Assembly (NCBI RefSeq): GCF_012999535.1
Contig: NZ_JABBWV010000004.1
Span: 372,001-436,000, forward strand
Direction: 5' to 3'
Source of the DNA: Microbispora sp. H11081
GTDB taxonomy: Bacteria > Actinomycetota > Actinomycetes > Streptosporangiales > Streptosporangiaceae
Length of the DNA stretch: 64,000 nt
Numbering within the stretch: the stretch's first letter is position 1; every line of letters starts with the position of its first letter. The position numbers were made by a program, and so were the translations under genes. A model generated the notes under the pieces. It was not told where the DNA came from. It saw only the letters and a list, made by a program, of their open reading frames with translations, and did not search any database. This document shows positions 1-64,000 of the stretch, in pieces.

Positions 1-2250
1 GACCAGGGCGGAGGCGATCTCCTTGTTGCTGCGTCCCCTGGCGATCAGATCGGCGATCTCCCGCTCCCGCCGGGTGAGCGGGGAAGGCCCGGCAGGGGAG
101 GCCACCGCCGCGGGCCGGATGGGTGCGGCCGCGGCGGCGGCCGCCTCCGGGCGCGCGGTCCCGGCCTCGAGCCGGTCGCCTAGCGCCTCCTCGATCGCCT
201 CGTCCACCGTCATCCGGCGGCCCCGGCTCAGCTCCCGGCCGAGCGCCTTGTCACCCAGCCTGTCCCGGAGCACGGCCACGCAGCTCTCGTGGAACTCGGT
301 GAGCCGCCTGACCCTGGCGGGGGCCAGGTGCAATCTGCGCCCGATCTCCTCGGCGGCTCCCAGGAGGCGTGCGGCGTCCGCGTGACGGCCCTTCCTGGTG
401 AGCAGCCACGCGAGCGTCTGCAGGTTCGTCTCGGCGTTGAGCAGGTCGCCGAAGTCGCGGCCCAGAGCCAGCCCTTCGCGCGCCAGCGCGGTGGCGCGCT
501 CGTCGTCACCGCACTGCCACAGATGGATCGCGAAGACCGTCTGAGCCCAGGCGAGGCCGACCGTCTCCCCGCGGCTGCGGCTCAGCTCGATGCTCCGCTC
601 GAACAGCTTCGTCGCGCGCTCGCTGTCGCCGAGCTGGCCCACCGTCGCCGCCAGCGTGTTCAGGGCGGTGATTATCGCGCTCTCGCCACCCTTGACCTCC
701 AGCTCGGCGAGCGCCCGGCCCAGGAGCTCGGCGCATTCCGGGTAGTCGCCCTCGAAGTGGGCCACCAGCCCGGCGATCAGGCGGGCGCGCGTGAGGACGT
801 CCCTGTCGCCCAGCTCCTCGCCCAGCGCCCGGCCCTCGTCGAGCAGGGACCGGCTCGCCGCGACGTCCCCCTGCATGAGCGCCAGGAAGGAGTCGAAGAG
901 CAGAGCACGGGCACGCAGCGTCGTGTGCTCCGGCGCCGCCGCCAGCGCGCGGTCGAGCCAGTGGCGCCCCTCGCTGTACAAGGCGTTGCCCGTCCAGTAG
1001 GGATCGGTGAGCAGGGCCGCCATGCGCAGCCCGGTCTCCGCCTCGCACGGCTCCTGCAGGCAGAACTCCATCGCGGCGCGCAGGTTCGCCTGCTCCAGGT
1101 CGAGCCGCCTCGACCAGGAGAGCTGGTCTGGTCCGAACCACTCGTCGGCCGCCCGCCGCACCAGCAGGAGATAACGGTCCCTGTGCCGCCGCTGGAACGA
1201 CCGGCGCTCCCCGGCCCCGCGCAGACGCTTGCGGCCGAACTCGCGCAGGGTGTCGAGCATGCGGTAGCGGACCGAGCCCCCGTGCTCCTCACGCAGCAGC
1301 AGCGACTTGTCCAGCAGCGCGTCGAGCAGGTCGAGCACGTCGTCGCGCTCGATGCCGTCGCCCGCGCACACCGCCTCGGCGGCGTCCAGGTCGAAGTGCG
1401 AGGGGAAGATCGACAATCGGGCCCACAGCGTCCGCTCCGCGGCGGGCAGCAACTGGAAGCTCCAGTCGACCAGCGCGTGCAGGGTCTGCTGACGCGGCAC
1501 CGCCGTACTGCTGCCGCCCGTGAGCAGGCGATAGCGGTCGCGCAGGCGCTCGACCAGCGCTTTCACCGACAGGGCCCGCAGTCGTACGGCTGCCAGCTCG
1601 ATGGCCAGGGGGATGCCGTCGAGCTGACGGCACAGCTCGGCGACGGCCGCCTGGTTGTCCTCGGTGACCGTGAAACCGGGCAGGACCGCGGCCGCCCGCT
1701 CCGTCAGCAGGTTGACCCCGTCGTACAACTCCAGCGACCTGCGGTCGAGCGGCCGGTCCGGCTCGGGTACGGACAGCGGCGAGATCCTCATGCGGTGCTC
1801 GCCGGTGATGCCCAGCGACTGCCGGCTCGTCGCGAGGACGCGTAGTTCGGGAGCCGCCCGCAGGAGCCGGTCGACGAGCACGGCGCAGGCGTCCCGCAGA
1901 TGCTCACAGTTGTCCAGCACCAGCAGGGTCCGCTGGGAGGACAGCGTCCGCTCCAGCGCGTCCACCGGGGAGCACCCCGTCTCGTGCCGGACGCCCATGG
2001 TCGTGGCCACCGTATCCGCCACGAGCCCGGGGTCTCCGACGGTGCTCAGATCCACCAGCCAGACGCTGTCGAACGCGCGGCGCTGCTCGGCGGCCGCCCG
2101 CAGGGCCAGCCGGGTCTTGCCGACGCCGCCCACGCCCGTGAGCGTCACCAGGCGGGACACCGAGAGTAGCCGCCTGATCTCGGCCAGCTCACGCCTGCGG
2201 CCGACGAAACTCGTCACGTCGGCCGGAAGGTTGCCGACCTGCCGTGTCAC
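1..2250 (-). CDS. LuxR-family ATP-binding regulator (partial, runs off left edge)
   Basis: About 750 residues are visible; the C-terminal end lies outside the window. Residues 1-30 carry the usual FVGRRREL lead-in of these regulators. A P-loop GVGGVGKT sits at about 39-46 and a Walker B-like LLVLDNCEHL near 110-120. A helical repeat region resembling TPR units spans about 350-650, and an Ala-rich linker leads to a LuxR-type HTH (LTRREREIADLIARGRSNKE) at the window edge. This is the AfsR/LAL-like one-component STAND architecture: nucleotide-dependent switching controlling a DNA-binding domain. I chose the GTG at 2250 because GGAGG lies upstream; an in-frame GTG at 2265 is possible. The target genes are unknown; a product-linked or stress regulator is inference. 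Confidence 0.85.
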   Translation of the reverse strand, partial: MTRQVGNLPADVTSFVGRRRELAEIRRLLSVSRLVTLTGVGGVGKTRLALRAAAEQRRAFDSVWLVDLSTVGDPGLVADTVATTMGVRHETGCSPVDALERTLSSQRTLLVLDNCEHLRDACAVLVDRLLRAAPELRVLATSRQSLGITGEHRMRISPLSVPEPDRPLDRRSLELYDGVNLLTERAAAVLPGFTVTEDNQAAVAELCRQLDGIPLAIELAAVRLRALSVKALVERLRDRYRLLTGGSSTAVPRQQTLHALVDWSFQLLPAAERTLWARLSIFPSHFDLDAAEAVCAGDGIERDDVLDLLDALLDKSLLLREEHGGSVRYRMLDTLREFGRKRLRGAGERRSFQRRHRDRYLLLVRRAADEWFGPDQLSWSRRLDLEQANLRAAMEFCLQEPCEAETGLRMAALLTDPYWTGNALYSEGRHWLDRALAAAPEHTTLRARALLFDSFLALMQGDVAASRSLLDEGRALGEELGDRDVLTRARLIAGLVAHFEGDYPECAELLGRALAELEVKGGESAIITALNTLAATVGQLGDSERATKLFERSIELSRSRGETVGLAWAQTVFAIHLWQCGDDERATALAREGLALGRDFGDLLNAETNLQTLAWLLTRKGRHADAARLLGAAEEIGRRLHLAPARVRRLTEFHESCVAVLRDRLGDKALGRELSRGRRMTVDEAIEEALGDRLEAGTARPEAAAAAAAPIRPAAVASPAGPSPLTRREREIADLIARGRSNKEIASALV

Positions 2251-2371
2251 CGCCCCCGCGACCACCTCCTCACGCTAAGCGGCCCGAACTCCCGGGTCAA
2301 CGACGCCACTCGGCGACGCCCGGCCGCGTCGCGTGGTGACCGTCGCGCGGGGACCGCTTACTCTCGAAGAT

Positions 2372-3019
2372 GTGAGTAGCAGTGAGTCCTCAGCCGTGAA
2401 GTGGATCTCCGCCTTTCTCTCGCCGCGCACCCCCGACACCCCTGACCCCTCCCTGCTGCGGGCGTCCGACGCCGACCGGGAGCGGATCGTCGCGGTGCTC
2501 ACGGACGCCGTCAGCGACGGCCGCCTCACCCCGCCGGAGCACGAGGAAAGGGTCGAGCGCGTGTGGGCCGCGCGGACCCTCGCCGACCTGGCCGAGCTGA
2601 CCGTCGACCTGCTGCCGCCGGAGAGCCAGCCGTTCCGCATGGACAGCCGTCCTGTCACCGCCTTTTTCCGTACGGAGACCCGCGGCGGCCGCTGGGTCGT
2701 GCCCTCCCAGGTGCCGGTGACGTCCCTCGGCGGCACGGTGTCGATGGACCTGTGCGAGGCGCTGCTCCAGTCGCGGCACATGGTCGTCCAACTGGCCGTC
2801 ATGGCCGGCACGGTCAACCTGACGGTCCCCGAGGGCGTGCGGATCGTGACCGCCCCGGACGCCCGCGTCCGGTCGTTCAGGAACGAGGTGCGGCTCCCGC
2901 CGGGCGCGACCGACTTCGCGCCGGACGCGCCCGTGATCGAACTCGCCGGGTTCGTCTTCGGCGGCAAGGTCGTCGCCCGCTCGCCGAAGCGCCCCCGCCG
3001 CCGCCTGTTCGGCCGCTAG
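2372..3019 (+). CDS. DUF1707 domain protein with YvqF/LiaF-like C-terminal half
   Basis: The N-terminal third contains the DUF1707 signature (LLRASDADRERIVAVLTDAV, then LTPPEHEERVERVWAARTLADL). The C-terminal half is beta-rich, with a short glycine pattern and DVxxPEGVRIV-like strands resembling the cell-wall-active antibiotic response domain. There is no convincing membrane segment, so it is probably cytoplasmic or peripheral. In this family DUF1707 is usually joined to a membrane or LiaF-type module, but its biochemical role is unknown. The start is ambiguous. GTG 2372 sits just after a TACTCT-like -10 and would be leaderless; GTG 2333 gives 228 aa. The gene is divergent from the LuxR regulator. 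Confidence 0.7.
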   Translation: MSSSESSAVKWISAFLSPRTPDTPDPSLLRASDADRERIVAVLTDAVSDGRLTPPEHEERVERVWAARTLADLAELTVDLLPPESQPFRMDSRPVTAFFRTETRGGRWVVPSQVPVTSLGGTVSMDLCEALLQSRHMVVQLAVMAGTVNLTVPEGVRIVTAPDARVRSFRNEVRLPPGATDFAPDAPVIELAGFVFGGKVVARSPKRPRRRLFGR

Positions 3020-3026
3020 ACCGCCG

Positions 3027-4055
3027 CTAGACCGCCGTGTCGAAGTTGATGGCGCTGTAGGCGCCGAGCTTCCAGAGCTGGTGCTCGCTCTCGATCTTGC
3101 GGATCGTGCCCGACCGTCCCCGCATGACGAGGGAGTGCGTCACCGCCGCGCCGCCCTGGAACCGCACGCCGTGCCCCAGTTCGCCGTCCGTGATGCCCGT
3201 GGCGGCGAAGAACACGTCGTCGGAGCGTACGAGATCGTCGGTGGTGAGCACCTGGCCGAGGTCCAGCCCGGCGTCGAGGGCCCTGCGGCGCTCGTCCTCG
3301 TCGCGGGGCCACAGCTTGCCCTGGATCACGCCGCCCATGCACTTGAGCGCGCACGCGGCGACGATGCCCTCGGGCGTGCCGCCGATGCCGAGCATCAGGT
3401 CGACGCCGGTGCCGCTGCGCGCCGCCATGATCGCGCCGGCCACGTCGCCGTCGGTGATGAAACGGATCCGCGCGCCGGTCTCGCGGATCTCCTTGACGAT
3501 CCGCTCGTGCCGCGGGCGGTCCAGGATCACCACGGTGACGTCGGACGGCTTGGCGCCCTTGGCCCGCGCCACGGCGCGGATGTTGTCGGCCACCGGGGCG
3601 TCGATGTCCACGTGCTCGGCCGCCTGCGGGCCAGTGACCAGCTTCTCCATGTAGAAGACCGCGGACGGGTCGTACATCGAGCCGCGCTCGCTGACCGCGA
3701 TCACGGAGATCGCGTTGTTCATGCCGAGCGCGCACAACCGGGTGCCGTCGATCGGGTCCACGGCCACGTCGCACTCGGGGCCGGTTCCGTCGCCGACCTC
3801 CTCCCCGTTGAACAGCATCGGGGCGTTGTCCTTCTCGCCCTCGCCGATCACCACGACTCCCTTCATGGAGACCGTGTTGATCAGCTGGCGCATGGCGTTG
3901 ACGGCGGCGCCGTCCGCGCCGTTCTTGTCTCCTCGTCCCACCCAGCGCGCGGCCGCCATCGCCGCCGCTTCGGTCACCCTGACCAGTTCCAGAGCCAGAT
4001 TGCGGTCGGGTGCGCGTTCCCCCGTCGCCAGAGCGGCCGGTACGTGATCAGTCAT
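3027..4055 (-). CDS. glpX: Class II fructose-1,6-bisphosphatase GlpX
   Basis: Hydrolyses fructose-1,6-bisphosphate to fructose-6-phosphate in gluconeogenesis (cytoplasmic, metal-dependent). The protein is 342 aa, a normal length for GlpX. It carries the early [14 protein letters not shown] motif, the [12 protein letters not shown] segment and the metal-binding DPIDGTRL motif, followed by the conserved [14 protein letters not shown] region. Actinobacteria generally rely on this class II enzyme. It ends 8 bp from the convergent DUF1707 gene and is divergent from the TetR gene. Its position next to DUF4245 and xseB matches the Rv1099c-Rv1107c arrangement of M. tuberculosis. Confidence 0.95.
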
Positions 4056-4201
4056 GGAACCCCTTCAGGTAGGTGCCGTTCCAGCGATCGTAGTTCGGAA
4101 AAGGCGTTCTTGTCCGATTGGTCTGGACCTGTTAGGCCAGCTAGGAGGCCATTTGCGGGCACGGACCCCCGGAACGGACGGCTCGGGGATATCGTCGCCG
4201 C

Positions 4202-4795
4202 ATGAGCAGCGACACCGAACGACCAGTGACGATGCGCACATCGGAGCGGGGCGCGGCGACCAGGGGAGCCCTTCTGGAGGCTGCGAAGGAGACGTTCGTC
4301 ACCAGCGGTTTCGCCGAGGCCGGCGTGACCGATGTCGTGGCCAGGGCCGGGGCCAGCGTCGGCAGCCTGTACCACCACTTCTCCGGCAAGGCCGACCTCT
4401 ACCTGACGCTGTTCGAGGAGTTTCAGAAGCGGCAGGCCCAGCGCACCCGGCAGGCCGTGCAGGAGGCCAGGGCGGCAGGGGAGACCGACCCGATGCCCCA
4501 GTTCCTCGCCGCCGCGCGGGCCTATCTGGAGGGTTGTCTCGCCGAGCGCGACCTCGCCGCGCTCTTCCTGCGCGGCGACGGCCCGCCCGGGTTCGAGGTC
4601 ATCATGCGCGACCGGCTCAGGCAGTGGGCCAGGCGCACCGCGGCGCTGTTCGAGCACGAGGACGCGCTGGTCGTCGTCGTCACCGGCGCGCTGGCGGCCG
4701 TCGTGCAGGAGGTGACGCTGTCCGACGACCCGGAGGTCGCCCGCAGGATGGCCGAGGACGCTCTTCGCATCATCGGCCAAATTCGGCATCCGTGA
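4202..4795 (+). CDS. TetR-family transcriptional regulator
   Basis: A 197-aa protein with the N-terminal TetR HTH: GALLEAAKETFVTSGF, then a recognition helix in VTDVVARAGASVGSLYHHFSGKADLY at about residues 17-65. The C-terminal ligand-binding half is helical and variable, so no ligand can be assigned. It is divergently placed from glpX with 146 bp between them and lies upstream of the DUF4245 gene. A TATCGT hexamer lies about 8 bases before the ATG, suggesting a leaderless transcript. Regulation of glpX or of itself is plausible but unproven; I found no strong palindrome in the gap. Confidence 0.88.
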   Translation: MSSDTERPVTMRTSERGAATRGALLEAAKETFVTSGFAEAGVTDVVARAGASVGSLYHHFSGKADLYLTLFEEFQKRQAQRTRQAVQEARAAGETDPMPQFLAAARAYLEGCLAERDLAALFLRGDGPPGFEVIMRDRLRQWARRTAALFEHEDALVVVVTGALAAVVQEVTLSDDPEVARRMAEDALRIIGQIRHP

Positions 4796-4841
4796 CGGCC
4801 GGTACGGGCACCGCCCGGTCGACCGGCTAGTCTCGCATCAC

Positions 4842-5390
4842 GTGGGACGATTCACCCAGGGACTGTACGGCTACGCGTTCGCGCTCTTCGTGTGCCTCGC
4901 ATGCGTCGGTCTGTTCCTGCTCATCACGCCGCAAAGCCGCACCGAGCACATTCCGCGGGTGGACTTCTCGATCGACCAGGTCAACGCGGCGCGCACCGCG
5001 CCGTACGAGGTCGTCGCGCCGGGCCGGGTCCCGGACAACTGGGTGCCCAACAGCTCCTCGCTGACCGAAAAGGGCGGCGTGGTGACGTGGCGGCTGGGGT
5101 TCGCCACCGCCAAGCGGCAGCACGCCATGCTCGCCCAGAGTGACGAGAGGCCGTCCGCGGACTTCGTCAACCGCATGGCCAACACCGACAAGCCCGGCGG
5201 GAGCCGGCAGATCGACGGCGTGACCTGGGAAGAGCGGTTCCGTCAGGACAAGAACCAGCGGACGCTGGTCCGGGTCTTCCCCGATCACGCGGTGGTCGTC
5301 ACCGGGACGGCCGACTGGGACGAACTGACCACGCTCGTCCGCACTCTCGCCCCTCAGGCCAAGCCCTCTCCGGCGCCTTCCGCGAGCTGA
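4842..5390 (+). CDS. DUF4245 membrane-anchored protein
   Basis: A 182-aa protein with a single N-terminal transmembrane helix (about residues 6-26, LYGYAFALFVCLACVGLFLL) and an extracytoplasmic domain. The domain carries the typical DUF4245 order: PYEVVAPGRVPDNWVPNSS, WRLGFAT, then W-E-ERF and a C-terminal VVVTGTADWDEL segment. Homologues sit beside glpX and xseB in many actinobacteria (Rv1100 in M. tuberculosis, from memory). The function is unknown. The GTG start lies about 10 bases after a TAGTCT hexamer, so the transcript may be leaderless. Confidence 0.82.
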   Translation: MGRFTQGLYGYAFALFVCLACVGLFLLITPQSRTEHIPRVDFSIDQVNAARTAPYEVVAPGRVPDNWVPNSSSLTEKGGVVTWRLGFATAKRQHAMLAQSDERPSADFVNRMANTDKPGGSRQIDGVTWEERFRQDKNQRTLVRVFPDHAVVVTGTADWDELTTLVRTLAPQAKPSPAPSAS

Positions 5391-5441
5391 GGCTCCTCCT
5401 TCGCCCGCGACGCGTTCACCCGGGCGCCGGCGGGGCACTCC

Positions 5442-5711
5442 TCAGAACGGAGCCTCCGCGGAGCCGTTCGGCTGGGGCTCCTGGCGCTGGGCCATCGCGG
5501 CGGCCAGCTTCGCCCGCGCGCCCTGCAGCCACTCCTCGCAGATGGCGGCCAGCCGCTCTCCCCGCTCCCAGAGCTCGATCGACTGCTCCAGCGTGAGCCC
5601 GCCGGTCTCCAGCCGGCGGACCACCTCGGTCAGCTCCTCGCGGGCCTGTTCGTACGACGGGGTCTGCTTGTCCGACGGGTGCTTGTCCGACGGGTGCTTG
5701 TCCTCAGCCAC
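5442..5711 (-). CDS. xseB: Exodeoxyribonuclease VII small subunit
   Basis: An 89-aa protein, normal for XseB, with the diagnostic segment YEQAREELTEVVRRLETGG and then LTLEQSIELWERGERLA. It forms the helical stalk of the ExoVII complex with XseA and acts in single-strand DNA degradation. The partner xseA is on the same strand but separated by asnB, which is on the opposite strand, so the two subunits are not in one simple operon here. The N-terminus holds a repeated KHPSD pentapeptide encoded by a 15-bp tandem DNA repeat. Confidence 0.93.
   Translation of the reverse strand: MAEDKHPSDKHPSDKQTPSYEQAREELTEVVRRLETGGLTLEQSIELWERGERLAAICEEWLQGARAKLAAAMAQRQEPQPNGSAEAPF
5671..5700. repeat. 15-bp tandem repeat in xseB 5' end
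   Basis: Two exact copies of tccgacgggtgcttg, with a third degenerate copy just before. On the minus strand this encodes the KHPSDKHPSDK stretch at the XseB N-terminus. The unit is a multiple of three, so copy-number change stays in frame. Confidence 0.85.
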
Positions 5712-5824
5712 GTCCCCACCTTAGAGGCAGGGACCGACACTCCGGGGCCCCCTTAGGGTTGTCCGTTTTGGGCATGAAAGTGGTGGATGGTCCGTTATTT
5801 AGATGAGCTAACCAACTTGGGGGC

Positions 5825-5842
5825 GATGATCGGGGGGTCATC
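5825..5842 (+). promoter_or_regulatory. Possible hairpin holding the asnB ribosome binding site
   Basis: GATGA (5825-5829) and TCATC (5838-5842) are complementary, and the loop between them contains six consecutive G, the best ribosome-binding sequence for the asnB ATG at 5846. The stem is only 5 bp, so stable sequestration is uncertain. Confidence 0.3.
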
Positions 5843-5845
5843 TCT

Positions 5846-7687
5846 ATGTGTGGAATCAGTGGCTGGGTGGACTACGGCCGTGACCTTCGTCTCGAACGGG
5901 AGACCGTGCAGGCCATGACGGACACGATGGCGTGCCGGGGGCCCGACGCCGAGGGGTCGTGGTTCGCTCCGCACGTCGCGTTCGGCCACCGGCGGCTGGC
6001 CATCATCGACATCGAGGGCGGGCGTCAGCCCATGACCGCCGGAGCCGGGGACGAGGTCGTGGCCGCGCTCACCTACAGCGGCGAGGTCTACAACTTCAGG
6101 GAACTGCGCGCCGAGCTCGAACAGCGCGGGCACCGGTTCAGGACGCAGAGCGACACCGAGGTCGTCCTGGAGGCGTACCTCGAATGGGGCGAGGACTTCG
6201 TCTCCCACTTCAACGGCATGTACGCCTTCGCCATCTGGGACGTCCGCCGCGAGGAACTGCTGCTCGTGCGCGACCGCATGGGGATCAAGCCCCTGTACTA
6301 CTACCCCACCCCGAACGGGGTGCTGTTCGGCTCGGAGCCCAAGGCCATCCTGGCCAACCCGCTCGCCGAGCGGATGATCGACGCCGACGGACTCCGCGAG
6401 ATCCTGGCCTTCGTCAAGACGCCCGAGTCCGCCGTGTTCCACGGCATGTACGAGGTGCGGCCCGGCCAGGTGGTGAAGGTGCGGCGCGAGGGACTGAGCA
6501 AGCGGCGCTACTGGCGGCTGGAGTCGCGCGAGCACACCGACGACCTGCGGACCACCGTCAGGACCGTGCGGGAACTGCTCGACGACATCATCGAACGGCA
6601 GCTCATCTCCGACGTGCCGCTCTGCACGCTGCTGTCCGGCGGCCTCGACTCCAGCGCGGTCACCGCGCTCGCGGCCCGCGCGCTGGCCGGCAAGGGCGGG
6701 GTGCGGTCGTTCTCCGTCGACTTCGCCGGCTACAGCGAGAACTTCCAGGCCGACGACATGCGCGACACTCCGGACACGCCGTACGTCAAAGACGTCGTAC
6801 GGCACGTCGGCTCCCGCCACTCGGACATCGTGCTGGACTCGGCCGACCTCATGGATCCCGCCGTACGCGCCGCCGTCCTGCGGGCGAGGGACCTCCCGCT
6901 CGGCATCGGCGACATGGACACCTCGCTCTACCTGCTCTTCAAGGCGATCAGGGGGCACTCGACGGTGGCGCTCTCCGGAGAGTCGGCCGACGAGGTCTTC
7001 GGCGGCTACCGGTGGTTCCACGACCCCGCGGCCGTCAACTCGGGCACCTTCCCATGGCTCGCCAACCACACCCAGACGGGCCTGTCCGGCCGCGGCGAGT
7101 TCCTGAACGAGGAACTGCTGCGCAAGCTCGACCTTCCCGCCTACCGCGCGGACAGCTACCAGCGGGCGCTGGCCGAGGTGCCGCGGGTGCCGGGGGAGAC
7201 CGGGCTGCAGAAGCGGATGCGGGAGATCAGCTACCTGCACCTGACCCGGTTCGTGCAGATCCTGCTCGACCGCAAGGACCGCATGAGCATGGCCGTGGGC
7301 CTGGAGGTCCGGGTGCCGTTCTGCGACCATCGCCTGGTCGAGTACGTCTTCAACGCCCCCTGGGAGATGAAGACCTTCGACGGGCACGAGAAGAGCCTGC
7401 TGCGCGCGGCGACGGCCGACGTGCTGCCCCGCTCCGTGCTGGAGCGCCGCAAGGTGCCGTACCCCTCGACCCAGGACCCGGCCTACGAACGCGCGCTGCG
7501 TGCCGAGGTGACCCGCGTGCTGGACGGGGACTCCGCCATCGGCTGCCTGGTCGACGCGGGCAAGGTGCGCGGGATGCTCGCCGAGCCCATGGGCGCGGTC
7601 AGCCTGCAGGGCGCCAGGACCTCGCTCGAGGGCATCCTGCAGATCAACGCCTGGCTCGACGCCTACGACGTCCGCCTGAAGATCTGA
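5846..7687 (+). CDS. asnB: Asparagine synthase (glutamine-hydrolysing)
   Basis: A 613-aa class II amidotransferase that makes asparagine from aspartate, glutamine and ATP. The catalytic Cys follows the initiator Met (MCGISGW), as required for the N-terminal nucleophile, and RGPDAEGSW and the GHRRLAIID glutaminase segment follow. The synthetase half has the PP-loop LLSGGLDSSAVTAL at about residues 260-273, then LSGESADEVFGGY and DRKDRMSMA. All catalytic motifs look intact. The gene lies between xseB and xseA on the opposite strand, an insertion relative to the usual adjacent xseAB order. The long AT-richer leader (5712-5845) probably carries its promoter. Confidence 0.94.
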   Translation: MCGISGWVDYGRDLRLERETVQAMTDTMACRGPDAEGSWFAPHVAFGHRRLAIIDIEGGRQPMTAGAGDEVVAALTYSGEVYNFRELRAELEQRGHRFRTQSDTEVVLEAYLEWGEDFVSHFNGMYAFAIWDVRREELLLVRDRMGIKPLYYYPTPNGVLFGSEPKAILANPLAERMIDADGLREILAFVKTPESAVFHGMYEVRPGQVVKVRREGLSKRRYWRLESREHTDDLRTTVRTVRELLDDIIERQLISDVPLCTLLSGGLDSSAVTALAARALAGKGGVRSFSVDFAGYSENFQADDMRDTPDTPYVKDVVRHVGSRHSDIVLDSADLMDPAVRAAVLRARDLPLGIGDMDTSLYLLFKAIRGHSTVALSGESADEVFGGYRWFHDPAAVNSGTFPWLANHTQTGLSGRGEFLNEELLRKLDLPAYRADSYQRALAEVPRVPGETGLQKRMREISYLHLTRFVQILLDRKDRMSMAVGLEVRVPFCDHRLVEYVFNAPWEMKTFDGHEKSLLRAATADVLPRSVLERRKVPYPSTQDPAYERALRAEVTRVLDGDSAIGCLVDAGKVRGMLAEPMGAVSLQGARTSLEGILQINAWLDAYDVRLKI

Positions 7688-7694
7688 CTCCGCT

Positions 7695-7745
7695 CACGAG
7701 TCCTGGGCGGTCACGAGTCCTGGGCGGTCACGAGTCTTGGGCAGT
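7695..7745. repeat. 17-bp tandem triplication at the xseA 3' end
   Basis: Three consecutive 17-bp units starting cacgagtcctgggcggt at 7695, 7712 and 7729; the third differs at two positions. The third copy overlaps the end of xseA, and the other two lie in the convergent asnB-xseA gap. Because 17 is not a multiple of three, extra copies would shift frame if they extended into the gene, but each copy also carries the stop context. Confidence 0.85.
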
Positions 7746-8933
7746 CACCGTCACGCGGTCGTCGGAGAAGCGGATCGTGAGCTCGTCGCCCGGCTTGACG
7801 TCCCCGGCCAGGCGGACGACCTCGCCGGAAGGGCGCTGGGCGATGGCGTAGCCGCGCTCCAGAGTGGCGGCGGGGGAAAGGGCCACGAGCCTGGCCGTCA
7901 GATGCTCAAGCGAGTCGGCCGAGCGGTCCAGGGACGAGGAAAGACAGCGCCTGGACCGCTCGCGCAGCGCGTCGACCTGTTCGGCCCGCCGGTCGAGCTC
8001 CCGCACCGGATCGGCGAGCGACGGCCGGGAACGGACGGAGTCGAGCCACGAGATCTCGCGGTCGACCCAGCCGCGCAGCACCCGCCGGCCCCGATCCCTG
8101 AGCTGGTGGATCAGCGTGAGCTGCTCGCCGACGTCGGGCACGACCTTCTTGGCCGCGTCCGTCGGAGTCGAGGCGCGCACGTCGGCGACGAGATCGAGCA
8201 GCGGGCTGTCCTGCTCGTGGCCGATCGCGCTCACGACGGGTGTGCGGCAGGCGGCGACGGCCCGCACCAGCGACTCGTCGGAGAACGGCAGCAGATCCTC
8301 CAGCGAGCCGCCTCCCCGCGCGATGACGATCACGTCGACCTCGCGGTCGGCGTCCAGCTTCCGCAGCGCCTCGGTCACCTCGCCCACCGCGTACGGCCCC
8401 TGGACGGCGACCTGCTCCACCTTGAAACGGACGGCGGGCCAGCGGCGGCGGGAGTTCTCCAGCACGTCGCGCTCGGCCGCGGAGTCCCGTCCGCAGATGA
8501 GGCCGACGGTGCCCGGCAGGAACGGCAGCCGTCTCTTCCTGTCGACGTTGAACAGGCCCTCGCCCGCCAGGACCTGGCGGAGCCGTTCGAGCCTGGCCAG
8601 TAACTCGCCGATGCCCACCGGCCGGATCTCCAGGGCCGTGAACGCGAACGAGCCCCTGTTGACCCAGAAGTCCGGCTTGACATGCATGACGACGCGCGCG
8701 CCGTCCACCGGGCGCGGCACACTCGCCTCGTAGACGCCCCGCGCGCAGGTGATCCGCGCCGAGACGTTGGCGACGGGGTCGCGCAGCGTCAGGAAGACGG
8801 TGCCGCCCCGGGCCGTCAGCTCGGTGATCTGCCCTTCGACCCAGACGGTGCCCAGCTTGCCGATCCACTGGGCGACCATCTGCAGCACCGACCTGATCGG
8901 CAGGGGCGCCTCAGGGGACGTCTTCCCGCTCAC
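7728..8933 (-). CDS. xseA: Exodeoxyribonuclease VII large subunit
   Basis: A 401-aa catalytic subunit of ExoVII. The N-terminal OB-fold appears as [27 protein letters not shown]. The central nuclease domain has [23 protein letters not shown], then [20 protein letters not shown] and [29 protein letters not shown] long helical C-terminal region and the closing [16 protein letters not shown]-like segment complete the family. It degrades single-stranded DNA with XseB. It is followed downstream by a tandem repeat and convergent asnB. Confidence 0.94.
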
Positions 8934-9048
8934 ATGCCCTCCTCGCCTGACCCGGCCGCGTCATCCGCCGTACGCTCGCCGTTCGCACCTGCAGGCTAGC
9001 CGTACCCCCCGACAATCCACCGGCGACAGAGCGGGACGCGCCTCGGGA

Positions 9049-10113
9049 TCAGGACTCGGACTGGAGCTTCGACAGCCGGTTCTGGAACATCCGGACCACC
9101 TCGGGACGGTTGAGGTGCGCCTGCTCGTAGTCCAGCAGCGCGTGCATCTGCTCGGCGGACCTGCCGCGCATCCGCGCCCGCAGCGACGCGACGGAGAGGT
9201 TCGCGTAGCCAGGCATCGGCTCGGCGGTCTCAGCGGTCCCAGCGGTCTTGGTGGTCTCGGCGGCGGCTTCCCCGGCGGGCTGTTCCGCCGTCACCTCGGC
9301 GGTCTTGGCGGCGGGGGCCTTGCGGCGGGTCCTGGTGGCCTTCGGCGCGGCGGCCGTGGCGTCGGGGGTCGTCCCGGCCGCTTCCGAGGTCTCAGGCGCG
9401 GCTTCGGGAGTCTCGGGCGCGGCTGCGGAGGTCGCCGCCGGGGCCTTGCGGCGGGCGCGCGGCTTCTTGGGCGCCTCGGCGGGGGCGGTCTCCGCCTCTC
9501 CTGCGGTCTCCGTGCCCGCTGTGGCTTCCGCGGCTTCGGTGGCCTTGGCGGTGGGCTTCGCGGCCTTCGCAGCAGGCTTCGCGGCAGGCTTGGCGGCGGG
9601 CTTGCGGGTGCGCGGCTTCACCGGGGCGGGGGTCTGGTCCGCGACCTCGGCGGCGGCCGGGGGCTCGACCGTCTCTGCCTTCTCGGCCGCCGGGGTGGCA
9701 GCCGTAGGGGTCTCGGCCGGGGACGGTTCGGCGGGTGTCTCGGCGGGAGACTCCGCAGGGGTCTCGGCAGGGGCCGCTGTGGTCACCGCGTCGGCCTTCT
9801 CGCCCTCCCCGGCGTTCTCGGCCTTCTCGGCCTTCTCGGCCTTCTCGGTCTTGCTCGGCCGGGGGGCGTAGATGACGGGCTTGCGGGGTTCTGTCCGTTC
9901 CCCGGCGGTCTCCGCAGTCTCGGGGGCCTTGGTGGTCTCGGTGGTCTCGGTGGTCCCGGTGGTCGTGGTCTCGGTGCGCTCGCCGTCCGGCGTCTCACCA
10001 CCGGCGAAGCGGTGCCTGATGGTGGACTTGATCTTGTCGCCGGCCACGAGTGCCTGTCCGACCCCGTTCAGAGCGGTCTGTAGGACTGTCGTTATGGCTC
10101 TAAGGACGGACAT
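9049..10113 (-). CDS. Lipid-droplet-associated protein with long low-complexity middle
   Basis: A 354-aa protein. The N-terminus (MSVLRAITTVLQTALNGVGQ, about 35 aa) and the last about 50 residues (YANLSVASLRARMRGRSAEQ, then a helix ending NRLSKLQ) match the conserved ends of the actinobacterial family I know as lipid-droplet-associated proteins (Rv1109c-like). Between them lie roughly 260 residues rich in Ala, Thr, Glu, Pro and Lys. They include repeated AETPAESPAETPAE units and histone H1-like KPAAKPAAK stretches, so the middle is probably disordered. I set the start at the ATG with GGGAG upstream. It is divergent from ispH, the same arrangement as in mycobacteria. Its role here is inferred only from family position. 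Confidence 0.75.
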   Translation of the reverse strand: MSVLRAITTVLQTALNGVGQALVAGDKIKSTIRHRFAGGETPDGERTETTTTGTTETTETTKAPETAETAGERTEPRKPVIYAPRPSKTEKAEKAEKAENAGEGEKADAVTTAAPAETPAESPAETPAEPSPAETPTAATPAAEKAETVEPPAAAEVADQTPAPVKPRTRKPAAKPAAKPAAKAAKPTAKATEAAEATAGTETAGEAETAPAEAPKKPRARRKAPAATSAAAPETPEAAPETSEAAGTTPDATAAAPKATRTRRKAPAAKTAEVTAEQPAGEAAAETTKTAGTAETAEPMPGYANLSVASLRARMRGRSAEQMHALLDYEQAHLNRPEVVRMFQNRLSKLQSES

Positions 10114-10190
10114 TTCGGCTCCCGGGGAGATAGATATCTGGTACACCCAGTCTTGCAAGACCAGGGTCAAGAAGCGGCTCGCGTTCCACA

Positions 10191-10196
10191 TAGCAT
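10191..10196 (+). promoter_or_regulatory. Putative -10 element of ispH (leaderless)
   Basis: TAGCAT fits the actinobacterial TANNNT -10 pattern and ends 6 bases before the ispH ATG at 10203. There is no Shine-Dalgarno in that space, so a leaderless ispH mRNA is likely. I found no convincing -35. Confidence 0.4.
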
Positions 10197-10202
10197 AGGA
10201 AC

Positions 10203-11168
10203 ATGGACGTGCAGACCTCAGCGACCCGCCGTGTCCTGGTCGCCAAGCCCCGCGGTTACTGCGCGGGGGTCGACCGTGCGGTGGAGGCGGTGGAGCGGGC
10301 GCTGGAGCAGTACGGCGCGCCCATCTACGTACGCAAGCAGATCGTGCACAACACCCACGTCGTGAAGACGCTGGAGGAGCGCGGCGCGGTCTTCGTGGAG
10401 GAGACCGAGGAGGTTCCCGAGGGCGCCATCGTCGTCTTCTCCGCCCACGGCGTCGCACCGGCCGTGCACGAGGAGGCCGCGCGCCGCCGGCTGCGGACCG
10501 TCGACGCGACGTGCCCCCTGGTGACCAAGGTGCACAACGAGGCCAAGAGGTTCGCGGCCAAGGACTACGACATCCTGCTCATCGGGCACGAGGGGCACGA
10601 GGAGGTCGAGGGCACCGCGGGCGAGGCGCCGGAGCACGTCCAGCTCGTTGACGGCCTCGACGGCGTCGACGCGGTGTCCGTACGCGACCCGGAGAAGGTG
10701 GTCTGGCTCTCCCAGACGACCCTGTCGGTGGACGAGACGACCGAGACGGTCGCGCGGCTGCGGACGCGGTTCCCCAACCTCATCGACCCGCCGAGCGACG
10801 ACATCTGCTACGCCACCTCCAACAGGCAGACGGCCGTCAAGCAGATCGCCGCCGAGTCCGACCTGGTCATCGTCGTCGGCTCGGCCAACTCCTCCAACTC
10901 CAAGCGGCTGGTCGAGGTCGCCAAGGACTACGGCGCGGCCGCCTCCTACCTCGTCGACGACGCCTCGTTCGTACGGGACGAGTGGCTGGAGGGTGTGCGT
11001 ACGGTCGGTCTGACGAGCGGCGCCTCCGTCCCGGAGGAACTGGTGCAGGGTGTGCTCGCCAAGCTGGCCGGCCATGGCTTCACCGACGTCGAGGAGGTCG
11101 AGTCGGTGCGGGAGAGCATGCGCTTCGCCCTGCCGCACGAGCTCCGCAAGGACCTCCGCGCGGTCTGA
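10203..11168 (+). CDS. ispH: 4-hydroxy-3-methylbut-2-enyl diphosphate reductase
   Basis: The last enzyme of the MEP isoprenoid pathway, producing IPP and DMAPP. The protein is 321 aa. The three iron-sulfur cysteines are visible in [32 protein letters not shown] and [18 protein letters not shown]. It also has [19 protein letters not shown] and a [16 protein letters not shown] segment typical of LytB/IspH. It is divergent from the lipid-droplet-associated gene and convergent with the DUF6542 gene, 9 bp apart. Confidence 0.96.
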
Positions 11169-11177
11169 CCGGCGGGG

Positions 11178-11666
11178 TCACTCGTCGGCGGCCCTGCCGT
11201 ACACGCGGGGCTCGAAGTAGCCCTCGGGCTCGGGGTCGAACCCGCCGCCACGGCGGGAGCGGGAGGCATGGGCCGGGGCGGGCGCAGGCGCGCCCCGCAA
11301 CTCCTTCACGTTGGCGGGCAGGCCGCGGAACCACGCGGCCCCCAGGGCCAGCGCGGACCCGAGGAACAGCCACGGCGCGCCGGACGACAGCGCGGTGAAC
11401 ATGCCGAGCCCGAACGCCTTGAGCGCCGAGCCGGACCCGAGCGCCCGTACGAGTTCCACCATCAGGGCGGCGGTGAAGAAGACCAGCGGGGGCGTCACCA
11501 CCAGCGGCAGCAGGTCCCTGGGACGCACCAGCAGGGCCGCGGCGAGGCACCCGGCCACGAACGCCGGCCCGGGCAGGAACGGCATGCCCACCACAGTGAT
11601 CACGAAGAGCATGACAATCGCCCCCCGAGCGGTCAGCCGCAGCCCCGCTCGACCGGTGCCTGTCAT
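11178..11666 (-). CDS. DUF6542-type membrane protein
   Basis: A 162-aa protein with about four hydrophobic helices in residues 10-115 (for example GAIVMLFVITVVGMPFLPG and AGCLAAALLVRPRDLLPLVV), then a short cytoplasmic Pro/Arg-rich tail ending in PEPEGYFEPRVYGRAADE. The position between ispH and ychF matches Rv1111c of M. tuberculosis, which belongs to this uncharacterised family. The function is unknown. Confidence 0.75.
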   Translation of the reverse strand: MTGTGRAGLRLTARGAIVMLFVITVVGMPFLPGPAFVAGCLAAALLVRPRDLLPLVVTPPLVFFTAALMVELVRALGSGSALKAFGLGMFTALSSGAPWLFLGSALALGAAWFRGLPANVKELRGAPAPAPAHASRSRRGGGFDPEPEGYFEPRVYGRAADE

Positions 11667-11676
11667 CGGGCCCCCC

Positions 11677-12999
11677 TTACGACAAGTCTCGCGTCAATTT
11701 ACCGTTCTGAGGATGCGGGGGAGGGGCGCTTACCCGCTCTTCACCATCGAGTTCCGGGATGGCGACCGGCCGGGGGACCTCCTCCACCGCCGCCGGGGCG
11801 TCGAGCGAGTAGTCCACCAGGCCGAGGTCGTTCATCTTCCGCGCGCTGACCAGGACACGGCTCTCCAGCGAGCCGACTGTCTGGTTGTAGGCGGTTACCG
11901 CTCTGGTGAGCGCCTTGCCCAGGTTGTCCACGTGCCGCCCGAGGGCGCCGAGCCGGTCGTACAGCTCCTTGCCGAGGTCGAAGACGGCCTTGGCGTTCTC
12001 GTTGACCGCCGTCTGCTGCCAGGCGTACTGCGCGGTGCGGAGCATCGTGACGAGCGTGGTCGGCGTGGCGATGTGGACGCGCCTGCGCATGGCGTGCTCG
12101 AGCAGTCCGGGGTCGCGCTCCAGGGCGGGCGCGAGGAACGCCTCGCCGGGGATGAACAGGACCACGAACTCGGGCGACGGGCTGAACGCCTGCCAGTAGG
12201 ACTTGGCCGCTAACCGGTCCACGTGCTCGCGCAGGTGCCGCGCGTGGGCGTCCAGCCGGGCCGAGGCGAATTCGGGATCGGCGGCCTCGGCCGCGTCCAG
12301 GTAGGCCGCGAGGGACACCTTCGCGTCCACGATGACGTTCTTGCCGCCGGTGAGCCGTACGACCATGTCGGGCCGGACCACGCCGTCGCGGGTGACGGCG
12401 CTCACCTGCTCGTCGAAGTCGCAGAAGCGGGCCATCCCGGCGATCTCCGCCACCCGGCGCAGTTGCAGCTCTCCCCAGCGGCCCCGCGCCTCCGGCCGCT
12501 GCAGCGCGCGCACCAGGGCGTCCGTCTGCGCCTTGAGCCGGTCGGAGCTCTGCCGTACGAACTCCATCTGCTTGCTCAGCTCCGCGCGGGCGGCGCGGGC
12601 GCCCGACTCGCTCTCCCTGAGCTGGTTCTCCACCTTGGCGAGGGTCTCCCGCAGCGGCGCGACCAGGTTCTCGACCGCCTGCCTGCGCTGGTCGAGATCA
12701 CCGGCGGCCTCCGCTCTCGTGGTGTTGAGCCGGTTCTCCGCGAGTTCGAGGAAGCGCAGGTTGGCGACATCGAGCGCGTGCGCGGAGACGGCCTGGAACC
12801 GCTCGGTGAGCTGGTTCTCGACGTACGCCACCTTGTCCTCGGCCGCCCGCGTCCTCGCCTCGGCCTCGGCCACCCTCGCGGCGGCCTGGGCGGCACGGCC
12901 GGCCGTCCGTGCCGCGGCCAGCGCGAGGCCGATCACCAGCCCCACGGCGACTCCCAGTACGAGTGCGACGACATCCACGGTCTGGATGATTTCAGGCAT
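11677..12999 (-). CDS. rmuC: DNA recombination protein RmuC
   Basis: A 440-aa protein counted from the ATG at 12999; the frame extends further upstream without a better start. An N-terminal membrane helix (VVALVLGVAVGLVIGLALA) is followed by a long coiled coil (about residues 30-160, Ala/Glu/Arg-rich heptads). The RmuC nuclease-like core includes RPEARGRWGELQLRRVAEIA, VIVDAKVSLAAYLDA and VVLFIPGEAFLAPAL. Family members limit DNA inversions at short inverted repeats. The gene is divergent from ychF with 88 bp between starts. Confidence 0.9.
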   Translation of the reverse strand: MPEIIQTVDVVALVLGVAVGLVIGLALAAARTAGRAAQAAARVAEAEARTRAAEDKVAYVENQLTERFQAVSAHALDVANLRFLELAENRLNTTRAEAAGDLDQRRQAVENLVAPLRETLAKVENQLRESESGARAARAELSKQMEFVRQSSDRLKAQTDALVRALQRPEARGRWGELQLRRVAEIAGMARFCDFDEQVSAVTRDGVVRPDMVVRLTGGKNVIVDAKVSLAAYLDAAEAADPEFASARLDAHARHLREHVDRLAAKSYWQAFSPSPEFVVLFIPGEAFLAPALERDPGLLEHAMRRRVHIATPTTLVTMLRTAQYAWQQTAVNENAKAVFDLGKELYDRLGALGRHVDNLGKALTRAVTAYNQTVGSLESRVLVSARKMNDLGLVDYSLDAPAAVEEVPRPVAIPELDGEERVSAPPPHPQNGKLTRDLS

Positions 13000-13087
13000 T
13001 GGCGTGCCAAACAGGGAGGCGCGCCTGGGAGCGGGCCGAGGCCGTCGATGTCCGGCGCACCCGCCGAGACCCCTAAACTCGGGGTAC

Positions 13088-14176
<1,089 letters not shown>

Positions 14177-14194
14177 CCCTGCGCCCGCGCCGCA

Positions 14195-14644
14195 CTAGAC
14201 CACGTCGAACTCGTTGCCCTCGGGGTCAGCCATCGCCACCGCGTAGTGGTCGACCCCGGGCTCCGACAGCACCCGCACCACGGACGCCCCTGCCTGGACG
14301 AGCCGCTCCACCTCGGCGTCCACTCGCGCCTTCCTGACCTCCAGCGGCACGTCCTCCCGCCTGCCGCCCGCCTTCACGTCCAGGTGGAGCCTGTTCTTGA
14401 CCACCTTGCCCTCAGGCACCTGCTGAAACCAGATCCTCGGCCCGTGCCCCTCGGGATCGACGATGCTGTCGCTGCCGTCCCCCTCGCCCAGTTCGTCCTC
14501 CGGCACTCCGATACCGCGCCAGTAGTCCCGCCAGGTCTCGAATCCATCCGGCGGCGGCTCCACCGTGTACCGCAGCGCGCTCGCCCAGAACCGGGCCATC
14601 CGCTCGGGCGCCGCGCAATCGATGACCAGCTGATAAGAGACCAT
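14195..14644 (-). CDS. VOC-family (glyoxalase-like) protein
   Basis: A 149-aa protein with two beta-alpha-beta-beta-beta modules of the vicinal oxygen chelate fold: YQLVIDCAAPERMARFWASA, then RIWFQQVPEGKVVKNRLHLD and a final DHYAVAMADPEGNEFDVV. The PEGNEFDV ending is typical of small actinobacterial glyoxalase-like proteins. The metal-ligand pattern is incomplete, so an enzymatic role is unproven. I chose the start at 14644 because AGG lies 9 bases upstream; an ATG at 14653 is also possible. It is convergent with ychF. Confidence 0.8.
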   Translation of the reverse strand: MVSYQLVIDCAAPERMARFWASALRYTVEPPPDGFETWRDYWRGIGVPEDELGEGDGSDSIVDPEGHGPRIWFQQVPEGKVVKNRLHLDVKAGGRREDVPLEVRKARVDAEVERLVQAGASVVRVLSEPGVDHYAVAMADPEGNEFDVV

Positions 14645-15088
14645 GGCGGCCATCCTGCCGGACCCCGGGCGCGCAAAGCGGCGGTCACGGCGGCGAGGGC
14701 CCGCCATCGGGCGTGAGCGGCGGGCTCGCCGTGCTCCGGGCGCGGAAACCCCGCGACGATCAGGGCAGGACAATCTCAGACTGCTCCGCCGTCCAAGCAG
14801 TCGCAAAACGCCACCCCGCATCACCCGGCGCAGCTCTCCCTCCGGTCAGATCCTCGATGGCCTGCGTAAACGCTTGAGCCAACTGACCTAGACGCATTCG
14901 GGAAGCACGATGAAGCATCGAGATGAGGCCGTTTGGGTGCGAAGTCGCCCGTATTTCTCCCTTTCGCGACAAATTTCATTTCGTGTCGTAATCCGGCATG
15001 AATGTGAAGGGAGCGGCCTAATTCGGGCACCGGGATAAGCCCAGGTGGCCCGACCTGCCGAGGCCTGATCGGGCCCAAGGAGGGGACC
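14645..15088. other. Gene-poor stretch, lower GC
   Basis: I see no confident gene in these 444 bases. Composition is visibly more AT-rich than the neighbours between about 14880 and 15010, fitting a promoter and leader for the secreted protein at 15089. A short reverse-strand reading frame (14760-14972) is listed separately with low confidence. A strong Shine-Dalgarno (AAGGAGG, about 15077-15083) precedes the downstream ATG. I found no recognisable riboswitch. Confidence 0.5.
14760..14972 (-). CDS. Doubtful 70-aa reading frame, possibly a gene remnant
   Basis: The translation looks protein-like (RLGQLAQAFTQAIEDLTGG, then GWRFATAWTAEQ). However, third codon positions are much less GC-rich than in every neighbour, and I recognise no family. 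It could be the remnant of a decayed gene or a chance frame. Confidence 0.2.
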   Translation of the reverse strand: MSRKGEIRATSHPNGLISMLHRASRMRLGQLAQAFTQAIEDLTGGRAAPGDAGWRFATAWTAEQSEIVLP

Positions 15089-15925
15089 ATGCATCGGAAA
15101 TCCAAACAGCTCGCTCTCGCGGCGATCGTCGCCTCGACCTGCACGGCCGGCGGAATCGCGCTGCTCGGCGGTACCGCCTCGGCGGCCACGAGCGCACCCC
15201 TCGCGGGCGAGCCCGGCTCGGTGCGGGTGACGTCGTACACCGTCAGTGAGCCGCTGCTTGCGGAATCCGCGTCCCAGCTCAGGACGATCTCGGCACCGCT
15301 GATCAGCGCGCCGCTGATCGAGGAGAGCGCGCCGGTCTTCGTCTCGCAGGCGTACCCGACGACCGGCCTGATGTCCCAGGCGCCGCAGCTCACCGTCTCC
15401 ATGCCGGAGATGCCCGTACCGAGGCTGCCGCGGACCGTCTCGGTCACGGTGCGCGAGCAGTTCCCGGCGCAGTGGTCCCCGCGGGAGTACAGCCGTTCCA
15501 GCCTGTACAGCTCGTCGTGGCGCAGCGAGTCGCCGCGTACGGAGAGCCTGCGGAGCGAGTCGTTCCCTGGCGCGTCGATGGAGCAGACGGCGGCGGAGGC
15601 CCGCCAGAGCATCAGGGACGAGGCGACCAACGCCAGGCAGCAGATCATGCAGGAGGCGACGAACGCGCAGCAGCGCATCGAGCAGATGTCGCTGAACGCA
15701 CAGCAGCGGTTGTCCGAGGCGCAGTCGTCGGCGAGCGAGTCACAGAGCTCCTCGCTGCCGCAGAGCGCTCCGGAAAGCGCCACGGAGAGCAGCACTCTGG
15801 AGAGCGCCCCTGAGAGCCTCCCGTCCTCTACCTCGGGGTCGGAGAGCGTGCCGCCGGCGGGCATCCCGGAGACCTCGCTCGAGTCGTCCTCCTCGTCCTC
15901 CTCGTCCTCCTCGGAGGCGTGCTAG
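15089..15925 (+). CDS. Secreted Ser-rich protein with C-terminal Cys
   Basis: A 278-aa protein not matched to a family. A clear Sec signal peptide occupies residues 1-32 (KSKQLALAAIVASTCTAGGI, cleavage near TASAA). A beta-prone region has repeated SAPLISAPLIEESAP. Residues about 160-215 form a heptad-like helix with the repeated word (E)ATNAQQ/R (DEATNARQQIMQEATNAQQR). The last 65 residues are almost only Ser, Glu and Pro, finishing in a run of ten Ser and then Glu-Ala-Cys. The C-terminal cysteine is unusual and could allow disulfide or covalent attachment. It has strong AAGGAGG and its own terminator, so it is probably a single-gene transcript. Confidence 0.72.
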   Translation: MHRKSKQLALAAIVASTCTAGGIALLGGTASAATSAPLAGEPGSVRVTSYTVSEPLLAESASQLRTISAPLISAPLIEESAPVFVSQAYPTTGLMSQAPQLTVSMPEMPVPRLPRTVSVTVREQFPAQWSPREYSRSSLYSSSWRSESPRTESLRSESFPGASMEQTAAEARQSIRDEATNARQQIMQEATNAQQRIEQMSLNAQQRLSEAQSSASESQSSSLPQSAPESATESSTLESAPESLPSSTSGSESVPPAGIPETSLESSSSSSSSSSEAC

Positions 15926-15952
15926 TAGGGCGCAGGCAGCGTTCACGACACG

Positions 15953-15977
15953 ACGGCCCCGCCAGGTGCGGGGCCGT
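15953..15977 (+). terminator. Intrinsic-type terminator hairpin after the Ser-rich protein gene
   Basis: A perfect 10-bp inverted repeat, acggccccgc and gcggggccgt, with a 5-base loop, 28 bases after the stop codon. No U tract follows, which is usual in high-GC actinobacteria. Confidence 0.8.
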
Positions 15978-16301
15978 CCGCTGTCCGTCGGCTGTCCGCG
16001 CGCGGGGGTGCGGTCGGTTTCGATATGCCTGCGAGCTGCGAAGACAGCAATAGGTGGCGGTTAGGTAATCGATGTACCGGCTGGCCAGGCGTAACGTGCT
16101 TTTCCGCGGAGTGGATAGGCGTGGGGCGTCTCGACGGGATGTGGACCCGGTTTGCTCGGTCGCGGCGATGCTTGCACCATGGGCGTGGCTTACCTGGAAG
16201 AATTGGCGAGACCGCTAGGGTGAATACTTCAATGCGGTTAACCGGATCGAGAGCAAGAGGAAACCGCGCCAGCCGGAGGGATCGGCGCGAGCGGAGGCGT
16301 G
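15978..16301. other. Intergenic region upstream of the conjugation-like operon
   Basis: About 324 bases with no supported gene; frames on both strands here lack family features. It is AT-richer than the coding sequence (for example 16030-16120 and 16195-16250) and should hold the promoter for the operon starting at 16302. I could not identify a convincing -35/-10 pair or att-like repeat. Confidence 0.5.
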
Positions 16302-17312
16302 ATGGCTCGCAGGTCAGACGTCCAGCAGGATCCGCGGATCGCTGGCGACCCTGACCCGTACCCACTGGAAGGCTTCGATCCGGCGAGCGCCGGGCGCGCC
16401 GCGGCCCCCCGCCGCAGAGGCTGGAGCGGCGGCGGAGGCCGCTGGCTCGTCTGGACGGGGCGGGTCATCGTCTGGGCGCTGATCGTCGTCATCGTGGTCA
16501 ACGGCGTCCGTGCGATCTTCGAGCGCTCCCTGGAGGGCGACGGCGTCCCCGCGCCGGCGGCCGGGACGGCGACCTCCGGGTTCCCCACGACGCAGGCGGC
16601 GGCCTTCGCCAACCAGTTCGCGGCGGTCTACCTCAACTACGACGCGGCCAACCCCCAGCAGCGCGCGGAGCGGCTGAGGGCGTTCCTGCCCGAGGGCGCG
16701 GACGATCAGTTCGGATGGAACGGCTACGGGCGCATGTCGGCGGGGGCCTTCCAGTTCGCCGGGATCGAGGTTGCCGACGACCACAACGCCCGGGTGACCG
16801 TGACGTACCAGTCAGGGGGCAGCCGTGGGCTGCTGTCCGTGCCGGTCTACTACGACAACGGCAGGTTCGTGGTCTCGGCCCAGCCGGCCCTGCTGCCCGC
16901 GCCGGGTCCCGCCGGCCTGCCGCAGCTCCCCGACCCCGACCGCGACTCCGCCACAGAGGCCGAACTGCGTCCCCAGCTCGAAGGCTTCTTCAAGGCGTAC
17001 GCCACCGGCAACCAGGTTGACCTGCAGCGGTACGTCGCGAGCGGGGTGACCGTCAACGGGTTCGGCGGCGACTTCACCCTCGCCGAACTGAAGGACGTCG
17101 TGGTCCCGCCGGGCGGCACCGACAGCAGGAAGGTCACGGCGGTGGTCGTGTGGGCGGTGGCGTCCGGCGACCAGGTGGCGCAGGCGAGCCCGGCCCAGGA
17201 CCCGGCGGCGGAGCCCGCCGGTCTCGAGCAGGCCTATCAGTTGACGATCGAGAAGCAGGGCGGCAAGTGGTTCGTCAGGGACATCCAGGGTGCGAGCCGG
17301 TCCGTGGGGTAG
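16302..17312 (+). CDS. TcpC/VirB8-like conjugal transfer protein
   Basis: A 336-aa bitopic membrane protein. A cytoplasmic N-terminus rich in Arg and Gly is followed by one transmembrane helix (VWTGRVIVWALIVVIVVNGV, about residues 48-67). Two NTF2/VirB8-like extracytoplasmic repeats come next, the first around FANQFAAVYLNYDAANPQQR and the second around LRPQLEGFFKAYATGNQVDL. This two-repeat layout is that of TcpC from Gram-positive conjugation systems, which scaffolds the transfer channel. The start at ATG 16302 is preferred over GTG 16299 because GGAGG lies just ahead. It is the first gene of a seven-gene same-strand cluster. Confidence 0.78.
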   Translation: MARRSDVQQDPRIAGDPDPYPLEGFDPASAGRAAAPRRRGWSGGGGRWLVWTGRVIVWALIVVIVVNGVRAIFERSLEGDGVPAPAAGTATSGFPTTQAAAFANQFAAVYLNYDAANPQQRAERLRAFLPEGADDQFGWNGYGRMSAGAFQFAGIEVADDHNARVTVTYQSGGSRGLLSVPVYYDNGRFVVSAQPALLPAPGPAGLPQLPDPDRDSATEAELRPQLEGFFKAYATGNQVDLQRYVASGVTVNGFGGDFTLAELKDVVVPPGGTDSRKVTAVVVWAVASGDQVAQASPAQDPAAEPAGLEQAYQLTIEKQGGKWFVRDIQGASRSVG

Positions 17313-17362
17313 CGCATGCACGGCACAGACATCGCTGATCCATACCCCCGGGAGGGCGAGAG

Positions 17363-17650
17363 TTGATACTGAAGACCATCACGGACCATGTGCTCGATCT
17401 GGCGGCGCCGTCGGCGCCGCCGACGACGGGCATCAACACCGAAGGTCTCGCCGACTTCCTCCGGAAGTTCTTCGCCCCGCTCTTCCTCGCGATCGTCTCC
17501 GTCGTGGCGCTCTTCTTCCTCTTCACCCGTGAGATCACCAGGTTCGTCCAGTTCATCATCCTGGCGATCGCGATCGGCGTGATCTTCTACGTTCCCAACA
17601 TCATCGAGGTGACGGCGAAGGCGATCGCGGGCGCACTCGGCATCAAGTGA
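17363..17650 (+). CDS. Small two-helix membrane protein of the transfer cluster
   Basis: A 95-aa protein beginning at TTG, supported by GGGAGGG six to seven bases upstream. After a soluble N-terminus there are two hydrophobic helices (FFAPLFLAIVSVVALFFLFT and FVQFIILAIAIGVIFYVPNI) separated by a short loop. The size and topology resemble VirB2/TrbC pilin-like or TcpD-like components, but the sequence gives no firm family. Its position between the TcpC-like and TcpE-like genes supports a channel component. Confidence 0.7.
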   Translation: MILKTITDHVLDLAAPSAPPTTGINTEGLADFLRKFFAPLFLAIVSVVALFFLFTREITRFVQFIILAIAIGVIFYVPNIIEVTAKAIAGALGIK

Positions 17651-17672
17651 CCGGGCGGAGAGGAGGTTCGGG

Positions 17673-20123
17673 GTGGATCTGCCCACATATACCAATATCT
17701 GGCGCATCGAGAAGCGGCTGTACAAGCTGTACGACCTACGGCTGCCGATGCCGCTTCCGGTCGTCTGGATCGGTGTGTTCGTGGGTGTCTCCGTGCCGTG
17801 GTGGGTCTTCCTCTACCTGATCGGCCTGCCCTTCGCGGCCCCGTGGCACGTCATCTACCTGGTTCCGCCCGGCGTGCTGACCTGGCTGTCCACCCGTCCC
17901 GTCATCGAGAGCAAGCGTCTCACCGAACTACTCCAGTCGCAGCTCCGCTACATGAGCGAGCCCCGGACGTGGTGCAGGATGGCGCCGTTCGACGAGCCGG
18001 ACGAGGTCGCGCTCACGGCGCGCGTCTGGCGGACCACGCCGCCGGTTGTGTCGGTGACCGAGAGGGCGCCACGCAAGGCGCGCCGTACGGTCTCGGTCAA
18101 GGTGCCCGTCCGGGAGGTCGCCGGGACCGGCGCTCGGCGGTCCTCGCGGGCCGCCGCGCGAGGGGGCGCGAGCCAGGTCGATCCCTCGCGTGTGGTGCGC
18201 CCGGCCGTGGCGGCCGCGGCGGCCGCCGCCGCTCCCGTCGTCGCCGACCCCCCGGCCCCCCCAGTACCCACCGCAGTGCCCACCGCTCGTGCCGTCCCGC
18301 CAGGTGAGCGCGTCTTCTACCTCCAGGCGGAGCCGCGGGCCGGGCAAGGTCCCGTACGTGAGGAGGCCCAGGGCAGCCACACCGGCAGCCACACAACCAG
18401 CCACGCCACCAGTCACACAACCAGCCCCGCCACAGCGCCCGCGACCGGCCCGGCCCAGGAACTCGAGTGGCGGGATCACGAGAGCCCCGAGGGTCACGAG
18501 CGGGGCCCTGTCCCCGCCGCTCCGGAGGCCGCCGCCACAGAGGCATCCACCGAGGCATCCACCGAGGCCACCGACGCGCCCGCCGTCCCGCCCATCGGCA
18601 CGGAGACGCTGCGCCGCCTGCGCAGGCTCGCCGCTTCGGCGGAACCCCGCACCGTGACGCCCTCCGGCGCGCCCGCCATCACCGGAGCACCCGCGCGGCC
18701 CGGCGAGCAGGCGGCGGAGGAGCCCGCGCAGGAACAGCAGCAGGAGCAGCGGCAGGAGCAGGCGCCGGTGTCCGGGCCGCGCGAGCCCGCCGGCGGCGAG
18801 CGGGAGGCCGAGGCGCTGGAGCAGCACCGCAAGGGCCGCCCGCCGAGGCTCGTACGGCCCCGCGCGCCGCGAGAGGCCTGGATCGAGATGCCCAGGGCCT
18901 CCTCGCCAGAGCCGGAGCGGACGCAACCGGCGGCGGACGAGGCGCCCCCGGCGACCGGAGACACTCCCGCGGAGCCCGCGGCGCAGGCCGCGCCGGAGCG
19001 AGGGACGCCCGCACCGGGGTCCCGGCCGTACGAGAACGCGGGGAGCCCGTCACACAGCACGTCCCAGGCCACACCTCCATCGGCCGCCGCAGGAGTGTCG
19101 ATCAGGGCCGTGCCCGCGGGGCCCCGGGCGGCAGGCCCGGCCGGTCCCGCCCGGCCGTCGTTGCCCGCCGCGGGCAGGACCACCCCCGGCAGGCCGGCGC
19201 ACGAGGAGCCGCCGCGGCTGCGCCGCGTCGAGGCCGTCGTCGGCCGTGACACCTCGGGCGGCTGGCGGCGGCTGGCGCAGGTCGTCGTCGGCGGCAGCCG
19301 TACGGACGGCATGGAGATCGACGAGGCCAGGGCCCGTGTCCCGCTCACCAGCAGCAGCCGGATCATGGTGCTCGGCTGCACCGGCGGCGCGGGGCAGACG
19401 ACCACGGCGTTAATGCTGGGCCACACGCTGGCCCGCTACCGCGATGACCGCGTGCTCGCGCTGGACGCGAACACCGGAGAGGACACCCTCACGACGAGGA
19501 TCGCCGCGGAGTCCCCCGAGACGCTGAGCTCGCTCATCGAGAGCTCGGAAGAGGTGACCGGCTATCTCGGCATGCGGGCGTACACGACGCGCTGCGAATC
19601 GGGACTGGAGGTCGTCGGGGCGGACACCGACGACCGCGTGACGCAGCGACTGGCGGATCGCGCGTTCCTGGCCGACTGGCGCAGGACGCTCGCCGCGCTC
19701 GACCGGCACTACCGGCTTACCGTGATCGACCCCGCGGCCGCGCTGGCGGCCCGGCTCCTGCCGTACGCCGACCAGCTCGTGCTGGTCGCCCCCGCGAGCG
19801 AGGACGCCTCGGAGGCGGTGGCGATGACCTACGAGTGGCTCGACGGGCACGGCTGCTCCGACCTGCGACGACGCGCCGTGATGGTGATCAACGGCGTGAG
19901 CCGCCGCAGCCTCCCCGACGTGGAGCAGGCCGAGGCGGTGGCCAGCGGACGCTGCCGGGCCATCGTCCGGGTGCCGTGGGAGGACGAGCTGGCCCCGGGA
20001 CGGCCGGAACCGGTCGACGTCAATCACCTCCGAATGGGCGGCCGCAGGGCGTACGTTGCGCTTGCGGGTGTGATCGTGAGCGGCCTGGCGACCGTCCAGG
20101 CCAAGCAGGAGGTGGCCAGATGA
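17673..20123 (+). CDS. TcpE-like membrane protein fused to a degenerate MinD/ParA-like domain
   Basis: An 816-aa three-part protein. Residues 1-120 are TcpE-like: YTNIWRIEKRLYKLYDLRLP, two membrane helices, then a cytoplasmic RYMSEPRTWCRM segment. Residues about 125-560 are Pro/Ala/Glu/Gln-rich and probably disordered. Residues about 560-816 have a MinD/ParA fold (RIMVLGCTGGAGQTTTALML, VLALDANTGEDTLTTRIA, LTVIDPAAALAARLLPYADQ). The P-loop reads TGGAGQTT, so both lysines of the KGGxGKT deviant Walker A are missing and ATP hydrolysis is doubtful. The GTG start has GGAGG six bases upstream. TcpE normally is a small channel protein in conjugation; the fusion is unusual. Confidence 0.78.
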   Translation: MDLPTYTNIWRIEKRLYKLYDLRLPMPLPVVWIGVFVGVSVPWWVFLYLIGLPFAAPWHVIYLVPPGVLTWLSTRPVIESKRLTELLQSQLRYMSEPRTWCRMAPFDEPDEVALTARVWRTTPPVVSVTERAPRKARRTVSVKVPVREVAGTGARRSSRAAARGGASQVDPSRVVRPAVAAAAAAAAPVVADPPAPPVPTAVPTARAVPPGERVFYLQAEPRAGQGPVREEAQGSHTGSHTTSHATSHTTSPATAPATGPAQELEWRDHESPEGHERGPVPAAPEAAATEASTEASTEATDAPAVPPIGTETLRRLRRLAASAEPRTVTPSGAPAITGAPARPGEQAAEEPAQEQQQEQRQEQAPVSGPREPAGGEREAEALEQHRKGRPPRLVRPRAPREAWIEMPRASSPEPERTQPAADEAPPATGDTPAEPAAQAAPERGTPAPGSRPYENAGSPSHSTSQATPPSAAAGVSIRAVPAGPRAAGPAGPARPSLPAAGRTTPGRPAHEEPPRLRRVEAVVGRDTSGGWRRLAQVVVGGSRTDGMEIDEARARVPLTSSSRIMVLGCTGGAGQTTTALMLGHTLARYRDDRVLALDANTGEDTLTTRIAAESPETLSSLIESSEEVTGYLGMRAYTTRCESGLEVVGADTDDRVTQRLADRAFLADWRRTLAALDRHYRLTVIDPAAALAARLLPYADQLVLVAPASEDASEAVAMTYEWLDGHGCSDLRRRAVMVINGVSRRSLPDVEQAEAVASGRCRAIVRVPWEDELAPGRPEPVDVNHLRMGGRRAYVALAGVIVSGLATVQAKQEVAR

Positions 20124-20153
20124 GGGGCGAGCGAGGAAGCTGGTGAGGGGTCG

Positions 20154-22631
20154 ATGAGCAGGGCGCGCAGTCGCCTCGCGGTGCGTTACTTCGACGATCG
20201 CGTTCTCCTCACCGACTCGGCGGCCTGGGCCTACTTCCGGCTGCCGACGGTGAGTTACGAGTTCCTCACCCCGGAGGAGCGCGAAGCGCTGGCCACCAAC
20301 ATCACGATCGCGCTGGCCGCGATCAGGATGCAGGACGCCGAGGTGCACCTGCGGATCGCGCACCGGGCCTATCCGGCCGCCGAGTGGGCCATGGCGCTCA
20401 ACTCGACCTCGGACGAGGGCCCCGGCTGGCGGGAGTACCTGGAGGAGATGTACCGCCACGTCTGGGCCAAGGACTTCTGGAGCAAGGAGGTCTACCTCGG
20501 CGTACGGCTCGGGCCGCGCGGCGCGCAGCTCGGCACCGGCGTGCTGGCCCAGATCTTCGGGTTCTACCAGCGCGGGGAGAAGAGCCTCGGCATCGAGGAC
20601 GACCACGTGCAGGACAAGGAGATCGCCCGGTGGACCGAGGCCGCGGAGCGGCTCGGCCGGGCTCTCGCCTCCAGCGCGTTGTACGCCCGCCACGCCACCT
20701 CCACGGAGATCGCCTGGCTGTACCAGCACGCGGCGGCGGGCGGCCTCGGTGAGCCGCTGCCCTCGGCCACGCCGCGCCGCAGGTGGGGCAAGGGTGAGAT
20801 CGAGTCGCTGGTCGAGGGGCAGATCCACAACGGCAGGTCGCTGCTGCGCATCGAGCAGCCCGCCGGGGACTCCTGGACCGCGCACCTGTCGTTCGCCCGG
20901 TTCCCCGACCTGATGCCGTTCCCCGACGGGGAGCCGTGGCTGCACTTCGCCGACCAGTTGCCGTTCCCGGTGGAGGTCTCCAGCCGGATGCGGCTGATCC
21001 CCCCGGTCAGGGCGAGCAAGGACGTGGCACGCAAGCTGGCCCACGCCCGTGACATGGACATCCACATCCGCGAGGCGGGCGCGGAGGCGCCGCTCGCGCT
21101 GGCCGAGCAGATCGACGCCGCCCGCATGCTGGAGCACGGCATCACCAAGGAGCGCCTGCCGTTCGTGTACGGCTGGCACCGGCTCAGCGTCAGCGCGCCG
21201 ACCGAGGAGATATGCGTCCAGCGGGTCGAGGCCGTGGTGGAGCACTACCGCGACATCGGCATCGACGTGGTCAACTCCACCGGCGACCAGTTCTCGCTGT
21301 TCTGCGAGGCCCTTCCCGGCGAGCGGCTGCGGGTCAACGCGTACGCCCAGCGGCAGCCGCTGCGCACGATCGCGGGCGGGATGTCCACCGCGACCGTCGA
21401 GCTGGGCGACCGGGTGGACGAGTCGAACGCCGGGTGGATCGGGCCGTACGTCGGGGAGACGCTGGGACGGGCCCGCAGCATCGTGCACTTCGACCCGCTG
21501 GTCGCGGCGGCGCGCAACCGCCCGACCGCGATCGCGATCACCGGTGAGCCGGGCGGCGGCAAGACCACGCTCGCCCTGCTGCTGATCTACCAGATGGCGC
21601 TGCGCGGCGTCACCATCGCGGTGATCGACCCCAAGGGCGACGCGGAGTCGCTCGTACGGCTGCTGCAACGGCGGGGCCGCAAGGCGCGGATCATCCCGCT
21701 GGGGTCGGCCGCGCCTGGCCTGCTCGATCCGTTCTCGTTCGGCGACGACATCGCGACGAAGAAGACGATGGCGACCGAGACCCTGCGGCTGCTGCTGCCG
21801 AGGATGTCGGAGGAACGTGAGTCCGCCATGATCCAGGCGGTCGCCGCGGTCTCGAACGAACCCGACCCCTCACTGGGCAAGGTCGTCGACCACCTGGAGC
21901 AGTCCACCGACCCGGCGTCGAAGAACCTCGGGGCCGTGCTGCGATCGATGTCGGAGATGCACCTGGCCCGGTTGTGCTTCGACGCCTCCGGCGGCGACCA
22001 GATCGACACCGAGGGCTGGACGACCGTGTTCACGCTGGGCGGCCTCACGCTGCCCGACGTGATGACGGTCAGGGAGGACTACTCCTACGAGCAGCGGCTG
22101 TCGGTCGCGCTGCTCTACCTGGTGTCGCAGTTCGCGCGCCGCCTGATGAACGGGCTCGACCGGCGCACGCCCAAGGCGATCTTCCTGGACGAGGCGTGGG
22201 CGATCACGTCCACGCCCGAGGGCGCCAAGCTCGTGCCCGAGGTCTCCCGGATGGGCCGTTCGCGCAACACGGCGCTCGTGCTGGTCTCGCAGAACGCAGG
22301 TGACCTGCTCAACGAGCAGGTGACCAACTGTCTGTCGTCGGTCTTCGCGTTCCGGTCGACAGAACGCGTGGAGGTCGAGCACGTGATGGAACTCCTCGGC
22401 GTGGACCCGTCCGAGGAGCACAAGGCGGTGCTGCGTTCGCTGGGCAACGGCGAGTGCGTCTTCCGGGATCTGGACGGCCGGGCGGGCCGTATCGGGGTGG
22501 ACCTGATCTCGGAGGAACTGCTGCGCTGGCTTGACACCAATCCGACACACGACAAACCGAACGAGAACGTGCATGATCTTCTTGATGGGGGCTCCGGTCG
22601 GTCGGGGGTCGCGCAGGAGGTGCGATCGTGA
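20154..22631 (+). CDS. VirB4-like ATPase of the conjugation-like system
   Basis: An 825-aa protein. The N-terminal half is a VirB4/TraC-like domain starting SRLAVRYFDDRVLLTDSAAWAY-like sequence. The C-terminal half is a RecA-type motor with Walker A GEPGGGKTTLALL at about residues 463-475 and Walker B KAIFLDEAWAI at about 677-687, then SRMGRSRNTALVLVSQNAGD. All motor residues look intact, so it should energise a secretion channel at the membrane. The stop overlaps the next GTG in a GTGA, implying translational coupling. Confidence 0.85.
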   Translation: MSRARSRLAVRYFDDRVLLTDSAAWAYFRLPTVSYEFLTPEEREALATNITIALAAIRMQDAEVHLRIAHRAYPAAEWAMALNSTSDEGPGWREYLEEMYRHVWAKDFWSKEVYLGVRLGPRGAQLGTGVLAQIFGFYQRGEKSLGIEDDHVQDKEIARWTEAAERLGRALASSALYARHATSTEIAWLYQHAAAGGLGEPLPSATPRRRWGKGEIESLVEGQIHNGRSLLRIEQPAGDSWTAHLSFARFPDLMPFPDGEPWLHFADQLPFPVEVSSRMRLIPPVRASKDVARKLAHARDMDIHIREAGAEAPLALAEQIDAARMLEHGITKERLPFVYGWHRLSVSAPTEEICVQRVEAVVEHYRDIGIDVVNSTGDQFSLFCEALPGERLRVNAYAQRQPLRTIAGGMSTATVELGDRVDESNAGWIGPYVGETLGRARSIVHFDPLVAAARNRPTAIAITGEPGGGKTTLALLLIYQMALRGVTIAVIDPKGDAESLVRLLQRRGRKARIIPLGSAAPGLLDPFSFGDDIATKKTMATETLRLLLPRMSEERESAMIQAVAAVSNEPDPSLGKVVDHLEQSTDPASKNLGAVLRSMSEMHLARLCFDASGGDQIDTEGWTTVFTLGGLTLPDVMTVREDYSYEQRLSVALLYLVSQFARRLMNGLDRRTPKAIFLDEAWAITSTPEGAKLVPEVSRMGRSRNTALVLVSQNAGDLLNEQVTNCLSSVFAFRSTERVEVEHVMELLGVDPSEEHKAVLRSLGNGECVFRDLDGRAGRIGVDLISEELLRWLDTNPTHDKPNENVHDLLDGGSGRSGVAQEVRS

Positions 22632-25081
22632 GCGTGCGCAGGAACGGTCCCAGAGGCCGCACCCGAGAGGGTGGCAGACGCGGCAGGCGGATTCGCCGGA
22701 GCCTCGCCCTGCTGTTCGTCGCCTTCGCGGCGTTCGTGACCCTTCCGCTGGTCTTCCCGTCGGAGACGGCGAGCGCGGTCGGGCCGTGTGACCTGTCGCC
22801 GGCCCTCGCCCCGGAGATCGTGGGCGGCGGCGTCGACGGACTGGTCCAGCCGCCCGCCGTGGACACGGCCGGGGCCGCGGCTGGGACAGCGCCCGGGACC
22901 GCGGCCGGGACCGCGGGCCAGAACACCGAGCAGGCGCCGAAGGAGCCGGCGACCAACTACGAGCGGTACGGCATGGCCGGCCAGTTCTGGCACACGTACG
23001 ACCTGGGGTGTTCCGACGTCACGGCCGTGCTCGGCAACGCCTGGGCGAACACGGTCTTCTCGTGGGCCAAGGCCGTCGACCGGCTGACGATCAGCACCTA
23101 CCAGGCGGCGGCCACCGAGGGCCCGCTGCAGCCCATCAAGGAAGTCGCCGACGAGATCGTCACGAACCTCGCCGACGCGATGTACTGGCCGTACCTGCGG
23201 CCGATCGTCATCCTCGGCGCGATCTGGCTGGCGTGGTACGGCCTGATCCGCAAGCGCGCGACGACGACCACCGAGGGCGTCATCTGGATGGTCCTCGCGG
23301 TCACGGTCGCGATCTGGTTCTTCAGCCGCCCAGGCGACTTCACCGGCCTCGGCAAGACCGTGACCGACAAGACCGGCGAGATCGTCAACTCGGCCTTCTC
23401 CGGGCTGCCGGGAGCGGGCGGCGCGTCCTGCCTGCCCATGAAGGAGACCGCGCCAGGCGAGGTGCCGAGCGCGCCCACGGCGGGCGGCTACGGCCGCCAG
23501 GGCACCCCCGGCGTCGACCAGAACGCCGACGCGCTCTGGTCGGTGCTGGTCTGCAAGCCGTGGCTGATGGGCGAGTTTGGCACGGCCGATCCCGACGCCG
23601 GCCTCGTCAAGGGCCTGGGCCCGAAGGTCCTGAACCTCCAGGCGATCGACGCGAAGGAACAGGCGGCCGGCCAGGTTCCGGCCACCGACGAGCACCAGAA
23701 GCGGTTCGAGGAGGAGGTCGCCAAGCCGATGCAGAGCACCTCGGCGTACTTCCTCTTCCAGGGCAAGGACTGGACCAGCCGCCTGGGCATCGCGATCGGC
23801 GCGTTCATCGCGGCGATGGTCGCCGGTCTGCTCATCTTCCTCGTCGCGGTGTCGCTGCTCGTCCTCAAGGTCGGCTTCCTGCTGTTGCTGATGCTCGGGC
23901 CGATCTTCCTGTTGATCGGCGTGCATCCGGGCTCCGGCCGCATCATCGCCATGCGCTGGGTGGAGATGCTGGTCGGCACCCTGCTGCGCCAGGCCGTGCT
24001 GGCTCTGGTGCTGGGGGTCCTCGTGTACGGCTACGCGCTGATCATCTCGACCAGCTTGCCCTGGGGCATGCAGATCCTGTTCATGGCGCTGATGACGATC
24101 GCGGTCTTCTTCTACAGACGGCCTTTCCAGCATCTGTTCGCCTCCATGGACGGGCACACGATCACCACCCGGATGCTCGGCGAGGCCACCACCGCGCCGA
24201 CGCTGTCGCGGGCGGCCAACGCGCTGCCGCCGGTCGCGGCGGCCCGGGCCGCCCGGTGGGGCCTGCGCAAGGCAGAGCCGGTCATCGGCGCGGCCGCCAT
24301 GGCCACCGGCGCGGGCACGGCGGCGGCCGCCGCCGCGGGCGTGGCACAGGGCCGGGTGCGCGGCGAGGAGGGCGCGGGCGCCGTGGCCGCCCAGGCGGGA
24401 GCCCGCGCGGGGGCGCAACCCGCGCCGCTCGACGCCGACGCGCAGGGGGCGGGCCGCCGCAAGGCCGGAGTCGCCGCCGCACGCCCGGGAACGGCCCCGC
24501 CGCTCAACCTGTCGGGTGTCAGGCCCGCCGGCCCGGCCCGGCCCGGCCCACGGGGCGCGACACCGGGGGCCTCTGCTGCTCCGTCGGCTCCGTCGGCGGG
24601 GAGCCCGGCCACCCCGCTCCAGCGGGTCACCGCCGCGTCCCCCGTGTCCCCCGTGTCCCCGGCGTCCCCCGCACCGTCCCGCAACGGTTCGAGTGGCGGC
24701 TCCAGCGGTGGTTCGGGTGGTGGTTCCGGCGGCGGCTGGTTCAGCGGCAGGTCGGGCGGCTGGGCCTCCAGGCCGTCGTCCCCCCGGCCGTCCGGCGGCG
24801 GGGGCGGGTTCTTCGGCGGCTCGCGCGGCTCGTCGGGCAGGTCCTCCGGCTCCGGTGGCTCGGGTGGCTCGGGCGGCCTGTTCGGCGGCTCGTCCCGGCG
24901 GAACGACGGCGGCCGTTCCCGGCCCGCCCCTCCGCGTGACTCCGGCTCGTCCTCCAGCCGTCCCCGGTCCGCCGAGCCGCCCCCGCTCTGGCTGCCGAGC
25001 AGGGGAGCGGGCACCCGCCGCGACAGCGACGCGCCGACCCCGTTCTGGGCCAAGCCCGCCGATCGCGACTCCGGCGACTGA
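22628..25081 (+). CDS. Polytopic VirB6/TcpH-like membrane protein with Gly/Ser-rich tail
   Basis: An 817-aa protein. It has an Arg-rich start and a signal-like helix (LALLFVAFAAFVTLPLVFPS, cleavage near SASA-like ETASA), then an external loop. A set of membrane helices spans about residues 185-510, including IVILGAIWLAWYGLI, GAFIAAMVAGLLIFLVAVSLL and FMALMTIAVFFYRRPF. The last about 300 residues are low complexity: Ala-rich, then SGGSSGGSGGGSGGG and Arg/Ser/Pro. This is the TrbL/VirB6/TcpH channel layout. It overlaps the VirB4-like gene by GTGA and the next gene by one base. Confidence 0.8.
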   Translation: MSVRRNGPRGRTREGGRRGRRIRRSLALLFVAFAAFVTLPLVFPSETASAVGPCDLSPALAPEIVGGGVDGLVQPPAVDTAGAAAGTAPGTAAGTAGQNTEQAPKEPATNYERYGMAGQFWHTYDLGCSDVTAVLGNAWANTVFSWAKAVDRLTISTYQAAATEGPLQPIKEVADEIVTNLADAMYWPYLRPIVILGAIWLAWYGLIRKRATTTTEGVIWMVLAVTVAIWFFSRPGDFTGLGKTVTDKTGEIVNSAFSGLPGAGGASCLPMKETAPGEVPSAPTAGGYGRQGTPGVDQNADALWSVLVCKPWLMGEFGTADPDAGLVKGLGPKVLNLQAIDAKEQAAGQVPATDEHQKRFEEEVAKPMQSTSAYFLFQGKDWTSRLGIAIGAFIAAMVAGLLIFLVAVSLLVLKVGFLLLLMLGPIFLLIGVHPGSGRIIAMRWVEMLVGTLLRQAVLALVLGVLVYGYALIISTSLPWGMQILFMALMTIAVFFYRRPFQHLFASMDGHTITTRMLGEATTAPTLSRAANALPPVAAARAARWGLRKAEPVIGAAAMATGAGTAAAAAAGVAQGRVRGEEGAGAVAAQAGARAGAQPAPLDADAQGAGRRKAGVAAARPGTAPPLNLSGVRPAGPARPGPRGATPGASAAPSAPSAGSPATPLQRVTAASPVSPVSPASPAPSRNGSSGGSSGGSGGGSGGGWFSGRSGGWASRPSSPRPSGGGGGFFGGSRGSSGRSSGSGGSGGSGGLFGGSSRRNDGGRSRPAPPRDSGSSSSRPRSAEPPPLWLPSRGAGTRRDSDAPTPFWAKPADRDSGD

Positions 25082-25719
25082 TGAGAAGCCGCAACAGCGA
25101 TCGAGGCAAGGGCCTGGCCTTCGCGGCGGCCGTCGTGGTGCTCGCCGCCGTCGGCGTCTACCTCACGATGGCTTCGCCGTCCGACGGCGACGAGCAGCCC
25201 CGGGAGCAGTCCGTCGGGGCGACCGCCCCGGCGACGAGGGCGGCGCGGGAGCCCGGCCCGGTGGCCACGACCCCCGGCGCCTTCGACGTCTACGCGTACC
25301 TGCCGCTGTCGAGGGAGGAGATCGGCGCGGCGGCCGACCTGGCGCGTCGTTTCACCGAGGCGTACGGCACCTTCGCGGCCGGTGACGAGCCCGCGGCGCG
25401 CGCCGACCGGCTGACGCGGTTCGCGACCGCCGAGTTCGCCGGCCAGCTCACCAGGACCGTCACCGACCCCGCGGTGGTGGACCAGAACGAGGCCGACCAG
25501 GTGACCTCGAAGGGGTCGGCGAAGGTGGCGACGATCCGCGACATGACGGCCGCCCAGGTGGTGTTCGTCGTCGACTCGGTCCGCCACGTGACGGACAGGA
25601 ACGGCCAGAAGGAGGTGCCTGAGCGGTTCGCCGTGACCGTGGTCAAGGCGGGGGCCGACTGGCGGGTGTACGACCTGCAACTGGCCGACGCCGGTCAGGA
25701 CGGAGACACCTCGCCGTGA
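25081..25719 (+). CDS. Small TcpC/VirB8-like periplasm-facing protein
   Basis: A 212-aa protein with one N-terminal membrane helix (GLAFAAAVVVLAAVGVYLTM). An external domain of about 150 residues resembles a single NTF2-like repeat (ARRFTEAYGTFAAGDEPAAR, then RFATAEFAGQLTRT and FAVTVVKAGADWRVYDLQ). It is shorter than the TcpC-like protein at 16302 and may be its partner. It shares one base with the previous stop and overlaps the next start by four bases. The fold assignment is by pattern only. Confidence 0.65.
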   Translation: MRSRNSDRGKGLAFAAAVVVLAAVGVYLTMASPSDGDEQPREQSVGATAPATRAAREPGPVATTPGAFDVYAYLPLSREEIGAAADLARRFTEAYGTFAAGDEPAARADRLTRFATAEFAGQLTRTVTDPAVVDQNEADQVTSKGSAKVATIRDMTAAQVVFVVDSVRHVTDRNGQKEVPERFAVTVVKAGADWRVYDLQLADAGQDGDTSP

Positions 25720-26837
25720 CCGCCTCGACGCGCGTCGTGCGCCGGCTCGCGTCGGCGGGGCGGGACTGGCGGATGATCGCCGTCGCCCTGGTAGTGATCG
25801 TGCCCGCCACGCTGTTCGGCTCGATCATCCTGATGACCCCGAGCCCGTCGATCCTCTTCGGCGGCGGCGCGGCGGCCGACTGCGCGGAGGCGGCCACGGC
25901 GGACGCGGCGGACGTCTCGGAGACGGCCCAGGGCGATATCCCGCAGGAATACCTGGAGCTCTACAAGAAGGTCGGCAAACAGGTCGGCGTGCAGTGGAAC
26001 GTCCTGGCGGCCATCGGCAAGCGGGAGACGAACCACGGGCGCTCGACGTTGCCGGGTGTGAGCAGCGGCACCAACTACGCGGGGGCCGCCGGGCCGATGC
26101 AGTTCCTCATCAGCACCTGGGGCGGCCAGGCCAAGCTGAAGATCAAGCCGGACATCAACGGCTACGCCTCCGACGGCGACGGGGACGGCTACGGCGACGT
26201 CTACAACCCGGCGGACGCCATACTCGGCGCCGCCAAGATGCTGAAGCGCAACGGCGCGCCCGACGACCTCAGAAGGGCGATCTTCGTCTACAACCGGGCC
26301 ACCTGGTACGTCGACCAGGTGCTGGAGATCGCCAAGCGCTACGCGGCGACCGGGGACATCGGCGTGCCGCCCGAGGCCGACCCGGCCTGCGACTCCGGCT
26401 ACATCGACAGCGCCGACGGAGACGTCGTACGCCAGATCCTCGAGTACGCTCTGGCGCAGCGGGGCAAGCCGTACCGGTGGGGCGGCACGGGCCCGGACGC
26501 CTTCGACTGCTCGGGGATCATCTACATGGCCTATCGGAACGCGGGGCTGACCATTCCGCGGACGACCTTCGGCCAGTGGCCCTTCGGCGTGAAGATCGAG
26601 GAGGGCGAGGAGAAGCCCGGCGACCTCGTCTTCTTCAACTCGGGCCCGGGAACGTCCGCGGACAATCCCGGGCATGTCGGCATGGTCGTGTCGCCAGGGA
26701 AGATGATCGAGGCACGGTGCACGCTGTGCGGGCCGATCAAGGTCACGACGTACCGCGACCGGCCGAACATCGTCGGCTACACCAGGCCGCTGGCGAACGA
26801 GACCGTGCTCGCGCAGCTCAAACGGGCCCAGACGTGA
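25716..26837 (+). CDS. Bifunctional lytic transglycosylase - NlpC/P60 peptidase
   Basis: A 373-aa cell-wall hydrolase. A membrane anchor or signal (MIAVALVVIVPATLFGSIIL) is followed by an SLT-type transglycosylase domain (VQWNVLAAIGKRETNHGRST with catalytic Glu, then AGAAGPMQFLISTWG). The C-terminal NlpC/P60 domain has its catalytic Cys in DAFDCSGIIYMAYRNAG (about residue 265) and His in NPGHVGMVVSPGKMIEA (about residue 319). It probably opens peptidoglycan for the transfer channel, as TcpG/Orf14-type proteins do in Gram-positive conjugation. Both active-site sets look intact. The start overlaps the previous stop and the stop overlaps the next GTG. Confidence 0.88.
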   Translation: MTASTRVVRRLASAGRDWRMIAVALVVIVPATLFGSIILMTPSPSILFGGGAAADCAEAATADAADVSETAQGDIPQEYLELYKKVGKQVGVQWNVLAAIGKRETNHGRSTLPGVSSGTNYAGAAGPMQFLISTWGGQAKLKIKPDINGYASDGDGDGYGDVYNPADAILGAAKMLKRNGAPDDLRRAIFVYNRATWYVDQVLEIAKRYAATGDIGVPPEADPACDSGYIDSADGDVVRQILEYALAQRGKPYRWGGTGPDAFDCSGIIYMAYRNAGLTIPRTTFGQWPFGVKIEEGEEKPGDLVFFNSGPGTSADNPGHVGMVVSPGKMIEARCTLCGPIKVTTYRDRPNIVGYTRPLANETVLAQLKRAQT

Positions 26838-27265
26838 CGCGTCTCGTCGTCGGCGCCGCGATCGTCGAGGACGGCCGACTCCTGGCCGCCCAGCGCGCCG
26901 CGCCCCCCGAACTGCGCGGCCGCTGGGAGTTCCCCGGCGGGAAGGTCGACCCGGGCGAGGATGAGCGTGCGGCGCTGGTGCGCGAGTGCGCGGAGGAACT
27001 CGGCGTCGAGGTCGTCGTCGGACGCCGCGTCGGCGGGGAGTGGCCGCTGGGCGGCGGCTCCGGCGGCTCCACTGGCGGCTCTTCCGGCGACTATGTGATG
27101 CACGTCTGGCTCGCCACCGTGGTCGAGGGAGTGCCCCGCCCGCTGGAGCACCTGGCGCTGCGGTGGCTGGAGCCGCACGAGTTGTACGACGTCGACTGGC
27201 TTCCGGCGGACCTGCCGGTCGTCGCCGCGATAGAGAAGCTGCTCCCCGGCTCGGCGACCACATAG
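26834..27265 (+). CDS. NUDIX (MutT-like) hydrolase
   Basis: A 143-aa protein with a complete NUDIX box (GGKVDPGEDERAALVRECAE then ELGV) at about residues 35-58, followed by the usual LRWLEPHELYDVDWLPAD ending. A glycine/serine-rich loop (GGSGGSTGGSSG) is inserted after the box. It probably hydrolyses a nucleoside diphosphate derivative such as an oxidised dNTP; the substrate is not readable. GTG overlaps the stop of the wall hydrolase (GTGA), so it is cotranslated with the transfer cluster, an odd partner. Confidence 0.85.
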   Translation: MTRLVVGAAIVEDGRLLAAQRAAPPELRGRWEFPGGKVDPGEDERAALVRECAEELGVEVVVGRRVGGEWPLGGGSGGSTGGSSGDYVMHVWLATVVEGVPRPLEHLALRWLEPHELYDVDWLPADLPVVAAIEKLLPGSATT

Positions 27266-27313
27266 TCACCGAATCGTTCGCAAGATCCGGCTTTGTTGGT
27301 CCTTTGCCCGAAC

Positions 27314-27319
27314 TACAAT
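27314..27319 (+). promoter_or_regulatory. Putative promoter -10 for the surface-protein gene at 27359
   Basis: TACAAT is a good actinobacterial -10. A TTGTTG at 27293-27298 could act as -35 with a short 15-base spacer. The element lies in the gap after the NUDIX gene and before a gene with a clear Shine-Dalgarno (GGGAGG). Confidence 0.45.
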
Positions 27320-27358
27320 CAGGCTTGACCTCGGAGCCAGGCCGACGGGAGGCGAGCG

Positions 27359-28312
27359 GTGATCGGACGCGCGTACGTGAGAGCCGCCTCCTCGGCGGTC
27401 GCGTCCGTGGGCCTCGCCACGGTGGCGGTCCTGGTGATGGGCCCGGTGCTCGGCGCCAAGGCCGATCCGGTGGAGCCGTGCGACCCCGTCCAGGATCCCC
27501 AGTGCGCCGTCGTCACGGTCACCGTCACCCAGACGCCGCCGGTCAGCCCCACGGCCCCGGCGAGCCCCACCAGCGAGCCCGTGGTGACCAAGACCGTCAC
27601 CATCACGCCGACGCCGAAGCACACGACCAAGACCCCCAAGCCGGCGACGACGACCACCGCTCCTCCCGCGTCCACCCAGGAGCAGGAGCCCCCGCCGCAG
27701 ACCACGCAGACGCTCCCCACGCTGCCGGACGCGTCCACCTCGAGCCCCAGCCCGTCGCCCGACGACGGACAGGTGGTCCTGCCCCAGGCGACCGCTGAGT
27801 CGCCCGACGTGGCGCAGCAGACCACCCCCACAACCGGCCCGTCGTTCGAGCAGCCCGATCCCGAGACGGTGCCGATCGAGATCCGCAACGCGTCTCCGGA
27901 GTACGACAAGCCGACGCAGGCCCACCGGCTGGCCATCCCCGCCGCGGTGCTCGTGGGCATCGCGCTGATCGCCTGGCTGATCTTCGAGGGTCGGTTGCGC
28001 AGGATGGCGCACGCCGCCGCCGTACGGCGCGGAGGCCCGGTGGCGCCGCGGACGACGGCTCCCGAGCCGGCCGCGTACCCGGCGGCCGCGCCCGGCTACG
28101 CCCCGATGGTCGGCTTCGTGCCCGTCCAGCACTACCCGATGGGTTATCCGCAGCAGCCCTACGGCTACCCGGCGCCGTACGGCTACGCCCAGCCGTACGG
28201 ATATCCGCCGGCGGACCCCGCCCAGATGCAGGTCCCGCCGCAGGCCCAGCAGCAGGTTCCGCAGCACCCCCCGCAGCAGCCTCCGGGCGAGGACCCGAAC
28301 ACCCGCCGCTGA
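27359..28312 (+). CDS. Cell-surface/membrane protein with Ser-Thr-Pro ectodomain and Pro-Tyr tail
   Basis: A 317-aa protein of no recognised family. It has a signal peptide (SAVASVGLATVAVLVMGPVL), then an external region with DPVQDPQCAVVTVTVTQTPP and roughly 170 residues rich in Thr, Pro and Ser. One membrane helix (LAIPAAVLVGIALIAWLIFE) lies near residues 197-216. The cytoplasmic tail is rich in Pro, Gln, Tyr and Gly with repeated PYGYP units. The tail resembles low-complexity scaffolding tails. GTG start with GGGAGG six bases upstream. The link to the transfer cluster is positional only. Confidence 0.65.
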   Translation: MIGRAYVRAASSAVASVGLATVAVLVMGPVLGAKADPVEPCDPVQDPQCAVVTVTVTQTPPVSPTAPASPTSEPVVTKTVTITPTPKHTTKTPKPATTTTAPPASTQEQEPPPQTTQTLPTLPDASTSSPSPSPDDGQVVLPQATAESPDVAQQTTPTTGPSFEQPDPETVPIEIRNASPEYDKPTQAHRLAIPAAVLVGIALIAWLIFEGRLRRMAHAAAVRRGGPVAPRTTAPEPAAYPAAAPGYAPMVGFVPVQHYPMGYPQQPYGYPAPYGYAQPYGYPPADPAQMQVPPQAQQQVPQHPPQQPPGEDPNTRR

Positions 28313-28318
28313 ACGAGA

Positions 28319-28349
28319 AAGCGCCGATCGGACCTGCCGATCGGCGCTT
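28319..28349. terminator. Bidirectional terminator between convergent genes
   Basis: A perfect 13-bp stem, aagcgccgatcgg and ccgatcggcgctt, with a 5-base loop, followed by ctt and preceded by aaa. It lies between the plus-strand surface-protein gene and the minus-strand sdh operon, so it can serve both. Confidence 0.9.
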
Positions 28350-28359
28350 CTTCGTGAAC

Positions 28360-29112
28360 TCAGCGCTGGCGCTTGAAGATCTTCGATCCCAGCCAGACCA
28401 GCGGGTCGTACTTCCGGTCGACCACGCGCTCCTTCATCGGGATGATCGCGTTGTCAGTGATCTTGATGTGCTCCGGGCAGACCTCGGTGCAGCACTTGGT
28501 GATGTTGCAGTAGCCGAGGCCGTGCTCGTCCTGCGCCGACTCCTTGCGCTCCGCCACGTCGTACGGGTGCATGTCGAGCTCGGCGATCCGGATGAAGTAG
28601 CGCGGGCCGGAGAAGGCCGGCTTGTTCTCCTCGTGATCGCGGATCACGTGACAGACGTTCTGGCACATGAAGCACTCGATGCACTTGCGGAACTCCTGCG
28701 ACCGCTCGACGTCGACCTGCTGCATGCGGTACTCGCCCGGCGCGACGTCGGCCGGAGGGGTGAACGACGGGACCTCGCGGGCCTTCTCGTAGTTGAACGA
28801 CACGTCCGTCACCAGGTCCTTGATGACCGGGAACGTCCGCAGCGGCGTGACCGTGATGGTCTCGTCCTCGTCGAAGGTGGACATCCGGGTCATGCAGCCC
28901 AGCCGGGGCTTGCCGTTGATCTCCATCGAGCACGAGCCGCACTTGCCGGCCTTGCAGTTCCAGCGGACCGCGAGATCGGGAGTCTGCGTGGCCTGGAGCC
29001 GGTGGATGACGTCGAGGACGACCTCGCCCTCGTTCACCTCGACGGTGAAGTCCTCCAGGCGGCCCTCGCCGCCCTCACCGCGCCAGATGCGAAACTTCGC
29101 CTTGTATCCCAT
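28360..29112 (-). CDS. sdhB: Succinate dehydrogenase iron-sulfur subunit (Sdh1 type)
   Basis: A 250-aa subunit that passes electrons from FAD to quinone. The [2Fe-2S] ligands lie in RWNCKAGKCGSCSMEINGKP plus a following Cys, and the C-terminal clusters in CIECFMCQNVCHV and CCTEVCPEHIKI. It is the last gene of a three-gene operon; its ATG shares a base with the sdhA stop (TGATG). The set resembles Rv0247c-Rv0249c (Sdh1) of M. tuberculosis rather than the second sdh operon in this window. Confidence 0.92.
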   Translation of the reverse strand: MGYKAKFRIWRGEGGEGRLEDFTVEVNEGEVVLDVIHRLQATQTPDLAVRWNCKAGKCGSCSMEINGKPRLGCMTRMSTFDEDETITVTPLRTFPVIKDLVTDVSFNYEKAREVPSFTPPADVAPGEYRMQQVDVERSQEFRKCIECFMCQNVCHVIRDHEENKPAFSGPRYFIRIAELDMHPYDVAERKESAQDEHGLGYCNITKCCTEVCPEHIKITDNAIIPMKERVVDRKYDPLVWLGSKIFKRQR

Positions 29113-30998
29113 CACGACTCCTTGACCGCGGCGTCGTACTCCGCCAGCTCATCCTCGGTGAGGTACTTCTCCAGCTCGGAGCGCTCGAACAGACCGATGA
29201 GGTCGCCCCGCATGGACGGCTGGATCTTCTCCTCGACCGAGATGGAGTCGCCGTCCTGGGAGGCCGCGCAGACCAGCAGCCTGCGCCGCCACTCGGCCGA
29301 CATGCCCGGGTAGTCGTCGCGGGTGTGACCGCCGCGGCTCTCCTCCCGCAGCAGCGCGGCCTTCGCCACGCACTCGCTCACCAGCAGCATGTTCCGCAGG
29401 TCGAGCGCCAGGTGCCAGCCGGGGTTGTAGATCCTGCTGCCCGAGGAGGCGCAGTTCTTGGCCCGCTCCTTGAGCTTCTCGATGACCTGGAGCGCCTCGC
29501 TGATCTCCTCGGACTTGCGGATGATGCCGACCAGGTCGTTCATCGTGCGCTGCAGCTCGTGGTGGACCTCGTACGGGTTCTCCCCGCCGCTACGCTCCAG
29601 CGGGGCCAGCGCCTCCGCCTTCGCCTCGTCGAGACCGGTCACCGCCGGCCGCTTGGCCAGCCCGTCCACGTACGCGGCGGCTCCCGCGCCGGCCCGGCGG
29701 CCGAACACCAGCAGGTCGGACAGCGAGTTGCCGCCGAGGCGGTTCGAGCCGTGCATGCCGCCGGAGACCTCGCCGGCCGCGAACAGGCCGGGCACCGACG
29801 CAGCGCCGGTGTCGGCGTCCACCTCGACGCCGCCCATGATGTAGTGGCAGGTCGGGCCGACCTGCATGGGCTCCTTGGTGATGTCGACGTCCGCCAGTTC
29901 CTTGAACTGGTGGTGCATCGACGGCAGCCGCCTGATGATCTCGGCGGCGGGCAGGCGGGTGGACACGTCGAGGAACACGCCGCCCTGCGGTGACCCGCGC
30001 CCGGCCTTCACCTCGGCGTTGATCGCCCTGGCCACCTCGTCACGGGGCAGCAGCTCAGGCGGACGCCGGTTGTTGGCCTGGTCGTCGTACCAGCGGTCCG
30101 CCTCCTCCTCGGTCGTGGCGTACTTGTCCTTGAACACTTCCGGGATGTAGTCGAACATGAAGCGGCGGCCCTCGGAGTTGCGCAGGACGCCGCCGTCGCC
30201 GCGCACCGACTCCGTCACCAGGATGCCGCGCACCGACGGAGGCCAGACCATGCCCGTCGGGTGGAACTGGATGAACTCCATGTTGATGAGCTTCGCGCCG
30301 GCGAGCAGGGCCAGCGCGTGCCCGTCACCGGTGTACTCCCAGGAGTTCGACGTGACGACGTACGACTTGCCGATGCCGCCGGTGGCCAGCACCACGGCGG
30401 GGGCGTCGAAGACGATGAAGTCACCCGTCTCGCGCCAGTAGCCGAAGGCCCCGGAGATCGCGTCCCCGTCCTTCAGCAGCCGGGTGACCGTGCACTCGGC
30501 GAACACCTTGATGTACGCCTCGGGGTCGCCGTGCAGCTTCTCGTCCTCCTGCTGCAGGGCGACGACGCGCTGCTGCAGGGTGCGGATCAGCTCAAGGCCG
30601 GTACGGTCGCCGACGTGCGCCAGGCGAGGGTACTCGTGGCCGCCGAAGTTGCGCTGGCTGATCTTGCCGTCCTTGGTGCGGTCGAACAGCGCACCCCAGG
30701 CCTCCAGCTCCCAGACGCGGTCCGGCGCCTCCTTGGCGTGCACCTCCGCCATGCGCCAGTTGTTGAGGAACTTGCCTCCGCGCATGGTGTCGCGGAAGTG
30801 CACCATCCAGTTGTCGCTGCTGTTGACGTTGCCCATCGCGGCGGCGGCGCCACCTTCGGCCATGACCGTGTGGGCCTTGCCGAAGAGTGACTTGCAGACG
30901 ATGGCCGTCCGCTTGCCCTGCTGCCGCGCCTCGATCGCCGCGCGGAGTCCCGCTCCACCGGCTCCGATGACGACGACGTCGTATTCGTGACGCTCCAC
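29112..30998 (-). CDS. sdhA: Succinate dehydrogenase/fumarate reductase flavoprotein subunit (Sdh1 type)
   Basis: A 628-aa catalytic subunit oxidising succinate to fumarate. The FAD-binding start reads YDVVVIGAGGAGLRAAIEA. The histidine for covalent FAD is in KAHTVMAEGGAAAAMG, and later HPTGMVWPPSVRGILVTE and the MGGVEVDADTGAASVPGLFA / HGSNRLGGNSLSDLLVFG segments follow. All look intact. It is 9 bases downstream of the anchor gene. The closest architecture known to me is mycobacterial Sdh1. Confidence 0.94.
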   Translation of the reverse strand: MERHEYDVVVIGAGGAGLRAAIEARQQGKRTAIVCKSLFGKAHTVMAEGGAAAAMGNVNSSDNWMVHFRDTMRGGKFLNNWRMAEVHAKEAPDRVWELEAWGALFDRTKDGKISQRNFGGHEYPRLAHVGDRTGLELIRTLQQRVVALQQEDEKLHGDPEAYIKVFAECTVTRLLKDGDAISGAFGYWRETGDFIVFDAPAVVLATGGIGKSYVVTSNSWEYTGDGHALALLAGAKLINMEFIQFHPTGMVWPPSVRGILVTESVRGDGGVLRNSEGRRFMFDYIPEVFKDKYATTEEEADRWYDDQANNRRPPELLPRDEVARAINAEVKAGRGSPQGGVFLDVSTRLPAAEIIRRLPSMHHQFKELADVDITKEPMQVGPTCHYIMGGVEVDADTGAASVPGLFAAGEVSGGMHGSNRLGGNSLSDLLVFGRRAGAGAAAYVDGLAKRPAVTGLDEAKAEALAPLERSGGENPYEVHHELQRTMNDLVGIIRKSEEISEALQVIEKLKERAKNCASSGSRIYNPGWHLALDLRNMLLVSECVAKAALLREESRGGHTRDDYPGMSAEWRRRLLVCAASQDGDSISVEEKIQPSMRGDLIGLFERSELEKYLTEDELAEYDAAVKES

Positions 30999-31007
30999 GT
31001 GAAATCC

Positions 31008-31793
31008 TTATGCGAACGGGAAGTTGATGACGCCCTTGGCGACGAGCCGCACGTACAGGTCGGCGATCATGACGGAGAACAACGAGGCCCAGGCGAACTG
31101 CTGGTGCCTGGCGTTGAGCTTCGAGACCAGGGTCCAGGCCTTGTAGCGCAGCGGGTGCTTGGAGAAGTGGTTCAGGCGCCCCGCCGTGATGTGCCGGCAC
31201 GAGTGGCAGCCGAACGTGTAGCCGAGGATCAGCGCCGCGTTCACGAGCAGGATCCAGGTGCCGAGCCCCGCGGGCTTGTGCACCAGCGCGAGCAGCGCGT
31301 CGTACGTCAGGACAAGGCCGATGAGAATGGCGAAGTAGAAGAAGTACCGGTGGATGTTCTGCAGGATCAGCGGCAGACGCGTCTCGCCGGTGTACTTCCC
31401 GTGCGGCTCGGCCACGGAGCACGCCGGCGGCGACAGCCAGAACGACCTGTAGTAGGCCTTGCGGTAGTAGTAGCAGGTGAGCCGGAACCCACCGGGCAGT
31501 CCGAGGATCAGGATCCCGGGCGGCAGCGTGTACCAGTCGCCGAACGGGGCGAACCCGAACAACCGCGCGCCCTCGGGACACGACGTCGCCAGACACGGCG
31601 ACGAGAAGGGTGCGATGTACGGGTCGGTGAAGTAGCTCCCGTCAAAGGTCGCCCACACACCGTAAATCAGGAACAACAGGAGCCCCGCGAATGTTAGCGC
31701 CGGGGCCAGCCACCATCGGTCGGTGCGAAGAGTGCGCACCCTTATCTGCGCGCGCTGTTTCCTTGCCGCGCTGTCGGCCGTTGTCTGGGTCAT
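31008..31793 (-). CDS. Succinate dehydrogenase membrane anchor (Rv0249c-like)
   Basis: A 261-aa polytopic protein with about five membrane helices (WLAPALTFAGLLLFLIYGVW, FFYFAILIGLVLTYDALLAL, LLVNAALILGYTFGCHSCRH and others). It also has several conserved histidines, for example NIHRYFFYF and HSCRHITAGRLNHFSKHP. It is unlike the cytochrome b-type SdhC at 36386. As first gene of the anchor-flavoprotein-FeS operon it should tether the complex and bind quinone. I chose ATG 31793 with GGAAGG upstream; the frame opens at 31826. Confidence 0.85.
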   Translation of the reverse strand: MTQTTADSAARKQRAQIRVRTLRTDRWWLAPALTFAGLLLFLIYGVWATFDGSYFTDPYIAPFSSPCLATSCPEGARLFGFAPFGDWYTLPPGILILGLPGGFRLTCYYYRKAYYRSFWLSPPACSVAEPHGKYTGETRLPLILQNIHRYFFYFAILIGLVLTYDALLALVHKPAGLGTWILLVNAALILGYTFGCHSCRHITAGRLNHFSKHPLRYKAWTLVSKLNARHQQFAWASLFSVMIADLYVRLVAKGVINFPFA

Positions 31794-31904
31794 CGGAGAC
31801 CTTCCACCCTCACTGACTCCGCGCACGCCGGAGCGACCGCGCCGTACTGCTCAGGCCGTGCGCGTTATTGGTGGGGCACACATTACGACGAGCACATCAC
31901 GAAC

Positions 31905-31920
31905 TGTGAGGAGGGTCACT
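31905..31920. promoter_or_regulatory. CRP-like operator 1 upstream of sdh1
   Basis: TGTGA-N6-TCACT, one mismatch from the CRP/GlxR palindrome TGTGA-N6-TCACA. If the TAATGT on the minus strand at 31885-31880 is the -10, the site centres near -40, a class II position. It overlaps a 7-bp GAGGAGG/CCTCCTC hairpin (31908-31927) that could terminate the upstream signalling operon. Confidence 0.6.
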
Positions 31921-31929
31921 CCTCCTCCA

Positions 31930-31945
31930 TGTGATCTCGGTCACT
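31930..31945. promoter_or_regulatory. CRP-like operator 2 upstream of sdh1
   Basis: A second TGTGA-N6-TCACT exactly 25 bases from the first, centred near -65 from the inferred sdh1 start. It overlaps the last codon and stop of the response-regulator gene. Confidence 0.6.
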
Positions 31946-32378
31946 TCCCCGGCAGTTTGACGACGGTCACGAAGAATTCGTCGACTTGCCGTACTACCCG
32001 CGTGAACTGGTCGAAATCCACGGGTTTTGTGATGTACGCGTTGGCGTGCAGGTTGTATCCACGCAGGATATCCTGCTCGGCCTCCGATGTGGTGAGGATC
32101 ACAACGGGGATGCTCCGCAGGGAGGGGTCCTTCTTGACCTCCTCCAGCACCTCGAAGCCGTTGACGCGGGGCAGGTTGAGGTCGAGCAGCACCAGGTCGG
32201 GCCGGGGCGCCGAGGCGTACGGGTCCTCGCCGCGCAGGAAGGCCAGCGCCTGCTCGCCGTCGTTCACCACGTGGAGGTTGTTGCCGACCTTGTTGTGGGA
32301 GAACGCCTCCCGGCAGAGCAGGACGTCGCCCGGGTCGTCCTCGACCAGGAGGACTTCGATCAGGCGGAATTCAGTCAT
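31941..32378 (-). CDS. CheY-like single-domain response regulator
   Basis: A 145-aa receiver domain with no output domain. It has the acidic pair [10 protein letters not shown], the phospho-acceptor in [20 protein letters not shown], the Thr/Ser in [12 protein letters not shown] and Lys in [12 protein letters not shown]. This subtype (with [14 protein letters not shown]) is commonly paired with phytochrome/CHASE3-like kinases. It overlaps the end of the kinase gene by 8 bases and probably relays or sinks phosphate in that pathway. Confidence 0.9.
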
Positions 32379-34020
32379 CGGGATCTCCAAGGGCCGGCAG
32401 CGTCCAGCGGAACGTGGCTCCGGCGCTCTCGTTCGTGTCGAGCCAGATCCGGCCGCCATGATATTCGACGATCTTGCGGCACAGTGCCAGTCCGATGCCC
32501 GTCCCCGGGTAGACGTCTCTCGGGTGCAGGCGCTGGAAGATCAGGAAGATCCGGTCGGCGTACTTCGGCTCGACGCCGATCCCGTTGTCCGCGCAGCTGA
32601 ACTCCCACATGTCGCCGTCCCTGCGTACGCCGATGTGGATCAGGGGAGGCTCGTCTGAGCGGAACTTGAGCCCGTTGCTGATGAGGTTCTGGAAGAGCTG
32701 GGTCAGCAGCGTGGAGTTGCCGACGGTCTTGGGCATGTCGTCGTGGGTGACGGTCGCGCCGGTGTCCGACAGGCGGGAGTCGAGGTTGCGCAGGGCGGCG
32801 GCCAGCGCGTCGCCCGTGTCCATCTCCACCCGTTCCGCGCCGACCCGGCCCACCCGGGAGAAGTCGAGCAGGTCGTTGATGAGCAGTTGCATGCGGCGGG
32901 CGCCGTCGACCGCGAAGCCGATGTACTGCCTGGCGCGGTCGTCCAGGCGGTCGGAGTAGCGCTGCTCCAGCATCTGGGTGAAGCTCGCCACCTTGCGCAG
33001 CGGCTCCTGCAGGTCGTGACTGGCCACGTAGGCGAACTGCTCCAGCTCCCGGTTGGAGCGCTTGAGCTCCTCGGCCTGCTCGGCGAGCTGCTGGCGGGCC
33101 TCGACGGACGACCGCCACTCGCTCATGATGCGGCGGCGCATCCCGTCGATGTGGCCGGACAGCTCCCACAGCTCGGCCGGCCGGTCGACCCCCAGCTCGT
33201 GGTCGAAGTCGCCCGCCGCGACCGCCCGGACCTGCCGCGTGAGCGTCGCGATCGGGCGGACGACGGCACGGCGCACGATCAGCGCGCAGAAGGCGATCGC
33301 CAGCACCATCGCGCCGAACAGCGCCGCGACCGCCCAGTAGATCGTGTTCCACCCGGAGTACAGCCGATCCCTGGCGACGTCGTGCAACTTCCCCAGCACG
33401 GCCTGCTGCTTGTCGAGCGCGACCCTGACCGCCGAGAAGCGCTCCAGGTTGTGCCTGGCCAGGTCGGTGAGCGGGCCGGGGCCGCTGGTGCGTGTCCGCG
33501 TGACCACGGGCTCCGCGTAGTCGCGCCGCCAGGCGTCCGTCGCCTCGGCGAGCTCGCGGATCTGATCTCGCACGCCGTACCCCTGGGGCAGGTGGGGGAG
33601 GAGAGCGGCGAGGGCGTCGTTGGCCGACCGCTCCTCCGCGACGCCCTGGCGGTAGGTGTCGAGGTACTGCTGCTCGCCGGTCAGCCCGTACCCGCGGATC
33701 GCGCCCTCCTGCGTCTGGACCGCGCGGGCGATCCGCAGCGTCTCCAGGGCCGCGGGGTCGACCGCGTCGACGAGGGTCCGCCGGGCGTCGTACGTCGTGG
33801 AGAGCGCGAGCAGGATCGCGGAGAGCGCGATCAGGAAGATGACCAGGACGCCCGTTCCCGCGAGGAGGAACCATCGGCTGACCGGGAGGCGGGCGGTCCG
33901 CCCGGCCGATGCCAGCGGGGGCAGCGGGGGCGGGGCCGCGCCGTCCGGCTCCTGCGAGTCAGGCATGGTTTCAGGCATGGTGTCGGGCGTGGTTTCGGGC
34001 ATGGTTTCTGGCATGGTCAC
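32371..34020 (-). CDS. Membrane sensor histidine kinase (CHASE3-HAMP-HisKA-HATPase)
   Basis: A 549-aa protein. The N-terminus is a tetrapeptide repeat, then one membrane helix ([20 protein letters not shown]) and a CHASE3-like sensor region (about residues 75-225). A second membrane helix and HAMP ([20 protein letters not shown]) follow. The kinase core has the phospho-His in [14 protein letters not shown] box [13 protein letters not shown]1 [16 protein letters not shown] and G2 [18 protein letters not shown]. The GTG start overlaps the stop of the upstream PP2C gene (GTGA). The signal is unknown. Confidence 0.9.
33955..34014. repeat. 12-bp repeat array encoding MPET-like tetrapeptides
   Basis: Five 12-bp units at the start of the kinase gene encode [16 protein letters not shown] and MPDS. 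The units are in frame, so copy-number change would lengthen or shorten the cytoplasmic N-terminus and would also add or remove internal ATG codons. Confidence 0.8.
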
Positions 34021-35192
34021 GCGCCGCCCTCCCGCACTCGCTGCCTGGGATGGCCGCGGGCCACGAGCACGGCGGCGACGTCGTCGTGCATGGCGCCGTC
34101 GAGGCTGGTGATGATGCGGTCGAGGTCGATGCCCTGCTGGGCCCTGATCAGGTTCGCGAGCCCCTCGGTGCCGAGCAGGTCGCGGTTCTCGCCGACCGTG
34201 GCCTCGATCAGGCCGTCGGTGTAGAGCAGCAGCGACCACCTGTCGCCCAGCGTGACGTCGATGGGCGACCACTCGATGTCCGGGAAGATCCCCAGCGGCG
34301 GGCCCGACGGCGTCTCGGTGACCACGCCGAGCACGCCGTCGCGCAGGATCAGCGGCGGCGGGTGGCCGATCACGTGGAGGCGGGCGGTGGTCAGGTCGGG
34401 AGCGATGGTCGCGCTGCACATCGTGGTGAAGATCTCCGGTGACTTGCGCTCGTGCCGCAACAGGGTGTCGAGCGTGCGCAGCACGTCGTTGCCGGTCTGC
34501 CCGGCCAGCACCAGCGTGCGCCAGGCGATGCGCAGCGCCGTGCCGAGCGCCGCCTCGTCGGGGCCGTGCCCGCACACGTCGCCGATCAGCACGTGGACCG
34601 CACCGTCCGGCGTCTGCACGGTGTCCCAGAAGTCGCCCGCGAGCAGCCCGCCCGTACGCCCGGGGAGATAGCGGGCCTGGTGGTGCAGGAGCATGGGGTC
34701 GAGCAGGGGGACGGGCAGCAGGCCGCGTTCCAGCCGGGAGTTCTCCTTGCTGACGATGCGTTCCTGCAGCAGTTCGCGCATGGCGATGTCGGCGCGCTTG
34801 CGCTCAATGGCGTACCGGATGGCGCGGATCAGCAGACGGGCGTCGACGTCCTGCTTGACGAGGAAGTCCTGCGCCCCCGCGGCGACCGCCTCGATGCCGA
34901 CGTGCGCGTCCCCGAGCCCGGTGAGGACTAGCACCGCCGTCTCGGTGGTCATGGCGAGCACCTGCTGGAGCGCCTCCAGCCCCGAGGCGTCGGGAAGAGA
35001 GAGGTCGACGAGCACACACTGCACGTCGTCGGTGAGCCGCGCCCGCCCCTCGGCGAGCGTCCGCGCCCAGGTGATCTTCGGCGGCCTGTCGGCGCCCGCC
35101 AGCAACTCCTCGACGAGAAACGCGTCGCCGGCGTCGTCCTCGATCAGCAGGAGGGTGAGCGGATCGGGCAGATCAGGAGGGACGGGGGTCAC
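34017..35192 (-). CDS. Response regulator - PP2C (SpoIIE-type) serine phosphatase
   Basis: A 391-aa protein. The receiver domain has LLLIEDDAGDAFLVEELLAG, the Asp in CVLVDLSLPDASGLEAL and Lys in DFLVKQDVD. A short helix linker leads to an RsbU/SpoIIE phosphatase with metal-binding Asp in AGDFWDTVQTPDG, IGDVCGHGPDEAA, LLYTDGLIEA and HDDVAAVLVA. In this family the phosphatase dephosphorylates STAS anti-anti-sigma proteins. Two such STAS genes lie 5 kb away (40048 and 40620) and are possible targets. It is the first gene of the signalling operon. Confidence 0.9.
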   Translation of the reverse strand: MTPVPPDLPDPLTLLLIEDDAGDAFLVEELLAGADRPPKITWARTLAEGRARLTDDVQCVLVDLSLPDASGLEALQQVLAMTTETAVLVLTGLGDAHVGIEAVAAGAQDFLVKQDVDARLLIRAIRYAIERKRADIAMRELLQERIVSKENSRLERGLLPVPLLDPMLLHHQARYLPGRTGGLLAGDFWDTVQTPDGAVHVLIGDVCGHGPDEAALGTALRIAWRTLVLAGQTGNDVLRTLDTLLRHERKSPEIFTTMCSATIAPDLTTARLHVIGHPPPLILRDGVLGVVTETPSGPPLGIFPDIEWSPIDVTLGDRWSLLLYTDGLIEATVGENRDLLGTEGLANLIRAQQGIDLDRIITSLDGAMHDDVAAVLVARGHPRQRVREGGA

Positions 35193-35259
35193 GAACGCCT
35201 CTCGTCAGCGTCGGCATCATCGTGGGTACAAACCTATCGTCGGGGTCGTCCGGCAGGGC

Positions 35260-36186
35260 TCAGACATCTACGAGCGCCTCTATTCCCTGGGGAAGCGTCC
35301 CATCACGTGCCGCTTCGCCGAGGAACGACAACAGCGTGCCGCGGAAGGCCTGCGCGGCCCGGGTGGGCTCCACGTCCTTGCGGTGGGCGAGGGCGACCGT
35401 ACGGCGCAGCCGGGGCAGCAGCGGCGTGCCCGTCAGCCCCGGCCGGTTCTCCAGCACCATCGAGGGTACGACCGCGATGCCGAGCCCCGCCTCGACGAAC
35501 CGCAGCACCGCGTCCATCTCGCCGCCCTCCACGGCGAAGCGCGGCTCGAAGCCCGCCTGCCGGCAGGCCGCCAGCGTAGCCTCCCGCACGTCGTAGCCCC
35601 GCCGGAACATGACCAGGGGCCGTCCGCGCAGGTCCTCGATCCGCAGGTACGACCTGCGCCCTTCGGCCGACCTCGAGGCCACGACGAGGTTCTCGCTCAG
35701 GATGTTCTGGGTGACCAGGGACGGGTCGCTGCTCTGCAGCGGGAGGATGATCAGCGCCAGGTCGAGCTGGCCGCGGGCGAGGTCGCGGACGAGGTCGCGG
35801 GATCCGCCCTCCTCGACCTGAAGCTCCACCCCGGGGTAGTCGTGGTGGAAGCGGGCCAGCACGTCGGCCAGCAGCCCGGCGCACAGCGACGGGGTCGCGC
35901 CGAGGCGCACCCGCCCGCGCCGCAGCCCCGCCAGCTCCGCGACCTCGCGCCGGGCGGTCTCGGCGTCGGCGAGCATGCGCCGGGCGAGCGGGAGCAGCGC
36001 CTCACCCGCGGGGGTGAGCGTGACATTGCCCCGCGCCCGGCTGAACAGCGGCGCGCCCAGCTCGGTTTCGAGGCTCTTGATCTGCTTGCTCAGCGACGGC
36101 TGAGCGACCCGCATCCGCTCGGCGGCCTGGGTGAAGTGCCGCGTCTCTGCCACGGCCGTGAAGTAGGCCAGTTGCTGGAGCTGCAC
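35260..36186 (-). CDS. LysR-family transcriptional regulator, divergent from sdhCAB
   Basis: A 308-aa LTTR. The N-terminal winged HTH (QLQQLAYFTAVAETRHFTQA, then VAQPSLSKQIKSLETEL and GNVTLTPAGEALLP) is intact. The rest is a two-lobe periplasmic-binding-like effector domain with no readable ligand. The GTG start has no Shine-Dalgarno and sits only a few bases from a T-N11-A palindrome, suggesting a leaderless transcript under autorepression. The second matching box upstream of sdhC makes the sdhCAB operon its likely target. Confidence 0.9.
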   Translation of the reverse strand: MQLQQLAYFTAVAETRHFTQAAERMRVAQPSLSKQIKSLETELGAPLFSRARGNVTLTPAGEALLPLARRMLADAETARREVAELAGLRRGRVRLGATPSLCAGLLADVLARFHHDYPGVELQVEEGGSRDLVRDLARGQLDLALIILPLQSSDPSLVTQNILSENLVVASRSAEGRRSYLRIEDLRGRPLVMFRRGYDVREATLAACRQAGFEPRFAVEGGEMDAVLRFVEAGLGIAVVPSMVLENRPGLTGTPLLPRLRRTVALAHRKDVEPTRAAQAFRGTLLSFLGEAARDGTLPQGIEALVDV

Positions 36187-36192
36187 GGCTCA

Positions 36193-36207
36193 ATAGCCTA
36201 GGACTAT
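36193..36207. promoter_or_regulatory. LysR box 1 (T-N11-A) at the lysR promoter
   Basis: ATAGCC-TAG-GACTAT, containing T-N11-A (T36194, A36206). It begins 7 bases from the lysR start codon, so occupancy should affect lysR transcription. Confidence 0.6.
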
Positions 36208-36311
36208 CGCCGGAGCCGGGCCGATGCGGGTCCCGCACCGGGGCGCGCGTGTGAGTTTCGTCGCACAGGATGTGACCTTCGGCCCTTGGAAAGCCGTACA
36301 GGACAGAGCGC

Positions 36312-36326
36312 ATAGCCGTCGGCTAT
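36312..36326. promoter_or_regulatory. LysR box 2 (T-N11-A) upstream of sdhC
   Basis: ATAGCC-GTC-GGCTAT, a perfect 6+3+6 palindrome containing T-N11-A. It is centred near -65 from the transcription start expected from the promoter at 36348-36377, the classic LTTR recognition position. Confidence 0.7.
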
Positions 36327-36347
36327 CGAAACCACGCCCCCCATGAC

Positions 36348-36377
36348 TTGGACGCCTGAAAACCGCGAACCTAGCGT
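36348..36377 (+). promoter_or_regulatory. Putative sdhC promoter (leaderless)
   Basis: TTGGAC (36348-36353), an 18-base spacer and TAGCGT (36372-36377). Transcription would start at about the GTG at 36386, and no Shine-Dalgarno is present. Confidence 0.55.
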
Positions 36378-36385
36378 CTGTCTAT

Positions 36386-37185
36386 GTGACTGCCACTGTT
36401 GACCACTCTGTGGACCCCCCCTCTGTGGACAGGGGCTCGGCGACCGCGCCGGTTCCCGTGAACGACGCACCTCGCAAGCCCGCCGGGGCGGGGCCGCGCA
36501 CGGCCGGCCGCCGCGGTGTGCTCGGCACCTCGGCCGGTAGGAAGGCCGTCATGGCCGTCACCGGTGCCGCCCTCGTGCTCTTCCTGATCGCCCACATGCT
36601 GGGCAACCTCAAGGTCTTCATGGGGGCCGACTCCTTCAACCACTATGCCGAGTGGTTGCGCACCGCGGGGTCGCCCGCGCTGCCGAACCGGACCCTTCTG
36701 ACGATCACCGAGATCGTGCTCGCGCTCTGCGTCGTTCTGCACATGTGGGCGGCCGTGTCGCTCGCCCGCCGGGCGGCCAAGGCGAGGCCCGTCAAGTACG
36801 CGGCCAAGCGGAAGTCGCAGGCCAAGGGCTACGCCACGCAGACCATGCGGTACGGCGGCGTGATCATCGTGCTGTTCGTGGTCTGGCACCTGCTGGACAT
36901 GACGTTCGGCGCGGTCAACCCCAAGGGCGGCGACGCCACGCCGTACGACCGGATGGTGGCCGGCTTCCAGCCCGACCGCTGGTGGGTCACGGCGTTCTAC
37001 CTGGTCGCCATGGTGATGATCGGCCTGCACCTGCGCCACGGTCTGTGGAGCGCGTTCCAGTCGCTCGGCCTGACCCGCCACCCCCGCTCACGCGGCGCGC
37101 TGCAGACGGGCGCCGCCGCGGTCTCCGCGGTGCTGGTGCTCGGGTTCGTCGTCGCGCCCATCTGCATCATGATCGGAGTGGTCAA

Positions 37186-37189
<4 letters not shown>
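36386..37189 (+). CDS. sdhC: Succinate dehydrogenase cytochrome b subunit
   Basis: A 267-aa membrane subunit with five helices. Candidate haem histidines are in [48 protein letters not shown] and [15 protein letters not shown]. This is the single-polypeptide cytochrome b558-type anchor also seen in Bacillus and corynebacteria. Residues 1-45 are an extra soluble N-terminus rich in Pro, Ala and Arg. The stop overlaps the sdhA GTG (GTGA), so the three genes are translationally coupled. Confidence 0.92.
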
Positions 37190-39152
<1,963 letters not shown>

Positions 39153-39156
<4 letters not shown>

Positions 39157-39893
39157 ACCTGACCCTCAAGATCTGGCGGCAGAACGGCTCGTCGGACAAG
39201 GGACGGATGGTGACCTACCGGGTCGAAGACGTCTCGCCGGACATGTCGTTCCTGGAAATGCTCGACGTGCTGAACGAGCGGCTCATCCTGGAGGGCGACG
39301 ACCCGGTCGCCTTCGACCACGACTGCCGCGAGGGCATCTGCGGCATGTGCGGCATGGTCATCAACGGCGTCGCGCACGGCGAGCAGAAGCTCACCACGAC
39401 CTGCCAGCTGCACATGCGGCACTTCAAGGACGGCGACGTCGTCACCATCGAGCCGTGGCGGTCCGCGGCGTTCCCGGTGGTCAAGGACCTCGTCGTGAAC
39501 AGGTCGGCGTTCGACCGGATCATCCAGGCGGGCGGCTTCATCTCCGTCCCCGCGGGGTCCGCCCCCGAGGCGCACTCCGTACCGGTGCCGAAGGCCGACG
39601 CCGACGCCGCCTTTGACGCCGCGACCTGCATCGGCTGCGGCGCGTGCGTCGCGGCCTGCCCCAACGGCTCGGCCTCGCTGTTCACCGCGGCGAAGATCAC
39701 CCACCTGGGCCTGCTGCCGCAGGGCCAGCCGGAGCGCGAGTCCCGCGCCCGCGCGATGGTCGAGCAGATGGACGCGGAGGGCTTCGGCGGCTGCACCAAC
39801 ACGGGCGAGTGCACGGCGGTGTGCCCCAAGGGCATCCCGTTCGACACGATCGCCCAGATGAACGCCGACTATCTCAAGGCCGCGTCCAAATAA
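39153..39893 (+). CDS. sdhB: Succinate dehydrogenase iron-sulfur subunit (cytochrome b type)
   Basis: A 246-aa subunit with the [2Fe-2S] site in [19 protein letters not shown] plus a later Cys. The [4Fe-4S]/[3Fe-4S] cysteines lie in [16 protein letters not shown] and [20 protein letters not shown] overlaps the sdhA stop. It completes the sdhCAB operon, which ends at a hairpin 30 bases downstream. Confidence 0.94.
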
Positions 39894-39922
39894 TGTCGGC
39901 GTAACGTCCGCGTCCCGGGAGC

Positions 39923-39953
39923 GCATGAGCCGCGCGGCTCGCACGGCTCATGC
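39923..39953 (+). terminator. Terminator hairpin after sdhCAB
   Basis: A perfect 10-bp inverted repeat, gcatgagccg and cggctcatgc, with an 11-base GC-rich loop, 30 bases after the sdhB stop. Confidence 0.65.
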
Positions 39954-40047
39954 CTTCTCGGCGACATAATCCCCCCTCCTCCCGGGTAACGTGTGCTCTG
40001 TGTTGGCGTAACACGCCTGCCCTGATCCCGCAGGCGAGGGAGTGAGC

Positions 40048-40491
40048 ATGCCTGTGTCCGGTTCTCGTTCCACTCTGAAGGTCGCGTCCGCGGTCCACGG
40101 CGCCGCCGTCGTCGTGCGCGTGGAAGGGGACCTCGACGCCGGCACCGTGCACCTGCTCCACGACGAGTTGCAGCGGGTCTGGGAGTCGCCGGAGGCATCC
40201 GTCCTGGTGATCGACGTCGCCGGGATCATGTTCTGCGACTCGCGCGGCCTGAGCGAGCTCATCTCCGCGTTGCAGCGGGGCCAGGCCATGAACGTCCGGC
40301 TGATCCTCAGCGGCGTGCAGGGCGTGCTGCACCGGGTGCTCACGATCACCGGGCTGCGCAACGTCTTCGAGCGGCACGACACGGTCGCCGAAGCGCTCAG
40401 CCAGGCCGCGGACGCCGGTCCGCGCCGCCCCAAGCCCGGCGACTCCGACGCCGGCTCGGGCGGTCTGTACGAGACCGCCGGCGATCGCTGA
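40048..40491 (+). CDS. STAS-domain anti-sigma factor antagonist 1
   Basis: A 147-aa protein with the SpoIIAA/RsbV fold (VVVRVEGDLDAGTVHLLHDE, then VLVIDVAGIMFCDSRGLSEL). The Ser of CDSRGL is the expected phosphorylation site that controls binding to an anti-sigma kinase. A 35-residue polar C-terminal tail is extra. I preferred ATG 40048 because GGGAG lies five bases upstream; GTG 40042 is possible. No anti-sigma kinase or sigma gene is adjacent. Confidence 0.85.
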   Translation: MPVSGSRSTLKVASAVHGAAVVVRVEGDLDAGTVHLLHDELQRVWESPEASVLVIDVAGIMFCDSRGLSELISALQRGQAMNVRLILSGVQGVLHRVLTITGLRNVFERHDTVAEALSQAADAGPRRPKPGDSDAGSGGLYETAGDR

Positions 40492-40598
40492 GCCGCCCGG
40501 GATCGCGTCACCGGTCCTCGAAGCCGGATTGCCTTGCCTCTCCTCTCCTGCCGGGGTAATTAGAGGTGTAACTTCTCTGTAGATCTTCCGTAGGGGGA

Positions 40599-40613
40599 TC
40601 CTCGGACCGAGGA
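40599..40613 (+). promoter_or_regulatory. Small hairpin just upstream of the second STAS gene
   Basis: TCCTCG-GAC-CGAGGA, a 6-bp stem with a 3-base loop, ends 6 bases before the ATG at 40620 and sits beside the weak GGGA ribosome-binding sequence. It could modulate initiation; this is inference. Confidence 0.3.
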
Positions 40614-40619
40614 CAGGGA

Positions 40620-40970
40620 ATGACGACGAGACTTGGCGTCACGGTGAGCCATGAGGCGACACATGCTCTCGTCACCCTGACCGGCGAGCTTGACGTGATC
40701 TCCGGCGAGCGGCTGCGCGCCGTCTTGGGCAAGCTGGCGGACGAGGGCGTCACCCGGCTGGTGCTGGACGCCTCCGAGCTGACCTTCTGCGACTCCATGG
40801 GCCTGCGGCTGCTGCTGGAGTCGCACGACCGCGCGGTCGAGGCGGGCGGGTTCATGAAGCTCGCCGGCGTCCGGGGCGTCTTCCGGAGGATTCTCACGGT
40901 GACCGGGCTGCACGCCGCGTTCCCCATCTACGAGACGCTCCCCGACGCCCTGGCGGCGCTGGACGACTGA
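40620..40970 (+). CDS. STAS-domain anti-sigma factor antagonist 2
   Basis: A 116-aa RsbV/SpoIIAA-like protein (VTLTGELDVISGERLRAVLG, then LVLDASELTFCDSMGLRLLL). The phospho-acceptor Ser is in CDSMGL. It is a paralogue of the protein at 40048, 128 bases downstream in the same direction, without the long tail. It could be a substrate of the REC-PP2C phosphatase at 34017; the partner kinase is not in the window. Confidence 0.88.
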   Translation: MTTRLGVTVSHEATHALVTLTGELDVISGERLRAVLGKLADEGVTRLVLDASELTFCDSMGLRLLLESHDRAVEAGGFMKLAGVRGVFRRILTVTGLHAAFPIYETLPDALAALDD

Positions 40971-40981
40971 CCCCGGCCGGG

Positions 40982-41539
40982 TCAGAGGGCGTTCCTGACC
41001 TCCGCCCGGAGCGCGGGCAGGTCGACCCCGGCGCCGACGAGGATGCGCGCGCCCAGGCTTTCGCCCTCCCGGATGAGGCCGAGGAGGATGTGGCCGTCGC
41101 GGATGTCCCTGCTCTTCAGCGCGAGGGCCTCGCGCAGTGCGAGTTCGAGCGTCTTCTTGGCATCGGGGCTGAACGGGGCGCGGCGTCCGCTGAGGAGGGC
41201 CCCCCGGCGGTTGCGGTGTGGCCCACGGTCGAGCGCCCCGACCCCGAAGACCTCCTCGATCTTCTCCCGCACGGCCGACAGGTCGATGCCGATCGTCTCC
41301 AGGGCCTCGGCGTCGATGTCCCCGCCCGTGGCGTCGCCGAGGATCTGGACGATCTTCGCCAGCACCCGCTCGTGATCGACGTCCCGCGCCATGAGGAGCC
41401 GGGCGGACAGCGTCTCCGGGCGGCTCAGCAGGCCGAGCAGCAGATGCTCGGTGCCCACCTGCCGGTGCCGCAGCCGCCTGGCCTGCTCCTCGGCGTGCGT
41501 GACGATCTGCCGCGCGTCTTCGGTGAACCGTTCGAACAT
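40982..41539 (-). CDS. Clp N-terminal-domain protein (stand-alone)
   Basis: A 185-aa protein made of two ClpA/ClpC-type N repeats (MFERFTEDARQIVTHAEEQA, VGTEHLLLGLLSRPETLSAR; then FSPDAKKTLELALREALALK, DGHILLGLIREGESLGARIL). A short Arg-rich linker separates them. There are no AAA+ ATPase modules, so it is probably an adaptor or decoy rather than a chaperone. It starts immediately after the stop of the small HTH gene (TAGATG), so both are one transcription unit. Confidence 0.88.
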   Translation of the reverse strand: MFERFTEDARQIVTHAEEQARRLRHRQVGTEHLLLGLLSRPETLSARLLMARDVDHERVLAKIVQILGDATGGDIDAEALETIGIDLSAVREKIEEVFGVGALDRGPHRNRRGALLSGRRAPFSPDAKKTLELALREALALKSRDIRDGHILLGLIREGESLGARILVGAGVDLPALRAEVRNAL

Positions 41540-41773
41540 CTACTTCTCCCGTCTCAGCAGTCCTCGGCCGCTCGCGTACTTCTTGTGCACCGCCTGCCGG
41601 GACACCCCGAGCAGGAGCGCGATCTCCTGCCACGACCACCCGGCGGTGCGGGCGTTCTCCACCTGCAGCGCTTCGAGCCGTTCCACCAGGAGCCGCAGGG
41701 CGCGTACGGCCCGCAGGCCGACGGCTGGATCGCGGCTGCCGGCGTCGCTCGCCAGCTGTGCCGTATCACTCAT
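41540..41773 (-). CDS. Small HTH regulator of the Clp-N unit
   Basis: A 77-aa protein. The C-terminal half is a clear HTH (AGWSWQEIALLLGVSRQAVH, then KKYASGRGLLRREK); the N-terminal half is a helix that may dimerise it (LRAVRALRLLVERLEALQVE). The ATG lies 4 bases from a 16-bp palindrome, with a second copy 28 bases further on. This strongly suggests autoregulation and control of the divergent ABC exporter. Confidence 0.85.
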   Translation of the reverse strand: MSDTAQLASDAGSRDPAVGLRAVRALRLLVERLEALQVENARTAGWSWQEIALLLGVSRQAVHKKYASGRGLLRREK

Positions 41774-41776
41774 GCT

Positions 41777-41792
41777 GTCAACATAGGTTGAC
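41777..41792. promoter_or_regulatory. Palindromic operator 1 (GTCAAC-N4-GTTGAC)
   Basis: GTCAACATAGGTTGAC, with 6-bp perfect arms, immediately upstream of the small HTH regulator start codon. Confidence 0.75.
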
Positions 41793-41804
41793 GCCGGGGG
41801 CGAT

Positions 41805-41820
41805 GTCAACCTTGGTTGAC
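41805..41820. promoter_or_regulatory. Palindromic operator 2 (GTCAACC-TT-GGTTGAC)
   Basis: GTCAACCTTGGTTGAC, with 7-bp perfect arms, 28 bases from operator 1 and 53 bases before the ABC exporter ATG. Confidence 0.75.
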
Positions 41821-41872
41821 GCGGGAAAACCATTTGCCGGGCGACCTGCGTGATTGCGAGCCTGGAACGACC

Positions 41873-43567
41873 ATGCGCTCTCTTCCTGTCGCCGATCCCG
41901 GCACGCCCGACGCCCGCGGGCCGCTCCGCTACCTGTGGTGGGTGGCGCGCGGCCAGGCCGCCCCGATGGTGGCCGGAGTCGGCCTGGCGGTGCTGTGGTG
42001 GCTGGGACAGGCGCTCGTGCCGGCGGCCCTGGGCCGGGCGATCGACGCGATGACCCAGCGCGACACGGGCACGCTGGTGGAGTGGTCGGCGGTGGTGCTC
42101 GGCCTCGGCGTGGTGCAGGCGGTCGCGGGCGTCCTGCGCCACCGCTACGCCGTCTTCGTCTGGCTGTCGGCGGCGTACCGCACCGTACAGGTGACCGTGA
42201 GGCAGGCGGCCAGGCTCGGGGCGACCCTGCCGAAGCGACTGTCGACCGGCGAGGTCGTCAGCGTGGGCAACTCCGACATCGCCCACATCGGCAGCGCCAT
42301 GGACGTCCTCCTGAGAGGTGTGGGCGCGGGGGTCGCCGTCATCGCGGTCACCGTGATCCTCGTCGCCACCTCGGCTCCGCTCGGCATGGTCGTGCTGGTC
42401 GGGGTGCCGCTGATGGCGGCCGCCGTGGGCCCCCTGCTCAAGCCGCTGCACCGGCGCCAGCACGAGCAGCGCGACCTGCAGGGCGACCTGGCCACCCGCG
42501 CGGGCGACATCGTGGCCGGCCTGCGGGTGCTGCGCGGCGTCGGCGGCGAGCAGGTCTTCGCCGACCGTTACCGCGAGGAGTCGCAGCGCGTACGGCACGC
42601 GGGCGTGCGGGTCGCCTCGATGGAGTCCCTGCTGGAGGGCGCCCAGACCCTGCTGCCCGGCGTGCTGATCGCCGGCGTGACCTGGCTCGGCGCGCACTTC
42701 GCCCTGGAGGGCCGCATCACCGCGGGTCAGCTCGTCGCGTTCTACGGCTACGCGGTCTTCCTGATCGCACCCCTGCGCACGCTGACCGAGACCGCCGACA
42801 AGCTCACCAAGGGGCACGTGGCGGCGCGCCGCGTCTGCCGCATCCTGTCGCTGGAGCCCGAGATCACCGGCGGTGACGGCCGTTTCAGCGTGGGGGATGG
42901 CATGCTCCGCGACGCCGAGTCGGGCGCCGAGGTCCGGCCCGGCCGGTTCACCGCGCTCGCGGCGGCCACGCCGGAGGACGCCGTCGCCGTCGCCGACCGC
43001 CTCGGCGGGTTCGCCCCCGGCCGCGTCACGCTCGGCGGCCGGCCGCTGGCCGAACTGCCGCTCGCCGAGATCAGGCGGCACATCCTGGTCGCGGACAACG
43101 GCGCGCGGCTGTTCACGGGACGGCTGCGCGACGAGCTGGACGTGCGGGGCACGGCCGGCGACGAGGAGATCCGCCAGGCGCTGTACGCCGCGTGCGCCGA
43201 GGACATCGTGGCGGCGCTGCCCGAGGGCCTGGACGCGCACGTCGCCGAGGCGGGCAGCGAGTTCTCCGGCGGCCAGCGGCAACGGCTCCGGCTGGTCCGC
43301 GCGCTGCTCGCCGACCCGGAGATCCTCATCCTGGTCGAGCCCACCAGCGCCGTCGACGCGCACACGGAGGCACGCGTCGCCGAACGGCTCGGCAAGGCGC
43401 GGGCGGGCCGCGCGACCCTGGTCTGCACGACCAGCCCGCTCGTGCTCGACCAGGCCGACCACGTGCTGTACGTCGAGGGCGGCGTGGTGCGGGCGGAGGG
43501 CGCCCACGCGGCGCTGCTGGAGGCGGAGCCCGGTTATCGCTCCACCGTGACCCGAGGGGAGGACTGA
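41873..43567 (+). CDS. ABC exporter subunit with degenerate ATP site
   Basis: A 564-aa half-transporter with six membrane helices in about residues 25-300 and a C-terminal nucleotide-binding domain. The Walker A position (about 360-370) reads ALAAATPEDAV, with no GxxGxGKS lysine. Walker B reads ILILVEPTSAVD (Asp replaced by Val) and the H-loop His is absent (LVCTTSPLV). The ABC signature SGGQRQRLRLVR near residue 464 is intact. It is the first gene of a pair, 3 bases from the next start. It exports an unknown substrate together with the downstream subunit. The ATG start is chosen over the upstream TTG inside operator 2. Confidence 0.9.
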   Translation: MRSLPVADPGTPDARGPLRYLWWVARGQAAPMVAGVGLAVLWWLGQALVPAALGRAIDAMTQRDTGTLVEWSAVVLGLGVVQAVAGVLRHRYAVFVWLSAAYRTVQVTVRQAARLGATLPKRLSTGEVVSVGNSDIAHIGSAMDVLLRGVGAGVAVIAVTVILVATSAPLGMVVLVGVPLMAAAVGPLLKPLHRRQHEQRDLQGDLATRAGDIVAGLRVLRGVGGEQVFADRYREESQRVRHAGVRVASMESLLEGAQTLLPGVLIAGVTWLGAHFALEGRITAGQLVAFYGYAVFLIAPLRTLTETADKLTKGHVAARRVCRILSLEPEITGGDGRFSVGDGMLRDAESGAEVRPGRFTALAAATPEDAVAVADRLGGFAPGRVTLGGRPLAELPLAEIRRHILVADNGARLFTGRLRDELDVRGTAGDEEIRQALYAACAEDIVAALPEGLDAHVAEAGSEFSGGQRQRLRLVRALLADPEILILVEPTSAVDAHTEARVAERLGKARAGRATLVCTTSPLVLDQADHVLYVEGGVVRAEGAHAALLEAEPGYRSTVTRGED

Positions 43568-43569
43568 GC

Positions 43570-45318
43570 ATGGCCCGCGAGATCCTGCCGGTCGCCGACC
43601 AGGCGCAGGTGCGCGCCTACGCGCGGCGGCTGACGTTGAAGTATCCGCGCGAGCTCGGCCTGGCTCTCGCCCTGCACGCGCTCGCGGCGGTCGCCGGCCT
43701 GTTCGCCCCCCGCATGCTCGGCGAGCTGGTGGAGGGCCTCGCCCAGGGCAGGGCCGATCTGCGCGTGGACACCGTCGCGCTGGCCATCGCCGGTTTCGTG
43801 GTCGCGCAGGGAGTGCTGATCAGGTTCGCCGTCTACGCGTCGTCGCGCCTGGGCGAGAAGGTGCTGGCCGAGCTGCGCGAGGAGTTCGTCGGCCGGGTGC
43901 TCGCGATGCCGCTCTCGACGGTCGAGCGGGCCGGCTCCGGCGACCTCCTCACCCGCACCTCCAGGGACGTGGACGCGTTGTCGCGCAGCGTGCGCCACGC
44001 CGTGCCCGAGACGCTGATCGCGGTCGTGACCGGCGCCTTCGTCGTGGGCGCCGTGGTCCTCGTCGGCCCGGTCATGGCCGTGCCCTCGCTCGTCGCCGTG
44101 CCGCTGCTGTGGGGGGCCACCCGCTGGTACCTCAAGCGGGCCAGGGACGGCTATCTGCGGGAGAACGCGGCGTACGCCGACATGACCGAAGGGCTGGCGG
44201 AGACCGTCGACGGCGCGCGCACCGTCGAGGCGCTGGGGCTGGAGGGCCGCCGCCTGGCCCGTACGGACCGGGACATCGCCCGGTCGTACGCCGCCGAGCG
44301 GTACACCCTGGGCCTGCGGATGGTGTGGTTCCCCGCGGTCGAGTTCGGCTACGTGATCCCGGTCGCGGCCACCCTGTGCCTCGGCGGGCTGTTCTCCATC
44401 GAGGGCTGGGTGACGGTGGCCCAGGTGACCACGGCCACGCTCTACGTCCAGCAGCTCATCGACCCGCTCGACCGGCTGCTTTCGTGGGTGGACGAGCTCC
44501 AGGTCGGCGGGGCCTCGATGGCCCGCCTGCTGGGCGTGGCCAACGTGCCCGACGACCGCCACGCGGGCGACGCCCGGCCGGTGGGGGAGGAGCTGAAGGT
44601 CAGCGGCGTGCGGTACGCCTACCGCCCGGGCCACGACGTGCTGCACGGCATCGACCTCGACGTACGCCCGGGAGAACGGCTGGCCATGGTCGGGCCCTCA
44701 GGGGCGGGCAAGTCCACGCTGGGCCGCCTCATCGCCGGGGTGCACGCGCCGGGGAGCGGGTCTGTCACGGTCGGCGGGGTGCCGCTGGTCGAGCTGCCGC
44801 TCGACGAGCTGCGCGGGCGCGTCGCCCTGGTCACCCAGGAGCACCACGTCTTCCGTGGGACGCTGCGCGACAACCTCCTCATCGCGCGGCCGGACGCCTC
44901 CGACGCGGAGGTGCGACGGGCGCTGGAGGCCGTGGACGCCTGGGACTGGGTGGCCGCCCTCGACGGCGCGCTGGACACCGTCGTCGGCTCCGGCGGCGCG
45001 GCGATCTCCCCGGCGCAGGCGCAGCAGCTCGCGCTCGCCCGGCTGGTGCTGGCCGACCCGCACACGCTCGTGCTGGACGAGGCGACCTCGCTGATCGACC
45101 CGCGGGCCGCCCGCGACCTGGAGCGGTCGCTCGCCGCCGTGCTGGAGGGCCGTACGGTGATCGCCATCGCGCACCGGCTGCACACGGCGCACGACGCCGA
45201 CCGGGTGGCCGTGGTGGAGGACGGCAGGATCAGCGAGCTGGGCTCCCATGACGAGCTGGTGGCGGCGGGCGGCGCCTATGCCGCGCTGTGGGACAGCTGG
45301 CACGGCGCCGCCCGCTGA
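43570..45318 (+). CDS. ABC exporter subunit with intact Walker motifs and degenerate signature
   Basis: A 582-aa half-transporter. Membrane domain residues are about 30-310, including the [26 protein letters not shown] coupling segment. The nucleotide-binding domain has intact Walker A ([14 protein letters not shown], about 375), Q-loop TQEHHVFRG, Walker B ([12 protein letters not shown], about 500) and H-loop [12 protein letters not shown]. The signature is degenerate: [13 protein letters not shown] instead of LSGGQ. It complements the partner upstream so that one composite ATP site stays functional. Confidence 0.92.
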
Positions 45319-45331
45319 CTCAGCCCGGGTC

Positions 45332-47401
45332 TCAGCCCAGGTCGAGCGATTTCCTGAGGAAGTCGAGCTGCAGGAGCAGCAGGTTCTCCGCGACGACCTC
45401 CTGCGGGGTCATGTGGGTGACGCCCGACAGGGGGAGCACGGTGTGCGGGCGGCCGGCCGCGAGCAGGGCCGACGACAGCCGCAGCGTGTGCGCCGCGACC
45501 ACGTTGTCGTCCGCCAGGCCGTGGATCAGCAGCAGCGGGCGCTCCAGCTTCTCCGTGCTCCTCTCGGTGCTCTTCGCCGCGTCCTCAAGGAGGGACGAGC
45601 GCTCGTAGTGCCCCTCGTCCGGGTGGCCGAGGTAGCGCTCGGTGTAGCAGGTGTCGTACAGCCGCCAGTCGGTGACCGGCGCGCCCGCCACGGCGGCGTG
45701 GAACACGTCCGGGCGGCGCAGCACCGCGAGCGCGGCGAGATAGCCGCCGAACGACCAACCCCGGATCGCCACCCGCGACAGGTCGAGGTCGCCCGGATGC
45801 AGGGCCGCCACGCCCTGCAGGGCGTCCACCTGGTCCTCCAGCGAGATCGTGAAGTCGTGCAGCATCTCGCGCTCGAAGGCCGGGCCGTGCCCCGGCGTGC
45901 CCCGTCCGTCGGCCACCACGACCGCGAAGCCCTGCTCGGCCCACCACTGGGACTCCAGGAACATCCGCCGGGCCGACAGCACCCGCTGGGCGTGCGGCCC
46001 GCCGTACGGGTCCATCAGGACGGGCAGCGGGCCCGAGCCTGGCACGTGCCACGAGGGCAGCAGGACCGCCGTGGACAGCTCGCGCGAGCCCGCGCGGACG
46101 AGCGACACGCGCGGCTCAAGGCCGGGCCGCTCCGCGACCGACCTGATGGAGACCTGCCCGGCCGACACCGCCATGCCCTCGGTGTCGAGGCTCTGCCGGG
46201 CCACGAGCGTCAAGCCGCCCGCCCGCCGGCCGGAGTGGACGCCCGGCTCGGTGGTCACCGGGCTGATGGCGCCCGCCGAGTAGGTCCACAGGTGGATCTC
46301 GGTGGGCTCGCCGCTCGCGGAGAAGAGCACCGTGTCGCCGTCGACGTCGAGCACCGCCCTGACCTGCAGCGACCGCGGGGTGACCGGCTCGTCGCCGACC
46401 ACGAGGCGGTGACCGCCTTCGGAGTCGGCGGCCCACACCAGGGTGCCGTCCGACAGGCGGGCCGGGACGCCGGGGACGATGTCCACCCAGGCGGGATCGG
46501 TGTCCTCGCGCAGGAGCGTCGTCTCACCCGTGCCGGGGTCGACGGACAGCAGGCGCATGCTCCGCTGGTCCCGAGACAGCGTGACGATCGCGAGACCGTG
46601 GGAGTCCCAGAGCGCGGTCACCAGGTACTCCTGCTCGAACGGCACCGCCGTACGCGTGCCGTCCAGGCCGATGACGTGCAGCGTGACCTCGGCGTTGGCC
46701 GTGCCCGCGGCGGGATACCGCTGGGGGACAGGTTCCCTGGAGGGGTTGGCCGGGTCGGCGATGTGCCAGAGCCCGACCGGAGACTCGTCCACCCGGGCCA
46801 CGAGCAGGCGGTCCCCCGAGGGCGACCACCAGTAGCCGCGCATCCGGTCCATCTCCTCGGCCGCGACGAACTCCGCCAGGCCGTAGGTGATCTGGTCGCC
46901 TTCCGGCTCCGCAAGCGTGCTGTCAGCGCCGGTCGCGATGTCCAGGACGTGCAGCGCACCGCCCGTGACGTACGCGACCCGCTCGCCGGCGGGGTCGAGC
47001 CGGGGGTCGATCACCGGCCCGGCCGCCGGGAGCCGCCGCGCCTCGCCCGACGCGAGGTCGGTCAGGTAGAGGTCGCCGGACAGCGCGAAGACGGCCCGCC
47101 GGACCTCGCGGTCCGTGGCGTACGCAACCACGCCGCCCGCCGACTCCCGCGACCGCTCGCGGCGGGCGCGCTCCTCCGGCGGCAGGTCCTCGTCACCGGC
47201 GCCCAGGGTGAGGGGATCGACGACGAGCCGCTCGGCTCCGGACGCGACGTCCAGCTCCCACAGGCAGGTGACCGGATCGGTGCCCGACCTCGTCCTGAGG
47301 AAGGTCACCCGACCGCCGTCAGGGGAGATCGTGAAGTTGCGCGGCACTCCGAGGGTGAAGCGCCGGGTCCTGGCATGCAGCCGTGGGAAGCTCTCCGTCA
47401 T
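45332..47401 (-). CDS. S9 family peptidase (dipeptidyl peptidase IV-like)
   Basis: A 689-aa serine peptidase. The N-terminal beta-propeller contains the double-Glu motif [15 protein letters not shown], which in DPP-IV binds the free N-terminus. The alpha/beta-hydrolase domain has the nucleophile in [14 protein letters not shown], Asp in [16 protein letters not shown] and His in [10 protein letters not shown]. It lacks a signal peptide, so it is probably cytoplasmic and trims dipeptides from peptides. It converges with the ABC exporter pair and is divergent from mshB. Confidence 0.92.
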
Positions 47402-47443
47402 AGCTCCTCATCCTGCCAGCACGGTGGCACTACCCTCAGAGGC

Positions 47444-48349
47444 ATGACTGACCGCCGCCTGCTGCTCGTGCACGCCCACCCCGACGACGAGACGATCGGC
47501 ACCGGGGCGACCATGGCGAAGTACGCCGCCGAAGGCGCGCACGTGACACTCGTGACCTGCACGCTGGGCGAGGAGGGCGAGGTCATCCCCGCGGAGCTCG
47601 CCCACCTCGCGGCCGACAGGGACGACGAGCTCGGCCCCTACCGCGTCGGCGAACTGGCCGCCGCGTGCAAGGCGCTCGGCGTCACCGACCAGCGGTTCCT
47701 CGGTGGGGCCGGCCGCTGGCGCGACTCGGGCATGATGGGCGCCGCGACCAACGACCATCCCGGCTGCTTCTGGCAGGCCGATCTCGACGAGGCCGCCGGC
47801 GAGCTGGTCGCGGTGATCCGCGAGGTCAGGCCCCAGGTCCTCGTCACGTACGACGAGAACGGCTTCTACGGCCATCCCGACCACATCCAGGCCCACCGCG
47901 TGGCCTGGCGGGCCTTCGAGCTGGCCGCGGACCCCGCGTTCCCCGGCGGGGAGCCGTGGCGGATCGCCAAGTTCTACCTCACCGCCATGCCGAAGTCGGT
48001 GCTGCGGCGGACGATCGAGACCATGCGCGAGGCCGGCATCGGCTTCTGGGTGCCGGAGTCGGCCGATGACATGCCGCAATGCGCGGACGAGGACGTGACG
48101 ACAGAGATCGACGCCCGGCCGTACGTGGAGGCCAAGCTCGACGCGATGCGGGCGCACGCGACCCAGATCGCCGTGGACGCGCCATGGTTCGCGCTGTCCA
48201 ACGACATCGGCCAGCAGGCACTCGGGGTCGAGCACTTCATCCTGCGGGCGGGGGTCCCCGGGCGGCCCGGCATCGGCGCTCCGCCCGAGGTCGGCGGCCT
48301 GGGCGAGCCGTACGACCGGGAGACCGACCTGTTCGCCGGCATCGGCTAG
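47444..48349 (+). CDS. mshB: N-acetyl-1-D-myo-inositol-2-amino-2-deoxy-alpha-D-glucopyranoside deacetylase
   Basis: A 301-aa zinc deacetylase of mycothiol biosynthesis (GlcNAc-Ins to GlcN-Ins). The PIG-L motif [20 protein letters not shown] carries the zinc/acid residues, and [13 protein letters not shown] supplies the third ligand. The [10 protein letters not shown] and late [20 protein letters not shown] segments are typical of MshB. A TACCCT hexamer 13 bases before the ATG and the absence of Shine-Dalgarno suggest a leaderless transcript. It is followed 10 bases later by the DUF6113 gene. Confidence 0.93.
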
Positions 48350-48359
48350 GTTGGGTGAT

Positions 48360-48794
48360 ATGACCCAGGAGACGCAGATCGGCGTCGAACCCACCGAGAA
48401 CACCCCGGGCCCGCTGTCCGGGGCCGTGACCGGTGCGGCGTACGGTGTGCTCTTCCTGCTCGGCGTGGTGCTCGGCGTCGTCGGCGGCTTCCAGCACGGG
48501 TGGTACGTCGGGCAGGTGCCGATCGCCGCGATCGCCTGGCTGGCGGTGCTGTTCGCCGTGCCGTACGCCATGGGCAGGCTGACGGGCGGCAAGCTGGGCG
48601 CGCTCGTCCCCGCCGCCGGCTGGCTCCTCGTGTCGTTCCTGCTGGCCACGCCGCAGCCGGCCGGAGATCTCGCCGTCGCGGGCAACTCGGCCGGCTACTG
48701 GTACTTGTACGGCGGCGCCGTCGCCGTCGCGGCGGCCGTGGTCGTCACCCGCTCCAGCGGTTCGTGGCTGCTGAGGTCGTACGGCCGTGTCTGA
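48360..48794 (+). CDS. DUF6113-type membrane protein
   Basis: A 144-aa protein with about four membrane helices (GAAYGVLFLLGVVLGVVGGF, IAAIAWLAVLFAVPYAMGRL, LGALVPAAGWLLVSFLLATP, YGGAVAVAAAVVVTR). It is placed directly after mshB, as in other actinomycetes where I recall this family. The function is unknown; a link to mycothiol is positional. Confidence 0.72.
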   Translation: MTQETQIGVEPTENTPGPLSGAVTGAAYGVLFLLGVVLGVVGGFQHGWYVGQVPIAAIAWLAVLFAVPYAMGRLTGGKLGALVPAAGWLLVSFLLATPQPAGDLAVAGNSAGYWYLYGGAVAVAAAVVVTRSSGSWLLRSYGRV

Positions 48795-48854
48795 GACCGG
48801 CCGTGTGAGGCCGGCGTGCTTGTCCGGGCGCGACCTGTCGCCGATCCTGGGGAC

Positions 48855-49280
48855 ATGCGGCGCTCGCACCGGATCCGGCAGGTCGTCAACTACCTGAACC
48901 TCTCCACGCCCCTCGGGCTGCTGATCGCGCGGCTCGGCCGGGCCCGCACCAGAAGAGGGGAGCGTGGCCTCGTCTACGCCCACGGCTACCGCATCCCCTT
49001 TCCCGTCGCGGGGGCGTTCACCGTGGGCAACGTGGTCCTGACCAAGCACGGGGATGGTTATCTCACCGGCTGCCTGCTCGACCACGAGTCCCGTCACGCC
49101 ACCCAGTACGCGTACTGCGTCGGCCTGCCGATGCTCGTTTTGTACGTGCTCGCCTCGGCTGTCTCGTACGTCCTCTGCGGCCACCCGGCCTCGTGGAACC
49201 TCTTCGAACGGATGGCCGGTCTCGACGACGGCGGATATCCCCGGGTGCACCCACGGTGGAGGAGGTCGCGTTCCGTCTGA
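48855..49280 (+). CDS. Small membrane-associated protein with HExxH motif
   Basis: A 141-aa protein of no family I can name. It has a basic N-terminus, a beta-type stretch (IPFPVAGAFTVGNVVLTKH), then LLDHESRHATQYAYCVGLPM. This contains His-Glu-x-x-His, the zinc-metalloprotease core, inside a helix. A hydrophobic helix follows (MLVLYVLASAVSYVLCG) and the end is Arg-rich. No downstream third zinc ligand is obvious. Start ATG 48855 with GGGGA upstream. Confidence 0.65.
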   Translation: MRRSHRIRQVVNYLNLSTPLGLLIARLGRARTRRGERGLVYAHGYRIPFPVAGAFTVGNVVLTKHGDGYLTGCLLDHESRHATQYAYCVGLPMLVLYVLASAVSYVLCGHPASWNLFERMAGLDDGGYPRVHPRWRRSRSV

Positions 49281-49369
49281 GGGTGGAGGCGGCGCACGTG
49301 GAATCCGCCGGTCGCAGGAGGAATATTTCCGGCCCTGTGGGGATCATGGAGAGCGGAAGGGAGTTCCCC

Positions 49370-50410
49370 ATGTCACAAACTATCCAGCCGGAAAGCGCTG
49401 AATCTCCCGTTTCTCCCGTTCCTTCTGTTAACGCTTCTGCTGTTTCTCCGGTTCTGCCCATTCCGGTGCCGGATGTGGCGAAAAGTCCCCGCCGGTGGCC
49501 GTCCAGCTTCGCCGACCGGCTAACCGCCCCCCTCCCGGACTTCCGCGAGGTCACGAGCGTCATGTGGCACGGGCAACTGCGGCCCGACATCGGCGACAGC
49601 GACCAGATTCCCGTACGCCGTGTCGGTCTGCCCCGCGCCGCCGCCACCGAGACCGTGGCGACCTGGGTCGGCCATGCCACGTTCGTCCTGCAGATCGGCG
49701 GGCTGACCGTGCTGACCGACCCGGTATGGTCCCGCAAGATCCCCGGCGTGCGCCAGCGGCTGACCCCTCCCGGCGTAGCCTGGTCCGACCTGCCCAAGAT
49801 CGACGCGATCGTGATCAGCCACAACCACTACGACCACCTGGACGCGCCCACGATCCGCCGCCTGCCGAGGGACACGGCCGTCTTCGTGCCGGCCAGGCTC
49901 GCGGGATGGTTCCGGCGGCGGGGCTTCCGCCACGTGACCGAACTGGACTGGTGGGAGTCGGCCCGTCTCGGCGACGTGACGTTCGACTTCGTCCCCGCCC
50001 ACCACTGGAGCCGCCGTACGCTGTGGGACACCTGCCGCACCCTGTGGGGCGGATGGGTGCTCACCTCCCCGGACCACCGCGTCTACTTCGCCGGTGACAC
50101 GGCCTACGGGGAGCGGTTCGCCCAGATCGGTGAGCGTTATCCCGGCATCGACCTCGCCCTGATGCCGGTCGGGGCCTACGAGCCGCGCTGGTTCATGAAG
50201 GTCTCGCACGTCGACCCCACCGAGGCCGTCCAGGCCTGCCTCGACGTCGGCGCGCGGCGGATGGCCACCATGCACTGGGGCACGTTCGTGCTGTCCGGCG
50301 AGCCGCTGCTGGAGCCCGTACGCCAGGCTCGCGCCGTATGGGAGTCGCGCGGCCTCGACCCCGCTGACCTGTGGGATCTCGCCATCGGCGAGAGCCGTAC
50401 GCTGCCGTGA
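49370..50410 (+). CDS. MBL-fold metallo-hydrolase (NAPE-PLD/UlaG-like)
   Basis: A 346-aa protein. After about 60 low-complexity residues the metallo-beta-lactamase fold appears: WVGHATFVLQIGGLTVLTDP, the zinc motif VISHNHYDHLD, a later VYFAGDTAYGERF and the final MHWGTF. The FVPAHHWSRRTLWDT segment is typical of the NAPE-PLD-like branch. The substrate is unknown (phosphodiester or lactone in relatives). The ATG has AGGGAG six bases upstream; earlier in-frame GTGs lie inside the previous gene's end. Confidence 0.88.
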   Translation: MSQTIQPESAESPVSPVPSVNASAVSPVLPIPVPDVAKSPRRWPSSFADRLTAPLPDFREVTSVMWHGQLRPDIGDSDQIPVRRVGLPRAAATETVATWVGHATFVLQIGGLTVLTDPVWSRKIPGVRQRLTPPGVAWSDLPKIDAIVISHNHYDHLDAPTIRRLPRDTAVFVPARLAGWFRRRGFRHVTELDWWESARLGDVTFDFVPAHHWSRRTLWDTCRTLWGGWVLTSPDHRVYFAGDTAYGERFAQIGERYPGIDLALMPVGAYEPRWFMKVSHVDPTEAVQACLDVGARRMATMHWGTFVLSGEPLLEPVRQARAVWESRGLDPADLWDLAIGESRTLP

Positions 50411-50431
50411 CGGTAGGACGCTTTCGGCGGG

Positions 50432-50448
50432 GCACGCTCTCGGCGTGC
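50432..50448 (+). terminator. Weak hairpin after the MBL-fold gene
   Basis: GCACGC-TCTCG-GCGTGC, a 6-bp stem, flanked by two near-identical CTTTCGGCGGGGC / CTTCCGGCGGGGC direct copies. It may be a terminator. Confidence 0.35.
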
Positions 50449-50500
50449 GCTTCCGGCGGGGCGTGGGCAGTGCCGGACGACCCCTTGGCACAATGCGGGC

Positions 50501-50983
50501 ATGAGTTTCGCGACCGCTGATCTCTACGACGCCCACGGCGACGCGCTGCGCAGTTGCGTGACCCAGTTCCGCTCGTACGGTGCCTGCGCGCGATTCTCCG
50601 GTCAGATCTCGACCATCCGCTGCCTGGAGGACAACGCGCTCGTGAAGCAGGTGCTCGCGACGCCGGGCGCGGGACGCGTCCTGGTGGTCGACGGCGGCGG
50701 ATCACTCCGCACGGCGCTGCTCGGCGACATGATCGCCGCCTCCGCCCTGGAGAACCACTGGGCCGGCGTAGTGATCAACGGCGCCGTGCGGGACACGGCC
50801 GCCCTGTCCACGCTCGACCTCGGGATCAAGGCGCTCGGTTCCAATCCCCGCAAGAGCGCGAAGACCGGCACCGGGGAACTCGACGTCCCGGTGACCTTCG
50901 GGGATGTGACCTTCACTCCGGGCCATTGGCTCTTCGCCGACGAGGACGGCATCCTCGTCAGCGACCACCACCTCACCATCTGA
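50501..50983 (+). CDS. RraA-like protein (HMG/CHA aldolase family)
   Basis: A 160-aa protein with the RraA/aldolase signature [20 protein letters not shown] followed by [15 protein letters not shown], where Gly-Asp and Arg-Asp form the metal/pyruvate site. It has the [18 protein letters not shown] ending. Members either act as 4-hydroxy-4-methyl-2-oxoglutarate aldolases or inhibit RNase E; the aldolase residues seem present, so either role is possible. Confidence 0.88.
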
Positions 50984-51023
50984 GCTGCCTCTCGCGCTTC
51001 ATCCGGGTCCTCGGTCGGGTCGG

Positions 51024-51089
51024 CATGGTGCTTGGCCGGGTTGGTCATGGTGCTTGGCTAGGTTGGTCATGGTGCTTGGCCGGGTCGGT
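51024..51089. repeat. 22-bp tandem repeat, three copies
   Basis: Three consecutive units beginning catggtgcttggcc at 51024, 51046 and 51068, differing at one or two positions. A second degenerate array of about five 17-18-bp units beginning tccagcc lies at about 51177-51260. Together they fill most of the 317-base gap between the RraA-like and HNH genes, where I see no gene. Confidence 0.8.
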
Positions 51090-51300
51090 CACTGCGCTGG
51101 AAGGAACCTCCGGTCCTCGCGAAGCCCGCTCCGCTGGGCCTTCGCTGCGGTCCTCGTTCCCTTCCGCTCCGCTCCCTCCAGCCCGGGAACCCCTCCAGCC
51201 TGGGAACCCTCCAGCCCGGCGAATCCCGCCAGTCCGGCGATTTCCTCCAGCCTGGATGTGCGCCCCGCGCCCCTAGCTAGTTCCTCATCGGCCGGTCCCG

Positions 51301-53700
51301 CTATACCTGCATCCGCCTGGTGCGGCCGTGGTAGGTGAAGGCCCAGCGGTCTTTGCCGGTTTGGCGTCTGGTGTAGCGGTGGGGGTGTTGGTAGCGGTCG
51401 CGGTTGTGGAACTGGCAGGCCGGGCCGAGGAGTTTCAGGTCGGTCAGGCCGCCGGTGCTCCAGTTGTCGGCGTGGTCGATCTGGCACATGGTGGCGGGGA
51501 GCGGGCAGCCGTCGATCCAGCAGGTGGCGTAGCGGGCGAAGATGGCCCGCCGCTGGGCGGGGGTGGCGAGGCGGACTTTGCGGCCCATGTCGAGGACCTG
51601 GCCGTCGGCGTCCATGACGATCCGCATGAGGGTGGAGGTGCGGGCCAGCCGGTGCACGCCGGTGACGGGCAGCACCTGCCCGGTCGCCAGCAACAACCCC
51701 GGCACCATCCCCAACCCAACACCCAACCCCGCACCCGGCCCTGCTCCCCGTGACGCCCCCGGCGAGGTCCCCGGTGCTGCTCCCGGTGTCTGTTCGCCGC
51801 GCGGGGTCTGACCGCTGCCCTGCTCACCGCTGCTCTGCTGACTGCTGCTGTGCGCATGCGGGACCTCCCTCGCAGGCCGGGGCCCGGCGTGGGTGTGGTG
51901 GGCATGGGTATCCCCCGGAGGATCAGGTGAGCGCCGGTCACTCCACCGCCACTCCCGCGATCTCCGCTCTTGCCTACGCCTCGCGCTCTCCTGCGGCTCC
52001 TCCTGCTTGGGCCAACCCGGCTGCGGCGGGCGCGGCGAGTCCTGCTGTGGCTTGCTCCGCTCCTGGTCGCTGTGCCGCTGGTCGCTCTGCTGTGGTTCCT
52101 GCCGCGACTCGTTTTGCCCGGTCCTCGCCTGCGCGCGGTCGGTCGCGTCGCCGCCGTGCTCCCTGTCGCGGAGGCCGGCTGAGCCGCCAGACTCAGTGCC
52201 AGCCGCACTGCCAACCGCGCCGCCGTCCGTGCTCGCAGCTGTGGTGTCGGCGTTGGTCGTGTCGTACTCGCCGGGAGCGCTGGTGTGCTCGCTTCCCCGG
52301 CCGACCGGCGCGACCTCGGCCTCCCCGGCGTCCTCGGCGTCTTCGGTGTCTTCGGTGTCGTCCATGTCGTTGGCATCAGCGGCGTGCCGGTCGCTCTCAT
52401 CCGCACCGGCATCCTGCGCGCCGTCGCCGCTGCCGTCGCTGTCCTGGTTGTCCAGAGTGTCTTCGAGGGTCCCGGCCTGCTCGGGGGCTTCGGCGGTCTC
52501 CGTCGCCGGGTCGGCCGCAGGGTCCGTGGTGGGCTCGCTGGTGGGGTCGGGGTCGCTACCCGACGCGGGCTCGGGGTCGGGGCCTGCTTCCGGCTCAGGG
52601 TCGGTGGGGAGGGACTCGGCGTTGACCAGCACCAGAAGCTCGGTGGTGATCTGCTGTTCCAGCAGAGCGATGAACGCGTCCGCCTGACGCTCTGCCAATG
52701 ACCGGTCATCGCCCTCCGCCCGTGGCCGGGCGTAGGCGTCCAGCAGCGCCCGCAACCGGGCCGCCGCCTCACGCGGCAGATAGAACTCCCCCTCCAGACC
52801 CCCGCCCTTGCCCGGGCGCACCCGCAACGACCGCCGCGCGTAGTCGGCCCGCTCGTCGCACTCCTCGCCGTCGGGGTCCAGCACCGCCCGCAGATACCGC
52901 CCCGCCTTGGCCACCTCCGCCGCGCCCGCCCGCCCCGCCAACTCCACCAAGATCGGCTCGGCCAACCCCGCCTGCTCATCCGAGAGCCCGGCAACGGCGG
53001 CGCAGATCGCCTCCACCACCCCCGCCGCCAACCGCCCGGCGGCGAACATCTCCCGCACGGTGGGCAGCCGCGCCAACTCAATCCCCAAGGTGAGCAGGCG
53101 GCCCGCACCCCCGACCGTCATCCCCCCGGCGGTGCGCAACCAACTGCGGGTGGAGGCATGCCCATGCTGTCTGGCCAGCCCCGCCCGATGCACCCGCCCG
53201 ACGCGGTCGGCCAGCGCGCACGTGATCCGATCGCGGGCGAACAGCAGATCCTCGGCCTCGGCCAGGCAGATCTCGGGCGTCTCGGGGACCGGCGCCAAGG
53301 CCAGTGCCTGCGCCGACTCCCGCAACGACCCCACCAGCACCCACGACGACCGAACCCGCCGATCACCCCCACGACCGGCACCCGCCTCAGTAGAACCACC
53401 GGCACCGGCATCAGGACCACCGGCACCGGCATCGGCAGGACCGGCACCACCGGCACCATCCGGTGCGGCAGCTCCGGCGGCCCCACCGCCCGTAGCCCCG
53501 CTGCCAGGAGGGCCGCTGGCGGTGGTCCCGCTGGCGGTGGCCTCGTCGGCAGGGGCCCCGGCGTTGTCCACGGGCTTGTCGCGGGCGAGGGAACCGTCCG
53601 TGGACCACAAAGGAGAATCAGCGATCAGCCGATCCCACCAGCCGTCATCTCCGCTATTCGAACGATGGTGGCGCTCAGGATCGAGATCGGACAGATCCAT
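51301..53700 (-). CDS. DUF222 - HNH endonuclease (13E12-like)
   Basis: A 799-aa protein. The DUF222 helical region lies at about residues 140-340 (AEDLLFARDRITCALADRVG, then LRVRPGKGGGLEGEFYLPRE). About 330 residues of acidic and then Gln/Ser/Arg-rich low-complexity sequence follow. The HNH nuclease is at the C-terminus (ARYATCWIDGCPLPATMCQI, then DHADNWSTGGLTDLKLLGPA and CQFHNRDRY). The Cys-x4-Cys and HNH residues look intact. The family is repeated in actinobacterial genomes and resembles M. tuberculosis REP13E12 proteins. The long insertion is unusual. ATG 53700 has GGGAGG upstream. Confidence 0.88.
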   Translation of the reverse strand: MDLSDLDPERHHRSNSGDDGWWDRLIADSPLWSTDGSLARDKPVDNAGAPADEATASGTTASGPPGSGATGGGAAGAAAPDGAGGAGPADAGAGGPDAGAGGSTEAGAGRGGDRRVRSSWVLVGSLRESAQALALAPVPETPEICLAEAEDLLFARDRITCALADRVGRVHRAGLARQHGHASTRSWLRTAGGMTVGGAGRLLTLGIELARLPTVREMFAAGRLAAGVVEAICAAVAGLSDEQAGLAEPILVELAGRAGAAEVAKAGRYLRAVLDPDGEECDERADYARRSLRVRPGKGGGLEGEFYLPREAAARLRALLDAYARPRAEGDDRSLAERQADAFIALLEQQITTELLVLVNAESLPTDPEPEAGPDPEPASGSDPDPTSEPTTDPAADPATETAEAPEQAGTLEDTLDNQDSDGSGDGAQDAGADESDRHAADANDMDDTEDTEDAEDAGEAEVAPVGRGSEHTSAPGEYDTTNADTTAASTDGGAVGSAAGTESGGSAGLRDREHGGDATDRAQARTGQNESRQEPQQSDQRHSDQERSKPQQDSPRPPQPGWPKQEEPQESARRRQERRSREWRWSDRRSPDPPGDTHAHHTHAGPRPAREVPHAHSSSQQSSGEQGSGQTPRGEQTPGAAPGTSPGASRGAGPGAGLGVGLGMVPGLLLATGQVLPVTGVHRLARTSTLMRIVMDADGQVLDMGRKVRLATPAQRRAIFARYATCWIDGCPLPATMCQIDHADNWSTGGLTDLKLLGPACQFHNRDRYQHPHRYTRRQTGKDRWAFTYHGRTRRMQV

Positions 53701-53811
53701 CGCACCTCCCAACGTGATTCGAACTCTTGTGTGAATTCTTTCACGTCAGTGCCCCACCAACACCTCTGAGCAGGCGATTTGTTGGAGCGACAGGTGGGGA
53801 GGGCTGCGCCG

Positions 53812-54903
53812 TCAGATCCGGCCGATGTCGGCGGGCAGGTCGAGGGCGAGCACGTGGTCGAAGTGGAGGAAGGTCTCGAACTTGGAGCCCGGCGTGACCG
53901 ACTCGTCGGCTTCCAGGTCGCGCAGCAGGCGCAGCGCCTCCGGGGTGTCGAGGTCGTCGTCCAGTGCCCGCTGGACGCGCTCGGCGTAACCGCCGTCGAT
54001 CGGGCGGCTCGGCGATTCCGCCCATTCGGCCACCCGTCGCCGGAGGCGGCGCAGTTCCTCGTCGGCGGCGCGGAGCGCGTCCCATGTGAGGTCGACCGGC
54101 CGCCGGTAATGGTGCTGGAGCAACGCGAGCCGTACGGCGAGGGGGTCGAGGCCGGCGGCGGCGACGCCGGACAGCGAGATGACGTCGCCGGTGCCGGCCG
54201 GGCGGCCGTCGAACAGCAGGCGCCCGGAGTGTGCCCAGCGGGCGGCGGCCTCCTGACCGGTCGCGGCGTTCGACTGCGCCCGCGCCCTCTCGTGGTGGGG
54301 GAAGCACAGGTCGGCCGCGCCCACGTACAGGTCGAACCGTGTGCCGAGGAACCGCAGCGGCGTGGCCGAGCACTCGATGTCACGGCCGGGGAGCCCGCGG
54401 CCCCAGGGCGCGTGCCACACGGCCCCGGCGCCGTTGCCCGTCGAATCCTTCCGGGGCTCCCAAAGGGGCCAGTCGGACACCGCGCCCTGCGTGCCGGAGA
54501 TGTCGCCGTACGCGGGGTAGGAGGCCGCGTCGAAGAACACCGCACCCTCGGGGGTCGCGTAGGCGTGGCCGCGCTCGATGAGCCGGCCGATGAGCTCGAC
54601 CACCAGGCCCATGGTCTCGCTGGTCCTGGGGGAGTGGTCGGGAGCGCGCATGTTGAGCGCGAGCGCGTCGGCGTCCAGCGAGGCCCCCTCTCCGTCACGG
54701 AGGTCGGAGACGTTGCGGCAGGCGAGCACCAGCAGGCCGGACCGCTCGGCGACGCGGCGGACCAGGTCGGCGAGCAGGGCGGGGCGTAGGTCGGCGAGAC
54801 CGGCGGTCTCGTGCGCGGTGCAGGTGTAGACCCGCAGGGTCCGCGCGCCGGTGGGGGCGGCAGGCACGACCTGCCGGGTCAAGGTGTCGTGGAGCCGCAA
54901 CAT
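53812..54903 (-). CDS. Degenerate cysteinyl-tRNA synthetase-like protein
   Basis: A 363-aa protein collinear with CysRS (MLRLHDTLTRQ, RVYTC, RGHAYATPEGAVFFDAASYP, PWGRGLPGRDIECSATPLRF, LCFPHHERARAQS). It ends before the anticodon-binding domain. Against E. coli CysRS it keeps Cys28, the Cys of DIECS (178 here) and the first His of PHH (203), but the fourth zinc ligand Glu is Ala207. The HIGH motif is gone (TAHETAGLADL) and KMSKS reads DVISLSG. ATP activation is therefore unlikely while a cysteine-size pocket may remain. It is too altered to be MshC. It follows the sigma-like gene by 43 bases on the same strand. Confidence 0.82.
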   Translation of the reverse strand: MLRLHDTLTRQVVPAAPTGARTLRVYTCTAHETAGLADLRPALLADLVRRVAERSGLLVLACRNVSDLRDGEGASLDADALALNMRAPDHSPRTSETMGLVVELIGRLIERGHAYATPEGAVFFDAASYPAYGDISGTQGAVSDWPLWEPRKDSTGNGAGAVWHAPWGRGLPGRDIECSATPLRFLGTRFDLYVGAADLCFPHHERARAQSNAATGQEAAARWAHSGRLLFDGRPAGTGDVISLSGVAAAGLDPLAVRLALLQHHYRRPVDLTWDALRAADEELRRLRRRVAEWAESPSRPIDGGYAERVQRALDDDLDTPEALRLLRDLEADESVTPGSKFETFLHFDHVLALDLPADIGRI

Positions 54904-54946
54904 GGTCCGAGCCTATGTGCTGCCCCCGACATGCCTTCACCCGCAG

Positions 54947-56812
54947 TCAGGTCAGGAATGTCAGGATGTCGCGGTCGCCTCGGTCGCGCAGGCGGTCGAT
55001 GACCTCCTCGCGGGCCACCCCCTCGGGCAGGCCGATCCTGGCGCCGATGAGCCGCAGGCCCTCGGCGTCCGACGCCACCGGAGCGGTGTACCCGATGAGG
55101 TGCAGCGCCTGGTTGATCGCGGGCAGCGCGGCCCCCGAGGCGGGCAGGAAACGGGTCAGCAGTTCGCCGCCGTCGGAGACGGTGAGGAAGACGTGATCGC
55201 CCTCGGACGCGTTGTACTCGGCCAGCACGTGCCTGATCGAGCCGATCGTCGGCTGGTTGTGCCAGCTGATCACCACCTCGCCCGACGCGGTGGAGGCCGT
55301 GAGCTGGCCGCCGGGCGCCATGCCGAGGTGCGCGGCGAAACCGGTCGGCAGCGGGGAGCCGGAGCCGCGCAGGTGCTCGGCGTTCACGTCCACCCGGTGC
55401 CACCAGCGGCCGTCCCTGCTGCGGAAGCAGCGGCGGGTCATCGACACGTCACGGCGCGGCTGATACGGCTCGGCCTGGTCCTGGGCGGCCACCCTGATGT
55501 AGCCGCGCTGTGTCCGCTCGAACCCGGGTCCTCCGGCGTACGCCCTGATGGAGCTCTCGCTCACGTCGTAGCGGGAGGTCAGGTTGTCCACCACCGTGCT
55601 CACGGACGCCTCACCGCCGGCGCGCTCGATCTCGCGGGTGATCATCTCCCGGATGCCGAGGTACTCGTCGCCGCCCCAGCGCCGCAGGCCGTACTTGCTG
55701 CGGTCGAGCCGGATGAACCGCTCGTCGGAGGCGAGCTGGTTGCGGATGCCCACGAGACTGTAGTCCTCGCCGATGCGCGTCTGGATCTCCTCGGGGCTGA
55801 GCGGCGAGCGGACCACCGTCAGCACGGCCTCCGTCTTGTCGCCCATGCTGCGCGGCCAGGGGACGACGTGGCCGTCCAGTACGCGCAGGTGCGGCACGGA
55901 CGCGAGCCAGCGCTCGGCGACGTCCTCCCTGACGCCGAGCTGGGCGACCAGGGAGACCGCCTCGTCGAGCGGCCGGGGACCGTCGGCGAACAGTTGCCTG
56001 GTCTTCTCCCTGAGCTCGTCCGCGCCGCCGGAGACGAGCCAGCCGTCCGCCTGCTCGTACCCGGTCAGCAGCGTACGGACGAAGCGCCAGGCGGGGATGG
56101 CGAGCGTGCTCAGCTCGGTGCGGTGCCACGGCACGGCCGCCGTGAGGTCGTCGGCGGGCACGGCGGAGCCGAGCCGGGTGCGCAGCCAGGCCAGGTGGGC
56201 GTTCAGCGGCGCGGCCGCCGGGCCGTTCAGCCAGTGCATCACGTGGTCGCGCAGGTCGCGCTCTATCTGCCTGATGCGCTCGCGGGTGACGGAGAAGCGC
56301 TGGGCGAGCTCGTCCAGGGTGGCCCGCTGGGAATGGCCGGTCTGCTGGGAGGCGTCGAAGTAGAGCCGGTCCCGCGCGATGGCGCGCTGGCGGTCGTCCA
56401 GCCGGGCGAAGATCTCGTCGATGATCTCGGGCATCGGCCGCTCTGGGACGGCGGGCTGGACCGGGGCCCCGGTGGGCTCGCGGGCCGGCTCGGTGGCCAG
56501 CAGCTTGTCGATCACGTCGACGTACAGCTCGTGGACGCTCTCCCGCGGGCCGGGCGTCTGGAGGCTCTCCTCGGGGTGGGTGAACCTCAGCAGCGGCAGG
56601 ATGTCGCCGAGGACCAGGTGCGCCCAGCAGGCGATGGTGAGGTCGGCGAGCCGGGAGGCGACCTGGCCGGTGCCCACGGCCGCGCAGGCCCGGTCGAGGG
56701 GAAGCGCCTGCCACCACGCGTCGGGAAGACCGGGGTCGCTCGCGATCGGCTCCACCTGGCTGGGCGCGGTCCAGCGCAGCGGCGGCACGATGTCGCTAAG
56801 GCTCAGGTTCAT
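54947..56812 (-). CDS. Sigma-region-4-like DNA-binding protein, long paralogue
   Basis: A 621-aa protein of no named function. Residues 1-105 form a helical domain shared with the protein at 58932 (MNLSLSDIVPPLRW start). Residues 164-187 are a sigma-70 region-4-type HTH (ATLDELAQRFSVTRERIRQI). Residues about 325-442 contain two winged-helix-like units (LSPEEIQTRIGEDYSLVGIR; EASVSTVVDNLTSRYDVSES). Residues 459-621 are a second shared domain (RRCFRSRDGRWWHRVDV, GDHVFLTVSD, ending RDRGDRDILTFLT). There is no sigma region 2, so it is not a sigma factor. It is 55 bases downstream of the helicase gene on the same strand. Confidence 0.8.
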   Translation of the reverse strand: MNLSLSDIVPPLRWTAPSQVEPIASDPGLPDAWWQALPLDRACAAVGTGQVASRLADLTIACWAHLVLGDILPLLRFTHPEESLQTPGPRESVHELYVDVIDKLLATEPAREPTGAPVQPAVPERPMPEIIDEIFARLDDRQRAIARDRLYFDASQQTGHSQRATLDELAQRFSVTRERIRQIERDLRDHVMHWLNGPAAAPLNAHLAWLRTRLGSAVPADDLTAAVPWHRTELSTLAIPAWRFVRTLLTGYEQADGWLVSGGADELREKTRQLFADGPRPLDEAVSLVAQLGVREDVAERWLASVPHLRVLDGHVVPWPRSMGDKTEAVLTVVRSPLSPEEIQTRIGEDYSLVGIRNQLASDERFIRLDRSKYGLRRWGGDEYLGIREMITREIERAGGEASVSTVVDNLTSRYDVSESSIRAYAGGPGFERTQRGYIRVAAQDQAEPYQPRRDVSMTRRCFRSRDGRWWHRVDVNAEHLRGSGSPLPTGFAAHLGMAPGGQLTASTASGEVVISWHNQPTIGSIRHVLAEYNASEGDHVFLTVSDGGELLTRFLPASGAALPAINQALHLIGYTAPVASDAEGLRLIGARIGLPEGVAREEVIDRLRDRGDRDILTFLT

Positions 56813-56867
56813 GCAGGTCCAACCGGCAAGGGGAATATATCCGCAGTTCAGACTATGGGATCCGAAG

Positions 56868-58928
56868 TCAGGCCGGGATGAAGGGACTTGCTCGGCCGGA
56901 ATAAGACACGTAGAGCAGTTCCCCCGCCCGCGTACACGCCACGTAGAGCAGCCCCCGTTCGCGTTGCAGGTCGTGCGCCCGGGCCGTCGGGTCCTCGGCG
57001 GCCGGGGTCAGCGCGTCCGGCGCCGGCACGATTCCGTCAGCCACGCCTATCACGGCCACGCGACGGAATTCCAGCCCTTTCATGCCATGAAGGGACGTGA
57101 CTTTGACCGTGATGCCCGCTTCGCGTAAGGCGGTGCGGGCGGTACGCACGAGGTCTGTGGTGCGTGCGGCCACCGCGATCTGGGCGGTCGGCACCCCCTC
57201 CTCCAGCCATTCGGCCACCGTGGAGACGAGCCCGGCGATCTCCGCCTCCGCGCTCACGTACCCGCGCACCACCGGACGGGGGCCGTGGTCGAGCGCGCGG
57301 TAGCCGTACATCGCGGCGTTGCCCGCGACCAGGCCGTCGGCGGGCCCGCCGCCCCTGAGCCGCACCGCCCACGAGAGGATCTCGGCGGGCAGCCGGTGGG
57401 AGATCTTCAGATGGAAGCGACGGGCGGGGATGCCGACGTCCGCGAGCGCCACCCGCGCGTCGAACATCCGCTGGTGCGGGTCTCCCAGGATGAACAGGTC
57501 GTTCGGGGCCGGGGGGACCGCCGCCCGCAGCAGCCGCCACTGCGCCGGGTGCAGGTCGTGCGCCTCGTCCACCACGATGTGCCGGTACGGCTCGCGCCCC
57601 GGCGCCTGGTCACCCAGCAGGTCGCCGACGGCCCGCCCGAGCAGGCCCGCCGCCTCGGAGGCGAGCTGGAGCAGGGTGCGCCGGCCTGACTCGCGCAGCC
57701 GCCGTATGACGTGCTGGACGGCGTCCCACACCGTCGTCCTCGCGTCGGCGTCCAGGCGGACGCTGCGGCCGGGCCGGGCGGCGACCTGGTATTCCTCCAG
57801 TGTGCGAAGGTCCTGCGCGAGGATCACCTGCTCCCACTCCCGCAGCAGGAAGGCGCTGCCGAAGCGCCCGACGGCGGCCTCCTGCCACAGGCCCGCGAGG
57901 TCGTCGGAGGAGACGAGCGCCGGGGCGCGGCCCTCCGCCTCGGCGACGATGCGGTGGGCGAGCCTGTCGACATTGCCCACCTCGACGCGCTTGCGTACCG
58001 CCTCGTCCTCGATGATCATGTCGAGCCGCGCGGACAGCTCGGTCGCGAGGCCCTGCGAGAACGTGACGAGCAGCACGGGACCGGTGGCCGCGCGGGCCAG
58101 CAGGGCGGCCCGGTGCAGCGCGATGACCGTCTTGCCGGTGCCCGCGCCCCCGGTGATCAGCACCGGCTGCTCGTACGCGGGCCAGGTGGCGTACGTGTGC
58201 TGCGGCGGGTACAGGAACGTGCACCAGGTGGGCAGCGTGAGGATGCGGTCGAGATCCGCGGCGTCGGCGGCGAACACGGCCCGGTCCGGGCTGCGCCGCA
58301 ACGCCGCGTGCAGGTCCTCGGCGTCGACCTCCTCGGTGACACGGGAGCGGCAGGCGTCCAGTTCGCGCCAGGCCGCGGCGAGCGACCCGCCGCGGGCGAG
58401 CGCCGCGAGCGGCGCGTACTGGCTGTGCGGGAGCATCGGCTCCACGGCCGCGAGATGGGACTCCGACGTCATCAGCCGCAGCAGCGGCAGCAGGCGGGCG
58501 TCGACGCCGATGTGCAGCAGGTCGGTGTCGCACCAGTCCTCGAAGAGCGGGCGCCCGCCCCGCTCCGACGCGCGGCGCAGGGCCGGCGCGATCCGCTCCA
58601 GCGCCTCGGCGTCCCAGACCTCGACGATCCCGATCGCCGTGTTCACGCCGACCCTGTGCCGCTGGGCGTACGACCACGCCTCGGCGTCGGGGAGCACGGT
58701 GAGCAGCCAGTAGACGTCCTCCTGCCGCACGACCACCCCCCGGTGGCGGTCGGCGAGCCGGAGCGTGGCCACGCGGGGATCGCGGCTGTTGCGCACCCTC
58801 TCCGGGTGCGGCGCGGCGGACACGTTCAGCAGGAACCGGCGTACGGCGACCGCGACGTCGCCGCGGACGGGCCGGGTGAGCGCGCCGAGCCCGCGCAGGA
58901 ACTCCGGGGAGATCGCGAGCCGGGGCAT
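56868..58928 (-). CDS. UvrD/Rep-like superfamily 1 helicase with extra N-terminal domain
   Basis: A 686-aa protein. Residues about 20-105 (RRFLLNVSAAPHPERVRNSR, DVYWLLTVLPDAEAWSYAQR) look like a RelE/ParE-type small beta-alpha domain. A linker of about 130 residues leads to motif I GGAGTGKTVIALHRAALLA (260-267 for the P-loop), motif II VVDEAHDLHPAQWRLL, motif III ILGDPHQRMFDARV, motif IV KISHRLP and the C-terminal motifs TSLHGMKGLEFRRVAVIGVA and LYVACTRAGELLYV. ATPase and helicase motifs look complete, but it lacks most of the 1B/2B bulk of true UvrD. It starts 3 bases after the stop of the short paralogue. Confidence 0.87.
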   Translation of the reverse strand: MPRLAISPEFLRGLGALTRPVRGDVAVAVRRFLLNVSAAPHPERVRNSRDPRVATLRLADRHRGVVVRQEDVYWLLTVLPDAEAWSYAQRHRVGVNTAIGIVEVWDAEALERIAPALRRASERGGRPLFEDWCDTDLLHIGVDARLLPLLRLMTSESHLAAVEPMLPHSQYAPLAALARGGSLAAAWRELDACRSRVTEEVDAEDLHAALRRSPDRAVFAADAADLDRILTLPTWCTFLYPPQHTYATWPAYEQPVLITGGAGTGKTVIALHRAALLARAATGPVLLVTFSQGLATELSARLDMIIEDEAVRKRVEVGNVDRLAHRIVAEAEGRAPALVSSDDLAGLWQEAAVGRFGSAFLLREWEQVILAQDLRTLEEYQVAARPGRSVRLDADARTTVWDAVQHVIRRLRESGRRTLLQLASEAAGLLGRAVGDLLGDQAPGREPYRHIVVDEAHDLHPAQWRLLRAAVPPAPNDLFILGDPHQRMFDARVALADVGIPARRFHLKISHRLPAEILSWAVRLRGGGPADGLVAGNAAMYGYRALDHGPRPVVRGYVSAEAEIAGLVSTVAEWLEEGVPTAQIAVAARTTDLVRTARTALREAGITVKVTSLHGMKGLEFRRVAVIGVADGIVPAPDALTPAAEDPTARAHDLQRERGLLYVACTRAGELLYVSYSGRASPFIPA

Positions 58929-58931
58929 CGG

Positions 58932-60521
58932 CTATCCCAGCAGGGTCAGCAGGTCGCGGTCCCCGCGTTCCCGCAGCCGCGCGATCAGCTCGGGCCGTTC
59001 CACGGCCTCGGCGAGCCCGACGCGCGTCGCGATCACCTGCTCCGCCTGCTCGGGCGTGCCGCTCGGCGTGGTGAAGCCCACCAGGCGCAGGGCCCGGCTC
59101 GCCGGGTCGCCGCCGTTCGCCGCGGGCAGGTGCCGTACGCGCAGCATGCCCTCCTCGGACAGGGTCAGGAAGATGTGGCTGCCCTCCTCCGCCGAGACCT
59201 CGCCGAGAATCCGCTGGAGGGAGCCCAGGGCCGGCCGCGTGTGCCAGGAGAGCCCGACCTCTCCCGCCGCGCTGAACACCGTGCGGTCCTCGCCCGGTGC
59301 GAGGCCGATGTAGGCGGCGAAGCCGCTCGGCAGCGGCACCTCGACGCCGTCGAGGTGCTCGCCAGACACGTCCACCCTGAGCCACCATCTGCCGTCCGGC
59401 TGCCGGAAACACCGCCGGGTCAGCGCCACGTCCTTGAGCCCGCCCCGCGGCCGGGCCGCCTTCTGGGCGCGTAACTGCGGCACGCTCTCCAGCCACTGCC
59501 GTGCCACGTCGGGACGTACGCCGAGAGTGGCGATCATCTCCAGCGCCTGGGAGACGGTGGGCGGACGCTCGGCGGAGGAGATCAGGTGCCGCGTCCTGTC
59601 GCGCAGTTCCTCGATGTCGCCGGCCACGAGCCAGTCGCAGGAGAGGCGGTGGCCGGGGAGCGTGGCGAGCACGAACCGCCAGGCGGGCACCTCAAGCGAG
59701 CGCAGTTCGCGCTCGTGCCACTCGGCGGCCGTGAAGAACAACTCTTTGGGGACCGCGGCTCCCAGCGTGTCGCTCAGGTGGGCGAGGTGCTCGTTGTACG
59801 GCCTCGCCTGGGGCAGCGAGAGCCACCGCGCCAGCCGGTCGCGCAGGGCCGCCTCCAGTTCGTGGATCACTACGGGAGGGACGGCCAGCAGCTTGGCCAG
59901 TTGGTCGGGCTCGGACGGCTCGGCGGTGAAGACCCGGTTCTGCGCCACCATCCAGGTCTGGTCGTCCAGGTCGCCGAACGCCGCGTCGATCAGCGCGGGC
60001 AGGTCATGCTCGGGCGACGGCTGCTCCTCCTGCGGCTCCTCCCGAGGCTCCTCTCGCGATTCCTGAGGCGATTCCTGAGGAACCTCCTCGGGGGGCATCT
60101 GCTCTGGGGACATCTGCTCGGGGGACATCTGGGCGAACACGGCGGTGAAGAGAGCCGCGAGCACCGGGCGGGCCTTGACGAACGGCTGGTCGGCCAGTTC
60201 CCGGCCGGACAGCGCGAGCAGGCCGTGCCACGATCCCGCCCGGTCGAGCGCGATCGCGACCTGGGGATCGTCGGCCTCGTCGGGGTCCAGCACGTACAAC
60301 GCGGGCAGCACGTCGCCGACGGCCGCCGCGGGCCAGTGGTCGAGCGCGAGCCCGGTGAGCAGGTCGCCGAGCGCCTCGGCGTCCAGGACGGCGAGCACGC
60401 GGTGCAGAGGGAGCGTCCGCCACCAGGCGCCCGGCAGGCCGGGGAGGCCGGTCAGCGTGGTGATACGGGCAGCGTCACTCCAGCGCAGCGGTGGCACGAG
60501 GTCACTCAGGCAGAAGTTCAT
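58932..60521 (-). CDS. Sigma-region-4-like protein, short paralogue with degenerate HTH
   Basis: A 529-aa paralogue of the protein at 54947. Shared parts are residues 1-80 (MNFCLSDLVPPLRW, LPGAWWRTLPLHR), the middle (PYNEHLAHLSDTLGAAVPKE; VPAWRFVLATLPG) and the C-terminal domain from about 368 (RRCFRQPDGRWWLRVDV, ending RERGDRDLLTLLG). The HTH region reads LAKLLAVPPVVIHELEAALR and has lost the RERIRQIE recognition helix, and both winged-helix units are missing. Residues 131-170 are a repeated MSPEQ/QEEPRE linker. It is the first gene of the helicase operon. I chose ATG 60521 with GGGGA upstream. Confidence 0.8.
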   Translation of the reverse strand: MNFCLSDLVPPLRWSDAARITTLTGLPGLPGAWWRTLPLHRVLAVLDAEALGDLLTGLALDHWPAAAVGDVLPALYVLDPDEADDPQVAIALDRAGSWHGLLALSGRELADQPFVKARPVLAALFTAVFAQMSPEQMSPEQMPPEEVPQESPQESREEPREEPQEEQPSPEHDLPALIDAAFGDLDDQTWMVAQNRVFTAEPSEPDQLAKLLAVPPVVIHELEAALRDRLARWLSLPQARPYNEHLAHLSDTLGAAVPKELFFTAAEWHERELRSLEVPAWRFVLATLPGHRLSCDWLVAGDIEELRDRTRHLISSAERPPTVSQALEMIATLGVRPDVARQWLESVPQLRAQKAARPRGGLKDVALTRRCFRQPDGRWWLRVDVSGEHLDGVEVPLPSGFAAYIGLAPGEDRTVFSAAGEVGLSWHTRPALGSLQRILGEVSAEEGSHIFLTLSEEGMLRVRHLPAANGGDPASRALRLVGFTTPSGTPEQAEQVIATRVGLAEAVERPELIARLRERGDRDLLTLLG

Positions 60522-60602
60522 GCATTCCCCATCACTCACAAAGACCAGTCCATAGTCTGGCAAATCGCCCCCGCTGTGGTGGAGGTTCGGGGCTCACACA
60601 AG

Positions 60603-61400
60603 TCAGCGGCGTTCGGCCGCGAAGCGGAGGCGGACGTAGTCGGCCATCCAGCCGGTCTCCCGGCGCAGGGCGGGGGCGGCCAGTTCGTTGACCCGGCGGA
60701 GCAGCGGCTCGACGGCCGCCGGGGGGATCCGGCCGAGCAGAGAGCCGGCGAACATCCTGACCCAGTCGGCCGCGCCGTTCGGGCACTCGTCGAGGGGGGT
60801 GGGGCGGTCGAAATACTCCAGCAGGCGGACCGTGAAGCCGCCCTTCTCCAGGCGGAGGGCGTACTCGGCCGGGCTGGGGAAGTACCACGGCAGTTCGGGC
60901 TCGGGCAGGCCGTACTCGCGCCAGGCGGTGAACACGGCGGCGGTCAGGGCCGCGCAGTTGCCCGCGCCGCCCATCTCGGCGACGAACCTGCCGCCCGGCC
61001 GCAGCGCCTCCCGCACGCAGCCGATGACCGCGTCGGGGTCGCGGCTCATCCAGTGCAGCGCCGCGTTCGAGAACACCGCGTCGTACGGATGGGCGACGGT
61101 GAAGTCGTGGCCGTCGCCCACCGTGAAGTCGAGCCCGGGATGGTGCGCGATGGCCTGTTCGATCATGGAGTGGGAGCCGTCGATGCCGAGGACGTGGGCG
61201 CCGCGCGCGGCGACGTCGGCGGTCAGCACGCCGGTGCCGCACCCGAGGTCGAGCACCCGCTCACCGGGGCGAGGGTCGAGCAGTTCCAGGAGCGGCGCAC
61301 CGTGGGCGGAGACGTATCCGAAGGAGCTGTCGTAGGCGCGAGCGTTCCATCGGGTGAGACTGGGAGTTTCGTACCTCAAGATCGGCTCGCATTCTGACAC
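60603..61400 (-). CDS. Class I SAM-dependent methyltransferase (trans-aconitate methyltransferase-like)
   Basis: A 265-aa protein with SAM motifs VLDLGCGTGVLTADVAARGA (about residues 49-68), GIDGSHSMIEQA, and the acidic/NAALHW segment SNAALHWMSRDPDAVI typical of Tam-like enzymes. It should methylate a small acid; it is not a DNA methyltransferase. The GTG start has AGGG six bases upstream. It lies 81 bases upstream of the helicase operon on the same strand and may or may not belong to it. Confidence 0.85.
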   Translation of the reverse strand: MSECEPILRYETPSLTRWNARAYDSSFGYVSAHGAPLLELLDPRPGERVLDLGCGTGVLTADVAARGAHVLGIDGSHSMIEQAIAHHPGLDFTVGDGHDFTVAHPYDAVFSNAALHWMSRDPDAVIGCVREALRPGGRFVAEMGGAGNCAALTAAVFTAWREYGLPEPELPWYFPSPAEYALRLEKGGFTVRLLEYFDRPTPLDECPNGAADWVRMFAGSLLGRIPPAAVEPLLRRVNELAAPALRRETGWMADYVRLRFAAERR

Positions 61401-61558
61401 GTGGTGCCCTGTGTCGGGTTTGCCGCCGTCTCATGCCGACTTGTGAGACTGCTGGCTATCGACACACTTTACGGCTTCCGTCGCGTCCGCGAGATCGAGT
61501 GACTCACCTGACTCAGAACACTCACCGGACTCACCCGACGCACCCGGCTCAGCACGGC

Positions 61559-62659
61559 TCAGCCGACCAGGCGGCCCCAGTGCGCGGTCACGTACGCCTT
61601 GGCCCGGTCGAGTTCCGGGATGTTCAGGATGACCGGGTCGCCGGACGCCTCTGGCAGCTTGGCCGCGGCGTCCCCGTCCAGCGTGTCGCGCATCTCCATC
61701 GCCTCGACCCGGGCGGGGCGGGCGAACGCCTTGAGGTAGAGGTTCTGCCCCTCGTCGGACAGCAGGAACTCCTCCCAGAGCCGGGCGGCGGCGGGGTGCG
61801 GCGCGTCGGCGTTGATCGCCTGCATGTAGTAGGAGGCGAGCACCTCGTTCCTGGGGATCGTCACCCGCCAGGACGCCGCGCCGCGCCCTGAGGCGGCCCG
61901 CGCGGTGTTCATGAAGTCCCAGTCCACCACCGCGGTCGCCCGGTCGGGCTGGCCGAGCATGCCGCCCTTCTTCAGCCGGGCGAACAGGCCCACGCCCCGC
62001 GCGGCGTCCGGCAGTCCCTTGCCGAGCGAGGCGGCCATCACGGCGTCGAAGGCCGACGCCATCTTGCGCGGGTCGCCCGGCAGCGCCACCACGGTCCCCT
62101 GCCTGACCAGCGAGCCGTACGACGCGGGGGCGGGCACCTTCCGCGGGTCGTAGCCGATCGACATGTATCCGCCGTAGGCGGCGAACCAGCGCCCCTTCTG
62201 CTCCTTGACGTCGTCGGGGATGTCCGCCCAGCCGGTCACCCGGTAGGGCGCGAAGAGCTTGGCGTTGGCGACGGCGACCTCGAGGGTGAGGTCGAAGACG
62301 TCCGGCGCCTCCTTCGTCCCCTTAAGCCGTGCCGCGGTGTCGATCTCCTGCTTGCTGCTCGCCTCGGGCGCGATCGAGGTCACCTTGATGCCGTACTTGT
62401 CGGAGAAGCGGGCGATGATCTCCTTGTAGCCGACCCAGCCGCCCGGCAGGCCCACGACGGTGAGCGCGCCCTCCTTCTTGGCCGCCTCGACGAGCCTGTC
62501 CATGGTCCCGAACCCGGACTCCAGGCTGTCGGCGCGGGGGTTCAGGGGAGGCAGCGGCTTGTCCGGCGAGGACGGCGACGACGGCTTCGAGCACGCGGAG
62601 GCCGCGGACAGGAGGATCGCCGCCGAGGAGATCGTCACGACGCAGGCACGTATGGTCAC
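61559..62659 (-). CDS. ABC transporter substrate-binding lipoprotein
   Basis: A 366-aa lipoprotein: signal peptide ([20 protein letters not shown]) with a lipobox ending ASAC, then a Ser/Pro linker. A type 2 periplasmic-binding fold follows ([60 protein letters not shown]). This resembles iron(III) or spermidine/putrescine binding proteins; the ligand is not readable. No permease or ATPase gene is adjacent, so it is an orphan here. The GTG start encodes a normal signal. Confidence 0.85.
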
Positions 62660-62745
62660 GCCGCGTATGCTCCCCGCGTCGCGGTCGCCCTTCCCATCGG
62701 CGCGCTGGGGGATTACCGAGTCGGCGTCCGCACCAGGCGCGGGGA

Positions 62746-62982
62746 TTACCGGGGGCGCGGCGCCTGCGGCACGACCTTGGCGGCGGCCAGGGTGTCCTCG
62801 GCGATCTCGACGAGACTTCCGTCCCGTTTCCGCACGGTGAGCACGCCGTCCTGCCAGGATTCCAACACGCCGACCGCGTCGCGGAACCCGCCGGGCGCCC
62901 GGCGTCGCGTGGTCACCCGTTTGCCCACGTCGGCCGGGGTGAGCGCGATCACGAGACGGGCTCCGAGCCGAGGGGTCGTCAT
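62746..62982 (-). CDS. Small stand-alone domain related to acetyltransferase N-termini
   Basis: A 78-aa protein ([60 protein letters not shown]). It looks like the SH3-like N-terminal domain that precedes GNAT modules in related actinobacterial proteins next to the ferredoxin gene, from memory. Here the acetyltransferase module is absent. It could be a functional single-domain protein or a truncated remnant; codon use is normal and there is no frameshift within it. It is divergent from fdxA. Confidence 0.65.
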
Positions 62983-63076
62983 GATTGGCCCCCTCCTGTT
63001 CCGGCTAGTCGGCGCGCACCGCAATACTAGGGCTAGCAACCCGCGGTCGAGCCGTGCAACCCAGAAGGAGCCCGAG

Positions 63077-63403
63077 GTGACGTACGTCATCGCGCAGCCT
63101 TGCGTGGACGTCCTTGACAAGGCGTGCATCGAGGAATGCCCCGTCGATTGCATCTACGAGGGCGAACGCATGCTCTACATCCACCCCGACGAGTGCGTGG
63201 ACTGCGGTGCGTGCGAGCCGGTGTGCCCCGTAGAGGCGATCTTCTACGAGGATGACCTTCCCGACCAGTGGAAGGACTTCTACAAGGCCAACGTCGATTT
63301 CTTCGAGGAGCTCGGGTCGCCCGGCGGCGCCTCGAAGGTCGGCAAGATCAACAAGGACCACCCGCTGGTCGCGGCGCTCCCGCCGCAGGGTGAGGACCAC
63401 TGA
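63077..63403 (+). CDS. fdxA: 7Fe ferredoxin
   Basis: A 108-aa [3Fe-4S][4Fe-4S] ferredoxin. Cluster residues are in [20 protein letters not shown] and [20 protein letters not shown]. The VTYVIAQPC start and the C-terminal [20 protein letters not shown] extension are typical of the actinobacterial form. It carries electrons in the cytoplasm. The GTG has AAGGAG six bases upstream. It is followed directly by a DapC-type aminotransferase, a widely conserved pair. Confidence 0.95.
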
Positions 63404-63447
63404 CCGACGCTTCACCGGCGCGGTCGCGGACGACTGGGGGATTTTCT

Positions 63448-64000
63448 TTGCTTGCGTTGCCGGACTTCCCATGGGATCGGCTCGTGCCCTATCAGGACCT
63501 GGCGCGGGCGCATCCCGGCGGGATCGCCGACCTGTCGGTCGGCACGCCGGTCGACCCCGTCCCCCTGGTCGCCCGCGAGGCGCTCGCCGCCGCCGCCGAC
63601 AGCCCCGGCTATCCCCTGACGTACGGCACGCCGCGGCTGCGTGAGGCGGCCGCGGGGTGGCTTCGGCGGCGGCACGGCGTCACGGTCGACCCGGGCGACG
63701 TGCTGCCCACCATCGGTTCCAAGGAACTGGTGGCCTGGCTGCCCACGCTGCTCGGCGTGCGCCCCGGCGACCATGTCGTCTTCCCCGAACTCGCCTATCC
63801 CACGTACGACGTCGGCGCGCGGCTGGCCGGGGCCGAGCCCTACGCGTCCGACGGGCTCCTCGCGCTGGGCCCCGAGCGGGTCCCGCTCGTCTGGGTGAAC
63901 TCGCCGTCCAACCCCACCGGGCGCGTCCTGCCCGCCGAGCACCTGCGCAAGGTGGTCGCCTGGGCGCGCGAGCGCGGCGCGATCGTCGCGTCCGACGAGT
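63448..64000 (+). CDS. dapC: Succinyldiaminopimelate transaminase-like aminotransferase (partial, runs off right edge)
   Basis: The N-terminal about 184 residues of a fold-type I PLP aminotransferase: LPDFPWDRLVPYQDLARAHP, IADLSVGTPVDPVP, PLTYGTPRLREAAAGWLRRR, TIGSKELVAWLPTLLG and the substrate-loop VNSPSNPTGRVLP. The catalytic Lys lies beyond the window. The ferredoxin neighbour supports DapC in lysine/peptidoglycan precursor synthesis. The start is uncertain: TTG 63448 has GGGGG seven bases upstream; TTG 63457 is possible. Confidence 0.85.
   Translation, partial: MLALPDFPWDRLVPYQDLARAHPGGIADLSVGTPVDPVPLVAREALAAAADSPGYPLTYGTPRLREAAAGWLRRRHGVTVDPGDVLPTIGSKELVAWLPTLLGVRPGDHVVFPELAYPTYDVGARLAGAEPYASDGLLALGPERVPLVWVNSPSNPTGRVLPAEHLRKVVAWARERGAIVASDE

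Follow-up and report, generated by a model that had tools for sequence, protein, structure and literature searches.

Streptosporangiaceae are soil actinobacteria. In sigma factors, the region-4 helix recognises the -35 element and contacts the beta flap of RNA polymerase (RNAP). The delta subunit combines a folded N-terminal domain with an acidic tail and occurs with HelD on RNAP (PMC7749165), and PcrA contacts RNAP through its C-terminal Tudor domain (PMC8318588). In PglW, winged helices come after an alpha-CTD-like domain (PMC12839542). Sigma-like and winged-helix domains also serve as DNA-binding parts in BREX proteins (PMC12839542), which counts against the reading we favour below. Here we describe a gene trio from Microbispora sp. 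H11081, SHORT-HEL-LONG, which combines a UvrD-like helicase with two paralogous proteins. It lies in the window, by which we mean the whole stretch of 64,000 nucleotides that was analysed.

Sequences and samples

The 80 loci compared and the 200-genome sample share species and contain recurring close relatives, so that counts over them are not independent; after trimming, the 80 HEL-LONG gaps comprise 50 different sequences, and the 77 stretches upstream of SHORT comprise 63. Open reading frames in fetched loci were called by a simple GC-frame script. PADLOC neighbour scans were run with L152, L153, L156, L158 and four NLONG loci set aside. The label Nocardiopsis-type and the family assignments are our presumptions from genus names.

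Results

The four open reading frames of the locus lie on one strand exactly as initially annotated, with gaps of 3 (SHORT-HEL), 55 (HEL-LONG) and 43 bases (LONG-CYS; Table 1). A TTG at 60563, upstream of the SHORT ATG, is likewise open. The adjacent gene, which we take from its sequence to encode a methyltransferase, may share a transcript with the trio, and the other flanking-gene names (psuG/psuK, suf, fdxA, SBP, kinase) are presumed in the same way.

Table 1 Genes, protein regions and DNA elements of the locus (window positions).
Feature	Position	Strand	Description
SHORT gene	60521-58932	-	ATG start; 529 aa
HEL gene	58928-56868	-	686 aa; SF1A UvrD-like helicase
LONG gene	56812-54947	-	621 aa
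CYS gene	54903-53812	-	CysRS/MshC-like protein; neighbour, outside unit
Methyltransferase-like gene	60603..61400	-	presumed identity; neighbour, outside unit
SHORT linker	59997..60131	-	aa ~131-175; 45 aa; net charge -12
LONG sigma-70 region 4	56255..56407	-	aa 136-186
LONG winged-helix region	55475..55876	-	aa 313-446; first unit HARE-HTH-like
S-element GATTTGCCAGACTATGGACTGGTC	60543..60566	-	upstream of SHORT; conserved non-coding; imperfect dyad
L-element CATAGTCTGAACTGCGGATATATTCCCCTTGCCGGTTGGACC	56816..56857	-	between HEL and LONG
Half-site CAGACTATGG, copy upstream of SHORT	60550..60559	-	
Half-site CAGACTATGG, HEL-LONG gap copy	56849..56858	+	inverted relative to the SHORT copy

Across Streptosporangiaceae the three genes form a conserved block, which bears out the proposal that the helicase and the two paralogues are one module. 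Of 97 sampled genomes with LONG, 94 carry HEL immediately upstream of it, and one of the three exceptions is a true deletion. SHORT is complete at 76 of 80 loci (cut by a contig end in two, absent in two), ending 3-14 bp before HEL at all 75 measured. The site is fixed, next to a ferredoxin and a methyltransferase gene, the methyltransferase match ending 69-171 bp upstream of SHORT at all 76 measured loci, and LONG has a median identity to the window protein of 76% over 80 loci, with three neighbours at 57-94%. Six related genomes lack the trio at this site and keep the methyltransferase gene near a shortened CYS gene, two of them (G306 and G360) with HEL relatives elsewhere. Because all six retain CYS near the methyltransferase gene, CYS is a neighbour and not the component it had been taken for; it belongs to the CysRS family (170 bits, with the cysS cut-off at 340), and the HxGH and KxSKS motif strings were not found in it. 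A phage origin was rejected, as a search of 50,697 phage records at E 1e-5 gave no hit. SHORT-HEL-LONG is a real module of the family, and none of the searched libraries names it as a system. One genome, G388, has LONG intact, SHORT absent and only the 3' part of HEL left, a configuration that counts against a strict functional unit.

HEL matches the Pfam UvrD-helicase profile (E 2e-17) and carries SF1A motifs of the PcrA/UvrD type, conserved among 78 sequences as GTGKT (76), DE[AG][QH]D (75), GDPHQR (78), KGxEF (78) and CTRA (76). The core is compact, spanning about 400 residues from Walker A to motif VI, and the protein stops about 18 residues later. At its N terminus HEL has an additional region of about 230 residues without a family name, for which a ParE/RelE-like fold is a weak lead: PF24732 matched one of 18 sequences (E 0.007) and two of six relatives (E 0.09 and 0.14), all below cut-off, and a PDB profile search returned no match of the ParE/RelE kind. 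The best NCBIfam match is pcrA (E 2e-20), and at 72.8 of the 911 bits required, with no C-terminal RNAP-binding tail, we reject membership in PcrA. HelD membership is likewise rejected (21 bits, E 1.8e-4, cut-off 1051). The HelD profile gives 399-624 bits for three further genes of the genome, also under 1051, so that the niche of RNAP recycling may already be filled. The best PADLOC profile for HEL is GajB (E 5e-25, in three stretches), for which the output gives no cut-off.

The two genes flanking HEL encode paralogues with common N- and C-terminal domains, as initially noted (blastp E 2e-53), identical at 34% over a 360-column N-terminal alignment and 51% over 178 C-terminal columns. In LONG, whose conserved non-HTH domains span residues 1-100 and 450-620, these enclose a sigma-70 region 4 HTH and a tandem winged-helix region. 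The former matches Sigma70_r4 (PF04545; E 1e-6) with 28.2 bits, above the Pfam gathering score of 24.1, and TRERIRQIE is present in 81 of 81 LONG proteins, with [TS]RER[IV]RQ retained in 5/6 NLONG proteins and 8/9 distant LONG relatives. Pfam gave no sigma region 2 match in LONG, and NCBIfam sigma models matched within about residues 70-193, all far under their cut-offs. LONG had initially also been assigned two winged helices. The first gives E 0.001 and 19.8 bits against HARE-HTH in the window protein, under the cut-off of 25.9, which counts against our preferred reading; 10 of 15 members of the alignment of this region match HARE-HTH at E up to 1 (best 6e-6), and the best PDB profile is RNAP delta at a weak E 0.024, another delta following at E 1.1. 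Similarity between the two units is weak (hhalign probability 29%, E 6e-4). When four distant LONG relatives were searched whole with Pfam, an RNAP alpha C-terminal domain was matched in two, both below cut-off (E 0.001 and 0.19). A PDB match to TasH/TIGR-Tas was set aside as a chance hit through the HTH.

SHORT retains the common domains and joins them by an acidic linker. It has no Pfam HTH match near cut-off (the nearest, P22_Cro, at E 0.14 and 12.4 of 30.2 bits), no winged-helix match was found, and the sigma-4 recognition helix was absent from all 11 SHORT rows in a pattern search, in keeping with the initial division into a paralogue with this helix and one without. On these sequence features LONG looks able to bind DNA, and SHORT no longer seems to be; the family tree is midpoint-rooted and does not fix the direction of domain loss. 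At 76 other loci the linker has a median length of 210 residues and a median net charge of -26 (range -90 to +3), reaching -5 or lower at 67; the nine linkers without clear acidity, four of them net positive, count against the reading we favour. Linkers of PAR3, NOC and G344 proteins carry -9 to +5 in 17 of 18 cases and -32 in the remaining one. The name SHORT fits the window genome; elsewhere the protein has 513-1130 residues and, because of its linker, exceeds LONG at 53 of 76 loci.

The gap upstream of SHORT and the HEL-LONG gap both contain strongly conserved, locus-specific DNA elements. In the HEL-LONG gap, 33 of 48 alignment columns are at least 90% identical over 80 sequences (50 different), compared with 9 of 77 fourfold codons invariant in LONG. 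The cis-element patterns gave 74, 75 and 70 matches in the two gaps and none outside them over 3.4 Mb of strand sequence. The window genome has one exact copy of each element and, for the S-element, two additional 3-mismatch matches, and two pattern searches of that genome gave no support for a larger regulon. RNA structure was rejected as the cause of conservation, the consensus folding energies being only -2.3 and -1.3 kcal/mol; the elements hardly vary, which leaves no room for a covariation signal. Rfam returned no match up to E 1 in the region, which rejects a known RNA family, and no canonical TTGACA/TATAAT promoter was seen in the elements by eye. The half-site common to both elements suggests that the trio regulates itself through them, an autoregulation we infer with the limit that the inverted half-site is found in both gaps at only 45 of 76 loci.

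Discussion

Our leading, still tentative, explanation is that SHORT, HEL and LONG function together as a single domesticated motor, encoded on the chromosome, for the surveillance of DNA and transcription, and that it probably acts where transcription and DNA upkeep meet. LONG would be the targeting subunit, its sigma-4 helix and delta-like HARE unit placing it on promoter-like DNA, RNAP or both. As SHORT has the N- and C-terminal domains of LONG, its most likely partner is LONG itself or a protein to which both bind, and its acidic linker might compete with nucleic acid as the delta tail does. HEL, which lacks the PcrA-type RNAP-binding tail, would act as an ATP-driven translocase brought to its substrate by LONG and SHORT, and would act there on stalled transcription complexes, R-loops or abnormal DNA, clearing or remodelling them. 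The trio probably sets its own synthesis through the two elements, whose inverted half-site is putatively bound by LONG. In this scheme we infer complex formation, contact with RNAP or a -35 element and the direction of action.

A bolder version is possible, if doubtful: an undescribed, near-universal transcription-coupled helicase machine of Streptosporangiaceae, built from parts that defence islands use as well and carrying its own two-element switch. Its dedicated loader, made of RNAP-accessory folds (sigma-4, delta-like HARE and perhaps, in some relatives, alpha-CTD), would deliver an SF1 motor to promoter-like sites or stalled RNAP. If true, a whole actinobacterial family has a core helicase machine, unnamed as a system in the family libraries used, that is steered by sigma- and delta-like modules, and RNAP recycling and defence would be linked by a LONG-type protein that occurs close to genes of the Dnd/Ssp, GmrSD and BREX types and also, in the trio, at one constant position of the chromosome. 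The exact three-gene block, the sites without it, the partial deletion in G388 and the two defined DNA elements offer natural handles.

The initial annotation had also raised defence islands. The trio locus, with its fixed place next to a ferredoxin and a methyltransferase gene, is not such a site, and several distant LONG relatives are so placed, near PbeC, SspD/PbeA, GmrSD plus a methyltransferase, and BrxD/BrxHI/PglZ. The neighbourhoods of these LONG relatives and the GajB match of HEL favour an origin in DNA surveillance over one in RNAP biology. In another genome (L204), 25 bp separate a HEL relative from an OLD/GajA-type nuclease gene, and the HEL paralogue of the window genome follows a DruE-like helicase gene. 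All this makes it conceivable, at rather low probability, that the trio is a domesticated anti-invader system which, as core genes, still limits phage or plasmid DNA, with HEL as a GajB-like sensor and translocase, LONG scanning DNA by its several HTHs and SHORT regulating. Against this stand a unit without nuclease or modification enzyme, a fixed site with family-wide presence and no patchy gain or loss, the good conservation of LONG and the lack of matches in phage records.

It is unlikely that HEL is a repair or replication-conflict helicase for which LONG and SHORT are dedicated operon regulators doing no physical work with it. The locus-specific elements in both gaps and the HTH-rich LONG would fit such regulators, as would the wider paralogue family, in which helicase-less members are common (PAR3 of the window genome, Nocardiopsis-type singletons and distant LONG-type proteins). 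Yet a pair of large paralogues whose non-HTH domains are conserved goes beyond what autoregulation requires, LONG is intact in G388 though most of HEL is gone, and SHORT and its sisters PAR3 and NOC (L159) have no HTH match near cut-off. The refuting condition set initially, paralogues without the helicase in most genomes, thus has a mixed outcome: such members are common in the wider family, and within the clades of SHORT and LONG themselves the link to HEL has one real exception, G388. That the operon is one of convenience, with three unrelated functions merely co-inherited, is improbable: helicase-less relatives would allow it, and the constant HEL-LONG order, the 3-14 bp SHORT-HEL spacing and the joint absence of all three genes from the site in six related genomes speak against it, though two of these genomes, G306 and G360, have HEL relatives elsewhere.

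The motor we favour shares features with several known systems. Gabija (GajA-GajB) is close in that GajB is the nearest defence-library profile for HEL and a HEL relative adjoins a GajA-type nuclease; it differs in that the trio and its conserved flanks contain no GajA or other nuclease (no GajA profile match in the four proteins, flanking genes judged by eye) and that the partners of HEL are LONG and SHORT. The sigma-70 region 4 of LONG resembles the C-terminal part of MzaA of MZA (E 5e-9 in NCBIfam, 8e-5 in PADLOC), but only over about 60-75 residues and at 35.7 of 800 bits, and the other MZA profiles are unmatched in the four proteins. Some distant LONG relatives may share with PglW of type-2 BREX the order of alpha-CTD-like domain and winged helices, whereas PADLOC gives no PglW match for LONG at E up to 1 or for nine relatives at E up to 0.1. 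PcrA/UvrD shares the SF1A motifs of HEL; unlike it, HEL has a short core with no room for a Tudor domain and the extra N-terminal region. RNAP delta (RpoE)-HelD of Bacillus likewise combines a HARE-type winged helix (a weak profile match in the trio), an acidic stretch and an SF1 helicase-like motor, but in the trio fold and stretch sit in separate proteins, the sigma-4 helix is additional, and HEL is no HelD by profile, genes nearer HelD lying elsewhere in the genome. The trio may work like delta-HelD or PcrA while belonging to neither.

Architecture of the paralogues and the helicase

All four minus-strand genes lie where the initial annotation had placed them, separated by gaps of 3, 55 and 43 bases: the paralogue SHORT, the helicase HEL, the paralogue LONG and the cysteinyl-tRNA synthetase (CysRS)-like neighbour CYS. 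SHORT and LONG are indeed paralogous (blastp E 2e-53), SHORT being the longer protein in 53 of 76 loci. The sigma-type helix-turn-helix (HTH) ascribed to LONG was recovered as sigma-70 region 4 (Pfam E 1e-6), after which comes a winged-helix region. In an alignment of this region, the first unit is HARE-HTH-like in 10 of 15 members, at E 6e-6 for the best and at E 0.001, under the cut-off, for the protein encoded in the window; the second unit resembles the first weakly (hhalign E 6e-4, probability 29%). A profile of this region retrieved an RNA polymerase (RNAP) delta subunit as its top PDB match (E 0.024) and a second delta at E 1.1. Pfam found no HTH match near the cut-off in SHORT (nearest, P22_Cro, E 0.14). 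In most species the linker of SHORT is acidic, with a median net charge of -26 over 76 loci (-5 or lower in 67, positive in 4).

The UvrD-like assignment of HEL proved correct, as the protein is an SF1A helicase (Pfam UvrD E 2e-17) whose motifs are each conserved in 75-78 of the 78 proteins; its top PADLOC profile is GajB (E 5e-25), and it scores 72.8 of 911 bits against NCBIfam pcrA. The core is compact: among the 74 proteins in which both Walker A and motif VI were found, these lie about 400-410 aa apart in 48 and 320-330 aa apart in 26, the latter being the form of Nonomuraea and near relatives. Nonomuraea-type proteins (L055 and others) lack about 75 aa between Walker A and motif II, corresponding to residues ~341-415 of the window protein, with the motifs mostly kept.

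The trio is conserved at a fixed site

Scanning LONG against 84,980 species genomes gave 112 relatives, the best 80 of which were retained as loci; from their genus names we take all 80 to be Streptosporangiaceae. In these, SHORT is complete in 76, cut by a contig end in two (L014, L067) and absent from two (L019, L062), and HEL is full-length in 78 (start unresolved in L075). The contig of L062 ends where SHORT is missing and HEL lies off it; L019 retains a 3' remnant of HEL only. A second sample covered 200 genomes from the order: 160 contained a family match and 97 had LONG at E = 0. HEL lies directly upstream in 94 of the 97, so that the gene neighbourhood is conserved. The other three comprise a locus split between contigs (G461), a genome whose HEL match lies outside the matches listed (G447) and a true deletion, G388, with LONG intact, HEL cut to its 3' part and SHORT gone; L019 and G388:C13, whose contigs are equally long, were counted as the same genome. 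The site of the trio is fixed: three window genes that we label ferredoxin, binding protein and methyltransferase are each matched in 77 of the 80 loci, and in 76 of 76 the end of the methyltransferase match lies 69-171 bp upstream of SHORT.

The methyltransferase persists near a CYS-like gene in six genomes that lack the trio at this position (L196-L201). The unit is therefore SHORT-HEL-LONG and CYS an old neighbour rather than a component. The match to window CYS is limited to the C-terminal part, and the CYS-like ORFs of L196, L197, L199 and L200 span 209-225 aa. By our ORF calls they lie 9, 10 and 16 bases from the methyltransferase in L196, L199 and L200; one gene intervenes in L197, the matches are ~1.5 kb apart in L198, and L201 has its CYS-like match on the other strand. 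A seventh locus, L202, has the methyltransferase match only. HEL relatives are present elsewhere in two genomes of the L196-L201 set (G306 and G360). Calling CYS "dead" is reasonable, because neither HxGH nor KxSKS was found in it.

Conserved elements in the two gaps

Two newly found cis-elements lie in the gaps of the trio (see table). In the HEL-LONG gap, 33 of 48 aligned columns are at least 90% identical (80 sequences), a level that just 9 of the 77 invariant fourfold codons in LONG attain; upstream of SHORT the count is 29 of 159, 19 of them within the top 24-column stretch (77 sequences). Allowing one mismatch, patterns for the S-element, the L-element and a second L-element gave 74, 75 and 70 matches inside the two gaps and none outside them in 3.4 Mb of strand sequence (80 loci and window). 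A half-site matched 115 times in the gaps versus 8 times elsewhere in the same sequence. Sought as a 10-base pattern upstream of SHORT and a 9-base pattern upstream of LONG, with one mismatch allowed, it occurs across 76 loci in both gaps in 45, on the SHORT side only in 27, on the LONG side only in 3 and in neither in 1, the two sides always being inverted relative to each other. When the remaining fetched loci were searched (two mismatches; half-site exact), the plausible S- or L-element copies were those of L186, itself trio-bearing, and the other 10 matches resemble chance. The genome of the window holds one exact copy of each element, at this locus, plus two 3-mismatch matches to the S-element, and reversed-pattern controls gave none there. 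Rfam returned no match. Autoregulation by LONG would be the simplest reading of these elements. Elsewhere in the window, ARAGORN called a tRNA whose 4-base anticodon (cagc) it left undetermined; this call is probably a false positive.

Coordinates of the features discussed
Feature	Coordinates	Position	Character
S-element	window 60543-60566	upstream of SHORT	conserved non-coding, gap-specific
L-element	window 56816-56857	HEL-LONG gap	conserved non-coding, gap-specific
CYS	window 53812-54903	near conserved methyltransferase, as in L196-L201	CysRS relative without signature motifs
tRNA call	window 40427-40528		probable false positive
PAR3	L089:8257-10428	another contig of the same genome	third paralogue
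Long open frame	L151:6087-9977	near PbeC gene	contains LONG-type protein
Nuclease-helicase pair	L204:5691-9663		OLD/GajA-type and HEL-like
DruE-like gene set	L091:350-9176	same genome as window	possibly Druantia-related

Relatives outside the trio

A tree of 55 proteins separates distant LONG relatives, Nocardiopsis-type LONG (NLONG), LONG, SHORT and a fifth clade, adjoined by SHORT (94/96), which comprises PAR3, singletons of Nocardiopsis type (NOC) and a pair of genes from genome G344. Linkers in the fifth clade carry charges between -9 and +5 in 17 of 18 cases (-32 in the other); that of PAR3 in L089 is neutral and P/Q/A-rich. No HEL match lies beside PAR3 and its relatives in 12 loci (L089, L170-L177, L180, L181, L187), beside NOC in five (L159-L161, L182, L183) or beside NLONG in six (L147, L148, L164, L165, L178, L179), and G344 has two family genes yet neither a LONG nor a HEL match (HEL at E 1e-50). 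The family therefore exists without the helicase, and the trio represents one specialised form within it. Paralogues lacking the helicase, which if found in most genomes would have refuted the initial proposal, are common in the wider family but not typical of SHORT and LONG proper. Several PAR3 loci presumably carry pseudouridine-catabolism genes nearby, and each NOC locus has a single SHORT/PAR3-like gene near what we take to be suf (Fe-S) genes. The motif TRERIRQIE is kept in 81 of 81 LONG proteins and TRERIRQIH in 5 of 6 NLONG; nine distant relatives show TRER[IV]RQ (6), SRERVRQ (2) or neither (1), and the sigma-4 helix pattern occurs in 0 of 11 SHORT rows.

A sample of 296 genomes from the class contained 40 with a LONG-type match, of which 10 lie beyond the window's family, and all 10 regions were fetched. 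PADLOC, run on L149-L151, L154, L155 and L157, gave strong matches near the LONG relative in four of the ten: GmrSD-type Orf5 with a type II methyltransferase (L149), PbeC (L150, L151) and SspD/PbeA/PbeC (L154). L157 has a weak DrmD match, and two scanned neighbours in L155 gave none. In L151 the LONG-type protein is part of an open frame of 1298 codons; repeated Cys/His units in the N-terminal part of this frame look HNH-like by eye. A scan of two of the six NLONG loci placed NLONG near BREX genes (PglZ, BrxD and BrxHI in L165; BrxHI in L148). Matches occur in 18 plasmid records, including 9 from Mycolicibacterium, and in no phage record; on a Microbacterium plasmid, UvrD-type helicase and exonuclease genes precede a LONG relative, followed by a hypothetical and a DUF4011 gene. 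The suggested defence-island link thus applies to several distant LONG relatives and two NLONG loci, but not to the trio, given its fixed chromosomal site. No LONG or SHORT match lies beside HEL relatives in ten loci (L203-L212). In the genome of the window, a DruE-like helicase gene (2180 aa, PADLOC E 8e-93) precedes a HEL paralogue (36% identity), after which comes a kinase-like gene.

Possible function and comparison with known systems

We tentatively favour the reading of the trio as a loader-motor unit that would work on stalled transcription complexes or at promoter-like DNA, in which LONG would be the subunit able to read DNA and perhaps RNAP, SHORT a mostly acidic paralogue seemingly unable to read DNA, and HEL a motor without the usual RNAP-binding tail. 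Against this reading weigh the defence-linked LONG relatives and the presence, at other places in the same genome, of genes that are closer to HelD. An anti-invader system that is still active is a somewhat doubtful second choice, which those relatives suggest but the fixed site does not. It is unlikely that the trio represents a helicase plus two regulators, notwithstanding the putative autoregulation, and its retention by mere co-inheritance seems quite improbable.

SHORT-HEL-LONG is absent as a named unit from Pfam, NCBIfam and PADLOC, and a literature search found no description of it, which does not show that none has been published. The trio can be set beside several known systems. According to PMC7749165, delta in complexes with HelD has a folded N-terminal domain followed by a disordered acidic tail. 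In PglW of type-2 BREX, according to PMC12839542, winged helices come after an alpha-CTD-like domain. When four distant LONG relatives were scanned in full with Pfam, one gave RNAP alpha-CTD at E 0.001 and another at E 0.19, both under the cut-off. In L204 an OLD/GajA-type nuclease gene lies 25 bp from the HEL-like helicase gene, a Gabija-like pair whose helicase carries an extra N-terminal region. PcrA, according to PMC8318588, contacts RNAP through a C-terminal Tudor domain, whereas HEL ends ~18 aa beyond motif VI and therefore has no room for one.
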